From an uncultured Pseudoflavonifractor sp. (GTDB lineage Bacteria > Bacillota > Clostridia > Oscillospirales > Oscillospiraceae), in assembly GCA_947577065.1 (NCBI GenBank), contig CANPTT010000003.1:32917-96916 (forward strand): a stretch of DNA of 64,000 nt. The letters run 5' to 3'. How positions within the stretch are numbered: position 1 is the stretch's first letter; the number at the start of each line of letters is the position of its first letter. A program made the position numbers and the translations under genes. A model generated the notes under the pieces. It did no database searches. It was not told the origin of the DNA and worked only from the letters and a program-made list of their open reading frames with translations. Shown here one piece after another: positions 1 through 64,000 of the stretch.

Positions 1-1
1 G

Positions 2-310
2 GCGGACGGTGCGGTGGACGGGGGCGTTCTTATCTGCGGTACCGGGGTGGGGATCTCCCTTGCCGCCAACAAGGTCAAGGGCATCCGGGCTTGCGTATGC
101 AGCGAGCCCTATACCGCCAAACTCTCTAAAATGCATAACAACACCAACATCATTGCCTTTGGCGCCCGGGTCATCGGCGTGGAGACCGCTAAAATGATCG
201 TGGACGAGTGGATAAACGCCGAGTTTGAGGGGGGACGCCATCAGAAGCGGGTGGATATGCTCGCCGAGATTGAGCAGACCCAGGATCTGCAAGCGGCCCA
301 TGAGGGCTGA
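2..310 (+). CDS. rpiB: Ribose-5-phosphate isomerase B (RpiB/LacAB family), 3' part; 5' end outside window
   Basis: GVLICGTGVGISLAANKVKGIRACVCSEPYTAKLSKMHNNTNIIAFGARVIG is the RpiB signature; frame open to the window edge. Confidence 0.93.
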   Translation, partial: ADGAVDGGVLICGTGVGISLAANKVKGIRACVCSEPYTAKLSKMHNNTNIIAFGARVIGVETAKMIVDEWINAEFEGGRHQKRVDMLAEIEQTQDLQAAHEG

Positions 311-329
311 ATCCAAGGAGGTTTTCATT

Positions 330-1409
330 ATGGACAGAGTTTATAACTTTTCTGCCGGCCCCTCCATGCTGCCCCTGGAGGCTCTGGAGCGGGCGGGGAA
401 GGAGATCACCAACTACCAGGGTTCCGGTATGTCCGTCATGGAGATGAGCCATCGCTCCAAGGTGTTCCAGAAGATCTTTGACGACACCCAGGCCAAGTTT
501 CGCAGGGCCTTGAAGGTGCCCGAAGGCTATAAGGTCCTCTTTCTCCAGGGGGGTGCCTCCACCCAGTTCTCCGCCGTGCCCCTGAACCTGATCGGTAGAA
601 CGGGGAAGGCTGACTACGCCGTCACCGGCAATTTTGCCAAGCTGGCGTGGAAGGAGGCTCAGAAGTACGGCGAGATCAGTGTAGCCGCCACCAGTGAGGA
701 TCAGAACCACACCTACATCCCCGCCCAGGACCAGCTGAAGCTGGATCCCCGGGCCAGCTATTTCTACTACTGCGCCAACAACACCATCTACGGCACCGAG
801 TGGCAGTACGTCCCCGAGACGGGGGAGGTGCCCCTGGTCTGCGATATGTCCTCCAACATCCTCTCCCGGCCGGTGGACGTGAGCAAGTACGGCCTTATCT
901 TTGCCGGAGCTCAGAAGAACATGGCCCCCGCGGGGCTTACGGTGGTCATCGTCCGGGAGGATCTGGCGGGCCATGAGCTGCCCTACACCCCCCTGATGCT
1001 GGGCTACAAGACCATGATCGACAAGGACTCCATGTACAATACGCCTCCCTGCTGGTGCATCTACATGCTGGGGCTGACCCTGGACTGGCTGGAGAGCCAG
1101 GGGGGAGTGGAAGGCATGGAGAAGATCAAGCACGGAAAGGCCAAGCTGCTCTACGATGTGCTGGATGACTCCCGGCTCTTTACCTGTGCCGCCCAGCCGG
1201 GCAGCCGCTCTGATATGAACGTGACCTTCCGCTCGGTGAGCGAGGAGCTGGACGCCAAGTTCGTGGCCGAGGCCACCGCCGCCGGCTTTACCAACCTGAA
1301 GGGCCACCGCAACGTGGGCGGTATGCGGGCTTCCATCTACAACGCCATGCCTGTGGAGGGCGTGGAGAAGCTGGCGGAGTTTATCAAGAAGTTCGACAAA
1401 GAGAATTAA
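330..1409 (+). CDS. serC: Phosphoserine aminotransferase
   Basis: MDRVYNFSAGPSMLPLEALERAGKEI...GSGMSVMEMSHRSKVF; GAQKNMAPAGLTVVI PLP-Lys region; AGGAGG upstream of ATG 330. Confidence 0.96.
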   Translation: MDRVYNFSAGPSMLPLEALERAGKEITNYQGSGMSVMEMSHRSKVFQKIFDDTQAKFRRALKVPEGYKVLFLQGGASTQFSAVPLNLIGRTGKADYAVTGNFAKLAWKEAQKYGEISVAATSEDQNHTYIPAQDQLKLDPRASYFYYCANNTIYGTEWQYVPETGEVPLVCDMSSNILSRPVDVSKYGLIFAGAQKNMAPAGLTVVIVREDLAGHELPYTPLMLGYKTMIDKDSMYNTPPCWCIYMLGLTLDWLESQGGVEGMEKIKHGKAKLLYDVLDDSRLFTCAAQPGSRSDMNVTFRSVSEELDAKFVAEATAAGFTNLKGHRNVGGMRASIYNAMPVEGVEKLAEFIKKFDKEN

Positions 1410-1424
1410 AAGGAGGCCCGCGCT

Positions 1425-2594
1425 ATGTTCCGTATCAAGACCATGAACAAAATTTCTCCCGCCGGCCTGTCCCAGCTGGACAAGGCCCGGTATACCGTTT
1501 CCGACAGCGAGGAGAACGAGGACGGCGTCCTGGTCCGCTCGGCGGATATGCTGGAGTATCCATTCCCCGACACCCTCCGGGCCATTGCCCGGGCGGGGGC
1601 GGGTGTGAACAATATCCCCGTGGACCGTTGCTCCCAGGCGGGCATCGTGGTCTTTAACACCCCCGGGGCCAATGCTAATGCAGTGAAGGAACTGGCGGTC
1701 TGCGCTCTCATGCTGGCCTCCCGGGGCGTGGTGGCCGGGTCCAAATGGGTGGACGGCCAGATCACCGCCGGGGTGGATGTGACCACTGTGGTGGAGAAGG
1801 GAAAGAGCCAGTTCGTAGGCCCCGAGGTCATGGGGAAGACCCTGGGCGTCATCGGCCTGGGGGCCATCGGGGTCCAGGTGGCCAACATCGCCACCAAGCT
1901 GGGGATGAACGTCTACGGCTACGACCCCTTCCTGTCGGTGAACGCCGCCCTGAACCTGTCCCGGATGGTCCACGTGGCCACCGACCTGGACACCATCTAT
2001 AAGAATAGCGACTACATTACCATCCATGTTCCTATGGGCAAGGAGACCAAGGGGATGCTCAACGAGGACGCCTTCCACATGATGAAGGGGGGCGTCCGGA
2101 TCATCAACCTGGCCCGGGGGGGGCTGGTGAACGAGCCTGATATGATCGCCGCCCTCCAGAGCGGCAAGGTGGCCGCCTATGTCACCGACTTCCCCACCAA
2201 CCCCTTGGCCGGGTGTAAGAACGTGACCCTGATCCCCCACTTGGGGGCCTCCACCCCCGAGAGCGAGGAGAACTGCGCCGTCATGGCGGCCCAGCAGCTC
2301 CGGGACTATCTGGAGAACGGCAACATCCGCAACAGCGTGAACCTGCCCACCTTGGAGCAGCCCTGGTCGGGCATCGCCCGGATCTGCCTGATCCACAAAA
2401 ACAGCCCCGGTATGCTGGCCCAGATCACCGCCCTTCTCAGCGACGAGGGGGTCAATGTGGAAAACATGACCAACAAGTCCAAGGGGGAGTATGCCTACAC
2501 CGTGGTGGACATCGCCAGCCGGATCACGGATAAGGAGATCGAGGAGCTGCGCGCCATCGAGGGGATGCTGCGGGTGCGGTATCTGACCCATTAA
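1425..2594 (+). CDS. serA: D-3-phosphoglycerate dehydrogenase with C-terminal ACT domain
   Basis: GLGAIGVQVANIATKLGMNVYGYDPF Rossmann motif, ARAGAGVNNIPVD, C-terminal ACT-like SPGMLAQITALLSDEGVNVENM. Confidence 0.93.
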   Translation: MFRIKTMNKISPAGLSQLDKARYTVSDSEENEDGVLVRSADMLEYPFPDTLRAIARAGAGVNNIPVDRCSQAGIVVFNTPGANANAVKELAVCALMLASRGVVAGSKWVDGQITAGVDVTTVVEKGKSQFVGPEVMGKTLGVIGLGAIGVQVANIATKLGMNVYGYDPFLSVNAALNLSRMVHVATDLDTIYKNSDYITIHVPMGKETKGMLNEDAFHMMKGGVRIINLARGGLVNEPDMIAALQSGKVAAYVTDFPTNPLAGCKNVTLIPHLGASTPESEENCAVMAAQQLRDYLENGNIRNSVNLPTLEQPWSGIARICLIHKNSPGMLAQITALLSDEGVNVENMTNKSKGEYAYTVVDIASRITDKEIEELRAIEGMLRVRYLTH

Positions 2595-2616
2595 AAGAAG
2601 GAAAGACAGAAAAAAG

Positions 2617-2653
2617 CGGCCGGCGATCAGATCGCCGGCCGCTTCTCTTTTTC
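2617..2653 (+). terminator. Rho-independent terminator after serA
   Basis: GCGGCCGGC-GATCAGATC-GCCGGCCGC followed by TTCTCTTTTT. Confidence 0.85.
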
Positions 2654-2658
2654 AAGGG

Positions 2659-4230
2659 TCATTGGGTCTGGATATAAATGCCTGTTTCCGCCGACCAGTC
2701 CACGGTGAAGCCCAAGGCGGCTCCCAGATCCCGAAGCCTGAAATAGGTGCTCCCGCCCCCATGCGTGTCGGTGATCACAAAGGAATCCAAGACCACCTCT
2801 TGGCCGTTTACCTTTACCGGATCGGTTTGGACGGTGTAGTATGCCATGCCCGAGCGGGAGCCGGACAGCTCAGAACCGTTGGGGGAGTATCGCTTTCCGG
2901 GGGCGAGGGAGATGGAACCGTCCCACTCCACCTCAAATTGCGCGGCGGTGCCGTTTAGGATGATAGCCAGATCCCGCAGCTTGATATAGTTGGTGTCGTT
3001 TCCATTCTCATCCTTCAAGGCGTAGCAGGGGAATTGAACGGCCGAACCGTCCACCAGCACAGCTTGGGAGGAGGCGTAGGCCATGTCGGGGGCGGCGTTG
3101 GGCGGGATGGTGAAGAGCTGAACGGGAAGGGGCTGGTACGGGCTGGTACGGTCATCGGAGACCGTTCCGGCAAAGCCGTTTCCAAGCTGTCCTCTGTCAT
3201 TGAGTCCCCATACCCACAGGGAGGAGTCTATTTTGCGGGCGATGGCAAAAAATTCTCCGGCAGTCACCTCGTCCACATCGGCCATGATCTGGGTGGGGAG
3301 AGGAACATAGTCCTCTCCGCCGGTCCCGGCCTCTCCGAAGATATTGGAGCCGCAGACCCAAAGGCTGTTGTCCTCCTTGATGATATAGCTGGTGGTGTTG
3401 GCCGCCGCCACGTCCCGGACCCCCTCCATGACCTGCGCGGGGCGGGAGCAGTAGCCTTGGTCGAAGCAGTCCACCTTGTCGTAATGCTCCTCAAAGAGAA
3501 GCCCGTCCGCGATCCCCCAAGCCCACAGGGTGCCGTCCTCCCGCACCGCCAGAGCGTTGATATTGCCCAGAGCCATTTTGGTTACTTTGTCCAGTACCCA
3601 AACAGGCTCCTCCCGGTAAACGTCGAGCCACCCTGAGTCGGGGCTTTCCCGGCCGTTTCCCAGCACGCTGAACGCGTCGTCTCCCCAAGCCCAGAGGCTT
3701 CCGTCCTTCCGGAGAGCGAAGACTGTGGAGGAGTCCGCGAGAAAATCGGCGACCTCATCAAACAGGGGGACCATTTGAAGGGTCTCCCCGTCAATGGGGA
3801 CTCCGCCGGGGGAGAGGGTCCCTGAATGGTTGCTTCCCCAGCCGTAAAGGGCGCCATCCTCGGTAAGCACATAGCCGCAGTCCGCAAGGTAGTCATACTC
3901 CGCCTTCACGGCCCCGGTCATCCATTCTATTCCCTCCCCGGAAAATCCCTCGGAGAAAAAGAGAAGGGTCCCGTCGGTGCGGACCAGCATAGAGGGAACA
4001 CCGGAGGTGGCTTGGGCGGTACAGCCTTCTCCCTCTACGACCCGGTGGGGAAGCCCATCCTCATATCCAAAATCCCAGACAGAGCCGCTGTCGTCAATGT
4101 AGGTGGTCCAGTTATAATTGGCGTTGAGGCGGGGAGAACCGTTTCCCGCCCCCAGAGCTGCCGGAGAAAAGAGGCTGAACATGACCAAGGTCAAAAATAA
4201 CGCCGGAACAGACTTTTTCACGGGAATCAT
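2659..4230 (-). CDS. Secreted RCC1-repeat (beta-propeller) protein with C-terminal copper-amine-oxidase-N/stalk-like domain
   Basis: Signal peptide; repeated GSLWAWGDD / GTLWAWGI / NSLWVCGSN / SSLWVWGLNDRGQLGNG RCC1 blades; C-term YIKLRDLAIILNG...YFRLRDLGAALGFTVDW. Confidence 0.85.
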   Translation of the reverse strand: MIPVKKSVPALFLTLVMFSLFSPAALGAGNGSPRLNANYNWTTYIDDSGSVWDFGYEDGLPHRVVEGEGCTAQATSGVPSMLVRTDGTLLFFSEGFSGEGIEWMTGAVKAEYDYLADCGYVLTEDGALYGWGSNHSGTLSPGGVPIDGETLQMVPLFDEVADFLADSSTVFALRKDGSLWAWGDDAFSVLGNGRESPDSGWLDVYREEPVWVLDKVTKMALGNINALAVREDGTLWAWGIADGLLFEEHYDKVDCFDQGYCSRPAQVMEGVRDVAAANTTSYIIKEDNSLWVCGSNIFGEAGTGGEDYVPLPTQIMADVDEVTAGEFFAIARKIDSSLWVWGLNDRGQLGNGFAGTVSDDRTSPYQPLPVQLFTIPPNAAPDMAYASSQAVLVDGSAVQFPCYALKDENGNDTNYIKLRDLAIILNGTAAQFEVEWDGSISLAPGKRYSPNGSELSGSRSGMAYYTVQTDPVKVNGQEVVLDSFVITDTHGGGSTYFRLRDLGAALGFTVDWSAETGIYIQTQ

Positions 4231-4319
4231 CCTTTCTTTATTCCTATAAAGGGCGGTTTTCTATATTATATCAGGAAGATCCTTTGCCTACAAGGGGGCC
4301 GCCTCACAAAAATTCCCTC

Positions 4320-4348
4320 TTGACAACTGTGCTTATCACATATATACT
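4320..4348 (+). promoter_or_regulatory. Sigma-A type promoter of the GntR/ABC operon
   Basis: TTGACA (4320-4325)-N17-TATACT (4343-4348). Confidence 0.8.
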
Positions 4349-4374
4349 GTATATGTCCGATAGATACAGTATCT
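4342..4374. promoter_or_regulatory. Two palindromic operator-like sites upstream of the GntR gene
   Basis: ATATAC-T-GTATAT (4342-4354) and AGATAC-A-GTATCT (4362-4374), centres 20 bp apart; the first overlaps the -10. Confidence 0.75.
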
Positions 4375-4399
4375 ACAAAAAGCAGATGGGAGTGACCAC

Positions 4400-4774
4400 A
4401 TGGATATCATCATCCGAAATACGGGGGAGACCCCCATCTACGACCAGATCACCCGGCAGGTCAAGACGTTGATCCTCACCGGGGTCCTGGGGGAGGGGGA
4501 GGCGTTGCCCTCCATGCGGGCTCTGGCCCGGGATCTGCGGATCAGCGTGATCACCACCAAGCGGGCCTACGAGGAGCTGGAGCGGGAGGGCTTTATCACC
4601 ACCGTCCCCGGCAAGGGCTGCTTCGTGGCCCCCCGGAACCTGGAGCTGGTCCGGGAGAACGCCCTGCGCCAGGTGGAGGAGCACCTTCAGCGGGCGGTGG
4701 AAGCCGCCAAGCTGGGCGGGATCGCCGCCGCCGAGGTCAGGGAAACCCTGGACATCCTATGTAAGGAGGAATAA
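4400..4774 (+). CDS. GntR-family transcriptional regulator, YtrA subfamily
   Basis: IIIRNTGETPIYDQITRQVKTLILTGVLGEGEALPSMRALARDLRISVITTKRAYEELEREGFI wHTH; short effector domain. Confidence 0.93.
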   Translation: MDIIIRNTGETPIYDQITRQVKTLILTGVLGEGEALPSMRALARDLRISVITTKRAYEELEREGFITTVPGKGCFVAPRNLELVRENALRQVEEHLQRAVEAAKLGGIAAAEVRETLDILCKEE

Positions 4775-4777
4775 ACC

Positions 4778-5650
4778 ATGGAATACGCTATGAAACTGGA
4801 CCATCTCACCAAGGACTTCGGGTCCTTCAAACTGGACGACGTCTCCTTCGCCATCCCCGGGGGCACCATCCTGGGGCTCATCGGGGAGAACGGGGCGGGC
4901 AAGTCCACCGCCATCAAGTGCCTGCTGGGCGTCCTGCACCCCACCTCCGGCGGCGTGGAGCTGCTGGAGGGGGAGGGCCTTGCCGGGGTGGGCTATGTCC
5001 CCGACGAGTGTCCCTTTTCCGACCAGCTGAAGGTACGGCAGGTGGGGAAGTTCTGCGCCGGGCTTTTCCCCGGCTGGGAGGACAGTCTCTTTGCCCACTA
5101 CCTCCAAAAATTCGAACTGCCCGGGGATAGGAAGGTGAAGGAGCTCTCCCGGGGCATGAAGATGAAGCTGTCCATCGCCGTGGCCCTGAGCCACCGGCCC
5201 AAGCTGCTGGTGCTGGACGAGGCCACCTCCGGCCTGGATCCGGTGGTGCGGGACGAGATCCTGGACGAGTTTCTGGCCTTTATCCGGGACGAGGACCACG
5301 CCATCCTCATCTCCAGTCACATCACCAGCGACCTGGAGAAGATCTGCGACTATGTGGTCTACCTCCATAAGGGGAGAGTCACCATCTCGGGGGCCAAGGA
5401 CGAGCTGCTGGAGACTTACGGCAGGCTGAGCTGCTCCAAGGCCGACCTCGCCCGGGTGGATCCCGGGCTCATCGTGGGCAAGCGGGAGGGGGACTACGGC
5501 TGCCAGGCCCTCATCAACGACCACGCCGCCTTCCAGCGGGCCTATCCCGACCTCTCGCTGGAATCCCCCACTCTGGAGGACCTGATGATCTTCACCACAA
5601 GGGGCGACTCACTCTCTTTTGAAAAAGAGAGTGAGCAGAGAAAACTTTGA
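4778..5650 (+). CDS. ABC transporter ATP-binding protein (YtrB-like)
   Basis: GENGAGKSTAIK Walker A, LSRGMKMKLSIAVAL signature, LLVLDEATSGLD Walker B. Confidence 0.94.
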   Translation: MEYAMKLDHLTKDFGSFKLDDVSFAIPGGTILGLIGENGAGKSTAIKCLLGVLHPTSGGVELLEGEGLAGVGYVPDECPFSDQLKVRQVGKFCAGLFPGWEDSLFAHYLQKFELPGDRKVKELSRGMKMKLSIAVALSHRPKLLVLDEATSGLDPVVRDEILDEFLAFIRDEDHAILISSHITSDLEKICDYVVYLHKGRVTISGAKDELLETYGRLSCSKADLARVDPGLIVGKREGDYGCQALINDHAAFQRAYPDLSLESPTLEDLMIFTTRGDSLSFEKESEQRKL

Positions 5651-5682
5651 ACTTTCGGAGACGGCAAATGGGGGAGATGTCC

Positions 5683-6330
5683 ATGAAAGGCTTTTGGAAG
5701 CGGGAGCTCTACTTGCTCCGGCCCAACCTCTGGTTCTGCGGGGTGTTTCTGGGGCTTCTTCTGCTGGCGGCCCGGTTCGCCCCGCTGACAGGCCCCCTTG
5801 ACTTTGCGGTCCTCTTTCTGGTGCTCCTGGGCCTCAACGGGATCCAGAGCCTGTTTCTCTGCGACGAGATAAACGCCTGGCAGGCCTACGCCGCCGCCGT
5901 CCCCGGAGGCAGGCGGACCATGGTGGACGCCCGGTATCTCTTCGCCCTTGAGGAGGGGCTGCTCCTCATGGGGGCCATCCTCCTGATCTCGGTGCTCCGG
6001 CGGGAGAGTCTGTCCCTCTGGTCCGCCGGGTTTTACGGCGCCACCCTGCTTGTCACCCTGGCGGTGACCCTGCCCATCTATTACCGCTGGGGCGGGACCC
6101 GGGGCAAGCTGGTGTCGGTGCTTTTTACCTTCACCCTGCTGGGGGTGATGGGGGGCCTCTCCACCGGAGTGCTGGACAGCGCCCGGGAGGACCTGGCCCA
6201 GGGGTTTCTCCGGGAGGACGTCAAAGGGTTCTTCTCCGCCGCCGCCCTGGTCCTCCCCCTTTTGGGGCTGGGGGCGTTGGCCCTCTCCCGGCGGGTCTCC
6301 CGCCGGATCATGCAGAAAAAGGAGCTGTGA
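5683..6330 (+). CDS. ABC-2 type permease subunit 1
   Basis: Multi-TM; MKGFWKRELYLLRPNLWFCGVFL...NAWQAYAAAVPGGRRTMVDARYL shared with the next two ORFs. Confidence 0.85.
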   Translation: MKGFWKRELYLLRPNLWFCGVFLGLLLLAARFAPLTGPLDFAVLFLVLLGLNGIQSLFLCDEINAWQAYAAAVPGGRRTMVDARYLFALEEGLLLMGAILLISVLRRESLSLWSAGFYGATLLVTLAVTLPIYYRWGGTRGKLVSVLFTFTLLGVMGGLSTGVLDSAREDLAQGFLREDVKGFFSAAALVLPLLGLGALALSRRVSRRIMQKKEL

Positions 6331-6333
6331 GCC

Positions 6334-6933
6334 ATGACCGGTTTTCTGAAACGGGACCTGTACCTGTCCATCCCCTTTTTCCGGCTCTACGGGGTCTTTC
6401 TGGTCCTGGCCCTGTTTCTCACAGCCCGGTCTGGCTTGCTGGGACGGACCTATCTTCTCTACATAATGGTCCTGGGGACTGTGGGGGTGCAGAACCTGTT
6501 CAACTTTGACATGATAAACGCCTGGCGCTCCTACGCCGCCGCCGTCCCCGGAGGGCGGCGGGCCCTGGTGGACGCCCATTACCTCACGGCTCTGGGGCTT
6601 GCAGGAGCGCAGGCTCTGATCGAGTTCTTCATCGGTTGGCGGCTGGGGTGGACGGGGCTTCTCCATACCGGCTTCTTCCTCCTGATCCTGGCCCTTATGC
6701 TTCCGGCGGCCTGCCGTTTCGGTCCCCGGCAGGCCGCCGTGGCGGTCCTCCTGGTCCTGGGGCTGGCCGTCATCGGGGCGGTGGCGGCCGTGGCCTGGCA
6801 GGACCTGGCTCTGGGCTGTGATAAGAGCAGGCTCCTGGCCGTCCTGGGCTATGCCCTGCCCCCGGTAGGACTGGTCCTGCTGGCCCTGTCCTGGCCCCTG
6901 TCCCGCCGCATCGCGGCAAAAAGGGACTGGTAG
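6334..6933 (+). CDS. ABC-2 type permease subunit 2 (paralogue)
   Basis: MTGFLKRDLYLSIPFFRLYGVF...NAWRSYAAAVPGGRRALVDAHYL. Confidence 0.85.
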   Translation: MTGFLKRDLYLSIPFFRLYGVFLVLALFLTARSGLLGRTYLLYIMVLGTVGVQNLFNFDMINAWRSYAAAVPGGRRALVDAHYLTALGLAGAQALIEFFIGWRLGWTGLLHTGFFLLILALMLPAACRFGPRQAAVAVLLVLGLAVIGAVAAVAWQDLALGCDKSRLLAVLGYALPPVGLVLLALSWPLSRRIAAKRDW

Positions 6934-6972
6934 GCCGCCTATTTCTTGATTTCAAACAAGGAGTGAACAACT

Positions 6973-7584
6973 ATGACCGGCTTTCTCAAACGGGATTATT
7001 ACCTCATCAGCGGCACCCTGAAATTTTACGTCCTCTTTATGGCGGCCTTCATTATTTTGGCTGTCTTTACCGACTTCAACTCCAGTTTTCTCTCCCTCTA
7101 TGTGGTCGTCTTCGCCATGTCCAGCGTCATGGGCCTTTTCAGCTATGATGACATGAGCCGCTGGACCGCCTACGGCGCCGCCGCCCCGGCGGGACGGATG
7201 GCTATGGTGGACGCCCGGTATCTCCTGACTCTCCTGATCTCGGTGGGGATCTCGCTGTTCCAGATGCTGATCAGCCTGCTGGGAGGGGAGGCGGGGGATC
7301 TTCCCATGGCCGCCCTCTATGGCGGGGGATTTCTCCTCTACGCCGCGGTGACCCTCCCCGTCTGTTATCACTTCGGCGGCACCAAGGCCCGGACAGTGAT
7401 GATCCTGATCGTGGCGGTGATGGGCGCCCTTATCGGTATGGGGGCCACCACCCTGCAGCTCAGCAACGGCTTCGGAAGGGTATCCCTGCCCTCCCCGTTC
7501 CTCCTTCTCCCCCTGGCGGGGATCGCCGCCCTGGCCATCTCCTGGCGCGTCTCCCTGGGGATCATGGGGAGGAAGGAGCTGTAA
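6973..7584 (+). CDS. ABC-2 type permease subunit 3 (paralogue)
   Basis: MTGFLKRDYYLISGTLKFYVLF...SRWTAYGAAAPAGRMAMVDARYL. Confidence 0.85.
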   Translation: MTGFLKRDYYLISGTLKFYVLFMAAFIILAVFTDFNSSFLSLYVVVFAMSSVMGLFSYDDMSRWTAYGAAAPAGRMAMVDARYLLTLLISVGISLFQMLISLLGGEAGDLPMAALYGGGFLLYAAVTLPVCYHFGGTKARTVMILIVAVMGALIGMGATTLQLSNGFGRVSLPSPFLLLPLAGIAALAISWRVSLGIMGRKEL

Positions 7585-7610
7585 GGAAAAGGGGCCAAAA
7601 AGCACAAACA

Positions 7611-7641
7611 GAGCCGCGCTGTACCGGGTACAGCGCGGCTC
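7611..7641. terminator. Convergent (bidirectional) hairpin terminator
   Basis: GAGCCGCGCTGTAC-CGG-GTACAGCGCGGCTC, perfect 14-bp stem between convergent genes. Confidence 0.8.
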
Positions 7642-7651
7642 TGCTTGCCGT

Positions 7652-8890
7652 TCACCGTTCATTTTCCCTGTATTCCGTGGGCGTGATCCCAGTGTGCCGC
7701 TTAAAGACGGCGTTGAAATACCGGGGATCGTTCAGCCCTACGTGCTGGGCGATCCGGGCGATCTTCCAGTCGGTCTCCTTCAGCAGATGCTGGGCTTGCT
7801 CGATGCGGATGCGGGTGATGTACTGGGTCAGCCCGATCCCCATCTCCCGTTTGAACAGGTGGCTCAGGTAGCTGGGATTGACGTGAAGATGGCCGGCGAT
7901 GGTGGTCAGGTCGATGGGGTTATAATACTGCTTGCGGATAAAGCGGGCTGTGCGGATGGAAAGCCCGTCGGGATGGAGGGGCGGCAGCTTGCATTCGGAG
8001 AGCAGCCGCAGGATCAGGATATGGACCGACGCATACAGCTCCTCAATGAACAAAAACCGATCCAGATCCAGAGCCTCCGCGATCTCCAGGGTGCCGGACA
8101 GTCCCAGGATGAGGCACAGGTCGTCCATCCGCTTTTTGAGGAGGACCATCACTTCGGCGCAAAGCCGTTTGTCCTGGGCGTGTTTGAGCTGTTCCAGAAG
8201 CAAAGTGCGCAGCAGCGCCTCCGACCCCTGGACATCCCGCAGGAACATCCGGTCTGAAAGCTCCGCCAGCTCCCGCTCCACCTCCACCATGCTGGTGGGG
8301 ACCAGATCCCGCTGGGCCTGCTGGGCGCCAAACACCTTGTATTCCCGGAGGAAAAAGGCCCGCTCATACAGGGCCTGGGTCTGGGCGAAGGCCCGCTGAT
8401 AAGCCTCGTAGCTGTCGATCCGGTGGGAGAAGACGGTGATGTTGCCGATCGGAGGTCCCTTATGGACCCCAAACCGGATGTAATAGGTCTCCAGAAAGGC
8501 CCCCAGATGCTCCGCCAGAGATTGAATATCCACCTCCCCCCTGGGGGAGACCACCAACAGGATACGCTTGGAGTAGTCGTAGTTCAGCACGGTCATCTCG
8601 CTTGAAAATCCCAGGGAGTCTGCCAGGCGCGCCACCTCGGCCTGAAGCTGGTCCACCTGCTCGATCAGGTCGGACCGGCGCATCCCCAGCCGCTCCATAT
8701 AAAAGCGCCTGGGAAGTCCCGTAAGGATCAGGTAGCAGTGGGAGAAGTCGATGTTCAGCTTGATCTCCATCTCCAGCTCCATGTTTTGGAGCTGGCTGTA
8801 ACTCTGCCCGAAGAGGGACTCGTTCATGGCGTAAAAAATACAGTTCCGCTCCCGGTTTTTCTCCGGCTGATGGGTCTCCGTTGGGTTCAT
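7652..8890 (-). CDS. AraC-family transcriptional regulator
   Basis: C-term LTTIAGHLHVNPSYLSHLFKREMGIGLTQYITRIRIEQAQHLL...IAQHVGLNDPRYFNAVFKRHTGITPTEYR double HTH. Confidence 0.92.
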   Translation of the reverse strand: MNPTETHQPEKNRERNCIFYAMNESLFGQSYSQLQNMELEMEIKLNIDFSHCYLILTGLPRRFYMERLGMRRSDLIEQVDQLQAEVARLADSLGFSSEMTVLNYDYSKRILLVVSPRGEVDIQSLAEHLGAFLETYYIRFGVHKGPPIGNITVFSHRIDSYEAYQRAFAQTQALYERAFFLREYKVFGAQQAQRDLVPTSMVEVERELAELSDRMFLRDVQGSEALLRTLLLEQLKHAQDKRLCAEVMVLLKKRMDDLCLILGLSGTLEIAEALDLDRFLFIEELYASVHILILRLLSECKLPPLHPDGLSIRTARFIRKQYYNPIDLTTIAGHLHVNPSYLSHLFKREMGIGLTQYITRIRIEQAQHLLKETDWKIARIAQHVGLNDPRYFNAVFKRHTGITPTEYRENER

Positions 8891-8912
8891 AGGCTCCCTC
8901 CTGAATCATGGG

Positions 8913-8947
8913 CCAAAGTCCTCCCGCGGAAAGCGGGAGGACTTTGG
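8913..8947 (-). terminator. Strong hairpin between flavoprotein gene and araC gene
   Basis: CCAAAGTCCTCCCGC-GGAAA-GCGGGAGGACTTTGG, 15-bp perfect stem, no clear T tract. Confidence 0.6.
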
Positions 8948-8964
8948 GGGTATCAGGCTTGATC

Positions 8965-10677
8965 TTATTTCGCCAGAATGGTCTGGGCGATCTGGCTGCC
9001 CTCGAAGACGTTGATGGTGGTGGGGGCGCAGCCGAACAGGCCGTCGCCGGCCAGCTCGCCGATGGCGTAGAGGTTATCGCACACGGTTCCGTCGGTCTTG
9101 ACCACCTGCAGAGCCTCATTGACCTTCACGCCGCCCAGAGTCACCTGGATGCCCGGCTGAGTCTGCACCGCGTAGTAGGGGGCGGTCTCCAGGGCGGTGT
9201 TCATATACATGGTCCGGCCGAAGTCCTCATCCTTCTCATTCTTCACATAGCCGCCGTAGGTCTCCACCGTGGCCTTCAGGTTGTCCGCCGGGACGCCGAT
9301 CATGCCGGCCAGCTCCTCGATGGTGTCGGCCTTCACGATGTAGCCGGACTCGAGGAAGCCCTGGAGCCGCTTGGAGGAATCCAGGCTGACCTGGTCCATG
9401 ATCAGGTAGCAGTAGTCGCCCTCCTGCTCCATCATGTGACCGGAGAGGGTGGTGTAATCGGTGATGTACTCGTCGCAGAAACGCTGGCCGTTCATGTTGA
9501 CCATGATGGCTCCGGCGGTGCGGGCCGCGCTCAGGGAGACGCTCACGCTGCCGTCGGCGTAAACGGAGGGGTTGAGTCGAACGTTGTCGATCTCCTCAAA
9601 GGCGGCGCCGATGGCCTCCGCCATGGCGTGTCCGTCGCCGGTGCTGCCCTTGGCGGTGGTGCTGGGAAGGCCGGCCCAGTCGGGGCTGTACTTGGCGATG
9701 GCCTCCGGACTGGCGGCGTAGCCGCCGGTGGCCAGGACCACGTTGTCGGCAAAAATGTTGTACTGGCCGCCCTCATCCTCAGCCACAACGCCTTTGATCA
9801 CGCCGTCCTCCTCAATGAGGGAGACCGCCTTGGTGTTCAGCCGGAGGTTGACCCCGGCGTTCTCCAGCTCGGCCTTCATCACCCGCACCATCTCCACGCC
9901 CAGGGAGCTGCCGTCGGAGGTGCCGATCTGGTAGTAGGACATGGGCCGGGTAAAGTCCGCGCCGATCTCCAGGAACCAGTCCAGAATGTTCTGGGAGTCC
10001 TGGAACATGGCGGTCATACGGTCTGCGTCAAAGGCGGGGTTGAGCTTCTGCTGCTTGGCCACATAGTCCTCGATGGTGACGGTGTCCACCCCCGCGTCCT
10101 TCTGCATCTGGGTGTCCATGACCACCAGGTAGGTGGCGGACAGGGTGGTGGCGCCGCCCACCATGGGCTGCTTTTCGATGAGCAGCACGTCGTGACCCGC
10201 CTTGGTCAGGTCGATGGCGGTCTTCATGCCTGCGCCGCCCGCGCCCACCACCAGGGTGGACACGGTCACATCCTCGGTCTTGCTGGCGGCGGGGGACTGC
10301 TCGCCCTCCTTGGTCTGCCAGGCATTCACGTCCAGCCCCGCCTCGGTGAGGGCGGCGGCGGTGGCCTCCAGAATGGCCTTGCTGGTGTTGGTGGCGCCGG
10401 AGACGGCCTCCACATTGAGGGTCTGCCCGGCCACGATGGCCGCCGGGATAGTCTCAATAGCCGCGTCACAGATCCCCGAGGTCTCCCCGTGCTCGGTGAC
10501 GGTGACAGCGTTCACCCCGCCGTTCTCCACCACCACCTCGACCTTCACCGGCCCATTGTTGCCCTGGGCGCTGCCGGTGTAGGTCTTGGCCCCTTCGCTC
10601 TCCGCCTGCTTGGGTCCGCAGCCGGCCAGCGCCATGCTGAGCGCCAGGGCCAGAGACAAAAGACGATCCTTTTTCAT
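8965..10677 (-). CDS. Lipoprotein FMN-binding / FAD-dependent reductase (flavocytochrome c-like, fumarate-reductase superfamily)
   Basis: Lipobox LAGC; FMN_bind domain with VSGATNTS; VVGAGGAGMKTAIDLTKAGHDVLLIEKQ FAD motif; LYAIGELAG C-terminal block. Confidence 0.88.
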   Translation of the reverse strand: MKKDRLLSLALALSMALAGCGPKQAESEGAKTYTGSAQGNNGPVKVEVVVENGGVNAVTVTEHGETSGICDAAIETIPAAIVAGQTLNVEAVSGATNTSKAILEATAAALTEAGLDVNAWQTKEGEQSPAASKTEDVTVSTLVVGAGGAGMKTAIDLTKAGHDVLLIEKQPMVGGATTLSATYLVVMDTQMQKDAGVDTVTIEDYVAKQQKLNPAFDADRMTAMFQDSQNILDWFLEIGADFTRPMSYYQIGTSDGSSLGVEMVRVMKAELENAGVNLRLNTKAVSLIEEDGVIKGVVAEDEGGQYNIFADNVVLATGGYAASPEAIAKYSPDWAGLPSTTAKGSTGDGHAMAEAIGAAFEEIDNVRLNPSVYADGSVSVSLSAARTAGAIMVNMNGQRFCDEYITDYTTLSGHMMEQEGDYCYLIMDQVSLDSSKRLQGFLESGYIVKADTIEELAGMIGVPADNLKATVETYGGYVKNEKDEDFGRTMYMNTALETAPYYAVQTQPGIQVTLGGVKVNEALQVVKTDGTVCDNLYAIGELAGDGLFGCAPTTINVFEGSQIAQTILAK

Positions 10678-10821
10678 TGTTGTATCCTCCTAATTTATCC
10701 TTTTATCGGGCCCCCTGCGGGAGCCCTTGACAAAAGAATAACATTTTCGACATGCTTTTCCTATTCAAAATTCTTTGGGTTAGGGGAAAAATTTTGTGAG
10801 TTTCCTTTGGCAGGTCTGCCG

Positions 10822-10870
10822 GATCCAAAAAACAGACGGGCCCTGCCGGAGGGGTTCCGGCAGGGCCCGT
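10822..10870 (-). terminator. Rho-independent terminator of XpaC-like gene
   Basis: ACGGGCCCTGCCGGA-GGGGT-TCCGGCAGGGCCCGT with a T tract on the minus strand (CTGTTTTTTGG). Confidence 0.8.
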
Positions 10871-10900
10871 TTCAGCGGCAAAGGGGAAGGGAAGAGGCGG

Positions 10901-12145
10901 TCAGCCTCCCAGGGTCATCCCCGACCCCAGGCCGTCCTTGTCCAGCATCCGCTCCAACACCTCCACGTCGGTGGTGATATCCATCACATCGGTGGCAAAG
11001 AGCTGATCCAGTTGTTTTTCAAACCCCTCCACTACCTTGTCCATCATGTCCTCAATGCGCCGTTTGGCGGCGGAGATATTTTCCCCCTCCACCCCTTGGG
11101 CCTCCATCTGGGCATAGGCCCGTAATATTTTTAGGGTGGTGGGCAGATAGTAGTTCAAAAACTGCCGCAGTTCGGGGGCCTTGGCGGGATTTTTCCGCTG
11201 GTAGTCCAGGATCTTTCCCGTGATCTCTCCGATGCGGTCGATTTTTCGGCTCATCTCATCATCAGGGATGGCGTCGTTCACTGCCTTGATCTGGCGAAGA
11301 ATGGCGTTGTCTTCGTCCTCCTTGGGCTGCTCCGACGCCCTTCGGGGCGCCGCCTCCGGCCTTGGCGCCTCATAGCCCTGGTCGGTAAGGACCAGTCGTC
11401 CGGAGGCCCGGTCTATATATCCCATGGGAAGCGTACCGTCTGAGAGCATCCGCTGGAGGTCGGAGACTACCTTCTTTTCGCTGACTCCGGCAGCGTTCGC
11501 CAGATCTGAGAGGAACACGGAATTCCGACTGCCGATGACACCCATATAGAGCCGCTGCCGCCGCCCAAACCGGGTCTGGCCCAGGCCGTTCCACAGCATT
11601 ACCAGCCCCGCGCAGAAGAAACCGAAGATGGGGAACAGCTCGTCGGCGTAGGACAGAAAACCATAGCGGAGGGCGTCGATCAATTCGCTGGCAAAGCCAA
11701 GGCCGAAGACAAAGCTGGTGATCCCGCCCAGAGCGGTCAGGAGTTTTCCGCTTTTGGGCTTGCGGGAAAACCGCTTTTTGTTGCTCTCGCCCTGGGGCGA
11801 AGCCTTTTTCTGCCCGGCGGGAGCCGTGCCGTAGGAATAGGGGCGCTGGGCCGTTCCTTGAGCTGCCCCTTGAGCCGTCTTTTGGGAGGCGCCCTGAGCG
11901 GTTCCGCTCTGGGCCGCTCCCTGACCGCCGGACTGCCCCGCAAAGCCGCTCTGGGCCGTGGGGGGACGGTACTGGTACTGACTGTTGGGGCGGTAGCTCT
12001 GCCGGTAGTCCTGCCGCATTCGGTCAATGGGAATGGACACCCCACCCAGGCTTAGGAAGAGAAGGATCATACCTGCCGGCCAAAAAAAGATGAAGCCCAA
12101 AACAATAGCCCACCAAGGGATATTGGATTCCTGTTTATTGGACAT
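10901..12145 (-). CDS. XpaC / 5-bromo-4-chloroindolyl phosphate hydrolysis family membrane protein
   Basis: C-terminal LRQFLNYYLPTTLKILRAYAQM...ATDVMDITTDVEVLERMLDKDGL; N-terminal TM and Ala/Gln-rich linker. Confidence 0.75.
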   Translation of the reverse strand: MSNKQESNIPWWAIVLGFIFFWPAGMILLFLSLGGVSIPIDRMRQDYRQSYRPNSQYQYRPPTAQSGFAGQSGGQGAAQSGTAQGASQKTAQGAAQGTAQRPYSYGTAPAGQKKASPQGESNKKRFSRKPKSGKLLTALGGITSFVFGLGFASELIDALRYGFLSYADELFPIFGFFCAGLVMLWNGLGQTRFGRRQRLYMGVIGSRNSVFLSDLANAAGVSEKKVVSDLQRMLSDGTLPMGYIDRASGRLVLTDQGYEAPRPEAAPRRASEQPKEDEDNAILRQIKAVNDAIPDDEMSRKIDRIGEITGKILDYQRKNPAKAPELRQFLNYYLPTTLKILRAYAQMEAQGVEGENISAAKRRIEDMMDKVVEGFEKQLDQLFATDVMDITTDVEVLERMLDKDGLGSGMTLGG

Positions 12146-12351
12146 ACTGCGCCTCCCGCTGGAATGAATGAAATCGGGACAAATTCATACTCTATCTAAT
12201 ATACAACGAAATCTGCCGGATGTAAAGAAAAAAACCGTGCCGGAAAATTCAGGATGTAACCGTTCTGTTATTGCTTTTTGTGGGGAAAACACGTATAATG
12301 ACCCTATATCTTGTGTTGTCTGCCTGTGTGGACCTATGGAGTGAGCATATT

Positions 12352-14253
12352 ATGGAAGAAAAAAGCGGCGGCAAGCGTCTGACCTCAAAGTTTGATAACA
12401 AAAAGAAGCGGATCGTCCTCATCGGCGTGGGGGCGGTCCTTGCTCTGCTTTTGAGCGGCTATGCCGCTTTGTGTGCCTATGCAGGAAGCGGCGGAGGCCG
12501 TATGGCGCCCAATACCCGTATAGGCGGGGTAGAGGTGGGAGGACTTTCTGCCGAGGCGGCGGTCTCCACCCTGGACGCCGCTCTTCAGGTCCGGCTGGCT
12601 GCCCTGGAGGTGCCTTTTACCTGCGGAGAGGGTCGATACGCTGTCTCCGGTACGGAATTTTCCTATGACGCGGAGGGGGCGGTCAAAAGCGCTTCCCCCG
12701 CTGCTGCGCCCATGCCCCTTCGGGGCTTTCGGTTTTTGGCCGGGATGCTGGACCGGGACGGAGCCTCCGTGCCCCTCACCCTGGACCATGTACCGGCAGA
12801 GGTCAGCCGTGCCGCCATGGAGCAGGGGGATACCGACGCCCAGACTACCTGGGACATCCGGGACACCGCCATCGTTTTTACCAAGGGCCGGACCGGCCGC
12901 ACAGTGGACACGGCGGAGCTTTTGCCCAGGCTCACCGAAAAAGCCACCGAAATGCTGAATGGCGAGAGCGATTCCCTGGAGCCGGCACAGGCCAACATCA
13001 CCGTCGCCCCGCCCGCCGAGCCCGATTTTGTGTCCATTCGTGAGGAGATCTACGCCGAGGTGTCCGAGGCGTATCTGGACCGGGAGACCCTGGAGATCGT
13101 CCCCTCGGTCACCGGAAAGGATCTGGATATCGAGGCGGCCCGCGCCGCCTTGAACGCCGCTGGAGAGGGGACCGCCTTCCGGGTGGAACTTACCGTCACC
13201 GCACCCGAGACCTCTACGGAGCAGCTTGCCGAGAGCCTGTTCCGAGACGTGCTGGGGGAGGCCACCACCCGGGTCACCGGCACCGCCGACCGGAAGATGA
13301 ATGTGAGAGTGGCGGCGGAGTTCATCGACGGCTCCATCCTGTTTCCTGGGGATGAGTTCTCGTTCAATCAGAAGTGCAGTCCCTATACCGAGGGCAACGG
13401 CTATGGAAAAGCCACGGCCTATGTCAACGGCCTCTCCAAGGATACGGTGGCGGGTGGCATCTGTCAGGCCAGTTCTACCCTCTATTGGGCCAGTCTCAAG
13501 GCCGATCTGGAGACGGTGGAGCGCTATGCTCACCGCTATGAGCCAAGCTATGTCCGGGGCGGTCTGGACGCCACCGTGTACGGAGACTATGGCGAGAAGG
13601 GGAGCCTGGATTTTCGCTTTAAAAACAGCAGTGAACACCCTGTTAAGATCGAGGTCAGCGTAGACAGTAAAAATTATATCCATGTGACCATTCTGGGCAC
13701 CGATACCACCGGGATCCATGGAGAGCCATACTCCACCAACCGGGTGGTGACCCAGCCTTATGAGACCATCTACCAGGCCGACGACACCGTCCCCCAGGGG
13801 ACCACCCGAAAGGACGAGGAGCGGACGGGCTACAACGGAGTTACCATTGAGACCTATCAAAAGCTGGTGGACGCCGAGGGGAAGACTGTCTCGGATACCC
13901 TGCTCTACAAGACCAAGTATTATTGCCGCAACGAGGTGATCCTGTTCCACCCCAGCGATCTGGAGCTTTGGGGCATCGATCCCGTCACCGGTATCCGTAC
14001 CGAGCCCACAGCGGCGCCTGAAGTCCCGGTGGAGAGCGGGCCCCCCATCGTCACTCCCGCCCCCGGGGAGAGCCAGCTGCCCCCGAGCACCCCGGACCCG
14101 GTCCTGCCCCCTGAGGGCGGTGAGCCGATCCTTCCCCCGGGCCAGGAGATCCCTTTGCCCCCGGTCCAGAGCGCGGCGCCGACCCCGGCAGAGGAAGGGT
14201 TGCCTGATCTACCCATCATCCCGCCCCCCGGCACCATTGTGGTGGGGCAGTGA
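12352..14253 (+). CDS. VanW-family protein with peptidoglycan-binding-like repeats and Pro-rich C-terminal tail
   Basis: FPGDEFSFNQKCSPYTEGNGYGKATAYVNGLSKDTVAGGICQASSTLYWASLKADLETVERYAHRYEPSYV is the VanW core; N-terminal TM. Confidence 0.88.
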   Translation: MEEKSGGKRLTSKFDNKKKRIVLIGVGAVLALLLSGYAALCAYAGSGGGRMAPNTRIGGVEVGGLSAEAAVSTLDAALQVRLAALEVPFTCGEGRYAVSGTEFSYDAEGAVKSASPAAAPMPLRGFRFLAGMLDRDGASVPLTLDHVPAEVSRAAMEQGDTDAQTTWDIRDTAIVFTKGRTGRTVDTAELLPRLTEKATEMLNGESDSLEPAQANITVAPPAEPDFVSIREEIYAEVSEAYLDRETLEIVPSVTGKDLDIEAARAALNAAGEGTAFRVELTVTAPETSTEQLAESLFRDVLGEATTRVTGTADRKMNVRVAAEFIDGSILFPGDEFSFNQKCSPYTEGNGYGKATAYVNGLSKDTVAGGICQASSTLYWASLKADLETVERYAHRYEPSYVRGGLDATVYGDYGEKGSLDFRFKNSSEHPVKIEVSVDSKNYIHVTILGTDTTGIHGEPYSTNRVVTQPYETIYQADDTVPQGTTRKDEERTGYNGVTIETYQKLVDAEGKTVSDTLLYKTKYYCRNEVILFHPSDLELWGIDPVTGIRTEPTAAPEVPVESGPPIVTPAPGESQLPPSTPDPVLPPEGGEPILPPGQEIPLPPVQSAAPTPAEEGLPDLPIIPPPGTIVVGQ

Positions 14254-14308
14254 GGTATAGGGGAGCCGGGGATTTTGCGGACCGATCCGGAAAAAGGAGA
14301 AAGAGAGA

Positions 14309-14992
14309 ATGAGTTTTCAAGGATTTGACCCCGCAGTGGTGGACTTTATGTGGGGTCTCCGCTTTAACAACGACCGGGAGTGGTTTGAGCCCCGAAAGGC
14401 GGAATACAAAGAGATATTTGAAAATCCCATGAAGGAGCTGTGCCGGGAACTTTATGCTGAATTTTCCGAAAAGCACTCCGAACTGAGTCTGACAAGCCGG
14501 GTGAGCCGCATCTACCGGGACGCCCGGAGGCTCTTTGGCAGGGGGCCCTACAAGGACCACCTGTGGCTCACCGTCTCCGCTCCTGCCGAGCGGTGGTCCT
14601 GCCAGCCTGTCTTTTGGTTTGAGCTGACCCCCGAGGGGTACAGCTTTGGTTTGGGCTATTGGATGGCCCAGGCGGTGACCATGGCAAAATTTCGTGCCCG
14701 GATGGACCGGGATCCCAAAACCATGGAAAAGCTGGCCCGCCAGATCAAAAAGCAGGATACTTTCCGGTTGACAGGGGAGGAATTCAAAAAGCCCCGCCCT
14801 GCGCCAAATGAGCTCCTTGCCCCTTGGTACAACAAGAAGGGGGGCTTTTCCCTCAGCTGTGAGCGGGAGCATGACCAGCTGCTGTGGTCCTCCCAACTTC
14901 CACGGCATATCCTGGAGGAGTGGGAGAAGCTGGTCCCTCTGTTTCAATATCTCTCGACCCTGGATGGGGATCCGGACCCCAGGAAGCAATAA
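14309..14992 (+). CDS. DUF2461/TIGR02453-family protein
   Basis: FDPAVVDFMWGLRFNNDREWFEPRKAEYKEIFENPMKEL. Confidence 0.75.
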   Translation: MSFQGFDPAVVDFMWGLRFNNDREWFEPRKAEYKEIFENPMKELCRELYAEFSEKHSELSLTSRVSRIYRDARRLFGRGPYKDHLWLTVSAPAERWSCQPVFWFELTPEGYSFGLGYWMAQAVTMAKFRARMDRDPKTMEKLARQIKKQDTFRLTGEEFKKPRPAPNELLAPWYNKKGGFSLSCEREHDQLLWSSQLPRHILEEWEKLVPLFQYLSTLDGDPDPRKQ

Positions 14993-15001
14993 AGAAGTAT
15001 G

Positions 15002-15033
15002 GGCCCGTGCCGTTTGGCACGGGCCTGATTTTT
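15002..15033 (+). terminator. Rho-independent terminator
   Basis: GGCCCGTGCC-GTTT-GGCACGGGCC-TGATTTTT. Confidence 0.85.
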
Positions 15034-15349
15034 GGAAGGACGGAACCCAAACGCGGCCTACGGAGCGACGCCACCGTCAGGATATCTCTTGGACATGACC
15101 CTTCCCAAAGGTCCTTGACGATGGAGGCAGCATAAAAAAGATATCTCCTTGTCAAAATGACAGGAGAGAGGAGCGCAGGATGGGCCTGTACTGTGTATCC
15201 TGTCCAAAATACCCTGAATTTCACAAATAACCGCAGTTTTATCCAGTGGATATTTTTGCCTATCCTTTGTAAAATATGATTATAGCAAACACCATGACCG
15301 TCTCTTGTTTTGGCGAAAACCACAAATCATAGAAGGAGGAACAAGAACC

Positions 15350-16756
15350 ATGAAAAAGCGTGTAATGGCCCTGACCCTGTCCCTGTCTCTGGTGGCCGGC
15401 CTGCTCTCCGGCTGCGGCGGCGCCGCCGAGACTCCTGCTCCTGAGAGCAAGTCTCCCGATCCCGCCCCCGTGGAGTCTAAGGCTCCCCCCGCTCCTGTGG
15501 AGAATCTGACCGCGGTCCAGAAGATCATCAAAGAGGCCGAGGGCATGACCATGGAGGAGCTGGCGAAGAAGGCCATTGAGGAGTCCAACGGCAAGACCTT
15601 CTTTGGCGTGGGCAACTCCAGCCGCGGCAAGAGCGCCCTGCCGCTGTTTATCGATTACCTGAAGACGATCGATCCTAACTACAGCATGGAGTTTGAGTGG
15701 CAGCAGCCCAAGAACAACAAGATCTTTGACCAGCTTACTGCCGACTCCCTGAAGCCTGAGGGCACCTTTGCCATGACCCTCATCCAGGACGGCAACCAGA
15801 TCGAGTCCAAGATGGTCCAGACCGGCATTCTGGATACATATATCCCCAAGGAGTGGGCCGAGGCCAATGGCACCACCGCTGACGCGGTGGACGGCTATCT
15901 GGCTCTCCAGACTCTGAATAAGGTCTTTATGTACAACAACACCGGCTCCAAGACCTATGATAACTGCTGGGACTTTGTGGCCGAGGGCGAGCACGGCCTG
16001 TACATGGACATCGACTCTGAGATCGTTGGCAAGAACTTCCTCTATATGCTGACTGCCGACAAGTACGCCGGCTGGCTCAAGGAGGCCTTTAATGCCCTCT
16101 CCGCCGACGAGCAGGCTTATTTCCAGCCCACCATCAAGGCTATGGAGTCTGAGGCCAGCGACCTGGGCCTGGGCGCCGACGGCGCTTATGCCCTGGCCTG
16201 GATCAAGCTGTGGGTGGAGTCCTACAATGCGCAGACCGACGACGGCCCCATCTGCAACACTCTGGTCGACAAGTCTGCTACCGATCAGTTCGGACTGCTG
16301 GTCTACTCCAAGCTCCGCTCTGTGGAGGAGTCTGCCTCCGTCTCCAAGAATAACATCAATGTGGCGGCCTATGACGACGGCTACACCGGCATTGGCGGTT
16401 ATGGCTACTGCCACTACCTGTTTGTCACCGACAACAGCCCCCTGCCCTGGACTGCCTGCGCTTTCATCGCCTACATGACCTGCACCGTGGACGGCTTCTC
16501 CGCCTGGGGCAAGGACATGGGCGGCTATTCCTCCAACCCCACCGTGGCGGCTGGGACCGAGGAGCAGTATGGTCACTCCAAGGGCGGTATGGCCGAGGAT
16601 GGCACCACCGTAGAGTTCGAGTGCAAGAATGACCGCGGCTATGAGTGGTGGACCAACGAGGGCAAGCTTGTCCTGGAGGATCCTGAGTATTGCGCCGATG
16701 TGGCCTTTACCGTGGGCTCCTGGGTGGAGATGCTGACCAAGTACTCCGCGGGCTAA
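15350..16756 (+). CDS. Extracellular solute-binding lipoprotein of ABC transporter
   Basis: MKKRVMALTLSLSLVAGLLSGCGG lipobox; periplasmic-binding-like sequence; directly upstream of permease/ATPase genes. Confidence 0.8.
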   Translation: MKKRVMALTLSLSLVAGLLSGCGGAAETPAPESKSPDPAPVESKAPPAPVENLTAVQKIIKEAEGMTMEELAKKAIEESNGKTFFGVGNSSRGKSALPLFIDYLKTIDPNYSMEFEWQQPKNNKIFDQLTADSLKPEGTFAMTLIQDGNQIESKMVQTGILDTYIPKEWAEANGTTADAVDGYLALQTLNKVFMYNNTGSKTYDNCWDFVAEGEHGLYMDIDSEIVGKNFLYMLTADKYAGWLKEAFNALSADEQAYFQPTIKAMESEASDLGLGADGAYALAWIKLWVESYNAQTDDGPICNTLVDKSATDQFGLLVYSKLRSVEESASVSKNNINVAAYDDGYTGIGGYGYCHYLFVTDNSPLPWTACAFIAYMTCTVDGFSAWGKDMGGYSSNPTVAAGTEEQYGHSKGGMAEDGTTVEFECKNDRGYEWWTNEGKLVLEDPEYCADVAFTVGSWVEMLTKYSAG

Positions 16757-16787
16757 AAAGTCTGGGCCCTAAATAAACATGGAAACA

Positions 16788-16818
16788 AAGGGCCCGGAGG
16801 CCGAGCCTCCGGGCCCTT
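16788..16818 (+). terminator. Hairpin/attenuating terminator after solute-binding protein gene
   Basis: AAGGGCCCGGAGGC-CGA-GCCTCCGGGCCCTT. Confidence 0.65.
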
Positions 16819-16843
16819 CCTAAAAGAAGGGGAGGGTGAGGCT

Positions 16844-17455
16844 GTGGTCAAGCAGGTCATCTTTGATGTGGGCGGCGTTCTTTTGGAGTTTGATCCTTCC
16901 GCCATGGTGGCGGCCGCCACCGACGATGCGAATGACGCGAAGCTGCTTCACCGGGAGATCTTTTCTCACAGCGACTGGAGCCGTCTGGACCGGGGAGAGG
17001 GGCCGGAGGCCATTTTGGCCTCTGTGAAGACCCGCCTGCCGGAAAGGCTCTGGCCGCAGGCGGGGCAGATCATAGCCGACTGGCACAGGAGTCTTCGCCC
17101 CAAGGAGGATATGGGGGAGCTGGCCGAGGAGCTTCACGCCATGGATCTGCCCCTCTACATCCTCTCCAACGCCCCCTTCCGCTTCTATGAATTTCGGGAT
17201 AGGATCCCGGGCTACGGTTTGATGAGGGGGGTCATGCTCTCCTGTGAGGAGGGCCTTTTAAAGCCGGATCCGGCCCTCTTCCACCGGCTTTTTGACCGAT
17301 TTTCCCTTTTACCGGAGGAATGCTTTTTCATTGACGATTCTCCCTTGAATATCGAGGCCGCCCAGTGGTGCGGAATGGGGGCCTTTCTCTACCGGCAGGA
17401 TATGACGGAGCTTCGCGCGGCCCTCAACGCCGCGGGAGTTCCGGTCCGGCCTTAA
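16844..17455 (+). CDS. HAD-IA family hydrolase
   Basis: VIFDVGGVLLEFD; LYILSNAP; KPDPALFHRLFDRFSLLPEECFFIDDSPLNIEAA. Confidence 0.9.
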   Translation: MVKQVIFDVGGVLLEFDPSAMVAAATDDANDAKLLHREIFSHSDWSRLDRGEGPEAILASVKTRLPERLWPQAGQIIADWHRSLRPKEDMGELAEELHAMDLPLYILSNAPFRFYEFRDRIPGYGLMRGVMLSCEEGLLKPDPALFHRLFDRFSLLPEECFFIDDSPLNIEAAQWCGMGAFLYRQDMTELRAALNAAGVPVRP

Positions 17456-17484
17456 ACCATCCCGCATCAGAGAGGAGAGAAGCT

Positions 17485-19311
17485 ATGAACGACACCCTGC
17501 AAGCGAGCAAGGGGACCATCCTTCTCAACAAGATCAAGACCTTTTTTTCCAAGCCCTACAATGTGATCCTGCTGCTGTTCGGCCTTGTGGTCACCGTCTC
17601 CACCATCGCCCCCATCGTGGCTATTTTGAAGGACACCTTTACCATCCATCCCGGTACCATCGATCAGCATTTGACGGGCATGGCCTCGGGGTATACCACG
17701 GTGAACTACATCGATCTCTTTACCAGCCGTATGGCGAAAACCAACCTGTGGACGCCCCTTCTCAACACGGTCTGGCTGGCGGTGGGCACCTGCGTCGTGT
17801 CCATCCTCTTCGGCGGCGTGTTCGCCTTTCTCATCACCCGGACCAACATGGCCTGGCGGAAGTATTTGAGTTCTATTTTTATTTTTCCCTATATCATGCC
17901 CCAGTGGACCTTGGCGGTGGTGTGGCAGAATCTGTTTAACTCCAACGCCGTCACCGGTACCTCCAATGGACTGCTGGCCAGCCTCTTTGGGATCAATATG
18001 CCCATTTGGTGGTGCAAGGGCCTGTTTCCCAGCCTCATGGTGTTGGGCCTTCACTATGCCCCCTTTGCCTACATATTGATCGGCGGCATTTTCCGAAATA
18101 TGGACGCCAACCTGGAGGAGGCGGCCACCATTCTGGACACACCCCGGTGGAAGATCGCCTTCCGGGTGACGCTGCCCATGGTAAAGCCCGCCATTCTCAG
18201 CACCATCCTGTTGGTCTTCGGTTCCTCCATGGGCTCCTATCCGGTGCCCCACTATCTGGGCCTTACCACCCTCAGCACCAAGTACGTGTCCATGAACTCC
18301 AAGTATACCGGTGAGGCCAGTATCCTGGCTATCATCATGATGGTCTTCGGTGTGGTGATCATGCTGATGAACCAAATGAGTCTCCGCAGCCGCAAGAGCT
18401 ATACCACCGTCACCGGCAAGTCCGGCCAGATATCCAAGATCAATCTGGGTAAGGTGGGCAAATATATCATTGCCCTTGTGCTGGTGGTGGTGACCTTCTT
18501 CACCAGTATTTTCCCCATTGTGTCCTTTGCCTTTGAGACCTTCCTGCCCAACCCCGGAGATTACTCCTTCCTCTATACGGGGGATACCTCTAACCTGACC
18601 ACCAAATGGTGGACCACGGATGAGAACGTATCGGAAAATGGAATGTACGGTCAGAAGGGCATTCTCCACAACGAGATGATCTGGAAAGCGTTCAAGGGGA
18701 CGATGATGGTCAGCGTGGCCTGTGCTCTCCTGGCGGGTACCATCGGCACTCTCATCGGCTATGCGGTCAGCAAGAACCGACGAGGGAAATGGGCCAACTA
18801 TGTTTACAATATGGCGTTCCTGCCATATCTAATGCCCTCCATCGCTGTGGGCGCGGCCTTTTTCATTCTGTTCTCCAATCAGCATATCAACCTCTTCAAC
18901 ACCTATACTCTGCTCATCATCACCGGTGTGATCAAGTATATCCCCTTCGCCAGCCGTACCAGCCTCAACTCCATGCTCCAGCTCTCGGGAGAAATTGAGG
19001 AGGCGGCCATCATTCAGGATGTGCCCTGGATCAAGCGGATGACCCGCATCATCATTCCCATCCAAAAGTCCTCCATCATCAGCGGCTACATGCTTCCCTT
19101 CATGACCTGCCTTCGTGAATTGAGCCTGTTCTTGCTGCTGTGTACCCAGGGCTTCATCCTGTCCACCACCTTGGACTACTTCGACGAAATGGGCCTGTAT
19201 GCCTTCTCCAGCGGTATCAACCTCATTTTGATCGTCACCATCTTAGTATTCAACACCCTGGTCAATAAGCTGACCGGGGCCAGTCTGGACGAAGGGATCG
19301 GAGGTAATTAA
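17485..19311 (+). CDS. ABC transporter permease, fused two-domain (FbpB/iron-type)
   Basis: Two permease modules, EEAATILDTPRWKIAFRVTLPMVKPAI and EEAAIIQDVPWIKRMTRIIIPIQKSSI (EAA loops). Confidence 0.9.
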   Translation: MNDTLQASKGTILLNKIKTFFSKPYNVILLLFGLVVTVSTIAPIVAILKDTFTIHPGTIDQHLTGMASGYTTVNYIDLFTSRMAKTNLWTPLLNTVWLAVGTCVVSILFGGVFAFLITRTNMAWRKYLSSIFIFPYIMPQWTLAVVWQNLFNSNAVTGTSNGLLASLFGINMPIWWCKGLFPSLMVLGLHYAPFAYILIGGIFRNMDANLEEAATILDTPRWKIAFRVTLPMVKPAILSTILLVFGSSMGSYPVPHYLGLTTLSTKYVSMNSKYTGEASILAIIMMVFGVVIMLMNQMSLRSRKSYTTVTGKSGQISKINLGKVGKYIIALVLVVVTFFTSIFPIVSFAFETFLPNPGDYSFLYTGDTSNLTTKWWTTDENVSENGMYGQKGILHNEMIWKAFKGTMMVSVACALLAGTIGTLIGYAVSKNRRGKWANYVYNMAFLPYLMPSIAVGAAFFILFSNQHINLFNTYTLLIITGVIKYIPFASRTSLNSMLQLSGEIEEAAIIQDVPWIKRMTRIIIPIQKSSIISGYMLPFMTCLRELSLFLLLCTQGFILSTTLDYFDEMGLYAFSSGINLILIVTILVFNTLVNKLTGASLDEGIGGN

Positions 19312-19312
19312 T

Positions 19313-20959
19313 ATGCCGAGAATCGAACTGACCCATGTGACAAAACGCTGGGATAAATTTTACGCCGTAGACGACCTGGACCTGGTCATTGAGGACAATG
19401 CCTTTGTGACCCTCCTGGGCCCCTCGGGCTGCGGAAAGACCACTACCCTCCGGATGATCGCGGGACTGGAGACTCCCACCTCGGGCCGCATCACCATCGG
19501 CGACCAGGTGGTCTTTGATTCCGCCGCGGGCATCAACATCCCCGCCAACAAGCGGAAGGTGGGCTTTCTGTTCCAGAACTATGCCCTTTGGCCCAACATG
19601 ACCGTATACCAGAATATCTCCTTCGGTCTTACCAACGTGAAGGAGGAGCTTCCCAAAATCGACCTGGAGGCCCGGAAGACCGCCGCCCTCATTCGCATCC
19701 TGCAAAAGCCCGACGATGTGGTGAAGACCATTCAGGAGTGCGTGGACAAGAAGGGCAAGCTGGATGAGAACAAGGCTCACATCAAGCTTGTCGACCGTTA
19801 TGAGATCTCTATCTATACCGCCAAGACTCTTATGGGCTATAAGCTCCATGAGAGTATGGAGCCCGCCACCGTGGCTAAGGCCAAGCTTTCTGAGTTGGAA
19901 AAGGCCCTGGAGGCCGCCCAACAAAAGTGCCGGAGTGAGGGCTGCACCTTCTCGGAGGACTACACCTACCTGAAGGGCGGAAAGCCTGTCACCGGCGTGA
20001 GGAAGCTCTCCAAGGAGGAGATCGACCTCAGTGTGCGCCGGGTCGCCCGGATCGTGAAGATCGGCATGTTTATGGATCGCTACCCTGCCGAGCTCTCCGG
20101 CGGTCAGCAGCAGCGGGTGGCGATCGCCCGTACCCTGGCCCCCGAGCCCAGCGTCCTCTTCATGGACGAGCCCCTCTCCAACCTGGACGCCAAGCTCCGC
20201 CTGGAGATGCGCTCTGAGCTCCAGCGGCTCCATTTGGAGACCGGTTCCACCTTTGTCTATGTGACCCACGATCAGATGGAGGCCATGACCCTGGCCACCA
20301 AGATCTGTCTGATCGACAACGGCGTTTTGCAGCAGTATGACGCACCTTTGACCGTCTACGGACAGCCCAATAACACCTTTGTGGCAGACTTTGTGGGCAA
20401 CCCCGCCATCAATTTTATTGAGGCGGAGGGCAAGCAGAATGCCGATGGCTCTATCGCCCTCACCATCTTTGACGGCGTGCGTGCCGTTTTTACCCCCAAG
20501 ACCCCTCTGGCCCTGACCGAATGGTTTGCCCGGGCAGACAGGGAGGCGGAGGCAAAAAAGGCCGCCGAGGCGGAGAAGGCCGCCCACAAGGGACATGTGG
20601 AGAAGGGGAACAAGGATACTCTCTTCCGTTACCATGTGGCCGTGGTGGATGAGCAGGAGGATTTTGGAGACGAGGTGGAGCTCACCGATGAGGACCTTGT
20701 GGTGGGCGTCCGTCCCGAATTTCTGAATATTACCGCCGATGGGGCTCTGGAGGGTGAGATATACTCCGCCATGCCCACGGGCATGGAGACTACGGTGAAG
20801 GTCCGGGTGGGGGATTTCCTCCTCACCGGCGTCGTTTTCGGCGGAGTCCTCTACCAGATCGGGCAAAAGGTAAGGCTGGACTTTAAGGGGGAGGATATGG
20901 TATTATTTAGCCGTAAGAACGGCCGCCTCATCACCCAGGGCAGGCTCACTGTCCGGTAA
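19313..20959 (+). CDS. ABC transporter ATP-binding protein (FbpC/MalK-like) with a large internal insertion
   Basis: GPSGCGKTTTLRMIAG, LSGGQQQRVAIARTL, VLFMDEPLSNLDAKLR; ~120 aa between FQNYALWPNMTVYQNISFGL and the signature motif. Confidence 0.92.
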   Translation: MPRIELTHVTKRWDKFYAVDDLDLVIEDNAFVTLLGPSGCGKTTTLRMIAGLETPTSGRITIGDQVVFDSAAGINIPANKRKVGFLFQNYALWPNMTVYQNISFGLTNVKEELPKIDLEARKTAALIRILQKPDDVVKTIQECVDKKGKLDENKAHIKLVDRYEISIYTAKTLMGYKLHESMEPATVAKAKLSELEKALEAAQQKCRSEGCTFSEDYTYLKGGKPVTGVRKLSKEEIDLSVRRVARIVKIGMFMDRYPAELSGGQQQRVAIARTLAPEPSVLFMDEPLSNLDAKLRLEMRSELQRLHLETGSTFVYVTHDQMEAMTLATKICLIDNGVLQQYDAPLTVYGQPNNTFVADFVGNPAINFIEAEGKQNADGSIALTIFDGVRAVFTPKTPLALTEWFARADREAEAKKAAEAEKAAHKGHVEKGNKDTLFRYHVAVVDEQEDFGDEVELTDEDLVVGVRPEFLNITADGALEGEIYSAMPTGMETTVKVRVGDFLLTGVVFGGVLYQIGQKVRLDFKGEDMVLFSRKNGRLITQGRLTVR

Positions 20960-20972
20960 AAGGCGTTACCAG

Positions 20973-21008
20973 AGCCGGGGGGCGTTCACACGTCCCCCGG
21001 CTTTTCTG
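20973..21008 (+). terminator. Hairpin with T tract after ATPase gene
   Basis: AGCCGGGGGGCGT-TCAC-ACGTCCCCCGGCT-TTTCT. Confidence 0.7.
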
Positions 21009-21029
21009 TTCAGAAAGAAGAGGATCTCT

Positions 21030-21821
21030 ATGATAAAACTTATCGCCAGCGACATTGACGGCACGCTTATCCCCTATGGGGAGACCGGGTTGTCCCAGAA
21101 GCTTTTTCCCCTTCTCCATGGGCTGAGGGAGGCCGGGATCCTGTTTTGCCCCGCTTCGGGCCGCCAGTATCACTCCATGCGCCGCCTCTTTGCCCCGGTG
21201 GCAGAGGAGGTCTATTTCCTCTGTGAAAACGGAGCCATTCTCTATGGTCCCGCCGCCCGGGAGGAGGACGCCCCTATCCTGGCCCGGACCCCCATGCCCC
21301 GAGGGGAGGCCCTGGACTTGGCGCAGGCCATTGTCGATCTTCCCGGCTGTGAGCTTTTGGTCTCGGGGGACAACACCAGCTACGTCTGCCGCTGTCCGCG
21401 GGAGTATACGGATTATCTCCGGGAGAACAAGGGCAACAACGTGACGGAAGTGGAGGGGGTGGAACAACTGCCCCGGGAGATCCTGAAGGTTTCGGCCTAC
21501 TGCCCCGGCGGGACCGACGGCCCCCAGGAGGCTCTTGGTCCGCGGTGGAGCCATTTGGGTATGGCTGCCGCCGGCCCCGATTGGGTAGATTTTACTCTGG
21601 CCAACAAGGGGACGGGGATCCGGACGCTCTGCAAGGCCCTGGGGATCGCCCCTCAGGAGGTGGCCGCCTTTGGGGACAACTGGAACGACAGGGCCATGCT
21701 TCAGGCGGTGGGGGAGCCCTGGCTCATGTCCGCTGCCGATCCGGAGCTTCGGGCCCAGTTTCCGCGGCAGTGTGCCGATGTTTTGACGGTGTTGGAAGAG
21801 ATCCTGCGGGATAGGTTATAA
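21030..21821 (+). CDS. Cof-type HAD-IIB hydrolase
   Basis: MIKLIASDIDGTLIPYGE; NKGTGIRTLCKALGIAPQEVAAFGDNWNDRAML. Confidence 0.93.
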   Translation: MIKLIASDIDGTLIPYGETGLSQKLFPLLHGLREAGILFCPASGRQYHSMRRLFAPVAEEVYFLCENGAILYGPAAREEDAPILARTPMPRGEALDLAQAIVDLPGCELLVSGDNTSYVCRCPREYTDYLRENKGNNVTEVEGVEQLPREILKVSAYCPGGTDGPQEALGPRWSHLGMAAAGPDWVDFTLANKGTGIRTLCKALGIAPQEVAAFGDNWNDRAMLQAVGEPWLMSAADPELRAQFPRQCADVLTVLEEILRDRL

Positions 21822-21840
21822 ATAAAGGAGGGGGCGGGGT

Positions 21841-22860
21841 ATGAAAAAGCGGAGCCTGGCGTTTCTTTGCACCCTTTTTTTCCTCCTGTCCTCCTGCGGA
21901 GAGACGATCCCTGAGACGGGTTATCCAGCCCCCGGGGAGGAGGAGAGACTGGTGGTCTATACCTCCCATAAAGAGGGGGTCTACGGTCCCATTATCAAGG
22001 AATTTGAAGAGCGGACGGGCATCTGGGTAGAGGTGGTCACCGGCGGCACCAATGAGCTGCTGGAGAGGATCGCCGGGGAGAGGGATGATCCCAACTGCGA
22101 TGTGATGTTCGGCGGCGGGGTAGAGAGCCTTCAGATGTATGAGGAGCAATTTGAACCCTATGCCGGGTCCGAGGCCGACCTTCTGAAGCCGGGACTCCGG
22201 CCCGAGGGGGACCGGTGGATGCCCTTTTCCTCCCTTCCCGTCGTGCTCATCTACAATACCCGGCTGGTCTCCCCCGGAGAGCTGACGGGCTGGGCCGACC
22301 TTTTGGAGGAGCGCTGGCAGGGAAAGATCGCCTTTGCGGACCCCGCCGTGTCCGGCTCCAGTTATACGGCGGCCATTACGATGCTGCTGTGTCTGGAGGG
22401 GGATCTGTGGGAGAATCTGGCCCGCTTCCAGGAAAACCTGGGCGGCAATGTGATCGAGGATTCCGGCGATGTGGTGACGGCGGTGGATACGGGCAGCTGT
22501 CTGGTGGGGGTCACCCTGGAGGAGACCGCCCTGAAGCGCCGGAGTCAGGGGGCCAAGATCGCTATCGTATATCCTGCGGAGGGGACCAGCGACCTTCCTG
22601 ACGGCACCGCTTTGGTGGCGGGAGCCCGGCACAGGGAAAACGCGGTGGCATTTTTGGAGTTTGTGCAGAGCGCCGATGTACAGGCCATGGTGGTCAGCGA
22701 CTTTGCCCGCCGCTCGGTGCGCTGTGATGTGGCGGATTGGGATACCATGCCCTCGGAGGAGGAGATCGGCATCATCGATTATGATGTGGCCTGGGCCTCG
22801 GGGATCAAAGAGGAATTTCTGGAGCGCTGGTCGGTGGCCGGAGAGGGGGGAAAGCCATGA
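21841..22860 (+). CDS. Extracellular solute-binding protein (FbpA-like) next to a two-component system
   Basis: Lipobox LSSCG; ERLVVYTSHKEGVYGPIIKEFEERTGIWVEVVTGGTNELLERIAGERDDPNCDVMFGGG. Confidence 0.87.
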   Translation: MKKRSLAFLCTLFFLLSSCGETIPETGYPAPGEEERLVVYTSHKEGVYGPIIKEFEERTGIWVEVVTGGTNELLERIAGERDDPNCDVMFGGGVESLQMYEEQFEPYAGSEADLLKPGLRPEGDRWMPFSSLPVVLIYNTRLVSPGELTGWADLLEERWQGKIAFADPAVSGSSYTAAITMLLCLEGDLWENLARFQENLGGNVIEDSGDVVTAVDTGSCLVGVTLEETALKRRSQGAKIAIVYPAEGTSDLPDGTALVAGARHRENAVAFLEFVQSADVQAMVVSDFARRSVRCDVADWDTMPSEEEIGIIDYDVAWASGIKEEFLERWSVAGEGGKP

Positions 22861-24569
22861 ATGGTCTTTCTCTGCGTTCTTCCTTCCGGAAAAAACTGTT
22901 GAGCGCTTTTTTGGCGGTGGGGATCATTCCTCTGCTGGTGTGCGTTTTTCTTATTCTGAACGTGTTCCGCCTGACCCTTGCCCGCAGCGCGGCGGCCAAT
23001 GCGGAAAGCCAGCTTTCCGCTATGACCGGCGGCTTTGCCGAGCTGATGACGGCCTGCGGCGAAGTGCTGGAGGACCTGAGCGGACAGAGAGAGGTGGGAA
23101 TGGCCCTGTCCGAAGGGGCGGAGCGGGATACCAGGATCTACAACGCCCTTTACAGTACCGCCGCCCCTTTGCTGCGAAACGCGGAGTTCTCCCTGTATGA
23201 CGGGGCGGGGGAGCTGCTTTATACAACGGGAAGCGGAACGGGAGGGGAGGCCCTGCCGGTAAACTGGGGACTTTTAGCCGCCGCCCGGAAGCAGGAGGGA
23301 GTGGTCTATCGGGCCGTTTCACCCTATGACGCCGACACACGGAGCAAGATGCAGCTTGCCAGGGCCATCCCCGGCGAAGAGGGGGTGGCGGGCTATGCGG
23401 TGGCTGAGTTGGGGGAGGCCCACTTCGCCCGGCTTTTAGAGGGAAAATACGCCGCCGACAGTGACGTGTTGGTTTTGGATCCCTATTGGGATCAGGTATA
23501 TACTACCCCCGGCATTCAGGAGGAGGGACTGGCCCGGCGGTTACGCTCCAGTCTTTTGGAGGGAGGCCGCCTTTCCGAGGTGGAGACGGATAAGAGCTAT
23601 ACTCTGCTGCGGGAGGAGCAGAGCGGATTTACCGTGGTCCTGCGTCAGCCCCAGCCTCTGGCGGAGTGGGTCATCCGGCTTTTCTATCTGGCGGCGGGGG
23701 TTTCCCTGCTGTTATGCCTTGTTTTGTGCCTGATCGTATCCATGCGCTTCAGCCGCCAGCTTTTCCAGCCCATCCGTTCACTCAACAGCGCCATGGCAGC
23801 GGTGGAGAAGGGGGATCTGGACGCGCGGGTGGAGGTCCCGGGAACCGATGAAATAAGCCAGCTTTCCGGTCGGTTCAACCGGATGACCCAGCGGCTCAAA
23901 ACCAACCTGGACGACTCTATTCGTCAGCAGCAGGAGTTGGGCGACGCCCAGATCCGGATGATGCAGGCACAGCTGAATCCCCATTTCCTCTACAATACGC
24001 TGGATACGCTCAAATGGCTGGGAAAGATCCATCAGGTGCCCCAGGTAGCGACCATATCCGCCGATCTGGCGGATATCCTGCGCAGCAGCATTTCCTCCGA
24101 AGAGTTTGTAGGGCTGCGGGAGGAGCTGGAGATGCTGGAGCGGTATGTGGAGATCCAGAGGATTCGCTTTCCCGGAAAGTTTGAGTATGAGGCTCAGGTG
24201 GAGCAGGGACTTTTGGACGCGCTGGTGCCAAAGCTGATGCTTCAGCCGCTGGTGGAAAATGCCATCATTCACGGCTTCGAGGACGGGAGTCACGGCAGGA
24301 TACGGGTCTCTGCCCGCTGCTGCGGGGAGGAACTGATCCTGACCGTAGAGGACGATGGGTGCGGGATGTCAAGGGAGAGTATGGAGCGGTTTTTGGCGCG
24401 GGAAGAGCCTACAAGCCGCCATTTTGGGATTTATAATGTGGACGCTATTCTGCGCCTCCACTATGGACCGGAGCGGGGGCTTGCCTTCTTGACGCCGGAG
24501 GGCGGGAAGGGGACTTGCATCCGGGTGATCTTGCCCATCAGCCGCCGGGAGGAGGAAGAGAAGCTATGA
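22857..24569 (+). CDS. YesM-type sensor histidine kinase (HAMP, His_kinase, HATPase_c)
   Basis: HAMP; QLNPHFLYNTLDTLKWLGKI; LMLQPLVENAIIHGFE. Confidence 0.94.
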   Translation: MNGLSLRSSFRKKLLSAFLAVGIIPLLVCVFLILNVFRLTLARSAAANAESQLSAMTGGFAELMTACGEVLEDLSGQREVGMALSEGAERDTRIYNALYSTAAPLLRNAEFSLYDGAGELLYTTGSGTGGEALPVNWGLLAAARKQEGVVYRAVSPYDADTRSKMQLARAIPGEEGVAGYAVAELGEAHFARLLEGKYAADSDVLVLDPYWDQVYTTPGIQEEGLARRLRSSLLEGGRLSEVETDKSYTLLREEQSGFTVVLRQPQPLAEWVIRLFYLAAGVSLLLCLVLCLIVSMRFSRQLFQPIRSLNSAMAAVEKGDLDARVEVPGTDEISQLSGRFNRMTQRLKTNLDDSIRQQQELGDAQIRMMQAQLNPHFLYNTLDTLKWLGKIHQVPQVATISADLADILRSSISSEEFVGLREELEMLERYVEIQRIRFPGKFEYEAQVEQGLLDALVPKLMLQPLVENAIIHGFEDGSHGRIRVSARCCGEELILTVEDDGCGMSRESMERFLAREEPTSRHFGIYNVDAILRLHYGPERGLAFLTPEGGKGTCIRVILPISRREEEEKL

Positions 24570-25321
24570 AAAGAGTGGTAGTCGTGGAGGACGAGGCACT
24601 GGTCCGCCGGGGCATTGTGCTGACGGTGGACTGGGCCGGAGTGGACTGCACCGTAGTGGGCGAGGCGACCAATGGCGAGGAGGGGCTGGAGCTGGTCCGG
24701 CGGCACCGTCCCGATATTATCGTGACCGATATCAAAATGCCTCGGATGGATGGGATCGAGATGCTTCGCCAGCTCCGCGCGGAGGGGAGCGATGCGGCGG
24801 TCATCCTGCTGACGGCCTACTCTGATTTCACATATGCCCAGGCCGCTGTGAAGCTGGGGGCGGTGGATTATCTTTTAAAGCCCTTTCACGATGGGGAGCT
24901 GGAGGAGGCGGTGCTTCGGCTGAACAGGGGAGGGGAGGAGACGGGAAAGACTCCTGTCCGGCCCGGAGGGATAGAGCTGCCCGCCGGGGCCAAGAGCAAA
25001 TATGTGATGGAGACCCTGCGGTATATTTCGGAGCACTATGCCGAGACGGATATGGGCATATCCCAGGTGGCGGCTTCCCTGGGGATCAGCGAGGGGCATT
25101 TGAGCCATGTGTTTAAAAAGGAGACCTCCCGGACGTTAGGAAGCTATATCGCCGATTACCGGATACAAAGGGCGAAGGAGCTGCTGCGGGATTGCCGCAG
25201 CAAGGTCTATGAGGTGGCGGAGCAGGTGGGCTATCGGGATATCACCTATTTCAGCGCCACCTTCAAAAAGTCGGTGGGGGTGAGCCCCTCAGAATTTCAA
25301 AAGCAGAGTCAAGCGGATTGA
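24566..25321 (+). CDS. YesN-type response regulator with AraC DNA-binding domain
   Basis: VVVVEDEALVRRGIV...PDIIVTDIKMPRMDGIEML; C-term AraC HTH ...VGYRDITYFSATFKKSVGVSPSEF. Confidence 0.94.
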   Translation: MKRVVVVEDEALVRRGIVLTVDWAGVDCTVVGEATNGEEGLELVRRHRPDIIVTDIKMPRMDGIEMLRQLRAEGSDAAVILLTAYSDFTYAQAAVKLGAVDYLLKPFHDGELEEAVLRLNRGGEETGKTPVRPGGIELPAGAKSKYVMETLRYISEHYAETDMGISQVAASLGISEGHLSHVFKKETSRTLGSYIADYRIQRAKELLRDCRSKVYEVAEQVGYRDITYFSATFKKSVGVSPSEFQKQSQAD

Positions 25322-25352
25322 AGGGAGGGCCGGAGCTTCCGGCCCTCCCTTT
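25321..25352 (+). terminator. Rho-independent terminator
   Basis: AAGGGAGGGCCGGA-GC-TTCCGGCCCTCCCTT. Confidence 0.75.
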
Positions 25353-25377
25353 GTCTGCGCGTTTCCTATCACTTCCA

Positions 25378-25406
25378 TTGACACTCCGGGGGGAAAACGG
25401 TAAAAT
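25378..25406 (+). promoter_or_regulatory. Sigma-A type promoter for amidase gene
   Basis: TTGACA (25378)-N17-TAAAAT (25401). Confidence 0.7.
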
Positions 25407-25444
25407 AGAAGAAAATTTGTCGAATCCCCCGAGGAGCGGAACCC

Positions 25445-26980
25445 ATGAAAAAGTTGACTTCACTACTCTGCGCCCTGGCTCTGCTGGCCGGAGTGACAGC
25501 ACCTGCAAAAGCCATTCAGCCTGAGAGAGTCCCCATCCGGATCCATGATGAGGCCGCCGCGCAGTATGGGCCGGAGACCACAGCCGAGGTGGTCAATGTG
25601 CTGTTTAACGGGAAGCCCATGGAGCTGGATGTACCTGCCGTCAGCCAGAGTCTGGACGGCGTCGACGGACGCACCATGGTGCCGGTCCGTCCTGTGGCCG
25701 AGGCTCTGGGAGCTACGGTAGATTGGGATGGAGAGGGACGCCAGGTGAAGATCGCCGCCGGGGCGGACAGGGTGGTGCTTACCTTGGGACAGCCTACGGC
25801 GGAGGTAAATGGGGAGACGGTGGACCTGCCGGGCCGGGTCCCCGCCGTGGTAGCCAGATATGGAGACGCAGAGCGGACGCTGGTGCCGCTCCGGTTTGTC
25901 TCGGAGCAGCTCCACGCTCAGGTGGACTGGGATAACGAGGCTTACGCGGCCCTGGTCACCGCCGTCATCGAGCCGCCCGATCCCGATGCGCCCCCCAGGG
26001 GACGGCTGACCCGGCTGGCGGCTGACGATAACGCCCAGACCATTACCCTCTACCTGAGCTCTGAGCCCCAGTACCGGGTGACAGATCTGGGGGATCGGGT
26101 GGCCATTGACCTGCTGGGGGTGGTCATCGGGAGCGGCGAGGATGGCTCTCTGCGGCCGGAAAACCCGGTGGTGAGCCGGGTCCGCTATGCCCAGCATGGG
26201 ACCGACATTGATCCCAGGGAGAACTATGTGACACGGGTCGTACTGGATCTGGCGCGGGGTTGTACCTATGAGGACAATGTGACCGTAATAGGAGACCCCA
26301 ATCTGCAAGCGGTGGTCATCTCGGTGACTCCGCCGGATACAGGGGCTGCGCTGCCAACTCTGCCTGAGGATTGGGACCCCAATGCCTTTACCGTGGTGCT
26401 GGACGCGGGCCATGGAGGCAGTGCCGATGGGGCGGCCTATGAGGGGGTGAAGGAGAAGAATATCACGCTCCCTGTTACCCTTCGGGCGGCGGAGCTGCTG
26501 CGGGAGAAGGGATATAATGTGATCCTCACCCGAAATGAGGACGTGTACATGGACCTTTATGACCGCTGCGATGTTGCCAACAATGTGGGGGCGGATATTT
26601 TTGTCTCCATTCACGCCAACGCCAGCCCCACCAATCTTGAATTTCAGGGGACCTTTACCTATTCCTATCCAAACAGCGCACGGGGCGAGGCACTGGCGGG
26701 CCACATCCAGGCGGCGGTGGTGGCCCGGACAGGCTCTGTGGACCGGGGCCTGCTCACCAACGATTATGTGGTGCTGCGGGAGACCGCAATGCCCGCCGCT
26801 TTGCTGGAGATGGGTTTCATGTCCTGCCATGAGGAGCTGGAGCTGTTGGTGAGGCCGGAATACCAGGAGAAGGTGTCCCAAGGGGTGGCGAATGGAGTGG
26901 AGAGCTACCTATCCACCCTGCCCAGAAAAGAAAAAACCGCCGGTGGGGGAGGGGGGTTCCTCCTGCCGTCGGGGGCGTAA
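25445..26980 (+). CDS. N-acetylmuramoyl-L-alanine amidase (Amidase_3) with stalk and AMIN domains
   Basis: VVLDAGHGGSADGAAYEGVKEKNITLPVTLRAAELLREKGYNVILTRNEDVYMDLYDRCDVANN; N-term stalk domain, AMIN-like middle. Confidence 0.93.
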   Translation: MKKLTSLLCALALLAGVTAPAKAIQPERVPIRIHDEAAAQYGPETTAEVVNVLFNGKPMELDVPAVSQSLDGVDGRTMVPVRPVAEALGATVDWDGEGRQVKIAAGADRVVLTLGQPTAEVNGETVDLPGRVPAVVARYGDAERTLVPLRFVSEQLHAQVDWDNEAYAALVTAVIEPPDPDAPPRGRLTRLAADDNAQTITLYLSSEPQYRVTDLGDRVAIDLLGVVIGSGEDGSLRPENPVVSRVRYAQHGTDIDPRENYVTRVVLDLARGCTYEDNVTVIGDPNLQAVVISVTPPDTGAALPTLPEDWDPNAFTVVLDAGHGGSADGAAYEGVKEKNITLPVTLRAAELLREKGYNVILTRNEDVYMDLYDRCDVANNVGADIFVSIHANASPTNLEFQGTFTYSYPNSARGEALAGHIQAAVVARTGSVDRGLLTNDYVVLRETAMPAALLEMGFMSCHEELELLVRPEYQEKVSQGVANGVESYLSTLPRKEKTAGGGGGFLLPSGA

Positions 26981-26996
26981 AAGGGAGAGAAAAAAG

Positions 26997-27030
26997 TCCG
27001 TCCGGCCTGTTGCCGGACGGGCTTTTTTTT
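26997..27030. terminator. Convergent bidirectional terminator
   Basis: GTCCGTCCGGC-CTGTT-GCCGGACGGGC-TTTTTTTT, A-run on the left. Confidence 0.85.
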
Positions 27031-27034
27031 CGAG

Positions 27035-27883
27035 CTACCGCCGCTGTCCCTGCAAGAGCATGGCCCCGGCGAAAAAGAGGGCCAGGTATAGGGTGATAGA
27101 GGCCCCGGCGGAGGCGCCGATGTAGTAGGAGGTCATGAGCCCGATCACTCCACAGACCACCGCCCCCACAACAGAAAAAATGTGATATTGCCGGGTGTTC
27201 CGGGCCACGCCCCTGGCTGCGGCGGCGGGGAGCACCAGCAGGGAGTTGATGACCAGCAGTCCCACCCAGGACATGGACAGGGTGACCACCACGGCGATGG
27301 CGGCGTTGAGGACCGCCTCCTGCCAGAAGACCTGAACGCCCCGGCTGCGGGCCAGAGCGGGGTGGAGGGCGGAAAGGAGCAGTGTGTTGTAGGCGCAGCT
27401 CCACAGCACCAGAATGACCGCCAGGACTCCCGCCAGAAGGGCGATCTTGTTCGGATGCACACTAAGGATGTCGCCGATGAGGAGAGCGTTGAATTTGGTG
27501 AAGGAGCCCCCATCTAAAGTGGCCATAAAGATCCCCAGAGCCACCGCGGTGGAGGAGAATACCCCGATGACCGTGTCGCTGGCCAGAGCCGAGCGGCGGC
27601 GGACATAGGTGAAGAGAAGAGAGAACAGGAGGGAGAAGGACACAGCGGCCCACATGGGCTCCTGAAGTCCGCACAGGACCCCAATAGCCACCCCGGTGAA
27701 GGCGGAGTGGCCCAGGGCGTCGGAGAAGAAGCTCATCCGGCTTTGGACCACCATGGTGGAGAGCAGGCCGAAGAGAGGAGAGATGACTAAAATGGCCAGC
27801 AGGGCATTCTTCATAAAGAGCATTTGCCCCGGCTGGGCCCACTCAAAGGGCAGCAGGTCCACCAGCGCGTACCACAGGGACAT
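27035..27883 (-). CDS. znuB: Zinc/manganese ABC transporter permease
   Basis: Multi-TM; LGHSAFTGVAIGVL, SWVGLLVINSLLVLPAAAARGVARN typical ABC-3. Confidence 0.92.
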   Translation of the reverse strand: MSLWYALVDLLPFEWAQPGQMLFMKNALLAILVISPLFGLLSTMVVQSRMSFFSDALGHSAFTGVAIGVLCGLQEPMWAAVSFSLLFSLLFTYVRRRSALASDTVIGVFSSTAVALGIFMATLDGGSFTKFNALLIGDILSVHPNKIALLAGVLAVILVLWSCAYNTLLLSALHPALARSRGVQVFWQEAVLNAAIAVVVTLSMSWVGLLVINSLLVLPAAAARGVARNTRQYHIFSVVGAVVCGVIGLMTSYYIGASAGASITLYLALFFAGAMLLQGQRR

Positions 27884-28654
27884 TTACTCTACCCCCTTTC
27901 CCATACGCAGGTGAAATACGTCCTGGAATTCCTGACTGCCCAATACCTGGCTGGGGGAGCCCAACTTTAGAACGGTATTCCGGAGCAGGATCACCTTGTC
28001 GGCGTACTGCTCCAGGGTGGCGAAGTCATGAGTGGACAGGAGGATGCTGAGGTCATAGGTCCTCCGCAGCTCATCCAGCATGTCGAGAAGCTGTTTCTCT
28101 CCCTCCACGTCTACCCCGGACAGGGGCTCGTCCAAAATGAGGATGTGGGGGAGGGGTTCCAGGGCCAGAGCCATGAGCACCCGCTGAAGCTCCCCCCCTG
28201 AGAGGGAGCCGATGCGCTTATCCAAAAGACCCTCGGCGTGGGTGCGGGCAAGACAGCCCCTGACCTGCTCCCGCAGCCTCCGGGGGAGGGGGAGAAACAC
28301 GGGCCAGTCGCCGATGGCGGCAGCAAAGAAGTCCAGCACGCTTACCGGGTCGCCCTGGTCAAAGGCGGGGGATTGCGGGACATAGCCGATGACGGGCCGC
28401 CGCTTCTCTCCGTCGGAGCGGTGGAAGGAGATGGAGCCGGAGTGGGGAAGCTGGCCCAGAACGGTCTTAAAGAGGGTGGACTTTCCCGCTCCGTTGGGGC
28501 CGATGAGGGCTGCGATCTCTCCGCAGTGGAGATGGAAGGATATGTCATGGAGCAGTTCGTCGGAGCCCATGGTGACGCCTACGTCCTTCAGCTCCAGGCA
28601 GCAAAGTCCCTCGCAGCCGTGGCCGGTACAGTTATTGTGAATGTGAATACTCAT
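27884..28654 (-). CDS. znuC: Zinc/manganese ABC transporter ATP-binding protein
   Basis: GPNGAGKSTLFKTVLG; LSGGELQRVLMALAL; ILDEPLSGVD. Confidence 0.92.
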   Translation of the reverse strand: MSIHIHNNCTGHGCEGLCCLELKDVGVTMGSDELLHDISFHLHCGEIAALIGPNGAGKSTLFKTVLGQLPHSGSISFHRSDGEKRRPVIGYVPQSPAFDQGDPVSVLDFFAAAIGDWPVFLPLPRRLREQVRGCLARTHAEGLLDKRIGSLSGGELQRVLMALALEPLPHILILDEPLSGVDVEGEKQLLDMLDELRRTYDLSILLSTHDFATLEQYADKVILLRNTVLKLGSPSQVLGSQEFQDVFHLRMGKGVE

Positions 28655-29526
28655 TGAAGAGCCTCCTGAACAGCGGCGCGGTTGGCGGTCATGGCGTCAA
28701 AGTAAGGCCGGATGCCCGTGCCGTCACCGGACATGAGCATATCCAACTCATAGATCTTGCAGCCTGTCTCCCGGGCGATGACCTCCGCGGTGGAGCGGGA
28801 GCCGTTTTTTTCCACGAAGATGGCTGGAATGTCATATTCCTTGATAAGGGCCACGATCTCCTTGATCTCCTGGGCGGAGACGGTGGAGCCCTCCTCTTCC
28901 TCGATGGCCTTGAGAAGGGTCAGACCATGGGCCTGGGCAAAGTATTGGAACCCGTCGTGAAAGGTGATGAGGTAGGGACAGGACAGCTCTCCCGGGAGTC
29001 CGGTGGGGGCAGGGAGCTGGTATTCCGCGGAAGGGCCTGCCGGCGTGACAAATTCCGTGAGGGCTTGGCGGAGGTTATTTCCTGCCTGAAGAAAGCACCC
29101 GGGGTCCATCCAGTAGTGGGGGTCATACTCCTCCTCGTGGTCGTGACCGTCATGGTCTGCGTGTTCCGGGGCGGGCAGCAGGTCGATCCCCTCGGAACAA
29201 TCAATGACCGCTGCGGCGGAGGCGGCCAGGGCGTCGGCCATGAAATCTTCCAGCCCCGTCCCGCTGGTGATGATGATATCGGCCCTCTCAATGGCCTTCA
29301 TGTCCTTTACCGTCAGGGAGTAATCGTGGAGACAGGAGGTTTGAGAGTTCACCAACAGCTCCACTTGTACCTCTGATTCCTCCATCCCCTGGATGAGATC
29401 GGTGGTGAGCAGGTACACCGGATAGGTGGTGCAGAGGATGTGGAGCGCTTCCTCCCGCACCGGGGCCTGGGTACAGCCAGAGAGCAGAAGGGCTGCCAGC
29501 AGCGGGGGAATAAGCCGTTTTTTCAT
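28651..29526 (-). CDS. znuA: Zinc/manganese ABC transporter substrate-binding lipoprotein
   Basis: Lipobox LSGC; His/Asp-rich EHADHDGHDHEEEYDPHYWMDP; FVEKNGSRSTAEVIARETG. Confidence 0.92.
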   Translation of the reverse strand: MKKRLIPPLLAALLLSGCTQAPVREEALHILCTTYPVYLLTTDLIQGMEESEVQVELLVNSQTSCLHDYSLTVKDMKAIERADIIITSGTGLEDFMADALAASAAAVIDCSEGIDLLPAPEHADHDGHDHEEEYDPHYWMDPGCFLQAGNNLRQALTEFVTPAGPSAEYQLPAPTGLPGELSCPYLITFHDGFQYFAQAHGLTLLKAIEEEEGSTVSAQEIKEIVALIKEYDIPAIFVEKNGSRSTAEVIARETGCKIYELDMLMSGDGTGIRPYFDAMTANRAAVQEALQ

Positions 29527-29558
29527 GGGACCACCTCCTTCCATTGGATCGGGAAATC

Positions 29559-29587
29559 ATTATACTCTCTTTTACCCGGTTTGTAAA
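29559..29587 (-). promoter_or_regulatory. Promoter of znuACB
   Basis: Minus strand TTTACA-N17-TATAAT. Confidence 0.7.
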
Positions 29588-29588
29588 A

Positions 29589-29629
29589 CAAAAGCGGCGT
29601 TACCCGTGAGGTAACGCCGCTTTTTCTTT
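29589..29629 (-). terminator. Rho-independent terminator of the pyrophosphatase-like gene
   Basis: AAAGCGGCGTTACC-CGTGA-GGTAACGCCGCTTT flanked by T/A tracts. Confidence 0.8.
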
Positions 29630-29630
29630 T

Positions 29631-31781
29631 TTATCCCAGCAGAGCGGGGAGGTTGAAGGTGACGATGAGGACCGAGGAGAGCAGGGCCGCCGTGACCGCC
29701 AGCATTGCCAGCGCGGGTAGGGCAGGGCCCGCCGCCTGGTACAGAGAGGCAAACGCCCGCTCCGCCGTCAGAGCAAAGCGGTGGCAATCAGAGCCGCGGC
29801 CACCTCTGCGTCCGCTCTCCACATATCGCCGGGCACCGCCCAGAACACCGCCGGTGAGGGTGAAGAAGAGAGAGAGGGTCACGCTGAACACCGAAAGGCA
29901 TCCCAAAAAGCCCAACAATCCCCGAAGTCCCAACAGGAGCCCGGCTGCTATGGGAGCCGTCAGGGCAAGCAGAGCAGGGGGGAGAAAGCCCAGCAAGGAC
30001 CGGGTGGCACAACGGGAGACGCAGGCGGCATAGTCCGGAGCCTGCCCCCCTTCCATCAGTCCGTCGTTATCCTGAAACTGTCGGCGGGCCTGCAGAAGAA
30101 CGGAACGGGCTCCGCCCCGGACCGCCAGCATAAGGAGCCCCAGAATGAGAAATACCACCATAACGCCCAGCAGGATCCCCAGAAGCAGGAGGGGGTCCTG
30201 TTGGGAGAGGGACCAGTCGGCCTGGGTCTCGGAGAAGATCCGGGCAAGACACAGAAGCAGGGTCAGGGTACCGAATGCGGAGGACAGGGTAAGGAGGCAT
30301 TGGCCGCCGTTGGCAGCGGAGGCACCGATGGCGGCCAGATTATCCGCCCGGCGGCGGGAGACCTCGTCGGCGTCGGTAAGAGAGGCGGCGTGGGCGGCGC
30401 AATCCCCGATGGGCCCACAGAGGGCGGAGGCCAGGGATATGCCGGTGACCGAAAGCGCACTCACCCCGGCCAGGGCGATACCGTAGGCGCCCTTGAGAAG
30501 GTCGTTCATGCCTCCGGCGGTATAGAAAGCGGCGGCCAGGGCGGCTGTGGCAAAAAGGACGGGGATGGCGGCGGAGCAAAGACCGATCCCCGATCCGCCG
30601 GTGACGGCTGCTGCGGCGCCGGCCTCGGCGGTCTCCGCCAAGGAACGGGCCGGTTTATAGGTGTCGGAGGTAAAATATTCCCCTGCCAAAGCGATAAAGG
30701 AGCCTCCGATCGATCCGGCAAAGACAGGCAGACACAGCGCCCAGCTTCCGGTCAGAAAATAAGTGATAGGCAGGCAGGCCGTGGCGGTGAGGACTGCGGG
30801 GACCAAAGAGGCGAACCGCAGACACCAGGGAAGGGAATAGCGGTCCCCGCGCTCCTGAGGACGGATGGTGAGGAAGCCGATCAGACAGGCGACGGCGCCT
30901 GCCGCCGCCACCGCCAGGGGAAGAAGCATGGCGTTCCAGGCCATGTCATCGGCGGAGAAAGCGGTCATACCCAAAAAGAGGGCGGCAAAGAGGAGATTTT
31001 CGTAGGAGGCGTACCCCCCCGCGGCGGTCCCCGCCGCGGGGCCGACCCCGTGGCCGATCCGGTCGGCGATAGCGGCGGGATTCTGGGGGTCGTCGGGGGG
31101 CAGGCCCATCTCCCGGTCCACTGCCTCGGCCGCGATTCCGGCGGAGCGGGCAAAAAGAGCCCCCATACGGAAGAGAAGGGAGACCAGGGCGCAGCCCAGG
31201 CCAAAGAAAAGCAGTGTTCGGGCAATGGCGTCAGGATCGTAGCGCATGGAATACTTGAGAAAGAAAAACCAACCGGTCAGGTGGACAAGACCCAGCCCCA
31301 TGGAGAAAAAGCTGACCACGGCCCCGGCGCTGAAGGCGACGTCCACGCCCCGATCCAGCCGCTCTCCGGCGGCCTGGGCGGCCCGGGGACCTGCGGCGGC
31401 GGTGACAAAGGCTCCGGCCATGCCTACCAGAAGGGCGCAAAGGCCGCCGGAGAGGAGCGCCAGAGGGGTAAGGCGGCCCAAACGCCGAAGGTAGACCAGC
31501 GCCGCCTGTAGTCCAAAGACCAGCGCCAGCCCCCCGCAAGAGAGGATAAGTTGCCATTTTAAGTAGGCGTTGGTCCCCTTGCGAAGAGCTGCCGTCAAGC
31601 CCTGGGCGGGCTCGCCGCCCTCGGAAAGGGGGATAAGGCGCCCCAGTTGGATAAAGGCGAACAAAAGGGAGAGGCCCCCGCCTATAAAACCGATCCAAAA
31701 GAGATTTTCGATCTGCAACTGCTCCAGCTCCTTTGCCGCCCCAAGGGGGACGGCGGGAATATGTATGACCAATTTTACCAA
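29631..31781 (-). CDS. Divergent membrane pyrophosphatase (H+-PPase) homologue, predicted catalytically inactive
   Basis: ~16 TM; retained blocks PPDDPQNPAAIADRIGHGVG, AGEYFTSDTYKPARSLAETAEAGAA, GAYGIALAGVSALSVTGISLASALCGPIGD, TGGVLGGARRYVESG collinear with M-PPases. Confidence 0.8.
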   Translation of the reverse strand: MVKLVIHIPAVPLGAAKELEQLQIENLFWIGFIGGGLSLLFAFIQLGRLIPLSEGGEPAQGLTAALRKGTNAYLKWQLILSCGGLALVFGLQAALVYLRRLGRLTPLALLSGGLCALLVGMAGAFVTAAAGPRAAQAAGERLDRGVDVAFSAGAVVSFFSMGLGLVHLTGWFFFLKYSMRYDPDAIARTLLFFGLGCALVSLLFRMGALFARSAGIAAEAVDREMGLPPDDPQNPAAIADRIGHGVGPAAGTAAGGYASYENLLFAALFLGMTAFSADDMAWNAMLLPLAVAAAGAVACLIGFLTIRPQERGDRYSLPWCLRFASLVPAVLTATACLPITYFLTGSWALCLPVFAGSIGGSFIALAGEYFTSDTYKPARSLAETAEAGAAAAVTGGSGIGLCSAAIPVLFATAALAAAFYTAGGMNDLLKGAYGIALAGVSALSVTGISLASALCGPIGDCAAHAASLTDADEVSRRRADNLAAIGASAANGGQCLLTLSSAFGTLTLLLCLARIFSETQADWSLSQQDPLLLLGILLGVMVVFLILGLLMLAVRGGARSVLLQARRQFQDNDGLMEGGQAPDYAACVSRCATRSLLGFLPPALLALTAPIAAGLLLGLRGLLGFLGCLSVFSVTLSLFFTLTGGVLGGARRYVESGRRGGRGSDCHRFALTAERAFASLYQAAGPALPALAMLAVTAALLSSVLIVTFNLPALLG

Positions 31782-31920
31782 TATCCAACCGTTTTTTCAA
31801 GCATTAGTTTCCACAAACCCCGGACTTCTCCATATTTCCTCTTTCCCCTTTCTCCAAAATACGCTATAATGAGAACGAAAGTCAGCCGGAGTCAAAATTT
31901 GAACAGAGGGGTGAGCTTTT

Positions 31921-32697
31921 ATGCAGGAGCATGAGCTTCAATTTCACATCAAGTGCAGGAAGGGGGACGTGGGCCGGTATTGCATCCTGCCCGGAGATCC
32001 GGGCAGGGTGGAGAAGATCGCCGCCTATCTGGACGAACCCCGCAAGGTCCAGCAGAACCGGGAGTATGTTGTCTATACAGGCTTCCTTTTGGGGGAGAAG
32101 GTCAGCGTCTGTTCCACGGGCATCGGCGGTCCCTCCGCCTCCATCGCGATGGAGGAGCTTGCCGCCATCGGGGCGGATACCTTTGTCCGGGTGGGGACCT
32201 GCGGGGGCATTGCCCTGAAGGTCCAATCGGACGACGTGGTCATCGCTACCGGGGCCGTCCGTCATGAGGGGACCAGCCGGGAGTATGCCCCCATCGAGTT
32301 CCCCGCCGTCAGCGACTACCAGGTCCAGCAGGCTCTGGTGCGGGCGGCCCAGAACCTGGGCAAGAGCTGGCATGCCGGGGTGGTCCAGTGCAAGGACTCC
32401 TTCTACGGCCAGCACTCTCCCGCTCGGATGCCGGTGGCTCAGGAGCTGCTCTACAAGTGGGAGGCATGGAAGCGGCTTGGGGTGCTGGCCTCTGAAATGG
32501 AGTCGGCCGCCCTCTTCTGTTGCGCCGCCGCCCTGGGGGTCCGGGCAGGTTCCTGCTTCCATGTTATCTGGAACCAGGAGCGGGAGGCTGCGGGGTTGGA
32601 CCAGAAGGAGAGCCATGACCTCCAGGCTGCCATCCAGGTGGGAGTAGAGGCGGTAAAGGTGCTCATTGAGGAGGACAGAAGAATACATAAGGACTGA
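31921..32697 (+). CDS. udp: Uridine phosphorylase (nucleoside phosphorylase family)
   Basis: [71 protein letters not shown]. Confidence 0.92.
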
Positions 32698-32736
32698 TCC
32701 TGTTGCTTGGAGGGCAGGAAAGGAGGGGCAGTCACT

Positions 32737-32973
32737 GTGAAACGACTGTTTGCCGGCGCGGAGGAATTTATCAAAGCCAGTACCTGGAGGGACCTGGCCC
32801 TGCTGAAGTTTTGCCTTTTTTCACTGGGGGTTCTCTTTGGGGCGAAGGTCCCCGGGCGGCGCAGGTCCATCGCCGGGGTGGGGGCCGCTGTGCTGTTTAT
32901 TTTGACCTATATCCCCCTGATGATAAAGTATATAGCCGCCCTTCACCGGGCGGGGAGGAGCGCGCGTGCGTAA
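32737..32973 (+). CDS. Small membrane protein of the 'permease of phosphate ABC transporter' family
   Basis: VKRLFAGAEEFIKASTWRDLALLKFCLFSLGVLFGAKVP...AAVLFILTYIPLMIKYI; GTG start. Confidence 0.65.
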   Translation: MKRLFAGAEEFIKASTWRDLALLKFCLFSLGVLFGAKVPGRRRSIAGVGAAVLFILTYIPLMIKYIAALHRAGRSARA

Positions 32974-33094
32974 GAAGCGTTTTCCGTCGGGGCAGGAGGG
33001 GGACCGCCATAGGAGGCCCCCCTCCTGTCTGTTTTTCTGATCGGGAAGCGTGGCAAAGATTTACGGTTTTCACTTCCATTTTTGTAAATTGCGG

Positions 33095-33123
33095 TTGCAT
33101 TGTATCCGGGATTTTGATAGAAT
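33095..33123 (+). promoter_or_regulatory. Promoter of flavoprotein reductase 2
   Basis: TTGCAT-N17-TAGAAT. Confidence 0.6.
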
Positions 33124-33183
33124 GAAAAAGAGGACACCTGTCGATTTTGTGCCCTTGAATACAAAGCTGAAAGGAGAAAGGAA

Positions 33184-35181
33184 ATGAAAAAGAGGATCAC
33201 TGCCCTTGCCCTGGCCATTTTTATGGTTATGGGAACAGTCGCTCTGGCGGCTGGCACGGAGAAGAGCATCACGGTTGCTCCCATGACGATAAGCGTCAAC
33301 GGATTGGAGGTCACCCCCACCAAGTCTGACGGGACCGCCGCCGAGGTCTTTTCCTATGAGGGCGCCACCTACGCTCCCCTGCGTTATCTCAGCGAGCTGC
33401 TGGGGATCGAGGTGGAGTGGGACAAGAACGATCCCAATGCCGCCAAGCTGGTGGGGGTGCCCGGCATGCCCTCCGCCTCCAAGGCTGCGCTCAGCTTTAA
33501 GGCCGGTACCTACACCGCTGAGGCTCAGGGCAACAACGGCCCTGTGAAGGTGGAGCTGACCGTCTCCGCCGACGCCATCACCGCGGTAAAGGTGCTGGAG
33601 CAGGCTGAGACCCCTTCTATTGCCGGCCCCGCTCTGGAGCGGATTCCCGCGGCTATCGTGGAGAACCAGTCCCTGAAGATCGACACAGTTACCGGCGCCA
33701 CCAACACCAGTAAGGCTGTTCTGGCCGCCGTTGAGGAGGCCGTCAAGCAGGCCGGCGGCGACGTGGAGGCGCTGAAGAACGCCGCTGTGAGCGCCGGCCG
33801 CCCCGTGGGCGATCAGGCCCTCACCGCTGACGTGGTGGTCATCGGCGCCGGCGGCGCCGGACTGGCCGCTGCGCTGGAGGCCAAGGACCAGGGAGCCGGA
33901 GAGGTGATCCTGCTGGAGAAGATGGCTGCCATCGGCGGTACTACCTTCACCTCCCAGGGCCTGATCGGCGGCTATGACAGCAAGCTGCAGAAGTCCAAGG
34001 GTGTGGAGCTCACCTTTGACCAGATGTACGACAACCTGATGAGTAACGCCTCCTATCACCTGGACCAGAACCTGACCACCATCACCCTGAAGAAGAGCGG
34101 TGAAACGGTGGACTGGCTGGCTGACCGGGTGAAGCTGGATATCAACGATGTGAAGGTGGGTTATGGTCCCCTCCAGATGATGCACACCGTCAACGGCGGC
34201 GGCGCGGCTATGGCCGGCCCCTTTGACGCCGCGCTGAAGGAGGCGGGCGTAAAGCTTATGCTGGAGACCAAGGCCACTGAACTCATCACCGACAACAGCG
34301 GCGCGGTGGTCGGTGTGCGGGCCGAGAGCAAGGGCTCCAAGGTAGAGATCGCCGCCAAGAGCGTGGTCATCGCCACCGGCGGCTACGCCTACAATCCCGA
34401 GCTCACCGCCCGGTTTACTCCTGAGCTGGCCGGAACCTGGGGCGTGGGTTTCCCCGGCTCCACGGGCGACGGTATCATTATGGCCAGCAATGTGGGCGCT
34501 GCCACTACCCACACCGATGATATGATGTGCGTCCTCAAGGACTACACTATTATGTCTGAGCATAACGGCACGTCCAACTCCGCCAACAACAACGGCTTTA
34601 TGAACCTGCCCAACATGATCATGGTGGGCGCCCAGGGCAAGCGCTTTGTCAACGAGAAGGACCAGGGCTATATGACCCAGAAGCTCAACGCCCCCATCTT
34701 TGACCAAATGCACAAGGATAAGCTGGGCTATGTCTGGGCCATCTCTGACCAGGCCGCTGTGGACGCCACCAACGGCAAGACTAAGCGGAACGGAGGCCTG
34801 AGCTATGTGACGGGCAACACCATTGAGGAGTTTGCCGCCAATCTGGGGGTGGACGCCGGGAACCTGAAGGCTACCATTGAGAACTTCAACGCCTACGTTG
34901 ACGCGGGCTATGACCAGGAGTTCCGCCGCAATGAGAAGGAGATGGCAAAGCTCACCGCTCCCTACGTGGCCATTCCTCTGGTACCCTGCGAGATCATCAC
35001 CTACGGCGGTGTGGCCCGCAACGACAAGGCTGAGGTCATCCGGGCCGACGGCAGTTCCATCCCCGGCCTCTTCGTGGCCGGCGAGGCCAGCGCCAACAGC
35101 GCCTACATGGGCTTTACCCTGACCAACTGCTTTGCCTGGGGCCGGATCGCCGGCTCCAGTGCTGCGGCCTACGCGAAATAA
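33184..35181 (+). CDS. Secreted stalk + FMN_bind + FAD-dependent reductase (flavocytochrome c-like)
   Basis: Signal peptide; stalk AEVFSYEGATYAPLRYLSELLGIEVEWD; FMN-binding VTGATNTSKAV; VVIGAGGAGLAAALEAKDQGAGEVILLEK. Confidence 0.88.
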   Translation: MKKRITALALAIFMVMGTVALAAGTEKSITVAPMTISVNGLEVTPTKSDGTAAEVFSYEGATYAPLRYLSELLGIEVEWDKNDPNAAKLVGVPGMPSASKAALSFKAGTYTAEAQGNNGPVKVELTVSADAITAVKVLEQAETPSIAGPALERIPAAIVENQSLKIDTVTGATNTSKAVLAAVEEAVKQAGGDVEALKNAAVSAGRPVGDQALTADVVVIGAGGAGLAAALEAKDQGAGEVILLEKMAAIGGTTFTSQGLIGGYDSKLQKSKGVELTFDQMYDNLMSNASYHLDQNLTTITLKKSGETVDWLADRVKLDINDVKVGYGPLQMMHTVNGGGAAMAGPFDAALKEAGVKLMLETKATELITDNSGAVVGVRAESKGSKVEIAAKSVVIATGGYAYNPELTARFTPELAGTWGVGFPGSTGDGIIMASNVGAATTHTDDMMCVLKDYTIMSEHNGTSNSANNNGFMNLPNMIMVGAQGKRFVNEKDQGYMTQKLNAPIFDQMHKDKLGYVWAISDQAAVDATNGKTKRNGGLSYVTGNTIEEFAANLGVDAGNLKATIENFNAYVDAGYDQEFRRNEKEMAKLTAPYVAIPLVPCEIITYGGVARNDKAEVIRADGSSIPGLFVAGEASANSAYMGFTLTNCFAWGRIAGSSAAAYAK

Positions 35182-35200
35182 GGAAGACCGGAATACTCTG

Positions 35201-35236
35201 ACAGGGACGCCGCGATTTTCGCGGCGTCCCTGTTTT
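35201..35236 (+). terminator. Rho-independent terminator
   Basis: ACAGGGACGCCGC-GATTTTC-GCGGCGTCCCTGT-TTTG. Confidence 0.8.
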
Positions 35237-35252
35237 GTCCGGATGTGCCGCC

Positions 35253-35654
35253 TCAGTCACGCTCCTGGTTTTTGCGGCGTATCTTGTGCTCGATATGAAA
35301 AAGGCGCTTTTGGATGTTTTCGGCGGTGGCGTAGTCCGGATCGTTGCGGAGCAGATATGAGAAGGAGGACCTTCTGGAGTCCTCCCGAAGGACACGGTTT
35401 TGATAAAAGAATGGGATCCGGCGGAGAATGACCCCCTCCCCCAAAGTGAGGGGAAGGGAAATGTCGATCTGATTTTGTGCGGCGCACAGCTCCCGGCAGC
35501 GGGCCGCGCGGTGATCCCGGAGCAAGGCCTGGTATAGATACGAGGTCTTGCTTGGGGAGAGCCCCAGCTTTTCCCCGATGGCCTTGAAGGTCATGCCGGA
35601 TTCCTCCCGGAGCTGGGCGATCTCCTCCGCTCGTTTCATCGTTTGTTCGTCCAT
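35253..35654 (-). CDS. Small HTH DNA-binding protein (uncharacterised)
   Basis: EEIAQLREESGMTFKAIGEKLGLSPSKTSYLYQALLRDHRA resembles HTH; basic C-term. Confidence 0.6.
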   Translation of the reverse strand: MDEQTMKRAEEIAQLREESGMTFKAIGEKLGLSPSKTSYLYQALLRDHRAARCRELCAAQNQIDISLPLTLGEGVILRRIPFFYQNRVLREDSRRSSFSYLLRNDPDYATAENIQKRLFHIEHKIRRKNQERD

Positions 35655-35777
35655 AATTTTGTTGCCTCCCTGTGCGCCTTATCGGATTCATAAATATAGC
35701 ACCCTTTAAGGTGTGCGCCAAGAGGAATCTGATAAGATGCGTATAAAATACTCTTATCTTTCAAGGGGGGCAAAAGG

Positions 35778-35998
35778 ATGGAATATTATGAAAGGCTGAA
35801 AGCTGTTCGTGAGGATATGGATAAAACGCAGCAGGAAGTTGCGAAGCTCTTAATACGACCAGACAGCAAATAGGAAAGTATGAAAATGGAAGTCAAAATA
35901 TGACGATTGGGCGATTGAGAGAATTATGCCGGTTTTATGAAGTATCAGCCGACTATATTTTGGGTTTGCCCAAGGGGTTGGATTGGCCGAGAGACTAA
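35778..35998 (+). pseudogene. XRE-family regulator, frameshifted
   Basis: MEYYERLKAVREDMDKTQQEVAKLL then, one frame over, NTTRQQIGKYENGSQNMTIGRLRELCRFYEVSADYILGLPKGLDWPRD*; 221 nt, so one base short of a 222-nt ORF. Confidence 0.82.
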
Positions 35999-36001
35999 AA
36001 A

Positions 36002-36030
36002 ACAAGGCGGGGTGTCCCGCCTTGCTTTTT
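36002..36030 (+). terminator. Rho-independent terminator after XRE pseudogene
   Basis: AAGGCGGG-GTGT-CCCGCCTT-GCTTTTT. Confidence 0.8.
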
Positions 36031-36668
36031 GCCTATGAAAGGATCTTTGATCGGTGATACCGTTTGGCTGGGGGATGAGAGTAAATTTACAACTGCGTGA
36101 ATGCGAAAGACCATCCTTTGACGGGCCGAAGAATGGTCTCGCCTGCCGGCTCGGTCGTGCGGTAACCGCCCGCCACTGGCGGGCACCGCCCTCTCGCCCT
36201 CTCAACCGCTTCGCGGCATGAACTCCCGCTAAACTCGCTTTGCCCGTTAAGCGGGAATCATCAAGAAAGCCTGTTGAAGCAATGCCGCCTCTATCCTACA
36301 CAGCTTGATGTGTGGTACTGCTAACGTTCAGCCAGGAACCACCCAGGCGGTGTTTTCTTTCAGCGCAGGGGTCAAAGGCTACGGACCAGTGGCGGCAGTA
36401 ACGCAAGGAGGACGGCCGGCCGCTGTGAGGGAGCCGCCGGTCAACAGAACGATATCCCATAGGTTATTGCCCGAGGTATAACATGGCAGGGTTGGGACTC
36501 TGTAAGGTTGTACCGCAGCTCCCCGATCCCTCCACTGGTCCAAACGTCCTTCCAAAGTTCGGAGTCCAGAACCGCTTTCTAAGCGGTTTTGGCCCCCGCC
36601 GGGCAGGCCAAAAAACTCCCCCGGTCGGGCAAGCCCCCAAAAAGGCTCCCAATCAGGCAGACGAAACC

Positions 36669-37307
36669 CTACATCCGGGCGGCCAGGGCCTCTCTCCTGA
36701 GAATGTGGTAGCCATCCGGTCCCTTCGACAAGAGCCCCTCCCCCTGCAGCTCCTTCAGGATCCGCAGCAGATGCCGGTAGCTGAGACCCAAAACGGCGGC
36801 GGTGTGGGTGAGAGGTTCCCGAAACACGCCCCCCGACGTCTCCTCCAGCAGATAGGCGCACAGCCGTTGTTCCCCGGTGCCCAGGGCGGCGGCCCTGCCC
36901 TTTACCGCCTCCAGCTCCCGCTTTGCCATGATTTGGGCGATTTTGTTGGAGAAGCGCACGTCGGTGAGAAAGAGGACCTCCAGGGTCCGGTAGGGGATGG
37001 CCAGGCACAGAAGGTCGGTCTCCGCAGTCACCGAATTTTGAAATTCCCGGATCCCCAGGGCCAGTTCCAGGTCTCCGATGATCCCGGAGGCGGAGGACTG
37101 GCGCATGGCCAGAAATTTTCCGTCCCTGGTGTAGTATCGAACCTGAGCGGTCCCCACAACGATGAGGTAGAGATACTCCCCCAAAAATCCCTGCCGCACC
37201 AGCACGTCCCCCGCCAAAAACCGGACGGGCCGGCAGGTCTCCATGGGGATGCCGTAGGGGCGCAGGGCCTCCTCCAAAAGAGCTTCCTCCTGCTGGGTCA
37301 AGGTCAA
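36669..37307 (-). CDS. Crp/Fnr-family transcriptional regulator
   Basis: cNMP-like fold (VRFLAGDVLVRQGFLGEYLYLIVVGTAQVRYYTRDGKF) and C-term HTH THTAAVLGLSYRHLLRILKELQGEGLL; TTG start 37307 preceded by AAAGGAGG (ORF open to 37364). Confidence 0.85.
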   Translation of the reverse strand: MTLTQQEEALLEEALRPYGIPMETCRPVRFLAGDVLVRQGFLGEYLYLIVVGTAQVRYYTRDGKFLAMRQSSASGIIGDLELALGIREFQNSVTAETDLLCLAIPYRTLEVLFLTDVRFSNKIAQIMAKRELEAVKGRAAALGTGEQRLCAYLLEETSGGVFREPLTHTAAVLGLSYRHLLRILKELQGEGLLSKGPDGYHILRREALAARM

Positions 37308-37332
37308 GTGCGACGCCTCCTTTCGAAAGATG

Positions 37333-37373
37333 ATATGACTTATGTCGCATATAGAGTATGACATAAGTCATAT
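37333..37373. promoter_or_regulatory. 14-bp perfect inverted repeat with embedded FNR-geometry box between divergent genes
   Basis: ATATGACTTATGTC-N13-GACATAAGTCATAT; right arm holds ATGAC-ATAA-GTCAT. Confidence 0.8.
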
Positions 37374-37428
37374 GTTTCTGTCAAGGGAGATGGTATGATT
37401 GGGCCATCTCAGGAAGGAGGTGTTCCCC

Positions 37429-37638
37429 ATGTACAATACCGCGCGTTCCCTGTTCTTTGATCTGACAGGCTGGCTGACGGCTGGACTCCATAGGTCCCGG
37501 TTCTCGGCCGAGGTGAAGAGACAGGCGGCCAAGCGGGAGGAGATGCTCTATCAGGAGCGGCTCCAGCGCATGGAACGGGAGTACATCCGGCAGGCCATGG
37601 CGGCCTATGCCCGGCGGGACCGGCGAGGAGAGATCTGA
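37429..37638 (+). CDS. Small 69-aa hypothetical protein, divergent from Crp/Fnr regulator
   Basis: GGAAGGAGG SD before ATG 37429; MYNTARSLFFDLTGWLTAGLHRSRFSAEVKRQAAKREEMLYQERLQRMEREYIRQAMAAYARRDRRGEI. Confidence 0.65.
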   Translation: MYNTARSLFFDLTGWLTAGLHRSRFSAEVKRQAAKREEMLYQERLQRMEREYIRQAMAAYARRDRRGEI

Positions 37639-37696
37639 GCCAACCGAACTGAGGCGAAGGGAGACGCTTCCCTCCGCTGACCGAATATAGAGGTAA

Positions 37697-37748
37697 GGGG
37701 ACGCCCCCTGTGTCAACGACCACTCCCGTTGACGCAGGGGGCGTCCCC
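37697..37748. repeat. 22-bp-arm hairpin in convergent intergenic space
   Basis: GGGGACGCCCCCTGTGTCAACG-ACCACTCC-CGTTGACGCAGGGGGCGTCCCC (one T/G mismatch), no T tract. Confidence 0.8.
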
Positions 37749-37756
37749 GCCGCTGT

Positions 37757-38701
37757 TTACAGTTCCAGGCTGTCCGCCACTTCCCGTAGCGTTTTGGCCG
37801 AACGCCGGAAGGACTCGAGCTCCTCCGGGGACAGCTCGATCTCCAGCACCTTCTCCGCCCCGCCCCGGCCCACCACCGCCGGGACGCTCATGCACAGATC
37901 CTCCACTCCATAGAGTCCCCGCAAATTGACAGACACGGGCATAATGGAGTGCTCGTTCCGTACGATGCACTGGGCGATGCGGGCCACCGACGCGGCGATG
38001 CCGTAGTAGGTGGCTCCCTTTCTGTCGATGATCTCATAGGCGGAATCCCGCACGTTTTTGTAGATGAGCTCCAGTACCTTTTGATAATCGGTGATCTCCT
38101 GGAGCGCACAGAAATGGTCCAGGTCCACTCCGGAGACGTTGGCTCCGCTCCACACCGCCAGCTCGCTGTCCCCGTGCTCACCGATAATAAAGGCGTGAAC
38201 ACTGCGGCTGTCCACCCGCAGATGTTCCCCCAGCAGATATTTTAGGCGGGCGGTGTCCAGCACCGTGCCTGAACCTATGACCTGCTGAGGTGGGAGGCCG
38301 GAGAGCTTTTGCGCTGCCCAGGTGAGGATGTCTACCGGGTTGGAGACGATAAGCAGAATGGCCTCCCGGTTTACCGCCGTGATCTGAGGAATAATAGAAC
38401 CCAGAATGGCGACGTTTTTCTTTACCAGGTCCAATCGGGTCTCTCCCGGCTTCTGGTTGGCCCCGGCGGAGATGACGATAAGGGCACAGTCGCGGAGATC
38501 GGAGTAGTCTCCGGCATAGATCCGCATGGGGCGGGAAAAGGGGAGGCCGTGGGCGATGTCCATGGCCTCCCCCTCGGCCTTGCCCCGGTTGGCGTCCAGC
38601 AGCACCAGCTCGGAAAAGATCCCCGAGCGCATCATGGCAAAGGCAGAGGAGGATCCCACAAAGCCGCAGCCGATCATAGCGGCCTTTTGAATGTTGACCA
38701 T
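37757..38701 (-). CDS. ldh: L-lactate dehydrogenase (lactate/malate dehydrogenase family)
   Basis: AAMIGCGFVGSSSAFAMMRSGIFSELVLLDANRGKAEGEAMDIAHG; IGSGTVLDTARLKYLLGEHL; HAFIIGEHGDSELAVWS. Confidence 0.92.
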   Translation of the reverse strand: MVNIQKAAMIGCGFVGSSSAFAMMRSGIFSELVLLDANRGKAEGEAMDIAHGLPFSRPMRIYAGDYSDLRDCALIVISAGANQKPGETRLDLVKKNVAILGSIIPQITAVNREAILLIVSNPVDILTWAAQKLSGLPPQQVIGSGTVLDTARLKYLLGEHLRVDSRSVHAFIIGEHGDSELAVWSGANVSGVDLDHFCALQEITDYQKVLELIYKNVRDSAYEIIDRKGATYYGIAASVARIAQCIVRNEHSIMPVSVNLRGLYGVEDLCMSVPAVVGRGGAEKVLEIELSPEELESFRRSAKTLREVADSLEL

Positions 38702-38775
38702 ATTTGAAAAAGCCCCTTTCCAAAAGAGAGTAATCCCAGTGTATCCGGCAAGGGATAAAAATATGAGAAATCCCC

Positions 38776-38803
38776 TTGACACGTTGGAGAAAAGGTGTAT
38801 AAT
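38776..38803 (+). promoter_or_regulatory. Promoter of metal-resistance operon
   Basis: TTGACA-N16-TATAAT. Confidence 0.8.
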
Positions 38804-38817
38804 GAAAAAACGACAAA

Positions 38818-38839
38818 CATATGAATAATTGTTCATATG
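38818..38839. promoter_or_regulatory. ArsR/SmtB-type operator
   Basis: CATATGAA-TAATTG-TTCATATG, perfect 8-bp arms ~15 bp after the -10 and before the regulator start. Confidence 0.85.
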
Positions 38840-38857
38840 ACAGAAGGGAGGCTTCCC

Positions 38858-39226
38858 ATGACGCGTGAGGATCTGCCGGAGGTGGAGCGGTGCGAATTTA
38901 TCCACGTCCATGAGGATATTGTGAAGAAGGTCACGCGGGAGATGCCGGGGGATGAGACTCTGTATGATCTGGCGGACCTGTTCCGGATCTTCGCCGACTC
39001 GACCCGGATCAAAATTTTATATGTGCTCTATGGCTCGGAGATGTGCGTATGCGACATTGCCCAGCTGCTGGGCATGACCCAGTCGGCCATCTCCCACCAG
39101 CTCCGGGCCCTGAAGCAGTCCAAACTGGTCAAATATCGCCGGGAGGGAAAGACGGTCTTTTACTCTCTGGCCGACGACCATGTGGTGACCATTTTGGCCC
39201 AGGGCATGGAGCATATTGCCGAGTAG
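38858..39226 (+). CDS. ArsR/SmtB-family metal-responsive repressor (CadC/CmtR-like)
   Basis: LADLFRIFADSTRIKILYVLYGSEMCVCDIAQLLGMTQSAISHQLRALKQSKLVKYRREGKTVFYSLADDHV. Confidence 0.94.
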   Translation: MTREDLPEVERCEFIHVHEDIVKKVTREMPGDETLYDLADLFRIFADSTRIKILYVLYGSEMCVCDIAQLLGMTQSAISHQLRALKQSKLVKYRREGKTVFYSLADDHVVTILAQGMEHIAE

Positions 39227-39282
39227 GGCGTACCCCTCGCGGGAGATCCCGCCCACCCCATCCAAAAAAGGAGGAACTATCC

Positions 39283-39501
39283 ATGAAAAAGAAGTTTCAG
39301 ATCGAGGTCGACTGCGCCAACTGTGCCCTGAAGATGGAGGAGGCTGTCAACAAACTGGAGGGCGTCACTGCCGCCAGCGTCAGCTTTATCCAACAGAGAA
39401 TGACCATAGAGGCTCCTGACGGAAGCGATTTTGATGCGCTGATGAAAGAGGTCGTAAGGGCCTGCAAAAAGGTGGAACCCGATTGCGTCATCAACCTGTG
39501 A
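39283..39501 (+). CDS. Heavy-metal-associated (HMA) domain protein, CxxC
   Basis: FQIEVDCANCALKMEEAVNKLEGVTAASVSFIQQRMTIEA. Confidence 0.9.
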   Translation: MKKKFQIEVDCANCALKMEEAVNKLEGVTAASVSFIQQRMTIEAPDGSDFDALMKEVVRACKKVEPDCVINL

Positions 39502-39504
39502 GAG

Positions 39505-40113
39505 ATGACTTTCTGGGATAGGATCGCCGGAGTCTATGACCTGGCGGAGAGGACCAACCGAAGGGCCAACGCCGAGACGGTCCGGCAGGTGAGGGAGCTG
39601 GTCCCCCAGTGGTCCTCGGTGCTGGACTGCGCCGCGGGAACGGGGGAATTCTCTCTGGCCGCGGCAGAGCGGGCGGGGGCAGTGATGTGTACCGACCTGT
39701 CCCGGCCCATGCTGGACCGGGCGGCGCGGAAGGCAGAAAAGCGGGGATTTTCCAACATCTCCTTCACCATGCGGGACCTGACCTGTCTGCCTGAGAGGGA
39801 CGGAATGTACGACGTGGTCATCGCCGCCAATGTTCTCCACCTGCTGCCCCATCCCGAGGCGGCCTTGGGGGAGCTGTGGCGGGTCACCGCCCCCGGCGGC
39901 AGGCTCATCCTGCCCACCTACCTACAGGGGGAGGCCACCGCCCTTGCCAGGCTGCTCATCGAACTCTATCAAAAAATGGGTTTTCGGTATCAGAAAAGAT
40001 TTACCCTGACCACCTACCGAAGGTTCCTGCGGAACCAGGGCCTGCCCGCCCGGGTGACCCGAGTCCCCGGCCGGGTCCCGGTGGGACTGGCAGTGTGTGA
40101 GAAGCCTTTGTGA
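39505..40113 (+). CDS. Class I SAM-dependent methyltransferase
   Basis: WSSVLDCAAGTGEFSLAAAERAGAVMCTDLSRPMLDRAARKAEKRG motif I. Confidence 0.88.
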   Translation: MTFWDRIAGVYDLAERTNRRANAETVRQVRELVPQWSSVLDCAAGTGEFSLAAAERAGAVMCTDLSRPMLDRAARKAEKRGFSNISFTMRDLTCLPERDGMYDVVIAANVLHLLPHPEAALGELWRVTAPGGRLILPTYLQGEATALARLLIELYQKMGFRYQKRFTLTTYRRFLRNQGLPARVTRVPGRVPVGLAVCEKPL

Positions 40114-40169
40114 ATGTACCACATGCCGGGCGGGCTGCGCCCGCCCACTTTCCCAAGGAGGAATGCTCC

Positions 40170-42020
40170 GTGACAAAAAAGCAAGAAAAGACCCTCGGCC
40201 GCATCGGCGCCGCTGGCGGACTGCTGGTACTGGCGGTGGTGGCGGCACCCCGCCTGCCCGTCCCGGCCATCCTGCTGTTCCTTGTCCCCTACTTCACCAT
40301 TGGCTGGGACATTCTCTGGAAGGCCCTGCGGAACATCAAAAACGGTCAGGTCTTTGATGAGAATTTCCTTATGGCCATCGCCACGGTGGGGGCTCTGGCC
40401 ATCGGAGAATATCCCGAAGCGGTGTTTGTGATGCTCTTTTACCAGGTGGGAGAGCTGTTCCAGGCGGTGGCGGTGGGGAGATCCCGGAAGTCCATCACCG
40501 CCCTGATGGATATCCGGCCTGACTACGCCAATGTGGAGCGGGAGGGGAAGGTGGAGACGGTGGATCCCGACGAGGTGGCGATGGGTGAGACGCTTCTCAT
40601 CCGCCCCGGCGAGCGGGTGCCTATTGACGCTGTGGTGCTGGAGGGGGTCTCCACTCTGAATACCGCCGCCCTCACCGGGGAGTCTCTGCCCCGGGACGTT
40701 GCACCGGGAGACGAGGTGATCTCGGGCTGCGTCAATCTGTCGGGCCTTCTTCGGGTAAGGACCACCAAGGAATTTGGAGATTCCACCGTGGCAAAGATCC
40801 TGGACTTGGTGGAGAACTCCTCTGCCAAGAAGGCGAAAACCGAGCAGTTTATCACCCGCTTTGCCAAGTGGTATACCCCGGCGGTGGTCATCGGAGCGGT
40901 GGCCCTGGCTGTCCTGCCGCCCCTGCTATTGGACGGGGACTGGACCCGTTGGTTCCGGCAGGCCCTCATTTTCCTGGTCATCTCCTGTCCCTGCGCCCTG
41001 GTCATTTCGGTGCCCCTGACCTTTTTCGGCGGCATCGGCGGCTGCTCCAGGGCGGGGATCTTGGTGAAGGGTAGCAATTATCTGGAGGCCCTCGCCAGGA
41101 CTGAGACGGTGGTCTTTGATAAAACAGGGACCCTTACCGAGGGGGGCTTTCAGGTTACCGCCATCCATCCTCAGGAGTGTGAAGAGTCCAGACTGCTGGA
41201 GCTGGCGGCCCTGGCAGAGAGCCATTCCAGCCATCCTATTGCCCGGTCCCTCCGGGACGCCTATGCTGCGCAGCTGGATCAAAGCCGCGTGTCGGACGTG
41301 GAGGAGTTGGCGGGCAGAGGGGTGAAGGCTGACATTGACGGAATGACCGTCTATGTCGGAAACGACAAGCTGATGGAGGAGGTGGGGGTCCCCTGGCGTC
41401 CCTGCCACAGGGTGGGGACCACCGTCCACCTGGCGGGGAAGGGGGAGTATCTGGGCCACATCGTCATCGCCGACCAGATCAAGCCCGATGCCAAGGCCGC
41501 CGTTGCCGCCCTGAAAAGGGCCGGGGTCCGGCAGGCCGTGATGCTCACCGGGGACGCAAAGGAGGTGGGCCAGGCCGTGGGGGCGGAACTGGGGCTGGAT
41601 CAGGTCCATGCCCAGCTGCTTCCGGCGGACAAGGTGGACCGGGTGGAGGAGCTGCTGAAGGGAAAGTCTCCCAGGGGGACGCTGGTTTTTGTGGGGGACG
41701 GCATCAACGACGCCCCCGTCCTTTCCCGGGCCGATGTGGGGGTCGCCATGGGGGCCTTGGGCAGCGACGCCGCCATTGAGGCTGCCGATGTGGTGCTTAT
41801 GGACGACAAGCCCTCCAAGCTGGCCCAAGCCATCCGGATGGCCCGAAGGACTCTGCGGATTGCCAATCAGAATATCGTCTTTGCCCTGGGGGTGAAGGGG
41901 ATCTTTCTTCTGCTGGGCGTGTTGGGAAGGGCCAACATGTGGGAGGCCACCTTCGCGGATGTGGGGGTCAGTGTCATTGCCATTCTTAACGCCACACGGG
42001 CGCTGAAGGAGAACGGCTGA
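40170..42020 (+). CDS. Heavy-metal P1B-type ATPase (Zn/Cd/Pb type), without N-terminal HMA domain
   Basis: SCPCALVISVPLTFFGGIGGCSRAGILVKGSNYLEAL; VFDKTGTLTEGGF; VGDGINDAPVLSRADVGVAMG; GTG start after AAGGAGG. Confidence 0.93.
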   Translation: MTKKQEKTLGRIGAAGGLLVLAVVAAPRLPVPAILLFLVPYFTIGWDILWKALRNIKNGQVFDENFLMAIATVGALAIGEYPEAVFVMLFYQVGELFQAVAVGRSRKSITALMDIRPDYANVEREGKVETVDPDEVAMGETLLIRPGERVPIDAVVLEGVSTLNTAALTGESLPRDVAPGDEVISGCVNLSGLLRVRTTKEFGDSTVAKILDLVENSSAKKAKTEQFITRFAKWYTPAVVIGAVALAVLPPLLLDGDWTRWFRQALIFLVISCPCALVISVPLTFFGGIGGCSRAGILVKGSNYLEALARTETVVFDKTGTLTEGGFQVTAIHPQECEESRLLELAALAESHSSHPIARSLRDAYAAQLDQSRVSDVEELAGRGVKADIDGMTVYVGNDKLMEEVGVPWRPCHRVGTTVHLAGKGEYLGHIVIADQIKPDAKAAVAALKRAGVRQAVMLTGDAKEVGQAVGAELGLDQVHAQLLPADKVDRVEELLKGKSPRGTLVFVGDGINDAPVLSRADVGVAMGALGSDAAIEAADVVLMDDKPSKLAQAIRMARRTLRIANQNIVFALGVKGIFLLLGVLGRANMWEATFADVGVSVIAILNATRALKENG

Positions 42021-42030
42021 AAAGGAAAAA

Positions 42031-42066
42031 ACGGCCCTGTCCCAAGCTTTGGGACAGGGCCGTTTT
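42031..42066. terminator. Rho-independent terminator
   Basis: ACGGCCCTGTCCC-AAGCTTT-GGGACAGGGCCGT-TTTG. Confidence 0.85.
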
Positions 42067-42098
42067 GATATGGAGGTCTGTGGAGGGCGGGGACTGCC

Positions 42099-43394
42099 TC
42101 AGCTTTTGCCCAGCTCCACAGGCTTTTTGGGAGTATTCACCGTCCGGGCGGAGGTTTTGCCCTCGGGCTTGATCTCTCCGGCGGCCATCAGGGATCGCTT
42201 GGTAAGAGTGGGTCCCACCAGCTCATAGACCAGTACGGAGAAGAGGACCACGTTTCGCACCATGGCGCCGTCCGCCAAGTCTTGGGCGGTGAGAGCCATG
42301 CCCAGGGCGACCCCTGCCTGGGGGAGAAGGGTGATGCCGAGATGCCGCTTGATCTTGGCGTCGCACCCGGTGGCAGCACAGCTCAGGTAGGAACCGGTGA
42401 ACTTGCCCAGGGAGCGGAACAGGATGTAGACCACACCAACCAGCAGCACCAGAGGCTGGGACAGCACCCCCAGATCCAGCTCTGCGCCGGAGAGGACAAA
42501 AAAGAGAATGCTCAGGGGGGCGGTCCAATGGTCGATGCGCTCCATGATCTCCTGGGAGGTATGACAGATATTGCAGAATACGGTGCCGGCCATCATGCAG
42601 GTGAGAAGCAGACTGAAACCAATGTGGACGCCGCCCACCTCAAACTCCATCATGGAAAGGCCGACGGTCAACAGCACAAAGCCGATAGACAGGCTCCGGC
42701 GCTTGCTGCGGGAGTGAAAAAACTGCTCCATGCAGTGAAGGAGATATCCTGCCAGACCACCCAGGAGAAGGGAGAGGAGGATCTCGATAACAGGCTCTAC
42801 CAGTACGCTGATCACGCTGATCGCGCCGCTCTCCATGGCGGTGGCTACCCCAAAGGAGGCGGAAAAAAGGACCAGTCCCACCGCGTCGTCAATGGCCACT
42901 ACCATCAGCAGGAGATGGGTCAGAGGACCATCGGCCTTATATTGCCGGACCACCATCAGAGTGGCGGCGGGGGCGGTGGCGGCGGCAATGGCGCCCAGGG
43001 TGATGGCGGAGGGCAGACTGATGAGAGTGGGGTTCAGAAAATGAAGGCCGATGAGGGCCAGATCCACGATGACGGTGGTGGTTACGGCCTGGGCGATGCC
43101 CACTACGATAACCCGGGAACCCATGCTCCGCAGCTGCTCCAGCCGGAACTCATCCCCGATGGCAAAGGCGATAAAGCCTAGAGCTACCTGGGATATGATA
43201 TTGAACTGGGCCACTTGCTCCGGGTTGACAAAGCCCAGGCCGGAGACCCCTAAAGTCCCTAGACAGAAAGGACCCAGCAGAAGTCCGGTGATGAGGTAGG
43301 CGGTGACGGCGGGAAGCCCCAACTTCTTGGCGGGCCGGGACATGAGAAGCCCGCCCACCAGGGCGATAGACAGGCAGGTGAGGATCTGGGACAT
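42099..43394 (-). CDS. CPA2-family cation:proton antiporter
   Basis: LPAVTAYLITGLLLGPFCLGTLG; multi-TM; AIDDAVGLVLFSASFG. Confidence 0.88.
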   Translation of the reverse strand: MSQILTCLSIALVGGLLMSRPAKKLGLPAVTAYLITGLLLGPFCLGTLGVSGLGFVNPEQVAQFNIISQVALGFIAFAIGDEFRLEQLRSMGSRVIVVGIAQAVTTTVIVDLALIGLHFLNPTLISLPSAITLGAIAAATAPAATLMVVRQYKADGPLTHLLLMVVAIDDAVGLVLFSASFGVATAMESGAISVISVLVEPVIEILLSLLLGGLAGYLLHCMEQFFHSRSKRRSLSIGFVLLTVGLSMMEFEVGGVHIGFSLLLTCMMAGTVFCNICHTSQEIMERIDHWTAPLSILFFVLSGAELDLGVLSQPLVLLVGVVYILFRSLGKFTGSYLSCAATGCDAKIKRHLGITLLPQAGVALGMALTAQDLADGAMVRNVVLFSVLVYELVGPTLTKRSLMAAGEIKPEGKTSARTVNTPKKPVELGKS

Positions 43395-43496
43395 GAATGC
43401 TCGCTCCTTTGGGATCAAAATCATAGCAACGCATTGTAGAATAGCACTTTTAACCAAAAACTGCAAAGGGTTTCGGGGAAAAAGGTAAACAAAATA

Positions 43497-43513
43497 GGCC
43501 GGAGTCTCCGGCC
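43497..43513 (-). terminator. Short hairpin terminator
   Basis: GGCCGGAG-T-CTCCGGCC; minus strand followed by TATTTTGTTT. Confidence 0.6.
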
Positions 43514-43536
43514 CATTTCTTGTGATTTGTGATTAT

Positions 43537-44151
43537 TTAGCAGGGGGCTTCCCGCTCTGCCCAGTATGCCGCCGCCATGGCTTCCCAGTACCGCCGGTCT
43601 TCCTCGGTGATCTTCCGCAGGACCCGGCAGGGGTTGCCCGCGGCGATGACACCGCTGGGGAGGTCCTTTGTGACCACTGCGCCGGAGCCAATGACCACAT
43701 TGTCCCCGATGGTGATTCCGGGGTTGATGACCGCATTGCCCCCGATCCATACCGAGGAGCCGATGGTCACAGGCCTGGCATACTCAAGCTCCGAGTTCCG
43801 AACTCCTGCGTCGATGGGGTGGGTGGCGGTGTAGATGCACACTCGGGGGGCCAGAAACACGTGGTCCCCAATGGTCACCGTTCCGGGGTCCAGGATAACG
43901 CAGTCGTAATTGGCGTAAAAATGGTCTCCGATGTGAATGTTGCTACCATAATCGCAGTAAAAGGGGGGCTGGATCCAGAAGTCTTTTCCGATGGAGCCCA
44001 GCAGTTCCCGGAGGATGGAGCGGATCTCATCTGCATCGGTGGTCTGATTCAGCCGGTGGGTCAGCTTCCATTTTCGCATATCCCCGGCCAGAAGCTCCGG
44101 ATCACAGGCTCGATAGAGTTTTCCAGAGAGCATTCGTTCCTTTTCCGTCAT
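43537..44151 (-). CDS. Maltose/galactoside O-acetyltransferase (left-handed beta-helix)
   Basis: MTEKERMLSGKLYRACDPELLAGD; FYCDYGSNIHIGDHFYANYDCVILDPGTVTIGDHVFLAPRVCIYTATHPID. Confidence 0.94.
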   Translation of the reverse strand: MTEKERMLSGKLYRACDPELLAGDMRKWKLTHRLNQTTDADEIRSILRELLGSIGKDFWIQPPFYCDYGSNIHIGDHFYANYDCVILDPGTVTIGDHVFLAPRVCIYTATHPIDAGVRNSELEYARPVTIGSSVWIGGNAVINPGITIGDNVVIGSGAVVTKDLPSGVIAAGNPCRVLRKITEEDRRYWEAMAAAYWAEREAPC

Positions 44152-45248
44152 ATCAGCTCCTCCTCAAGGGTGGGCAGCCGGGAGGTGTCCACCACAATGT
44201 CGCTCCGGGCTTCGATGGAGAGGGGACCAAAATAGTTCTCCTCCATGGGGATCCAACGCTCCTTAAATTTTTTCAGGCTTTCGGGACTCTCCCGTTGCTC
44301 CAGGCGGAGAAGCTGGATCTCCGGTGAGCAGGTGAAGAAGACGCGGAAGGTGGAATAGTCCGCCAGAGCGGGGTGGAGGGCATAGCTGCCCTCCACCAGG
44401 TTGAGCCGCCGGAAGGGGACGCCCTGAGGCTCGCCCATGGTCATGGAATGGCAGTCAAAGCGCCGGTGAGCCACCGCCTCCTCCCGGCGAAGGGGTTCGA
44501 AAAGCTCGGTGGCCGCCCGCTCATAGTCCACGTTGCCGCCGGGGGCGGCAAGGCGCTCGGGAGTCCGCTTATCGGCGGGCAGGAAGAAATCGTCCATGTG
44601 GAACACATTGCATTCCTCAAAAAGTTCCGCTGCCTTCTGGGCAAAGGTGGTTTTGCCGCTGGCACAGCGGCCGTCCACCGCCACGATGACGGGACCCTTG
44701 GTGTGCCGCAGAAGCGCGTCGATGGCCCGGAGAGCGGGGGCATAGAGGGACAGGTCTCGGTCCATCACCCGGTAATGGGGACGGTGGAGCTCCCGGTAGC
44801 TGTCGCTGTGGGCGAGAGGCGGACAGCCCTCGCTGTCGTAGAGAGCCAGAAACAGCTCCAACTCTTTGAGCTCCAAGGGCAGGGCTCCGGACCAGGCCAT
44901 GGCGGACAGAGTCCCCAGCTTTTCCCACAGCCCCGCCGTGCTCCCCCGGGGACGAGCCGAGCGGATAAAACACCGGCAGAGCAGGGGGAGATCTTCCTCC
45001 GACAGAAGGCGGGGGTCCAGATGCGTGCGGCACAGTCCGCCCCCAATGGCCTCTACGGCGTACTCGGGGGAGTAATCCTCCTTCACGGCCTGGGAGAATT
45101 CCGCCCGCAGGCTGTTGAAAGCGTCGTCCTCCGCCGTCAGGTGGCCGGGGCCAAATTCACTTTGGTAGAGAAGTTTTATATAGTCCCTGGCCTCCATTCC
45201 GGGGTACCGCTGGGCGTGAAGGGACAGAATGTGCTGTATAACGGACAT
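44148..45248 (-). CDS. Fusion: uncharacterised N-terminal domain + uridine-kinase-like P-loop domain
   Basis: N-term MSVIQHILSLHAQRYPGMEARDYIKLLYQSEFGPGHL; C-term VIVAVDGRCASGKTTFAQKAAELFEECNVFHMDDFFLP. Confidence 0.8.
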   Translation of the reverse strand: MSVIQHILSLHAQRYPGMEARDYIKLLYQSEFGPGHLTAEDDAFNSLRAEFSQAVKEDYSPEYAVEAIGGGLCRTHLDPRLLSEEDLPLLCRCFIRSARPRGSTAGLWEKLGTLSAMAWSGALPLELKELELFLALYDSEGCPPLAHSDSYRELHRPHYRVMDRDLSLYAPALRAIDALLRHTKGPVIVAVDGRCASGKTTFAQKAAELFEECNVFHMDDFFLPADKRTPERLAAPGGNVDYERAATELFEPLRREEAVAHRRFDCHSMTMGEPQGVPFRRLNLVEGSYALHPALADYSTFRVFFTCSPEIQLLRLEQRESPESLKKFKERWIPMEENYFGPLSIEARSDIVVDTSRLPTLEEELI

Positions 45249-45399
45249 GGTTCGGCCTCCTTGGGAACGAGAATTTATATCATTTTAACACAAAGAGAGG
45301 GGTTTGGGTAGAGGGCCGCCTGGGGCTGCAATAAAAAAATTTAGGGGAAAACGTCAAAGTTTAGATTGTACATGGAACCCGGAATATGATACTATAATA

Positions 45400-45416
45400 T
45401 TGGTCTTTCTGACCAA
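45400..45416. promoter_or_regulatory. Operator-like inverted repeat upstream of flavoprotein reductase 3
   Basis: TTGGTC-TTTCT-GACCAA immediately after TATAAT (45394-45399). Confidence 0.55.
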
Positions 45417-45454
45417 ATCGAAAGGGAGAACAACGAAAGGAGAGGAATCATCAT

Positions 45455-47743
45455 ATGAAAAAAAGGATCACAGCCCTTGCCCTGGCCTGCGTCATGGTCA
45501 TGGGGACCGTGGCCGCAGCCGCCGGGGTGGAGAAGACCATCACCGTCACCCCCATGGAGATGTCGGTCAACGGCTGTAAGGTCACCCCCACCGACGCCAA
45601 GGGCGCCGAGGCGGAGGTCTTCGCCTACAACGGCACCACCTATGCCCCTGTGCGCTATCTCTGCGAACTGCTGGGCATCGACGTGGCGTGGGACAGGGAC
45701 GACCCGGGCACCGTGAAGCTGGTGAACGTACCCAATGCCCCCGCCGGGGACGTCAAGCCCGGCACTTACTATGGGCAGGCCCAGGGCTTTGGCGGTCCCG
45801 TGAACGCTGAGGTCACCGTGGATGCCAGCGGCATCGTGGACGTAAAGCTTACCGGCCCGGAGGAGACCCCCGCCATCGGCGGCGCGGCCCTGGAGGCCCT
45901 GGCTGCCTCTGCCAAGGAGAAGGGGGCCGACCTGGACGGCGTGTCCGGCGCCACCTATACCTCCAACGCCGCCCGGGAGGCCGTGAAGGCCGCCCTGATG
46001 GGAGCGGCCAGCCCTGATGGGACCGTGGCCGACGGAAAGTACACTGTCAACGCCGTGGGCCATGAGGGGACCATTGTGGTCACCACCATGTTCCAGGGCG
46101 GAAAGATCAAGTCCGTGACCATCAATTCCCAGAGCGAGACCGAGGGGGTGGGCACCTACGCCATCGACCGGATGCCCGGCCGGATCGTGGAGGCCCAGAG
46201 CGTCAACGTGGACGCCGTGGGCGGGGCCACCGTAACCTCCACCGCCATCAAGCAGGGCGTGGCCCAGGCCATCACCATGGCCGGGGGCAAGGTCTCCGAC
46301 TTCTCCACCGCCCCCGCCAAGGCCGAGGTGGTGCCCACCGAGGTGTCTGAGGACGTGGATGTGGTCATCGCCGGCGCCGGCACCGCCGGACTGCTGGCCG
46401 CCGCCCGGCTGCTGGAAAACGGGGTGAAGAACGTCATCCTTTTTGAGAAGCAGGACATTCCCGGCGGCTCCATGCCCATGGCCTTCGGCGGCTTCAACGG
46501 CGTGGGATCCCAGACCTACCAGAACTGGCTGGCTGGCCGGGAAGTGCCCAGGGCCAGCCTTACCATGAGTTCCTGGGAGAATATCGGCGATCTTCTGGGG
46601 GCCAAGTACGGCAAGAACAAGGACACCCTTCCCTGGCTCCAGCAGATGTATGAGGGGGGCGGTAAGCTCTACGACTGGATGAACAGCATCGGCGTGGGCT
46701 TCATGTCCCTGGGCACTGAGCCCGCCCTGGCCGGCAGCCCCTACTTTGCCCCCGGCTGCTACTCCGGCGGCTGCGGTTACGCCATGGAGTTCTTTGTGGA
46801 CCGGATCACCGCCCAGGGCGGCCGGATCATCTACAACACCGAGGTCACCGAGCTTATTCAGGATAAGAGCGGCACGGTCACCGGGGTGAAGGCTGTGGGC
46901 AAGGACGGGAAGAGCTGGACCGTCAACGCCGACGCCGTCATGCTGGCCACCGGCTCCTTCGCCAAGAGTCCTGAGCTTCTGAAGGAGTATCACTCCGAGT
47001 GGGCCGACGAGTTCTTCATCTGCCCCGAGACCCTCACCGGCGACGGGCTGAAGATGGGTCTGAAGGCCGGCGGCGTGGTGGACTATGCCGACTCCTATAT
47101 GCCCGGCTTCCTGGCCACCTACGCCAGTCACTTTGAGCTGGCCTTTATCCACTACATGAACGTGGGCCTGATGGTCAACGTCAAGGGCGACCAGTTCGCC
47201 AACATCATGGTGAACAACCATGCCACCATGGCCGCCGCCAAGGCTGATCCCGCCAACGGCAACACCTTCTACTATATCTTTGACGACGCCGGGGCCGCCA
47301 CCATCAAGGATTATGAGGACCGCAAGTTCTCCTACAAGGGCATCTTTGAGAAGAATGAGGCCATCCACTTCGATACCGTGGAAGAGGCCGCCGTGGCCCT
47401 CGACCTGCCCAACCTGGCCCAGACCATCGCCACCAACAACGAGTTGGCCATGAACGGCGGCACCAGCGAGTGGGGCCAGGGCAACCTTCCCTATCTGGAC
47501 ACCAAGGACGGCATCTGGCTGGTCCGGGTGGAGCCTGTGGTCTACCTGACCACCGCCGGCCTGCGGGTGGATCTGGACGGTCACGTCCTCACCGAAAAGG
47601 ACGCCAAGATCCCCAACCTGTGGGCTGCCGGCGACGTCATCGGCTCCTATGAGCAGCGGGAGACCCGCTACGGCAATGGCTTTGACGCCGCCGTAGTCTT
47701 CGGAGCCCTGGTGGGCGACCGGATCGCCGCGGAGGTAAAGTGA
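45455..47743 (+). CDS. Secreted stalk + two FMN_bind domains + FAD-dependent reductase
   Basis: Stalk AEVFAYNGTTYAPVRYLCELLGIDVAWD; VSGATYTSNAA and VGGATVTSTAI; VDVVIAGAGTAGLLAAARLLENGVKNVILFEKQ. Confidence 0.88.
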   Translation: MKKRITALALACVMVMGTVAAAAGVEKTITVTPMEMSVNGCKVTPTDAKGAEAEVFAYNGTTYAPVRYLCELLGIDVAWDRDDPGTVKLVNVPNAPAGDVKPGTYYGQAQGFGGPVNAEVTVDASGIVDVKLTGPEETPAIGGAALEALAASAKEKGADLDGVSGATYTSNAAREAVKAALMGAASPDGTVADGKYTVNAVGHEGTIVVTTMFQGGKIKSVTINSQSETEGVGTYAIDRMPGRIVEAQSVNVDAVGGATVTSTAIKQGVAQAITMAGGKVSDFSTAPAKAEVVPTEVSEDVDVVIAGAGTAGLLAAARLLENGVKNVILFEKQDIPGGSMPMAFGGFNGVGSQTYQNWLAGREVPRASLTMSSWENIGDLLGAKYGKNKDTLPWLQQMYEGGGKLYDWMNSIGVGFMSLGTEPALAGSPYFAPGCYSGGCGYAMEFFVDRITAQGGRIIYNTEVTELIQDKSGTVTGVKAVGKDGKSWTVNADAVMLATGSFAKSPELLKEYHSEWADEFFICPETLTGDGLKMGLKAGGVVDYADSYMPGFLATYASHFELAFIHYMNVGLMVNVKGDQFANIMVNNHATMAAAKADPANGNTFYYIFDDAGAATIKDYEDRKFSYKGIFEKNEAIHFDTVEEAAVALDLPNLAQTIATNNELAMNGGTSEWGQGNLPYLDTKDGIWLVRVEPVVYLTTAGLRVDLDGHVLTEKDAKIPNLWAAGDVIGSYEQRETRYGNGFDAAVVFGALVGDRIAAEVK

Positions 47744-47777
47744 TCTGCGGACTGGCAAAGTGAAATGATCCATATGG

Positions 47778-47810
47778 AGAAAGGCGCCTGACCAAAGGCG
47801 CCTTTCTCTT
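47778..47810 (+). terminator. Hairpin terminator
   Basis: GAAAGGCGCC-TGACCAAA-GGCGCCTTTC-TCTT. Confidence 0.7.
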
Positions 47811-47892
47811 ATTTCGGTCCGAAAATGGGGGAGATGGCCCTTTGCTGCCTGCAAGCGGTCGTGAGCCTTTCGACATACATCTGTCGGCTATC

Positions 47893-47921
47893 TTGACACT
47901 GATTCCCGAATGTGGTATGCT
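47893..47921 (+). promoter_or_regulatory. Promoter of TetR gene, flanked by TTTCGACA/TGTCGAAA half-sites
   Basis: TTGACA-N17-TATGCT; TTTCGACA at 47869-47876, TGTCGAAA at 47921-47928. Confidence 0.65.
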
Positions 47922-47949
47922 GTCGAAAAATAAGCAGGAGGGAGCATCC

Positions 47950-48540
47950 ATGGCGAAGGGCAAGAGGATGGGCGGCAAGGAGGATATGCGCCAGCGCAGG
48001 AGCAGGCAGCATTTGACGGACGCGCTTATGGGACTGATGGAGGAGCGGCCCTATGGGGAGATCTCGGTGGTGGATATCTGCCAGCGGGCCATGGTCCACC
48101 GCACCACCTTTTACGCCCACTTTGAGGACAAAAACGATCTGTTTGAATATATGCTCCAAAATATGATGGACCGCTTTTCGGAGAACAGGTCTAAGGCGGA
48201 GCAGGAGAAAGGACTTCGAAGGGCGATCCGGGATGAGTTCCGGAAGGTGCTGGAATTCTTTCGGGTGCACCGGAGGCTTCGAATGGTGGGGATGGGGGGA
48301 CCGGGGAGCCCTGAGCTTCAGATGATGGAGGAGGCCATTGCCGCGGTACTGGAGAAGTTCATTCTGGAGAAGGGGGACCCCGCGATTTGGGCGGAAAACG
48401 CCAAAGGCCCTCAGGTCTGGAGCCACTTTTATGCCGGGGCCATCATGTCCACGGTGAGCTGGTGGCTGGAAAATGAAATGCCCTTGAGCGAGGAGGAGAT
48501 GGTGGACCTGTTGGAGCGGCTCCTGCCTGAATGCTGGTAA
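47950..48540 (+). CDS. TetR/AcrR-family transcriptional regulator
   Basis: RQHLTDALMGLMEERPYGEISVVDICQRAMVHRTTFYAHFEDKNDLFEYML. Confidence 0.92.
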   Translation: MAKGKRMGGKEDMRQRRSRQHLTDALMGLMEERPYGEISVVDICQRAMVHRTTFYAHFEDKNDLFEYMLQNMMDRFSENRSKAEQEKGLRRAIRDEFRKVLEFFRVHRRLRMVGMGGPGSPELQMMEEAIAAVLEKFILEKGDPAIWAENAKGPQVWSHFYAGAIMSTVSWWLENEMPLSEEEMVDLLERLLPECW

Positions 48541-48576
48541 GAGAAAAACAGCGGGGATCTCCGCTGAGAGCCTTCG

Positions 48577-48608
48577 GAGACCCGGTGACTGCACCGGGTC
48601 TCTTTTTA
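48577..48608 (+). terminator. Rho-independent terminator
   Basis: GAGACCCGGTG-ACTG-CACCGGGTCTC-TTTTT. Confidence 0.85.
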
Positions 48609-48715
48609 CAAAAAAGTTTGCCGACCCCATACCAATTTTCCTTTATCTATGGTAAAATACAAATAACTATACGCCATGCCGCGTCGGGGCGGCGGAAAGG
48701 GAGGAGGGAGCGGGC

Positions 48716-50104
48716 GTGAAAAAAAGGACTGCGGGACCATGGGGGCTGGCGCTACTGCTGTGCCTGCTGTTGACAGGCTGTTTTTTCCGCACGGTGGATG
48801 AGCTATACGCCATTCCCCAGCCCTCTAAGGACTATGAGGCTCTCCAGGCCCGGCTGAGCGAGGTGGTGGCCCAGGGGGGAGAGTACGCCGCTCCCCTGAC
48901 GGGAGAGATGATCCAGTCGGTGCAGCTTCAGGATCTGGACGGGGACGGAAGGCAGGAGGCCATTGCCTTTTTCCGGATGTCCAGCGAGGAGAAGCCCCTG
49001 AAAATATACATATTCCGCCAGGTGGGCGAGGAGTACAAGACCTTTGCCGTGATCGAGGGGGCGGGAGCCGCCATCAACTGTGTGGATTATGTGCAGCTGG
49101 ATGACGAGCCCTTCAAGGAAGTAGTGGTAAGCTGGCAGATGACGGCCCAGGTCCATTCTTTGGCTGCATACTCCGTGGGGCCCGAGCAGGTGGAGGAATT
49201 GATGCGGACCGATTATGACAGCTATAAGCTCTTTGATCTGGACCAGGACAACCAGCAGGAGCTGGTGGTTTTCCGTACTGCGGCGGGCAGCGTGCCCCAA
49301 GCCGAGTTCTATGACTTTGACGGCGTGTTGTCCAGGACCAGTGCGGCCCCTCTTTCCGTGGGGGCGTATGTAGGGGCTGACGGGACCATCAAAAATGATT
49401 ACCTTACCGCCGTTCAAGCCGGTTATTTGACCGATCGGACGCCCGCTCTTTTTGCCACCTCTTCGTATGGGGAGACTGGCTCTATTACGGATATCTTTGC
49501 CGTAAGGAATGGTGAGTTGAAAAACGTGACCTTGGATAAGGAGACAGGGGAGAGCGGAGAAACTGTCTGCTACTATTCTCAGGCTTCCCTTCGGGATATC
49601 AACGGAGACGGCGTCATGGAGCTGCCTCAGCCGGTGCCCCTGGTGGACTACCGCGTCACCACAGACACAGTAAACTTCTGGCTGATCCACTGGCGGCAAT
49701 TTGACATAGAGGGCAATGCCGCTCAGGTATTTACCACCTACCATAATGACCGGGACGGTTGGTATTTTATTCTGCCGGACGAGTGGGACAGCAGTCTGTC
49801 CCTGTCCCGGAGCGATCTTCCCGGAGGGGGGGAGAGGGCCGTCACCTTTTCCTATTGGTCCGGTGACCCCACCACCGAGCCCCTTCCTTTCCTTACGATC
49901 TATAAACTGACTGGGACCAACCGGGCGGCTCGGGCCCGGTCAGGGGAGCGGTTTATCCTGTATCCCATGAGCGCTCTGGACCATCCGGATGAGGCCGCCA
50001 CCATCTATGCCGCTGAGTTCCGGGAGGGGTGGGACTGTGGCCTTACCGAGGAGCAGATCCGGGAGCGGTTTGCCATCATCCGGACCGACTGGTACGGATA
50101 TTGA
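48716..50104 (+). CDS. Hypothetical lipoprotein with FG-GAP/VCBS-like Asp motifs
   Basis: Lipobox LLTGC; repeated DLDGDGRQEAIAF / DLDQDNQQELVVF / DINGDGVMELPQP. Confidence 0.75.
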   Translation: MKKRTAGPWGLALLLCLLLTGCFFRTVDELYAIPQPSKDYEALQARLSEVVAQGGEYAAPLTGEMIQSVQLQDLDGDGRQEAIAFFRMSSEEKPLKIYIFRQVGEEYKTFAVIEGAGAAINCVDYVQLDDEPFKEVVVSWQMTAQVHSLAAYSVGPEQVEELMRTDYDSYKLFDLDQDNQQELVVFRTAAGSVPQAEFYDFDGVLSRTSAAPLSVGAYVGADGTIKNDYLTAVQAGYLTDRTPALFATSSYGETGSITDIFAVRNGELKNVTLDKETGESGETVCYYSQASLRDINGDGVMELPQPVPLVDYRVTTDTVNFWLIHWRQFDIEGNAAQVFTTYHNDRDGWYFILPDEWDSSLSLSRSDLPGGGERAVTFSYWSGDPTTEPLPFLTIYKLTGTNRAARARSGERFILYPMSALDHPDEAATIYAAEFREGWDCGLTEEQIRERFAIIRTDWYGY

Positions 50105-50123
50105 AAGGGGAGAACATCACATC

Positions 50124-50819
50124 ATGAGTAAGAAAGTATTGGTGCTGGAGGACGAGGCCAACATTCGTTCCTTCATTGTGATCAACCTGAAGCGGGCGGG
50201 CTATGAGACTGTAGAGGCGGGCACTGGGCAGGAGGCTCTGGACCAGCTGCGCGGCAACCCTGATGTGAACGTGGCCCTTCTGGATGTGATGCTACCCGAT
50301 ATGGACGGCTTTGAGGTCTGCCGTCGTATCCGGGCGGGGGACAATCATATCGGCATTATTATGCTCACCGCCAGGACCCAGGAGATGGACAAGGTGACGG
50401 GGCTTATGACGGGGGCGGACGATTATGTGACCAAGCCGTTTTCTCCCGCCGAGCTCACCGCCCGTATCGACGCCCTGTGCCGCCGGACCACAGGGGAACC
50501 TGCCGCCGCGGCGGATCCGGGGGAGATCAGTTGTCCGCCGTTCCTGTTGAATACCCGGAACCGGACGCTGGAGAAAAACGGACAGCGGGTGAAGTTGACG
50601 CAGGTGGAGTATTCTATTGTCAAGCTCTTTATGGACAATATTGGGAAAGCTCTGGCCCGGGAAGAGATCCTGGACGCGGTGTGGGGCAAGGACTATTTTG
50701 GTGAAGTGAAGATCGTGGATGTGAACATTCGCCGCCTGCGGATCAAGATCGAGGATGACCCCACAAACCCCACCTATATCACCACGGTTTGGGGGTATGG
50801 CTACAAGTGGGGGTTCTGA
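50124..50819 (+). CDS. OmpR/PhoB-family response regulator
   Basis: VLVLEDEANIRSFIVINLKRAGYETVEA; VALLDVMLPDMDGFEVC; winged helix ...ITTVWGYGYKWGF. Confidence 0.95.
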   Translation: MSKKVLVLEDEANIRSFIVINLKRAGYETVEAGTGQEALDQLRGNPDVNVALLDVMLPDMDGFEVCRRIRAGDNHIGIIMLTARTQEMDKVTGLMTGADDYVTKPFSPAELTARIDALCRRTTGEPAAAADPGEISCPPFLLNTRNRTLEKNGQRVKLTQVEYSIVKLFMDNIGKALAREEILDAVWGKDYFGEVKIVDVNIRRLRIKIEDDPTNPTYITTVWGYGYKWGF

Positions 50820-50857
50820 TGTAGGCTGTCCTGTCCATTGCGCAGAGGGGAAGGAAG

Positions 50858-52297
50858 GTGACCGCCATGCCAAAAATGAAGGGGATCCGCCGCCGATGGA
50901 TGACCAACTCCATCGGCGTGGTCCTGTTTGTCCTTCTGTTTGCCATCACGGCCTTTTCCGTGGCTATGGGGGGATATTATTACGCCACCCTCTCCAACGG
51001 ACTTCAGACCAAGGCGGAGTATGTGGTGGAATTTTTTGGCGACTACTCGACCCAGAGTGAATACTATCAGCATGTGGTCACCTATGTGAACAACAACACC
51101 GAGGGAAAGGACAAGGTGGAAATGCAGTTTCTGGGGCCCAACGGCACCATCCGCTTTTCCACTTTTGGTCTGGCGGCCTACAGTTCCCCCGGCACTCCCG
51201 ATATAGCCGGGGCTCTCAGTGAGGAGGCCCCCCAGACTACCCCGTGGACAGGCCGGGATCCCTCTACGGGGGAGCATATTATGGCGGTCTCCGCCCCCGT
51301 GCTCGTCGATGGGCAGGCAGTGGCCGCGGTGCGGTATGTGACGTCTCTCCGGCTGGTGGACAGACAGCTGATGATCATCATTTCCATTACGGCGGCGATC
51401 GGCCTTGTGATACTGCTGTTGGTCTATTTCTCCAACCTGTACTTTGTCAAATCCATTGTGGAGCCCATGGCCGGGATCACAGAGATCACGCAGCGCATTG
51501 CCGGCGGAAGCTATGGGATCCAGATCGAGAAGCAGCACGACGACGAGATCGGCGACCTGACAGACGCCATCAACGACATGTCCGCCCGTATCGATCAGGC
51601 CGAGAAGCTGAAGTCGGAGTTTATTTCCTCGGTCTCCCATGAGCTGCGCACTCCGCTCACCGCGATCAATGGCTGGGCCGAGACCATCCAGCGGGGCGAG
51701 GTTCGGGATGCGGAGGATGTGAAGAAGGGCATGGGGATCATTGTCTCCGAGGCCAAGCGTCTGACCAACATGGTGGAGGAACTGCTGGAGTTTTCTCGCA
51801 TTGAGGACGGGCGCTTTACCCTGTCCATAGAGCCCGTAGACCTGAAAGCGGAGTTCGAGGATGCGGTCTACACCTACCGGGAATTTTTCCGTAAGGATGG
51901 CATAGAGCTTGTCTATCAGGACAGCGACGAGGAATTTCCCCCTGTGGAAGCCGACCCGGAGCGGCTGCGTCAAGTGTTCTGCAACATTATGGACAACGCC
52001 GCCAAGCATGGGGGCAGCGGGGGACGTATCGACTGCGCCATCCGTCGGGAGGATGGCTGGGCGGTCATCACGGTCCGGGATCATGGGGCCGGCATTCCGG
52101 CTGACGAGCTGCCCTTGGTCAAGACAAAGTTCTACAAGGGCTCCTCCAAGGCGCGGGGCTCGGGCATCGGACTGGCGGTCTGCGAGGAGATCGTTGCCCG
52201 CCATGAGGGAGAACTTGTGATTGGAAACGCAGAGGGGGGAGGATGTGTGGTCACCATTCGCCTGCCGGTAGGGATCCCTCCAACAAATGGAACATAA
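50858..52297 (+). CDS. HAMP-containing sensor histidine kinase
   Basis: Two TM, HAMP, SEFISSVSHELRTPLTAINGWAETIQ, GSGIGLAVCEEIVARHEG. Confidence 0.95.
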   Translation: MTAMPKMKGIRRRWMTNSIGVVLFVLLFAITAFSVAMGGYYYATLSNGLQTKAEYVVEFFGDYSTQSEYYQHVVTYVNNNTEGKDKVEMQFLGPNGTIRFSTFGLAAYSSPGTPDIAGALSEEAPQTTPWTGRDPSTGEHIMAVSAPVLVDGQAVAAVRYVTSLRLVDRQLMIIISITAAIGLVILLLVYFSNLYFVKSIVEPMAGITEITQRIAGGSYGIQIEKQHDDEIGDLTDAINDMSARIDQAEKLKSEFISSVSHELRTPLTAINGWAETIQRGEVRDAEDVKKGMGIIVSEAKRLTNMVEELLEFSRIEDGRFTLSIEPVDLKAEFEDAVYTYREFFRKDGIELVYQDSDEEFPPVEADPERLRQVFCNIMDNAAKHGGSGGRIDCAIRREDGWAVITVRDHGAGIPADELPLVKTKFYKGSSKARGSGIGLAVCEEIVARHEGELVIGNAEGGGCVVTIRLPVGIPPTNGT

Positions 52298-52312
52298 GTT
52301 CTATTTTTTGCC

Positions 52313-52339
52313 CATCCCCTCTTGAAAAAAGGGGATGGG
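52313..52339 (+). terminator. Hairpin terminator
   Basis: CCCATCCCC-TCTTGAAAAAA... -GGGGATGGG. Confidence 0.55.
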
Positions 52340-52405
52340 TCTGTTAGAATGTAGGGGCGGATGGTATCCGCCTGTGATTTTTTGGATCACCCAAAGGAGA
52401 ACTCC

Positions 52406-53386
52406 ATGCTGAAACAACTTTTTTTATTGGCCGCCTCCGGGTTTAAAACCATGATCGGCGGACAAGCCCTGATCGAAGGGATCCTGATGATGGGGCCGGA
52501 GAAAAGGTCCATTGTGATCCGTAAGCCGGATGGGGAGTTGGAGGTCAAGACTGAGCCCCGGAAAGCGCTGAAGGACAAATATCCCTTTTTGGCGCTGCCC
52601 CTGCTCCGGGGGGTGGTGAATTTTGGTTCTTCCATGTACAACGGAGTCACTGCCCTTATGTATTCTGCGGAGTTTTATCCGGAGGAGGAACAGACGGAGG
52701 AGCCTTCCAAGGTAGAGAAGTGGCTGGATGAGAAACTGGGCAGCGAGAAGCTGACGGGGGCTGTCATCACTCTGTCGGTGGTGATGGGCCTGGCCTTTTC
52801 CGTGGGGCTTTTTATCCTGCTGCCCACCGCTTTGGGCGGACTGGTGGTCCGGCTCTTTCCCGGCTGTCCCGTGTGGGGGAGAAACCTTGCGGAAGGTGTT
52901 TTGAAGGTGGTCATCTTCCTCCTTTACCTTATCCTCTGCTCCAAAATGAAGGATATCCGCCGCACCTTCCAATACCATGGCGCGGAGCACAAGACGATTT
53001 TTTGTTATGAGGCGGGGCTTCCGCTGACGGTGGAGAATGTCCGCAAGCAGCCGAAACATCATCCCAGGTGTGGGACCAGCTTTCTCTTTGTGGTAATTGT
53101 GGTGTCCATCCTCCTGTCCAGCGTGATCTTTTCTCTTGTTGAGGTGGAGAACACCTTTGCCCGTATGGGCTTTCACCTTTTGATGCTGCCTGCGATCGTC
53201 AGCATCACCTACGAATTCAACCGCTATGTGGGCGGTCATGACGGCGCTTTCTGCCGTCTGGTCCGTACCCCTGGTATGGCGATCCAGCGCTGGACCACCT
53301 TTGAGCCGGACGATGGTATGATCGAGGTGGGCATACGGGCTCTTACCGAGGTGCTGCCCCAGGTAGAGGGTTCGGACTGTTGGTGA
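52406..53386 (+). CDS. yqhQ: DUF1385 / YqhQ-family membrane protein
   Basis: IGGQALIEGILMMGPEKRSIVIRKPDGELEV; FQYHGAEHKTIFCYEAG; HPRCGTSFLFVV. Confidence 0.9.
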   Translation: MLKQLFLLAASGFKTMIGGQALIEGILMMGPEKRSIVIRKPDGELEVKTEPRKALKDKYPFLALPLLRGVVNFGSSMYNGVTALMYSAEFYPEEEQTEEPSKVEKWLDEKLGSEKLTGAVITLSVVMGLAFSVGLFILLPTALGGLVVRLFPGCPVWGRNLAEGVLKVVIFLLYLILCSKMKDIRRTFQYHGAEHKTIFCYEAGLPLTVENVRKQPKHHPRCGTSFLFVVIVVSILLSSVIFSLVEVENTFARMGFHLLMLPAIVSITYEFNRYVGGHDGAFCRLVRTPGMAIQRWTTFEPDDGMIEVGIRALTEVLPQVEGSDCW

Positions 53387-53435
53387 GAAAAGGGACGAGC
53401 CGTTTCTTATTTTGGAAGAGTGGAGAGGTGAGGTC

Positions 53436-54299
53436 ATGGCGACCACCTACAATAACCTCTATCTGGACGCCCGGCGAAAGCTGAAGGCGGCGGGGATCCC
53501 CGCTGCCCAGCTGGAGGCCCGGGAGATCGTTTGCTACGCCGCGGGCAAGGTCAGGGAGGAATTTTACCGGGACCTGATGCTCTATGCCTCCGACCAGGTG
53601 GAAAAGACGGTGGCCGAGTTGACCCGCCGCCGCCTGGAAGGGGAGCCGGTGGCCTATATTATCGGGGAATGGGAATTCTATGGCCTCAGCCTGGACGTGT
53701 CCCGGGAGGTGCTGATCCCCCGGATGGACACGGAGGTATTGGCCGAACAGGCGATCCTGTCAGCCCGCGCTGCCGGAGAGGGCTGCCGGGTGCTGGACCT
53801 ATGCGCGGGAAGTGGCTGTGTGGGATTGGCGGTGGCGGCTAATGTGCCGGAGTGCCATGTCGTGTTGGCAGATAACTCGGAGGGGGCGCTTCGGGTATGC
53901 CGGCAGAATATCCGCCGGACCGGCCTCAACGACCAGGTGATCTGTGCCTTTGCCGACGCCAAACTGCCCCCCCTGCCTGCCCTGTGGGACTTTGACGTCA
54001 TTGCCTGCAATCCGCCCTATATCCCCTCTGCGGATATCTTGACCCTGGATCCCTCAGTGAAGGATTATGAGCCCCGGGAAGCCCTGGACGGAGGGGAGGA
54101 CGGACTGGATTTCTATCGAACGGTCTGTGCCAAATGGAAGGGAGCCCTTCGCCTGGGCGGCCGCCTGATTTTTGAGGTGGGCATTGGGCAGGCTGCGGAT
54201 GTGGAAGCCCTTTTGAGTCAGAACGGGTTTGAGGATATTCGGACATTCCAGGACACTCAGAATATTTGGCGGGTGGTCTCCGGCGCGATCAACGAGTGA
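53436..54299 (+). CDS. prmC: Peptide chain release factor N5-glutamine methyltransferase
   Basis: EPVAYIIGEWEFYGLSLDVSREVLIPRMDTEVL; VLDLCAGSGCVGLAVAAN; CNPPYIPSADI. Confidence 0.94.
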   Translation: MATTYNNLYLDARRKLKAAGIPAAQLEAREIVCYAAGKVREEFYRDLMLYASDQVEKTVAELTRRRLEGEPVAYIIGEWEFYGLSLDVSREVLIPRMDTEVLAEQAILSARAAGEGCRVLDLCAGSGCVGLAVAANVPECHVVLADNSEGALRVCRQNIRRTGLNDQVICAFADAKLPPLPALWDFDVIACNPPYIPSADILTLDPSVKDYEPREALDGGEDGLDFYRTVCAKWKGALRLGGRLIFEVGIGQAADVEALLSQNGFEDIRTFQDTQNIWRVVSGAINE

Positions 54300-54425
54300 A
54301 GTCCGTTTTATGGGACACTTGCTGCGATAGAATCTAACGGTAGGACAGGGCAGACCAGATCGGCGCCCTATCCCTGAATTATATAAATCAAAGGAAAGGC
54401 CCCGCCTTTCGAGAGGAGAAGGAAC

Positions 54426-55592
54426 ATGGCAGAGAAGAAGAAAATGCCCGTCACCCAGCCTGGACAAGCCTCGGATAAGAAGAAGGCACTGGATACCGCT
54501 CTGGCCCAGATCGAGAAGGATTTTGGCAAGGGTGCGGTGATGCGTCTGGGGGAGAACTCCCATGTGGTGGTAGAAGCCATCCCCACCGGGTCTCTGGCCC
54601 TGGATATGGCTTTGGGCATTGGCGGTGTTCCCAAGGGACGGATCATTGAGATCTATGGTCCTGAATCCTCCGGCAAGACGACGCTGGCGCTCCATATCGT
54701 GGCCCAGGCACAGAGGCAGGGGGGCGAGGTGGCCTACATTGACGCCGAGCACGCCCTGGACCCGGTCTACGCGCAGGCACTGGGGGTGGACATTGACTCC
54801 ATGCTTATTTCCCAGCCTGACACGGGAGAGCAGGGCCTGGAGATCTGTGAGGCCCTGGTCCGCTCCGGCGCTATCGACGTGGTGGTGGTGGACTCTGTGG
54901 CGGCTCTGACTCCGAGGGCCGAGATCGAGGGCGACATGGGCGACGCCCATGTGGGTCTGCTGGCCCGGCTCATGTCCCAGGCCCTCCGGAAGCTGGCGGG
55001 CGTTATCTCCAAAACCAATTGCATCGTCATCTTTATCAACCAGCTTCGGGAGAAGGTAGGGGTGGTCTACGGAAATCCGGAGGTCACTACCGGTGGCCGG
55101 GCACTGAAGTTCTATTCCTCGGTCCGTATCGACATCCGCCGGGTGGAGGGGCTGAAAAATGGCTCTGACATCATTGGTAACCATGTCCGGGCCAAGATCG
55201 TGAAAAATAAGGTAGCTCCTCCCTTCCGGCAGGCGGAGTTTGACATCCTCTTTGGAGAGGGCATTGCCAAGGAGGGAGAGCTGGTGGACATGGCGGTTCA
55301 GCTGGGACTGGTCCAGAAATCGGGCTCCTGGTTCTCCATGGGGGAGGTCCGCATTGGCCAGGGCCGGGACGCCGCCCGCCAGTATCTGAAGGACAACCCC
55401 GATGTGGCGGAAAAGCTGGAGGCGGATATTCGGGCCAACGCGGCCAAGCTTCAGCCCGGCAAGTCCGCGCCCGCCGGCCGCGCTGCCATGCCCAGGGCGT
55501 CTGCCGCTGAGAGTTCTGCCCCTGCCCCTGTCGCCCGCCCTGCCGGCAGGGGGGTGGACGTGTCCGCTGAGGATTTTGAGGATGCGGACTAA
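54426..55592 (+). CDS. recA: Recombinase RecA
   Basis: [77 protein letters not shown]. Confidence 0.98.
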
Positions 55593-55595
55593 GCC

Positions 55596-56252
55596 GTGCA
55601 GATCGTAAAATTAGAGCCCTCCAAGCATGTCGCCCAGCGGTGGCTTTGCTGGTTGGAGGACGGCTCCTGTATCCGGGTCACCGAGAACGAAGTGATCAGC
55701 TTTGCCCTCTATTCCGGGATGGAGGTTTCTGACGGGCTCTACGACCGGCTCACTGAGGCCGCCGCCCGCAGTACGGTGCGCACCAAAGCTCTGGACTACA
55801 TAGCCTCCCGGCCCATGTCCCGAAAGGAACTTGAGGATAAACTCACCGCCCGCCGCCCCCGGAAAAAGGATGGACGGGAGCGTCCCCCTCTGGCTACCCC
55901 GGAGGAGGCTGCTGAGGTGGCCGACTGGCTGGAGGACCTGGGATACTTAAACGACAGCGAATACGCCAAAACCGTCGCCCGGTATTACTCCGCCAAGGGT
56001 TATGGGGTCCACAAGGTGAAGGATGAGTTCTTTCGCCGGGGGATCCCCCGCCGGTATTGGGAGGAGGCTCTGGAGGAGACTCAGGAGCCGGAGGAGGGCA
56101 TTGACGCCTTTCTGCGGAAGCGCTTCCGGGGCAAGAGCCCCGACCAGAGGGAGTTGAAGCGGGCCTCCGACGCCCTGGCCCGCCGGGGCTACAACTGGGG
56201 CGAGATCCGGGAGGGACTCAACCGCTACGGCGCCGACATCGAGGAGGAATAG
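55596..56252 (+). CDS. recX: Regulatory protein RecX
   Basis: ALDYIASRPMSRKELEDKL; LEDLGYLNDSEYAKTVARYYSAKGYGVHKVKDEFFRRGI; adjacent to recA. Confidence 0.92.
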   Translation: MQIVKLEPSKHVAQRWLCWLEDGSCIRVTENEVISFALYSGMEVSDGLYDRLTEAAARSTVRTKALDYIASRPMSRKELEDKLTARRPRKKDGRERPPLATPEEAAEVADWLEDLGYLNDSEYAKTVARYYSAKGYGVHKVKDEFFRRGIPRRYWEEALEETQEPEEGIDAFLRKRFRGKSPDQRELKRASDALARRGYNWGEIREGLNRYGADIEEE

Positions 56253-56255
56253 ACC

Positions 56256-57068
56256 ATGGAGAAACGGGAGTACCAGACCCGCTTGGGCGCCATCTGCTAC
56301 TGGGTAAGCCCCGGCGAGGGGACTCCTCTGATATTTCTCCCCGGTCTTACCGCCGACCACCGACTCTTTGAAAAGCAGATCGCCGCCTTTGAGGGACGTT
56401 ATCCCCTTCTGGTCTGGGACCCTCCGGGACACGGAGTCTCCCGGCCCTTCCGGCTGGACTTTTCTTTGGACAGTACGACGGTTTGGCTTCGGGCCATCCT
56501 CCGGCGGGAGAGGCTGGAGAAGCCCATCCTTATCGGTCAGTCCATGGGCGGCTACGTGGCCCAGTGCTTTATGGAGCGGTTTCCCGGAACAGTCTCCGGG
56601 TTTGTCTCCATCGACTCCGCCCCCCTGAAGCGGAAATACATTACGGCGGCGGAGCTTAGTATGCTCAAGCACACGGACCTGATCTACCGCCCCTATCCCT
56701 GGAAGGCCCTCCAGAAGGCGGGGCTGGCCGTGTCCACCACCGACTATGGCCGGGACCTTATGGCCCGGATGATGGCCGGCTACACCAAAAAGGAGTACGT
56801 GGACTTGGCGGTCCACGGCTTCCGCATCCTGGCCCAGGCCATTGAAAAGGACCGGCCTTACAAGGTGGACTGCCCCTGCCTCCTCCTCTGCGGGGAGGAG
56901 GATCGGGCGGGCTCCGCCAAACGCTACAACCGCCGCTGGGCGGAGCGGGAAGGGCTGCCTCTGCTGTGGATCCCCAAAGCGGGTCACAATTCCAACTGTG
57001 ACGCTCCCGAGCGGGTGAATGCCCTGATCGAGGATTTTATCCGTCGGAGGCTCACCATCCCTATCTGA
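56256..57068 (+). CDS. Alpha/beta hydrolase
   Basis: PLIFLPGLTADHRLF; LIGQSMGGYVAQCFMERFP nucleophile elbow. Confidence 0.9.
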   Translation: MEKREYQTRLGAICYWVSPGEGTPLIFLPGLTADHRLFEKQIAAFEGRYPLLVWDPPGHGVSRPFRLDFSLDSTTVWLRAILRRERLEKPILIGQSMGGYVAQCFMERFPGTVSGFVSIDSAPLKRKYITAAELSMLKHTDLIYRPYPWKALQKAGLAVSTTDYGRDLMARMMAGYTKKEYVDLAVHGFRILAQAIEKDRPYKVDCPCLLLCGEEDRAGSAKRYNRRWAEREGLPLLWIPKAGHNSNCDAPERVNALIEDFIRRRLTIPI

Positions 57069-57087
57069 ACAAAAGGAGACATTCATT

Positions 57088-58407
57088 TTGAAAATCGCCT
57101 TTATCTCCCTTGGCTGCTCCAAAAACCTTATCAACACCGAGCAGATGATGGCGCTCTGCCGAGCCGCCGGACATGAGGTGTCGGGGGAGCCCCAGGGGGC
57201 TGACGTGGCCGTCCTTAACACCTGTGGCTTTATCGATGCCGCCAAAAGCGAGGCCATTGAGCACATCATCGCACTGGGAGAACTGAAAAAGGAGGGCAAG
57301 CTGGGAAAGCTCCTGGTCTGCGGATGCCTCTCCCAGCGCTACCGGGAGGAGATCCACTCTGACCTTCCGGAGGTGGACGGCCTTATGGGCACCGGCAGCT
57401 ATGATGATATCGTCGCTGCCGTAGAAGAGGTGAACAAGGGGCAGTTCCCCCAGCGCTTTGGGGATATTTCCGCCACCAGCGAGGAGGGGGAGCGGCTTGT
57501 CACGGGCCCGGGCTATACCGCTTTTCTGAAAATTGCCGAGGGCTGTGATAATTTCTGCGCTTTCTGTATCATACCTTATCTCCGGGGCCGCTACCGCAGC
57601 CGCCCCATGGAAACGGTGCTGGCCGAGGCCAAGACCCTGGCGGACAGCGGCGTGAAGGAGCTGATCCTTATCGCTCAGGACATTGGTCCCTATGGAAAGG
57701 ACCTCTACGGGGAACGCCGTCTGCCCCAACTCCTGAAAGAGTTATGTAAACTTCCGTTCCGCTGGATACGACTTCACTATTTATATCCGGATCACTTTGA
57801 TGACGAGCTGGTAGAGGTCATCGCATCCCAGCCCCGGATCGTCAAATATCTGGATATCCCCCTTCAGCACTGCAGCGACCATCTGCTCCGCTCCATGAAC
57901 CGCTGGGGGACAGAGGACGGGCTTGTCGCGTTGCTGAAAAAGCTGCGTGAGCGTATTCCCGGTCTGGTCCTTCGCACCTCTCTCATCTGCGGGCTGCCCG
58001 GGGAGACGGAGGAGGATTTTGAGGCGCTGTGCCGTTTTGTTACCGAGACGGGGATCGAGCGGGCGGGGGTCTTCCAATACTCCCGGGAGGAGGGGACCAG
58101 GGCGGCGGAGATGCCGGACCAGGTGCCGGAGGAGACCGCCCGACAGCGGGTGGAGCGGCTGGTGGAACTGCAGTCCGCTGTTCTGGACCGCTACAATGAA
58201 AGCCGGCTGGGAACTGTAATGGAGGTCCTCTGCGAGGGCTTTGACGCCCAGATGGGCTGCTACGCGGGCCGTACCTATGCCGACTCGTTGGAGGTGGACG
58301 GCAGGGTTTTCTTTACCGCCGCGGGAGTGGTCGCGGCGGGAGAGTTTGTGAACGTCCGCATCACAGGGGCCGAGGACGGCGACCTGATAGGTGAGATCGA
58401 GGAGTGA
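57088..58407 (+). CDS. rimO: Ribosomal protein S12 methylthiotransferase
   Basis: KIAFISLGCSKNLINTEQMM; IAEGCDNFCAFCIIPYLRGRYRSRP radical SAM CxxxCxxC. Confidence 0.95.
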   Translation: MKIAFISLGCSKNLINTEQMMALCRAAGHEVSGEPQGADVAVLNTCGFIDAAKSEAIEHIIALGELKKEGKLGKLLVCGCLSQRYREEIHSDLPEVDGLMGTGSYDDIVAAVEEVNKGQFPQRFGDISATSEEGERLVTGPGYTAFLKIAEGCDNFCAFCIIPYLRGRYRSRPMETVLAEAKTLADSGVKELILIAQDIGPYGKDLYGERRLPQLLKELCKLPFRWIRLHYLYPDHFDDELVEVIASQPRIVKYLDIPLQHCSDHLLRSMNRWGTEDGLVALLKKLRERIPGLVLRTSLICGLPGETEEDFEALCRFVTETGIERAGVFQYSREEGTRAAEMPDQVPEETARQRVERLVELQSAVLDRYNESRLGTVMEVLCEGFDAQMGCYAGRTYADSLEVDGRVFFTAAGVVAAGEFVNVRITGAEDGDLIGEIEE

Positions 58408-58411
58408 GGAC

Positions 58412-58939
58412 ATGAATACACCCAATAAGCTGACCCTTCTGCGGGTCCTGCTGATCCCCCTGTTCCTGGGGGTGCTGTACCTGGGCTTTCCGGGGAGTAA
58501 TTACGCCGCCCTGGCCATTTTTGTCCTGGCCAGCCTCACCGACCTTTTGGACGGCCACATTGCCAGGAGCCGGAACCTGGTCACCGACTTCGGCAAGTTT
58601 ATGGATCCCCTGGCCGATAAGGTGCTGGTGGTCACCGCCATGCTCTGGTTTGTAGAGTGTGGACAAATGCCCGCCTGGGCGGTGGCTGTGGTCATCTTCC
58701 GGGAGTTTGCCGTCTCCGGCATGCGGCTCATCGCCGTGGAGGGGGGGCGGGTCATTGCCGCCGGCTGGTCGGGAAAGGTGAAGACCGCCTCCACTATGGT
58801 GTGTCTGATCCTTATGTTTTTGCCCATCCCCGGCTGGATGAGCGCCGCCTGCGTCTGGGTCATCGTATTGACCACGGTCTATTCCGGGGTAGAGTATTTC
58901 GTGAAGAACCGGGACGTGATGGATTGGACGGAGATCTGA
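58412..58939 (+). CDS. pgsA: CDP-diacylglycerol--glycerol-3-phosphate 3-phosphatidyltransferase
   Basis: MNTPNKLTLLRVLLIPLFL; DLLDGHIARSRNLVTDFGKFMDPLADK CDP-alcohol motif. Confidence 0.95.
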   Translation: MNTPNKLTLLRVLLIPLFLGVLYLGFPGSNYAALAIFVLASLTDLLDGHIARSRNLVTDFGKFMDPLADKVLVVTAMLWFVECGQMPAWAVAVVIFREFAVSGMRLIAVEGGRVIAAGWSGKVKTASTMVCLILMFLPIPGWMSAACVWVIVLTTVYSGVEYFVKNRDVMDWTEI

Positions 58940-58957
58940 GGGACGATAGAATAGGAC

Positions 58958-58986
58958 AAAGCGGGCGGCCGGAAGGCCGTCCGCTT
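58958..58986. terminator. Convergent hairpin terminator
   Basis: AAAGCGGGCGGCC-GGAA-GGCCGTCCGCTTT. Confidence 0.75.
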
Positions 58987-59014
58987 TGTGGTATGTAGGC
59001 AGGGAAATCTCCGG

Positions 59015-59818
59015 TTACCAACCCACCAGTTCAGCTTTTCTCCCCACGTATCGGGCCACGGCAGGGAATCCCATCTCCCTCACCAGCTCTGCGGCCTGTG
59101 GGATGCCCTTTCCCACATCCTGGGGAGTATGGGCGTCGCTGCCCAGTGTGAGGAGCTCTCCGCCGCAGTCCCGGTAGAGGGACAATGTCCACCGCCAGTC
59201 CTCCACCGTCTCGCCCCGGCAGGTGTTGACCTCAATACCTTTGCCCTTGGAGACCATTGTGGAAAAAATAGAGCGGAGGCGCTCTTCATATCGGTCCAGA
59301 CTGGCATGCTGCCCGTCCCGCCTGTTCATGTATCGCAGGGGATAGATGATGTGGGCCAGCACATCGCAGCAGTCCATAGCCGCCAGCCGCTCCATACAGG
59401 TGAAATAGCGGTCCAGCACATAGTAGCAGTCGGCGTCGGACTTATAGTTTACATAATAAAAATCCGTGCCTCCGTCGGCAAGGCTGAGATTGTGGACGGA
59501 GCCCAGCACAAAGTCCAGGTGGGAATGGGAGATCAGCTCCTGGGCAAAGGCTGGGAACTCCCAGGGAGCTCCCAGCTCTATGCCCATGCGGATGGTCAGT
59601 TTTCCCTCAAAGAGGGGACGGGCCAGAGCCAGCTGCTCCTCCACCGGGGCCCAGCGAAAGGAGAGATCGGCCTCCCCCTGCGTGTTGAGAAGATCGCAGT
59701 GGTCGGTGAGGCACAGCTCACTCATGCCTGCGGCCAAGGCGGCCTGGGCCATGTCCGCAAGGGGGGCGGAGCCGTCAAAAGAGCACAGGGAGTGGGTGTG
59801 GTAGTCCGCGTAAAACAT
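59015..59818 (-). CDS. Histidinol-phosphatase, PHP family (HisJ-like)
   Basis: FYADYHTHSLCSFDGSAPL; LGSVHNL; LTLGSDAHTPQDVGKG. Confidence 0.88.
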   Translation of the reverse strand: MFYADYHTHSLCSFDGSAPLADMAQAALAAGMSELCLTDHCDLLNTQGEADLSFRWAPVEEQLALARPLFEGKLTIRMGIELGAPWEFPAFAQELISHSHLDFVLGSVHNLSLADGGTDFYYVNYKSDADCYYVLDRYFTCMERLAAMDCCDVLAHIIYPLRYMNRRDGQHASLDRYEERLRSIFSTMVSKGKGIEVNTCRGETVEDWRWTLSLYRDCGGELLTLGSDAHTPQDVGKGIPQAAELVREMGFPAVARYVGRKAELVGW

Positions 59819-59832
59819 AGGGGCCCCTCCTT

Positions 59833-62079
59833 TTAAAAAGGCCAGGATTCGATCCACTTGACCAGGGGCGTATACCAGGTGGGGATGGTAAGGCCAATGA
59901 GGACAGGGTAGAAGAGAGCGTAGAGCCCCACACTGAGTCCTGTCAAGCTGCAGACGGGAACACGCCAGTCCTGGTCCCGCTCCAGAAGTCCGTCAAAAAG
60001 ATAGCTGACGGCAAAGACCAAAAACAGCAGGGAGGGAAAGTAGTGGTATTCAAAGGTGGTGCGACCCACAAACATCCAGGGGACCAGCTGAGCGAGATAG
60101 CCCACCAGAAGAAATGCCGCCTTGGAGGAGTGACCGGGGAGAAGCCGGAGGATCACAGCGCATAGGGATAGAAACAAAAGCAGACACAGGGCCAGAATGA
60201 CCCCGTTTCGGGCCAGGATCTCTTCCGAGAGCTGAGGGTCAAAGACTCCATTGGGGGTCTGCTGGACCTTATAGATGGCAAGACCGGAAAAGATCCCGAG
60301 CCCCCCTAAAAAAGCGGCCTTGGCCCACACACGGCGAAAGGTGTGGGCGGCGCAGGTCAGGATGGCGACGAGGCCCGTCCAGCAGAGCACGGGGTTTGCA
60401 AAGGCGGCAAATCGGGTGGTGACTCCGGGCACGTCGTTGTCCATATAGTAGAGGATGGGCCGGGCGTTCACCAGCCACTGGAACCACCAGGAGGAGTAGG
60501 GGTGGGACTGGGTGACCCCGTTGTGGTAGTTGAACATATACCACTGGTTGTTGGCCATGATATTGAGCAGGTTGTCCTGAGGGATATAGGCTCCCTCAAA
60601 TTTACCATCTCCGGTGAAAGTAAGCTTACCCCAGACATTCTGGAGGAGAAGGGCAAGACCGTTTTCCTCGCTGGGGGCAAACAACTCCACCTCCAGGGCT
60701 TTGGCATAGGGGATATAGGCGGCGCAGTAGATGGCGAAGGGGAGAACGATAAAGCAAAGTACAGAGAACAGGAGGGTCTGGATGAGCCAGGGGCCCCGCT
60801 GGGACCCGGAGGCGTCATCCGCCGGCCAGTCCCGCATTTTCTGATAAAGGCCCATGAAGTAGACCACCGCAAGGCCGATGCCGGCGTAGAATACCGTCCA
60901 CTTGCTGGCCGCTCCCAGGCCCCAAAAGAGACCGGAGAGGAGCAGGAGCGGCGCCCCCTTCCGGAGGGGAGTCCCGGCGGGGAGGGTAAGGTAGCGATAC
61001 ATGAAAAAGTACATCAGAAGGATGAAGAACACGGCGTAGGTATCGATGGTGGCGATGCGGGTCTGAGTCAGATGCATGAAGTCGGTGGCAAAGAGGATGG
61101 TCCCGCAGGAGGCGACCACCGTTTTGCCGAACATATTCTTGAGGAAGATATAGAGGATGGGCAGCATCAGGACGCCCAGGAGGGTCCCTGAAAACCGCCA
61201 GCCGAAAGGGGTCATGCCGAAGAGGCGGATCCCCAGGCCCAGGATCAGTTTACCCATAGGCGGGTGGGTCACCTCATAGGGATAGATCCCGTCGATGTGC
61301 TCTTTGGCGGTGCGGGCGTGGTAGATTTCGTCAAAGTAGGTGGAGTTGTGCCAGGTGGATCTGGCGGGGATGTTGTTCACCAGAAGGATCGACCCCAGTC
61401 CATCAGGGATGGGGGAGCCGTCGGCCATGTCCCAGTTGAAGGGAACGGGGGCGCCGTCCTGCCCCAGAAGGCACAGACGGGCAAGCTGGAGATTCCTTTT
61501 GTCCGCCTTTCCTGTGATGCGGAGGTACTGGACGTTCTGGGGGTTCTCCACCTCAATGTCGATCCACTTGTAGAGCTGGTTGTATTTCTGGGTCAGGGCG
61601 TAGTTGGGGGCATAGCCCTCCGCATCAGCAAAGTAGTAGCCCGTCACCTTGCCTTTGTCATCGGGGTCGTCCTTCCGCTGCCAGAGGGTGGACCAGGTCT
61701 GACCGTCAGGAGAGACCTCGATATTATAGCTGCCTGTACCCAGGCCGGAGAAATAGCGCAGGCCCGTGGTGTAGACGGGGGCGCCGGAAATGTGGATGGT
61801 GTAGGAGACGCTGGGGCCAAACTCGCAGACCTGGCGAGGGGTATTGCCGTCTCCCAACTGGAAGAATGCGGTGAGGGCATAGATCAGGGTGATGACCAGC
61901 ACAGGCAGCCGGTCCTTCTTTTCCATAGGGTGGCTTGTCCCGGCGAAACGGAGGGGCCGGGGTCTTTCCCGGAGCAGGGAGGAGCCGCTCTCCGCGGCCA
62001 GGGCGTACCGGGCCAGGAGGAGAAGGATGGCGCCCAGAGTGAGCAGGGCAAAGAGGATGGAGGGTGTAATATAGTTCAT
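59833..62079 (-). CDS. Protein O-mannosyltransferase family glycosyltransferase with inserted discoidin-like extracellular domain
   Basis: TYFDEIYHARTAKEHIDGIYPYEVTHPPMGKLILGLGIRLFGMTPFGWRFSGTLLG; multi-TM; YNIEVSPDGQTWSTLWQR / VQYLRITGKADK. Confidence 0.85.
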   Translation of the reverse strand: MNYITPSILFALLTLGAILLLLARYALAAESGSSLLRERPRPLRFAGTSHPMEKKDRLPVLVITLIYALTAFFQLGDGNTPRQVCEFGPSVSYTIHISGAPVYTTGLRYFSGLGTGSYNIEVSPDGQTWSTLWQRKDDPDDKGKVTGYYFADAEGYAPNYALTQKYNQLYKWIDIEVENPQNVQYLRITGKADKRNLQLARLCLLGQDGAPVPFNWDMADGSPIPDGLGSILLVNNIPARSTWHNSTYFDEIYHARTAKEHIDGIYPYEVTHPPMGKLILGLGIRLFGMTPFGWRFSGTLLGVLMLPILYIFLKNMFGKTVVASCGTILFATDFMHLTQTRIATIDTYAVFFILLMYFFMYRYLTLPAGTPLRKGAPLLLLSGLFWGLGAASKWTVFYAGIGLAVVYFMGLYQKMRDWPADDASGSQRGPWLIQTLLFSVLCFIVLPFAIYCAAYIPYAKALEVELFAPSEENGLALLLQNVWGKLTFTGDGKFEGAYIPQDNLLNIMANNQWYMFNYHNGVTQSHPYSSWWFQWLVNARPILYYMDNDVPGVTTRFAAFANPVLCWTGLVAILTCAAHTFRRVWAKAAFLGGLGIFSGLAIYKVQQTPNGVFDPQLSEEILARNGVILALCLLLFLSLCAVILRLLPGHSSKAAFLLVGYLAQLVPWMFVGRTTFEYHYFPSLLFLVFAVSYLFDGLLERDQDWRVPVCSLTGLSVGLYALFYPVLIGLTIPTWYTPLVKWIESWPF

Positions 62080-62100
62080 AGTAATAGCCTCAACAGAAAA

Positions 62101-62128
62101 ATGATGGGCAGAAAGCTCTGCCCATCAT
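62101..62128 (-). terminator. Terminator of dnaJ transcription unit
   Basis: ATGATGGGCAGA-AAGC-TCTGCCCATCAT; T run on the minus strand. Confidence 0.8.
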
Positions 62129-62129
62129 T

Positions 62130-63278
62130 TTATTTCTTTTTTCGCCGTTTGTCAAAAAAACCTTTCGACTCCTCAGGAGCATCCTCGCCCATGGTCTGGG
62201 AAAAGGCTCGCAGGGCTCGCTCCTGCTCGGGATTCAGGGAGGTGGGGACGCTCACACGGACGGTGACGAACTGGTCCCCCCGGCCCCGGCCGTTCACCGA
62301 GGGAATGCCCTTGCCACGGAGGCGGAACACCGTTCCGGGCTGGGTGCCCCGGGGCAGGTTATACTCCACGTTGCCGTCGATGGTGGGGATCACCAGTTTG
62401 GCCCCCAGAGCGGCCTGGGCAAAGGATACCGTCTGCTCGTAGTAGACCGCCGTATTGTCCCGGGTAAATTTATCACTGGGGCGGATGGTGACCGAGATGA
62501 GCAAATCCCCGGCCGGCCCGCCATTGTGTCCGGCCCCCCCTTGGCCACGGAGGGAGACGGCCTGGCCGTTGTCGATGCCCGCGGGGATGGAGACAGTGAG
62601 CTTGCGCTGCTTTTTTACCAGGCCGCTGCCGTCGCAGGCTTTGCAGGGCTGGTGGATGATCTTGCCCGTGCCCCGGCAGCGGGTACAAGGGGCGGAGGTG
62701 GAGAAGGTAAAGGCCCCGCCACCCCGCTGGATGCGGATGGAGCCTGTGCCCCGGCAGTCAGGGCAAGTATTGGCAGAGGTGCCGGGGGCGCAGCCGGAGC
62801 CATGACACTCCTCACAGGTCTCCGAGCGGGTGAGGACGATCTCCTTTTCACACCCGAAGGCGGCCTCCTCGAAAGAGATGGTCACTGCGGCCCGGAGGGT
62901 CTCCCCCTTCCGGGGGGCGTTGGGATTGGAACGCTGGGCCCCACCGAAGCCCCCGCCAAAAAAAGAGCCGAAAAGGTCGCCCAGATCCAGGTCTCCCATA
63001 TCAAAGCCGCCAAAACCTCCACCGGGACCGCCCGCACCAAAGGAGGGATCTACCCCCGCGTGGCCAAACTGGTCGTAACGGGAACGCTTGGAGGGATCGG
63101 AGAGGATCTCGTATGCTTCGTTGACCTCCTTAAACTTAGCCTCGGCAGTCTTGTCGCCGGGGTTCAGGTCGGGGTGGTACTCCTTGGCCTTTTTGCGGTA
63201 GGCTTTTTTCAGTTCGTCCTCAGAGGCGGTCTTGCTGACCCCCAGGACCTCGTAGTAATCTCGTTTTTGTTCTGGCAT
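62130..63278 (-). CDS. dnaJ: Chaperone DnaJ
   Basis: [38 protein letters not shown]; four CxxCxGxG motifs. Confidence 0.97.
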
Positions 63279-63316
63279 ATGTGCTCACCTCTTTTGAGGG
63301 GATATGGACAAGGGAT

Positions 63317-63388
63317 GGCGCGCCGGATCGTCGCCCCCACAAGAGGCCGCTATGGTCCTCCTGTGGGGGGCGACGACCCCGGCGCGCC
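63317..63388. repeat. Long GC-rich inverted repeat between dnaK and dnaJ
   Basis: GGCGCGCCGGATCGTCGCCCCCACAAGA ... TCCTGTGGGGGGCGACGACCCCGGCGCGCC, near-perfect ~28-nt arms. Confidence 0.8.
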
Positions 63389-63398
63389 CCTCTTTACT

Positions 63399-64000
63399 TT
63401 ACTGGGGATCGTCATCCACCACGGTGTAGTCCGCGTCCACTACGCCGTCATCGGCGGGGCCGGTCTGGCCGCCAAAGCCCGCGCCGCCCATATCGGGGCC
63501 GGGCTGGCCCTGAGGACCGGCCTGCTGGTAGAGCTTTTCGGCGATCGGATGGAACGCCTTGGTCAGTTCCTCGGTGGCGGCCTTGATGGCCTCCACGTCG
63601 CTGCCCTTCAGGGTCTCCTTCAGCTTGCTGATAGCGGAATCCAGGGTGGACTTGTCTCCCGCTTCCAGCTTATCCTTCAGGTCCTCCATGGTTTTCTCGG
63701 TCTGATAGACCATCTGCTCGGCCTGATTGCGGATATCCACTTCTTCCTTCTTCTTGGCGTCCTCCGCAGCAAACTGCTGGGCCTCCTGCACGGCCTTGTC
63801 AATGTCCTCCTTGGACATGTTGGTAGAGGAGGTGATGGTGATGTGCTGCTCCTTACCGGTGCCCATATCCTTGGCCGAGACCTCCACGATGCCGTTGGCG
63901 TCGATATCGAAGGTGACTTCGATCTGGGGGACGCCCCTTCTGGCGGGGGCGATGCCGTCCAGGCTGAACTTGCCCAGGGTCTTGTTGTACTGGGCCATCT
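63399..64000 (-). CDS. dnaK: Chaperone DnaK, C-terminal part (5' end beyond window)
   Basis: [63 protein letters not shown]. Confidence 0.97.

Follow-up and report, generated by a model that had tools for sequence, protein, structure and literature searches.

A likely membrane pyrophosphatase pseudoenzyme in Pseudoflavonifractor: an hppA orthologue with its hydrolytic centre erased

The closest described relatives of the protein reported here are the K+-dependent Na+/H+-pumping membrane pyrophosphatases (M-PPases; hppA; PF03030), represented by TmPPase (4AV3, 5LZQ) and VrPPase (4A01), with which it shares full-length collinearity and a predicted 16-helix fold. The hydrolytic centre of these enzymes comprises 16 residues: the acidic residues D5.61, D5.65, E5.76, D5.77, D6.35, D6.39, D6.43, D11.57, D15.61, D16.31, D16.35 and D16.39; the lysines K5.58, K15.64 and K16.38; and one asparagine printed as N12.53 (PMC6882861), taken here to be N534 of VrPPase. 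D6.43 and D16.39 activate the nucleophilic water (PMC5150537). Two other groups serve for comparison: pseudoenzymes such as the pseudokinases and the pseudoprotease CspC, which the present protein resembles in that the fold is conserved under purifying selection while the catalytic motifs are gone; and the soluble PPases of family I (PF00719) and family II (DHHA2), which are cytosolic, unrelated to M-PPases and do not pump ions. Full-text searches, with most subscription journals outside their coverage, returned no relevant report of an M-PPase pseudoenzyme or of a Pseudoflavonifractor pyrophosphatase.

The window analysed here (64,000 nucleotides of contig CANPTT010000003.1) is part of a 2.0-Mb genome (G000) that is 84.6% complete. 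Among named organisms, its nearest relatives are an uncultured Pseudoflavonifractor (G014, CANRZY010000059), Pseudoflavonifractor sp. Marseille-P3106 (G009, LT827123) and the Oscillospiraceae MAGs G007 and G008. Below, orthologues with an intact centre are called canonical and those without it degenerate. The gene and its expression signals are as follows:

29631..31718, minus strand: hppA orthologue without catalytic residues (pseudo-M-PPase), TTG start at 31718, 695 aa
31728..31734, minus strand: Shine-Dalgarno sequence AAAGGAG, kept in canonical and most degenerate orthologues
31772..31800, minus strand: sigma-70-like promoter TTGAAA-N17-TAAAAT
29585..29620, minus strand: intrinsic terminator, 11-bp GC-rich stem and T-run, directly past the hppA stop codon

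The initial annotation had drawn a longer reading frame on the minus strand (29631-31781, 716 codons), which is open throughout. The true start is TTG 31718 rather than TTG 31781, because the Shine-Dalgarno sequence precedes 31718 and the relatives start there; TTG 31781 is dismissed because it lies upstream of the -10 box. The promoter occurs with identical spacing in the clade A relatives G014, G007 and G008 and in several canonical orthologues; transcription is predicted to begin near 31765. The gene does have its own terminator, as had been proposed, and most hppA orthologues are followed by an equivalent hairpin of unrelated sequence; since the stems differ between species, the terminator has been maintained through turnover. 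No Rfam elements were found within the window.

The claim that this is a full-length M-PPase homologue is borne out at several levels. The protein matches PF03030 with 378 bits (cut-off 29.7) in one continuous stretch covering profile positions 2-643 of 645, and phmmer aligns VrPPase (4a01/6afz) in register across residues 105-701. An AlphaFold2 model, computed from an alignment of eight sequences of which four are canonical M-PPases, has a pLDDT of 85.5 and a pTM of 0.87; it superposes on TmPPase and VrPPase with TM-scores mostly of 0.83-0.87 at 20-26% identity (0.86 for TmPPase 8b21, 0.86-0.87 for most VrPPase entries). Profile, model and orthology (see below) place the protein in the PF03030 superfamily by descent and by its 16-TMH fold. 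The NCBIfam equivalogs for sodium-translocating pyrophosphatase all score below their curated cut-offs, the best being NF001960 (367.9 bits versus 546).

Mapping the published residues through the VrPPase alignment reveals that 13 of the 16 hydrolytic-centre residues are missing; only D5.77, D6.35 and D11.57 remain (D269, D279 and D507 in VrPPase numbering). The replacements, in the same numbering, are K250R, D253G, D257E, K261R, E268P, D283H, D287P, D294G, N534A, K541Q, D691G, K694R, K695R, D723E, D727A, K730Y and D731Q, and every motif replacement named in the initial annotation proved real. All three catalytic lysines are absent, and the water-activating D6.43 and D16.39 have become P and Q. 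On our own core set of 17 residues the window protein keeps 2, whereas those canonical proteins in the comparison that are complete at these sites keep all 17. The ion gate is altered as well: R5.50/D6.50/E6.53/K16.50 reads RGAM against RDEK in the canonical orthologues, so that D6.50, E6.53 and K16.50 are replaced by G, A and M. The canonical members of the genus combine A12.46 with E6.53 and are of the K+-dependent E6.53 type. An alignment artefact as the cause of the missing residues is ruled out by HMM, phmmer and structural alignments in register, because the predicted structure superposes on TmPPase and VrPPase. In hydrolytic residues, water-activating aspartates and ion gate alike, the protein departs from a functional M-PPase (EC 7.1.3.1), and to judge from these residues it almost certainly neither hydrolyses PPi nor pumps ions.

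The neighbouring genes provide syntenic markers for the locus:

31921..32697, plus strand: nucleoside phosphorylase (PF01048), divergent neighbour, 83-95% identity across the genus
28651..29544, minus strand: znuA-like zinc-binding lipoprotein (PF01297)
27884..28654, minus strand: znuC-like ABC ATPase
27035..27883, minus strand: znuB-like ABC-3 permease (PF00950)
25445..26980, plus strand: N-acetylmuramoyl-L-alanine amidase (PF01520), outer marker

The order nucleoside phosphorylase / PPase / znuA-znuC-znuB / amidase, whole or partial, flanks canonical hppA in G009, G006, G002 and G015, and likewise flanks the degenerate copies in G000, G014, G007, G008, G011 and G012 (G012b). The window gene has kept the ancestral position of hppA and is its orthologue, not a paralogue; because sister species carry the intact enzyme at the same locus, the dead gene is hppA itself. 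A search for a canonical hppA elsewhere in the genome found none: the window ORF is the only PF03030 match in the 84.6%-complete assembly. A second, canonical M-PPase could be absent merely from this assembly, and for the clade G007 (94% complete) argues against a missed one. That the gene might be an additional copy next to a genuine hppA is ruled out by the own-genome search, the genus searches and synteny.

These searches also bear on the proposal that the protein is a non-catalytic partner of a canonical M-PPase, such as a regulatory subunit in a hetero-oligomer. M-PPases are homodimers with inter-subunit communication (PMC6882861), and G012 carries a degenerate and a canonical gene, as a partnership would have it. 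However, of the seven genomes that carry a degenerate copy, six (G000, G005, G007, G008, G011 and G014) yielded no second PF03030 gene, and we regard a partner role as extremely improbable.

Several other genes near the locus may be mentioned. Less than 12 kb from the dead pump are a P-type ATPase (E1-E2; 40101-42017) and a Na+/H+ exchanger-type antiporter (42105-43532), possible alternative routes of cation transport. Adjoining the locus is a secreted-looking FAD/FMN-binding (fumarate-reductase-like) flavoprotein (33184-35181) with an N-terminal copper-amine-oxidase-type domain fragment.

All 16 genomes of the genus contain a PF03030 match, and seven (G000, G005, G007, G008, G011, G012 and G014) have a degenerate copy, so that the same kind of ligand loss recurs in seven species. 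Complete canonical copies score 790-901 bits and fragmented ones lower; the degenerate copies score 401 (G011), 392 (G005), 378 (G000), 363 (G014), 334 (G007), 326 (G008) and about 110 bits (G012b). G012b keeps 1 of the 17 core residues and, given its extreme divergence, may be decaying. It sits at the ancestral locus (L115, G012:C319, 3.8-5.9 kb), and the second M-PPase of that genome, canonical but of another subtype, lies on a small contig (L114, G012:C342). G013 has two canonical subtypes.

The degenerate copies all group together on the PPase tree. In a six-marker species tree (rpoB, alaS, valS, ileS, leuS, metS), canonical G015 falls with degenerate G005 and G012 (support 100), and canonical G004 sits close to clade A (support 78). 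Constraining the degenerate lineages to be monophyletic on the six-marker tree lowers the log-likelihood by 394 units (AU p 0.004), and the neighbour genes with rpoB also reject such monophyly (AU p 0.006), while rpoB alone gives weak monophyly (support 66). A single origin without regain is rejected on both counts, and for this reason the grouping on the PPase tree is probably long-branch attraction. Clade A has fixed new residues at 40 sites; hardly any of these is common to both G011 and G005. Because monophyly is rejected and new residues are rarely common to the lineages, hppA has probably eroded in place on two or three separate occasions, in {G000, G014, G007, G008}, {G005, G012} and {G011}; alternatively, it was lost once and regained in G004 and G015. 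Unlike typical pseudoenzymes, the window protein derives from a primary ion pump, and it is the only copy found, eroded in place rather than a duplicate, in a process recurrent within one genus.

That the window gene is maintained rather than decaying, as the initial annotation had proposed, is strongly supported. By pairwise GY94 maximum likelihood, omega after the loss is 0.161 for G000-G014 (dS 1.6; 2dlnL versus omega = 1: 253) and 0.138 for G007-G008 (dS 1.43; 2dlnL 272), values that are approximate because dS is near saturation. Canonical pairs give 0.041 (G009-G010) and 0.011 (G006-G001), and the neighbour genes 0.03-0.13. At dS 1.4 neutrality predicts about 60 stop gains and none is observed; the seven frames, about 700 codons each, are all unbroken, and promoter, Shine-Dalgarno sequence and terminator are retained. 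These features rule out a pseudogene: what is found is a homologous fold without catalytic motifs, and neither a disrupted frame nor neutral evolution. They also weigh against the idea of a slow relic, a gene that does little or nothing and on which selection would work chiefly to prevent a misfolded, toxic membrane protein, up to its eventual deletion. Much faster evolution (branch lengths 0.2-2.7 versus 0.01-0.14 in canonical copies), the divergence of G012b and the presence of redundant soluble PPases speak for such a relic. A dispensable gene usually ends in frameshift or deletion, though, and the open frames, the low omega and the kept expression signals make this account rather improbable.

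Of particular interest is where the remaining constraint lies. We compared the inner ring (TM5, 6, 11, 12, 15 and 16, assigned on the model from the published topology and thus approximate) with the outer ring. In close canonical pairs dN is far lower in the inner than in the outer ring (0.007 versus 0.046 in G009-G010; 0.004 versus 0.037 in G006-G002), whereas in degenerate pairs the difference is gone (0.257 versus 0.261; 0.214 versus 0.164) and omega is 0.19 inside against 0.095 outside. Mean identities for inner and outer ring are 0.845 and 0.642 in canonical proteins and 0.592 and 0.611 in clade A. At 286 positions that are near-invariant in canonical proteins, clade A keeps 42 of 70 Gly/Pro residues but only 5 of 35 Asp/Lys/Asn (Fisher p 8e-6), and none of the 9 Lys. 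Unlike in M-PPases proper, whose canonical representatives in the genus are intact, constraint has moved off the catalytic ring; selection preserves the folded body (outer ring and Gly/Pro packing) and not the catalytic and ion-conducting inner ring. This speaks for a structural or binding role rather than for a channel or remnant pumping.

The passive, ungated ion or solute channel that had been suggested would reuse the pump's conduction pathway; the fold is retained and R5.50 and K16.50 are kept in some degenerate copies. The gate residues, however, have turned into RGAM, RDCK, HGWK or HGWR, the Trp at 6.53 in two copies would more likely plug the path, and the conduction ring is without its former extra constraint, which leaves a channel highly improbable. 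A ligand sensor or binding protein fares better. Here the Mg-PPi site would have become a metal-free pocket for a phosphate-like or nucleotide anion, through loss of Mg-coordinating Asp and gain of Arg/His, and would serve signalling or gating. The net charge over 34 pocket and gate sites shifts accordingly, from -10 in canonical proteins to -1, +1, +2 and +4 in clade A, +4 in G011 and G005 and +2 in G012b; R or H is fixed in clade A at former D/N/K sites (N280R, D283H, K261R, K694R and K695R); and loop 5-6 is relatively conserved (0.83). Nevertheless, constraint is weaker on the pocket ring than on the rest of the protein, pocket residues vary among degenerate lineages, unlike what one shared ligand would lead one to expect, and the K-to-R changes may reflect G+C bias. 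A sensor is thus possible but unlikely.

Removal of PPi would fall to the soluble PPases of the same genomes. A family I enzyme is encoded in G000 (C33:16960-17415), G014, G007, G011 and most canonical members, and a DHHA2/family II enzyme in G005, G012 and G013; in G008 (67% complete) no soluble PPase was found. Within the genus the two families look mutually exclusive. Because canonical genomes carry a soluble PPase too, the distribution suggests that it is older than the M-PPase loss and makes the loss tolerable. Its presence does not explain why the dead protein is retained. PPDK presence shows no correlation with M-PPase loss.

We consider it likely, on the comparative evidence, that the window gene encodes a pseudoenzyme of the M-PPase family: an in-place hppA orthologue whose hydrolytic centre is erased, whose fold is kept and whose role at the membrane would be non-catalytic. 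The gene would descend vertically from a K+-dependent (A12.46), E6.53-type Na+/H+-pumping M-PPase; erosion would have wiped out the hydrolytic centre and changed the ion gate, with the 16-helix fold held by purifying selection and PPi removal left to a soluble PPase encoded elsewhere. What remains is likely a non-catalytic structural or binding role, the pump having left behind, for example, a scaffold or a platform for interactions, and the site of constraint inclines us slightly towards a scaffold rather than a sensor. Of the earlier idea of a repurposed membrane protein, the full-length, catalytically erased and maintained part stands; the partner option is unsupported and the channel option disfavoured. 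More tentatively, with a little less than even confidence, we propose that two or three independent conversions at the native locus, all within one genus, turned a primary ion pump into a non-catalytic membrane protein whose new role is conserved. If so, M-PPases would carry a second, catalysis-independent function, which becomes the sole object of selection when a soluble PPase takes care of PPi. Since the change occurred in place and close relatives still have the intact enzyme, canonical and dead orthologues of sister species offer a natural experiment on what M-PPases do beyond hydrolysis and pumping. For several Pseudoflavonifractor-like gut bacteria it is a mistake to annotate a PF03030 match as 'sodium-translocating pyrophosphatase' or to deduce from it that energy is conserved by way of PPi.

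Outside the genus, no degenerate M-PPases were seen among the matches listed for 301 family and 396 order genomes; rare second copies may score below the range these listings cover. The weak matches in these scans are mostly contig-cut fragments, and 20 further low-scoring full-length copies at the order level are intact save for single changes and one shortened C-terminus; inspection of these weak matches rules out a widespread hidden subfamily among the matches listed. One otherwise intact M-PPase (L172, G610:C7:1489351-1491685), a 667-aa frame in a nearly complete genome, has D727, K730 and D731 changed or missing. Two contigs labelled Treponema and Dysgonamonadaceae MAG (L102 and L103) carry M-PPases with Oscillospiraceae-type N-terminal patterns, and may be mis-binned or reflect transfer.
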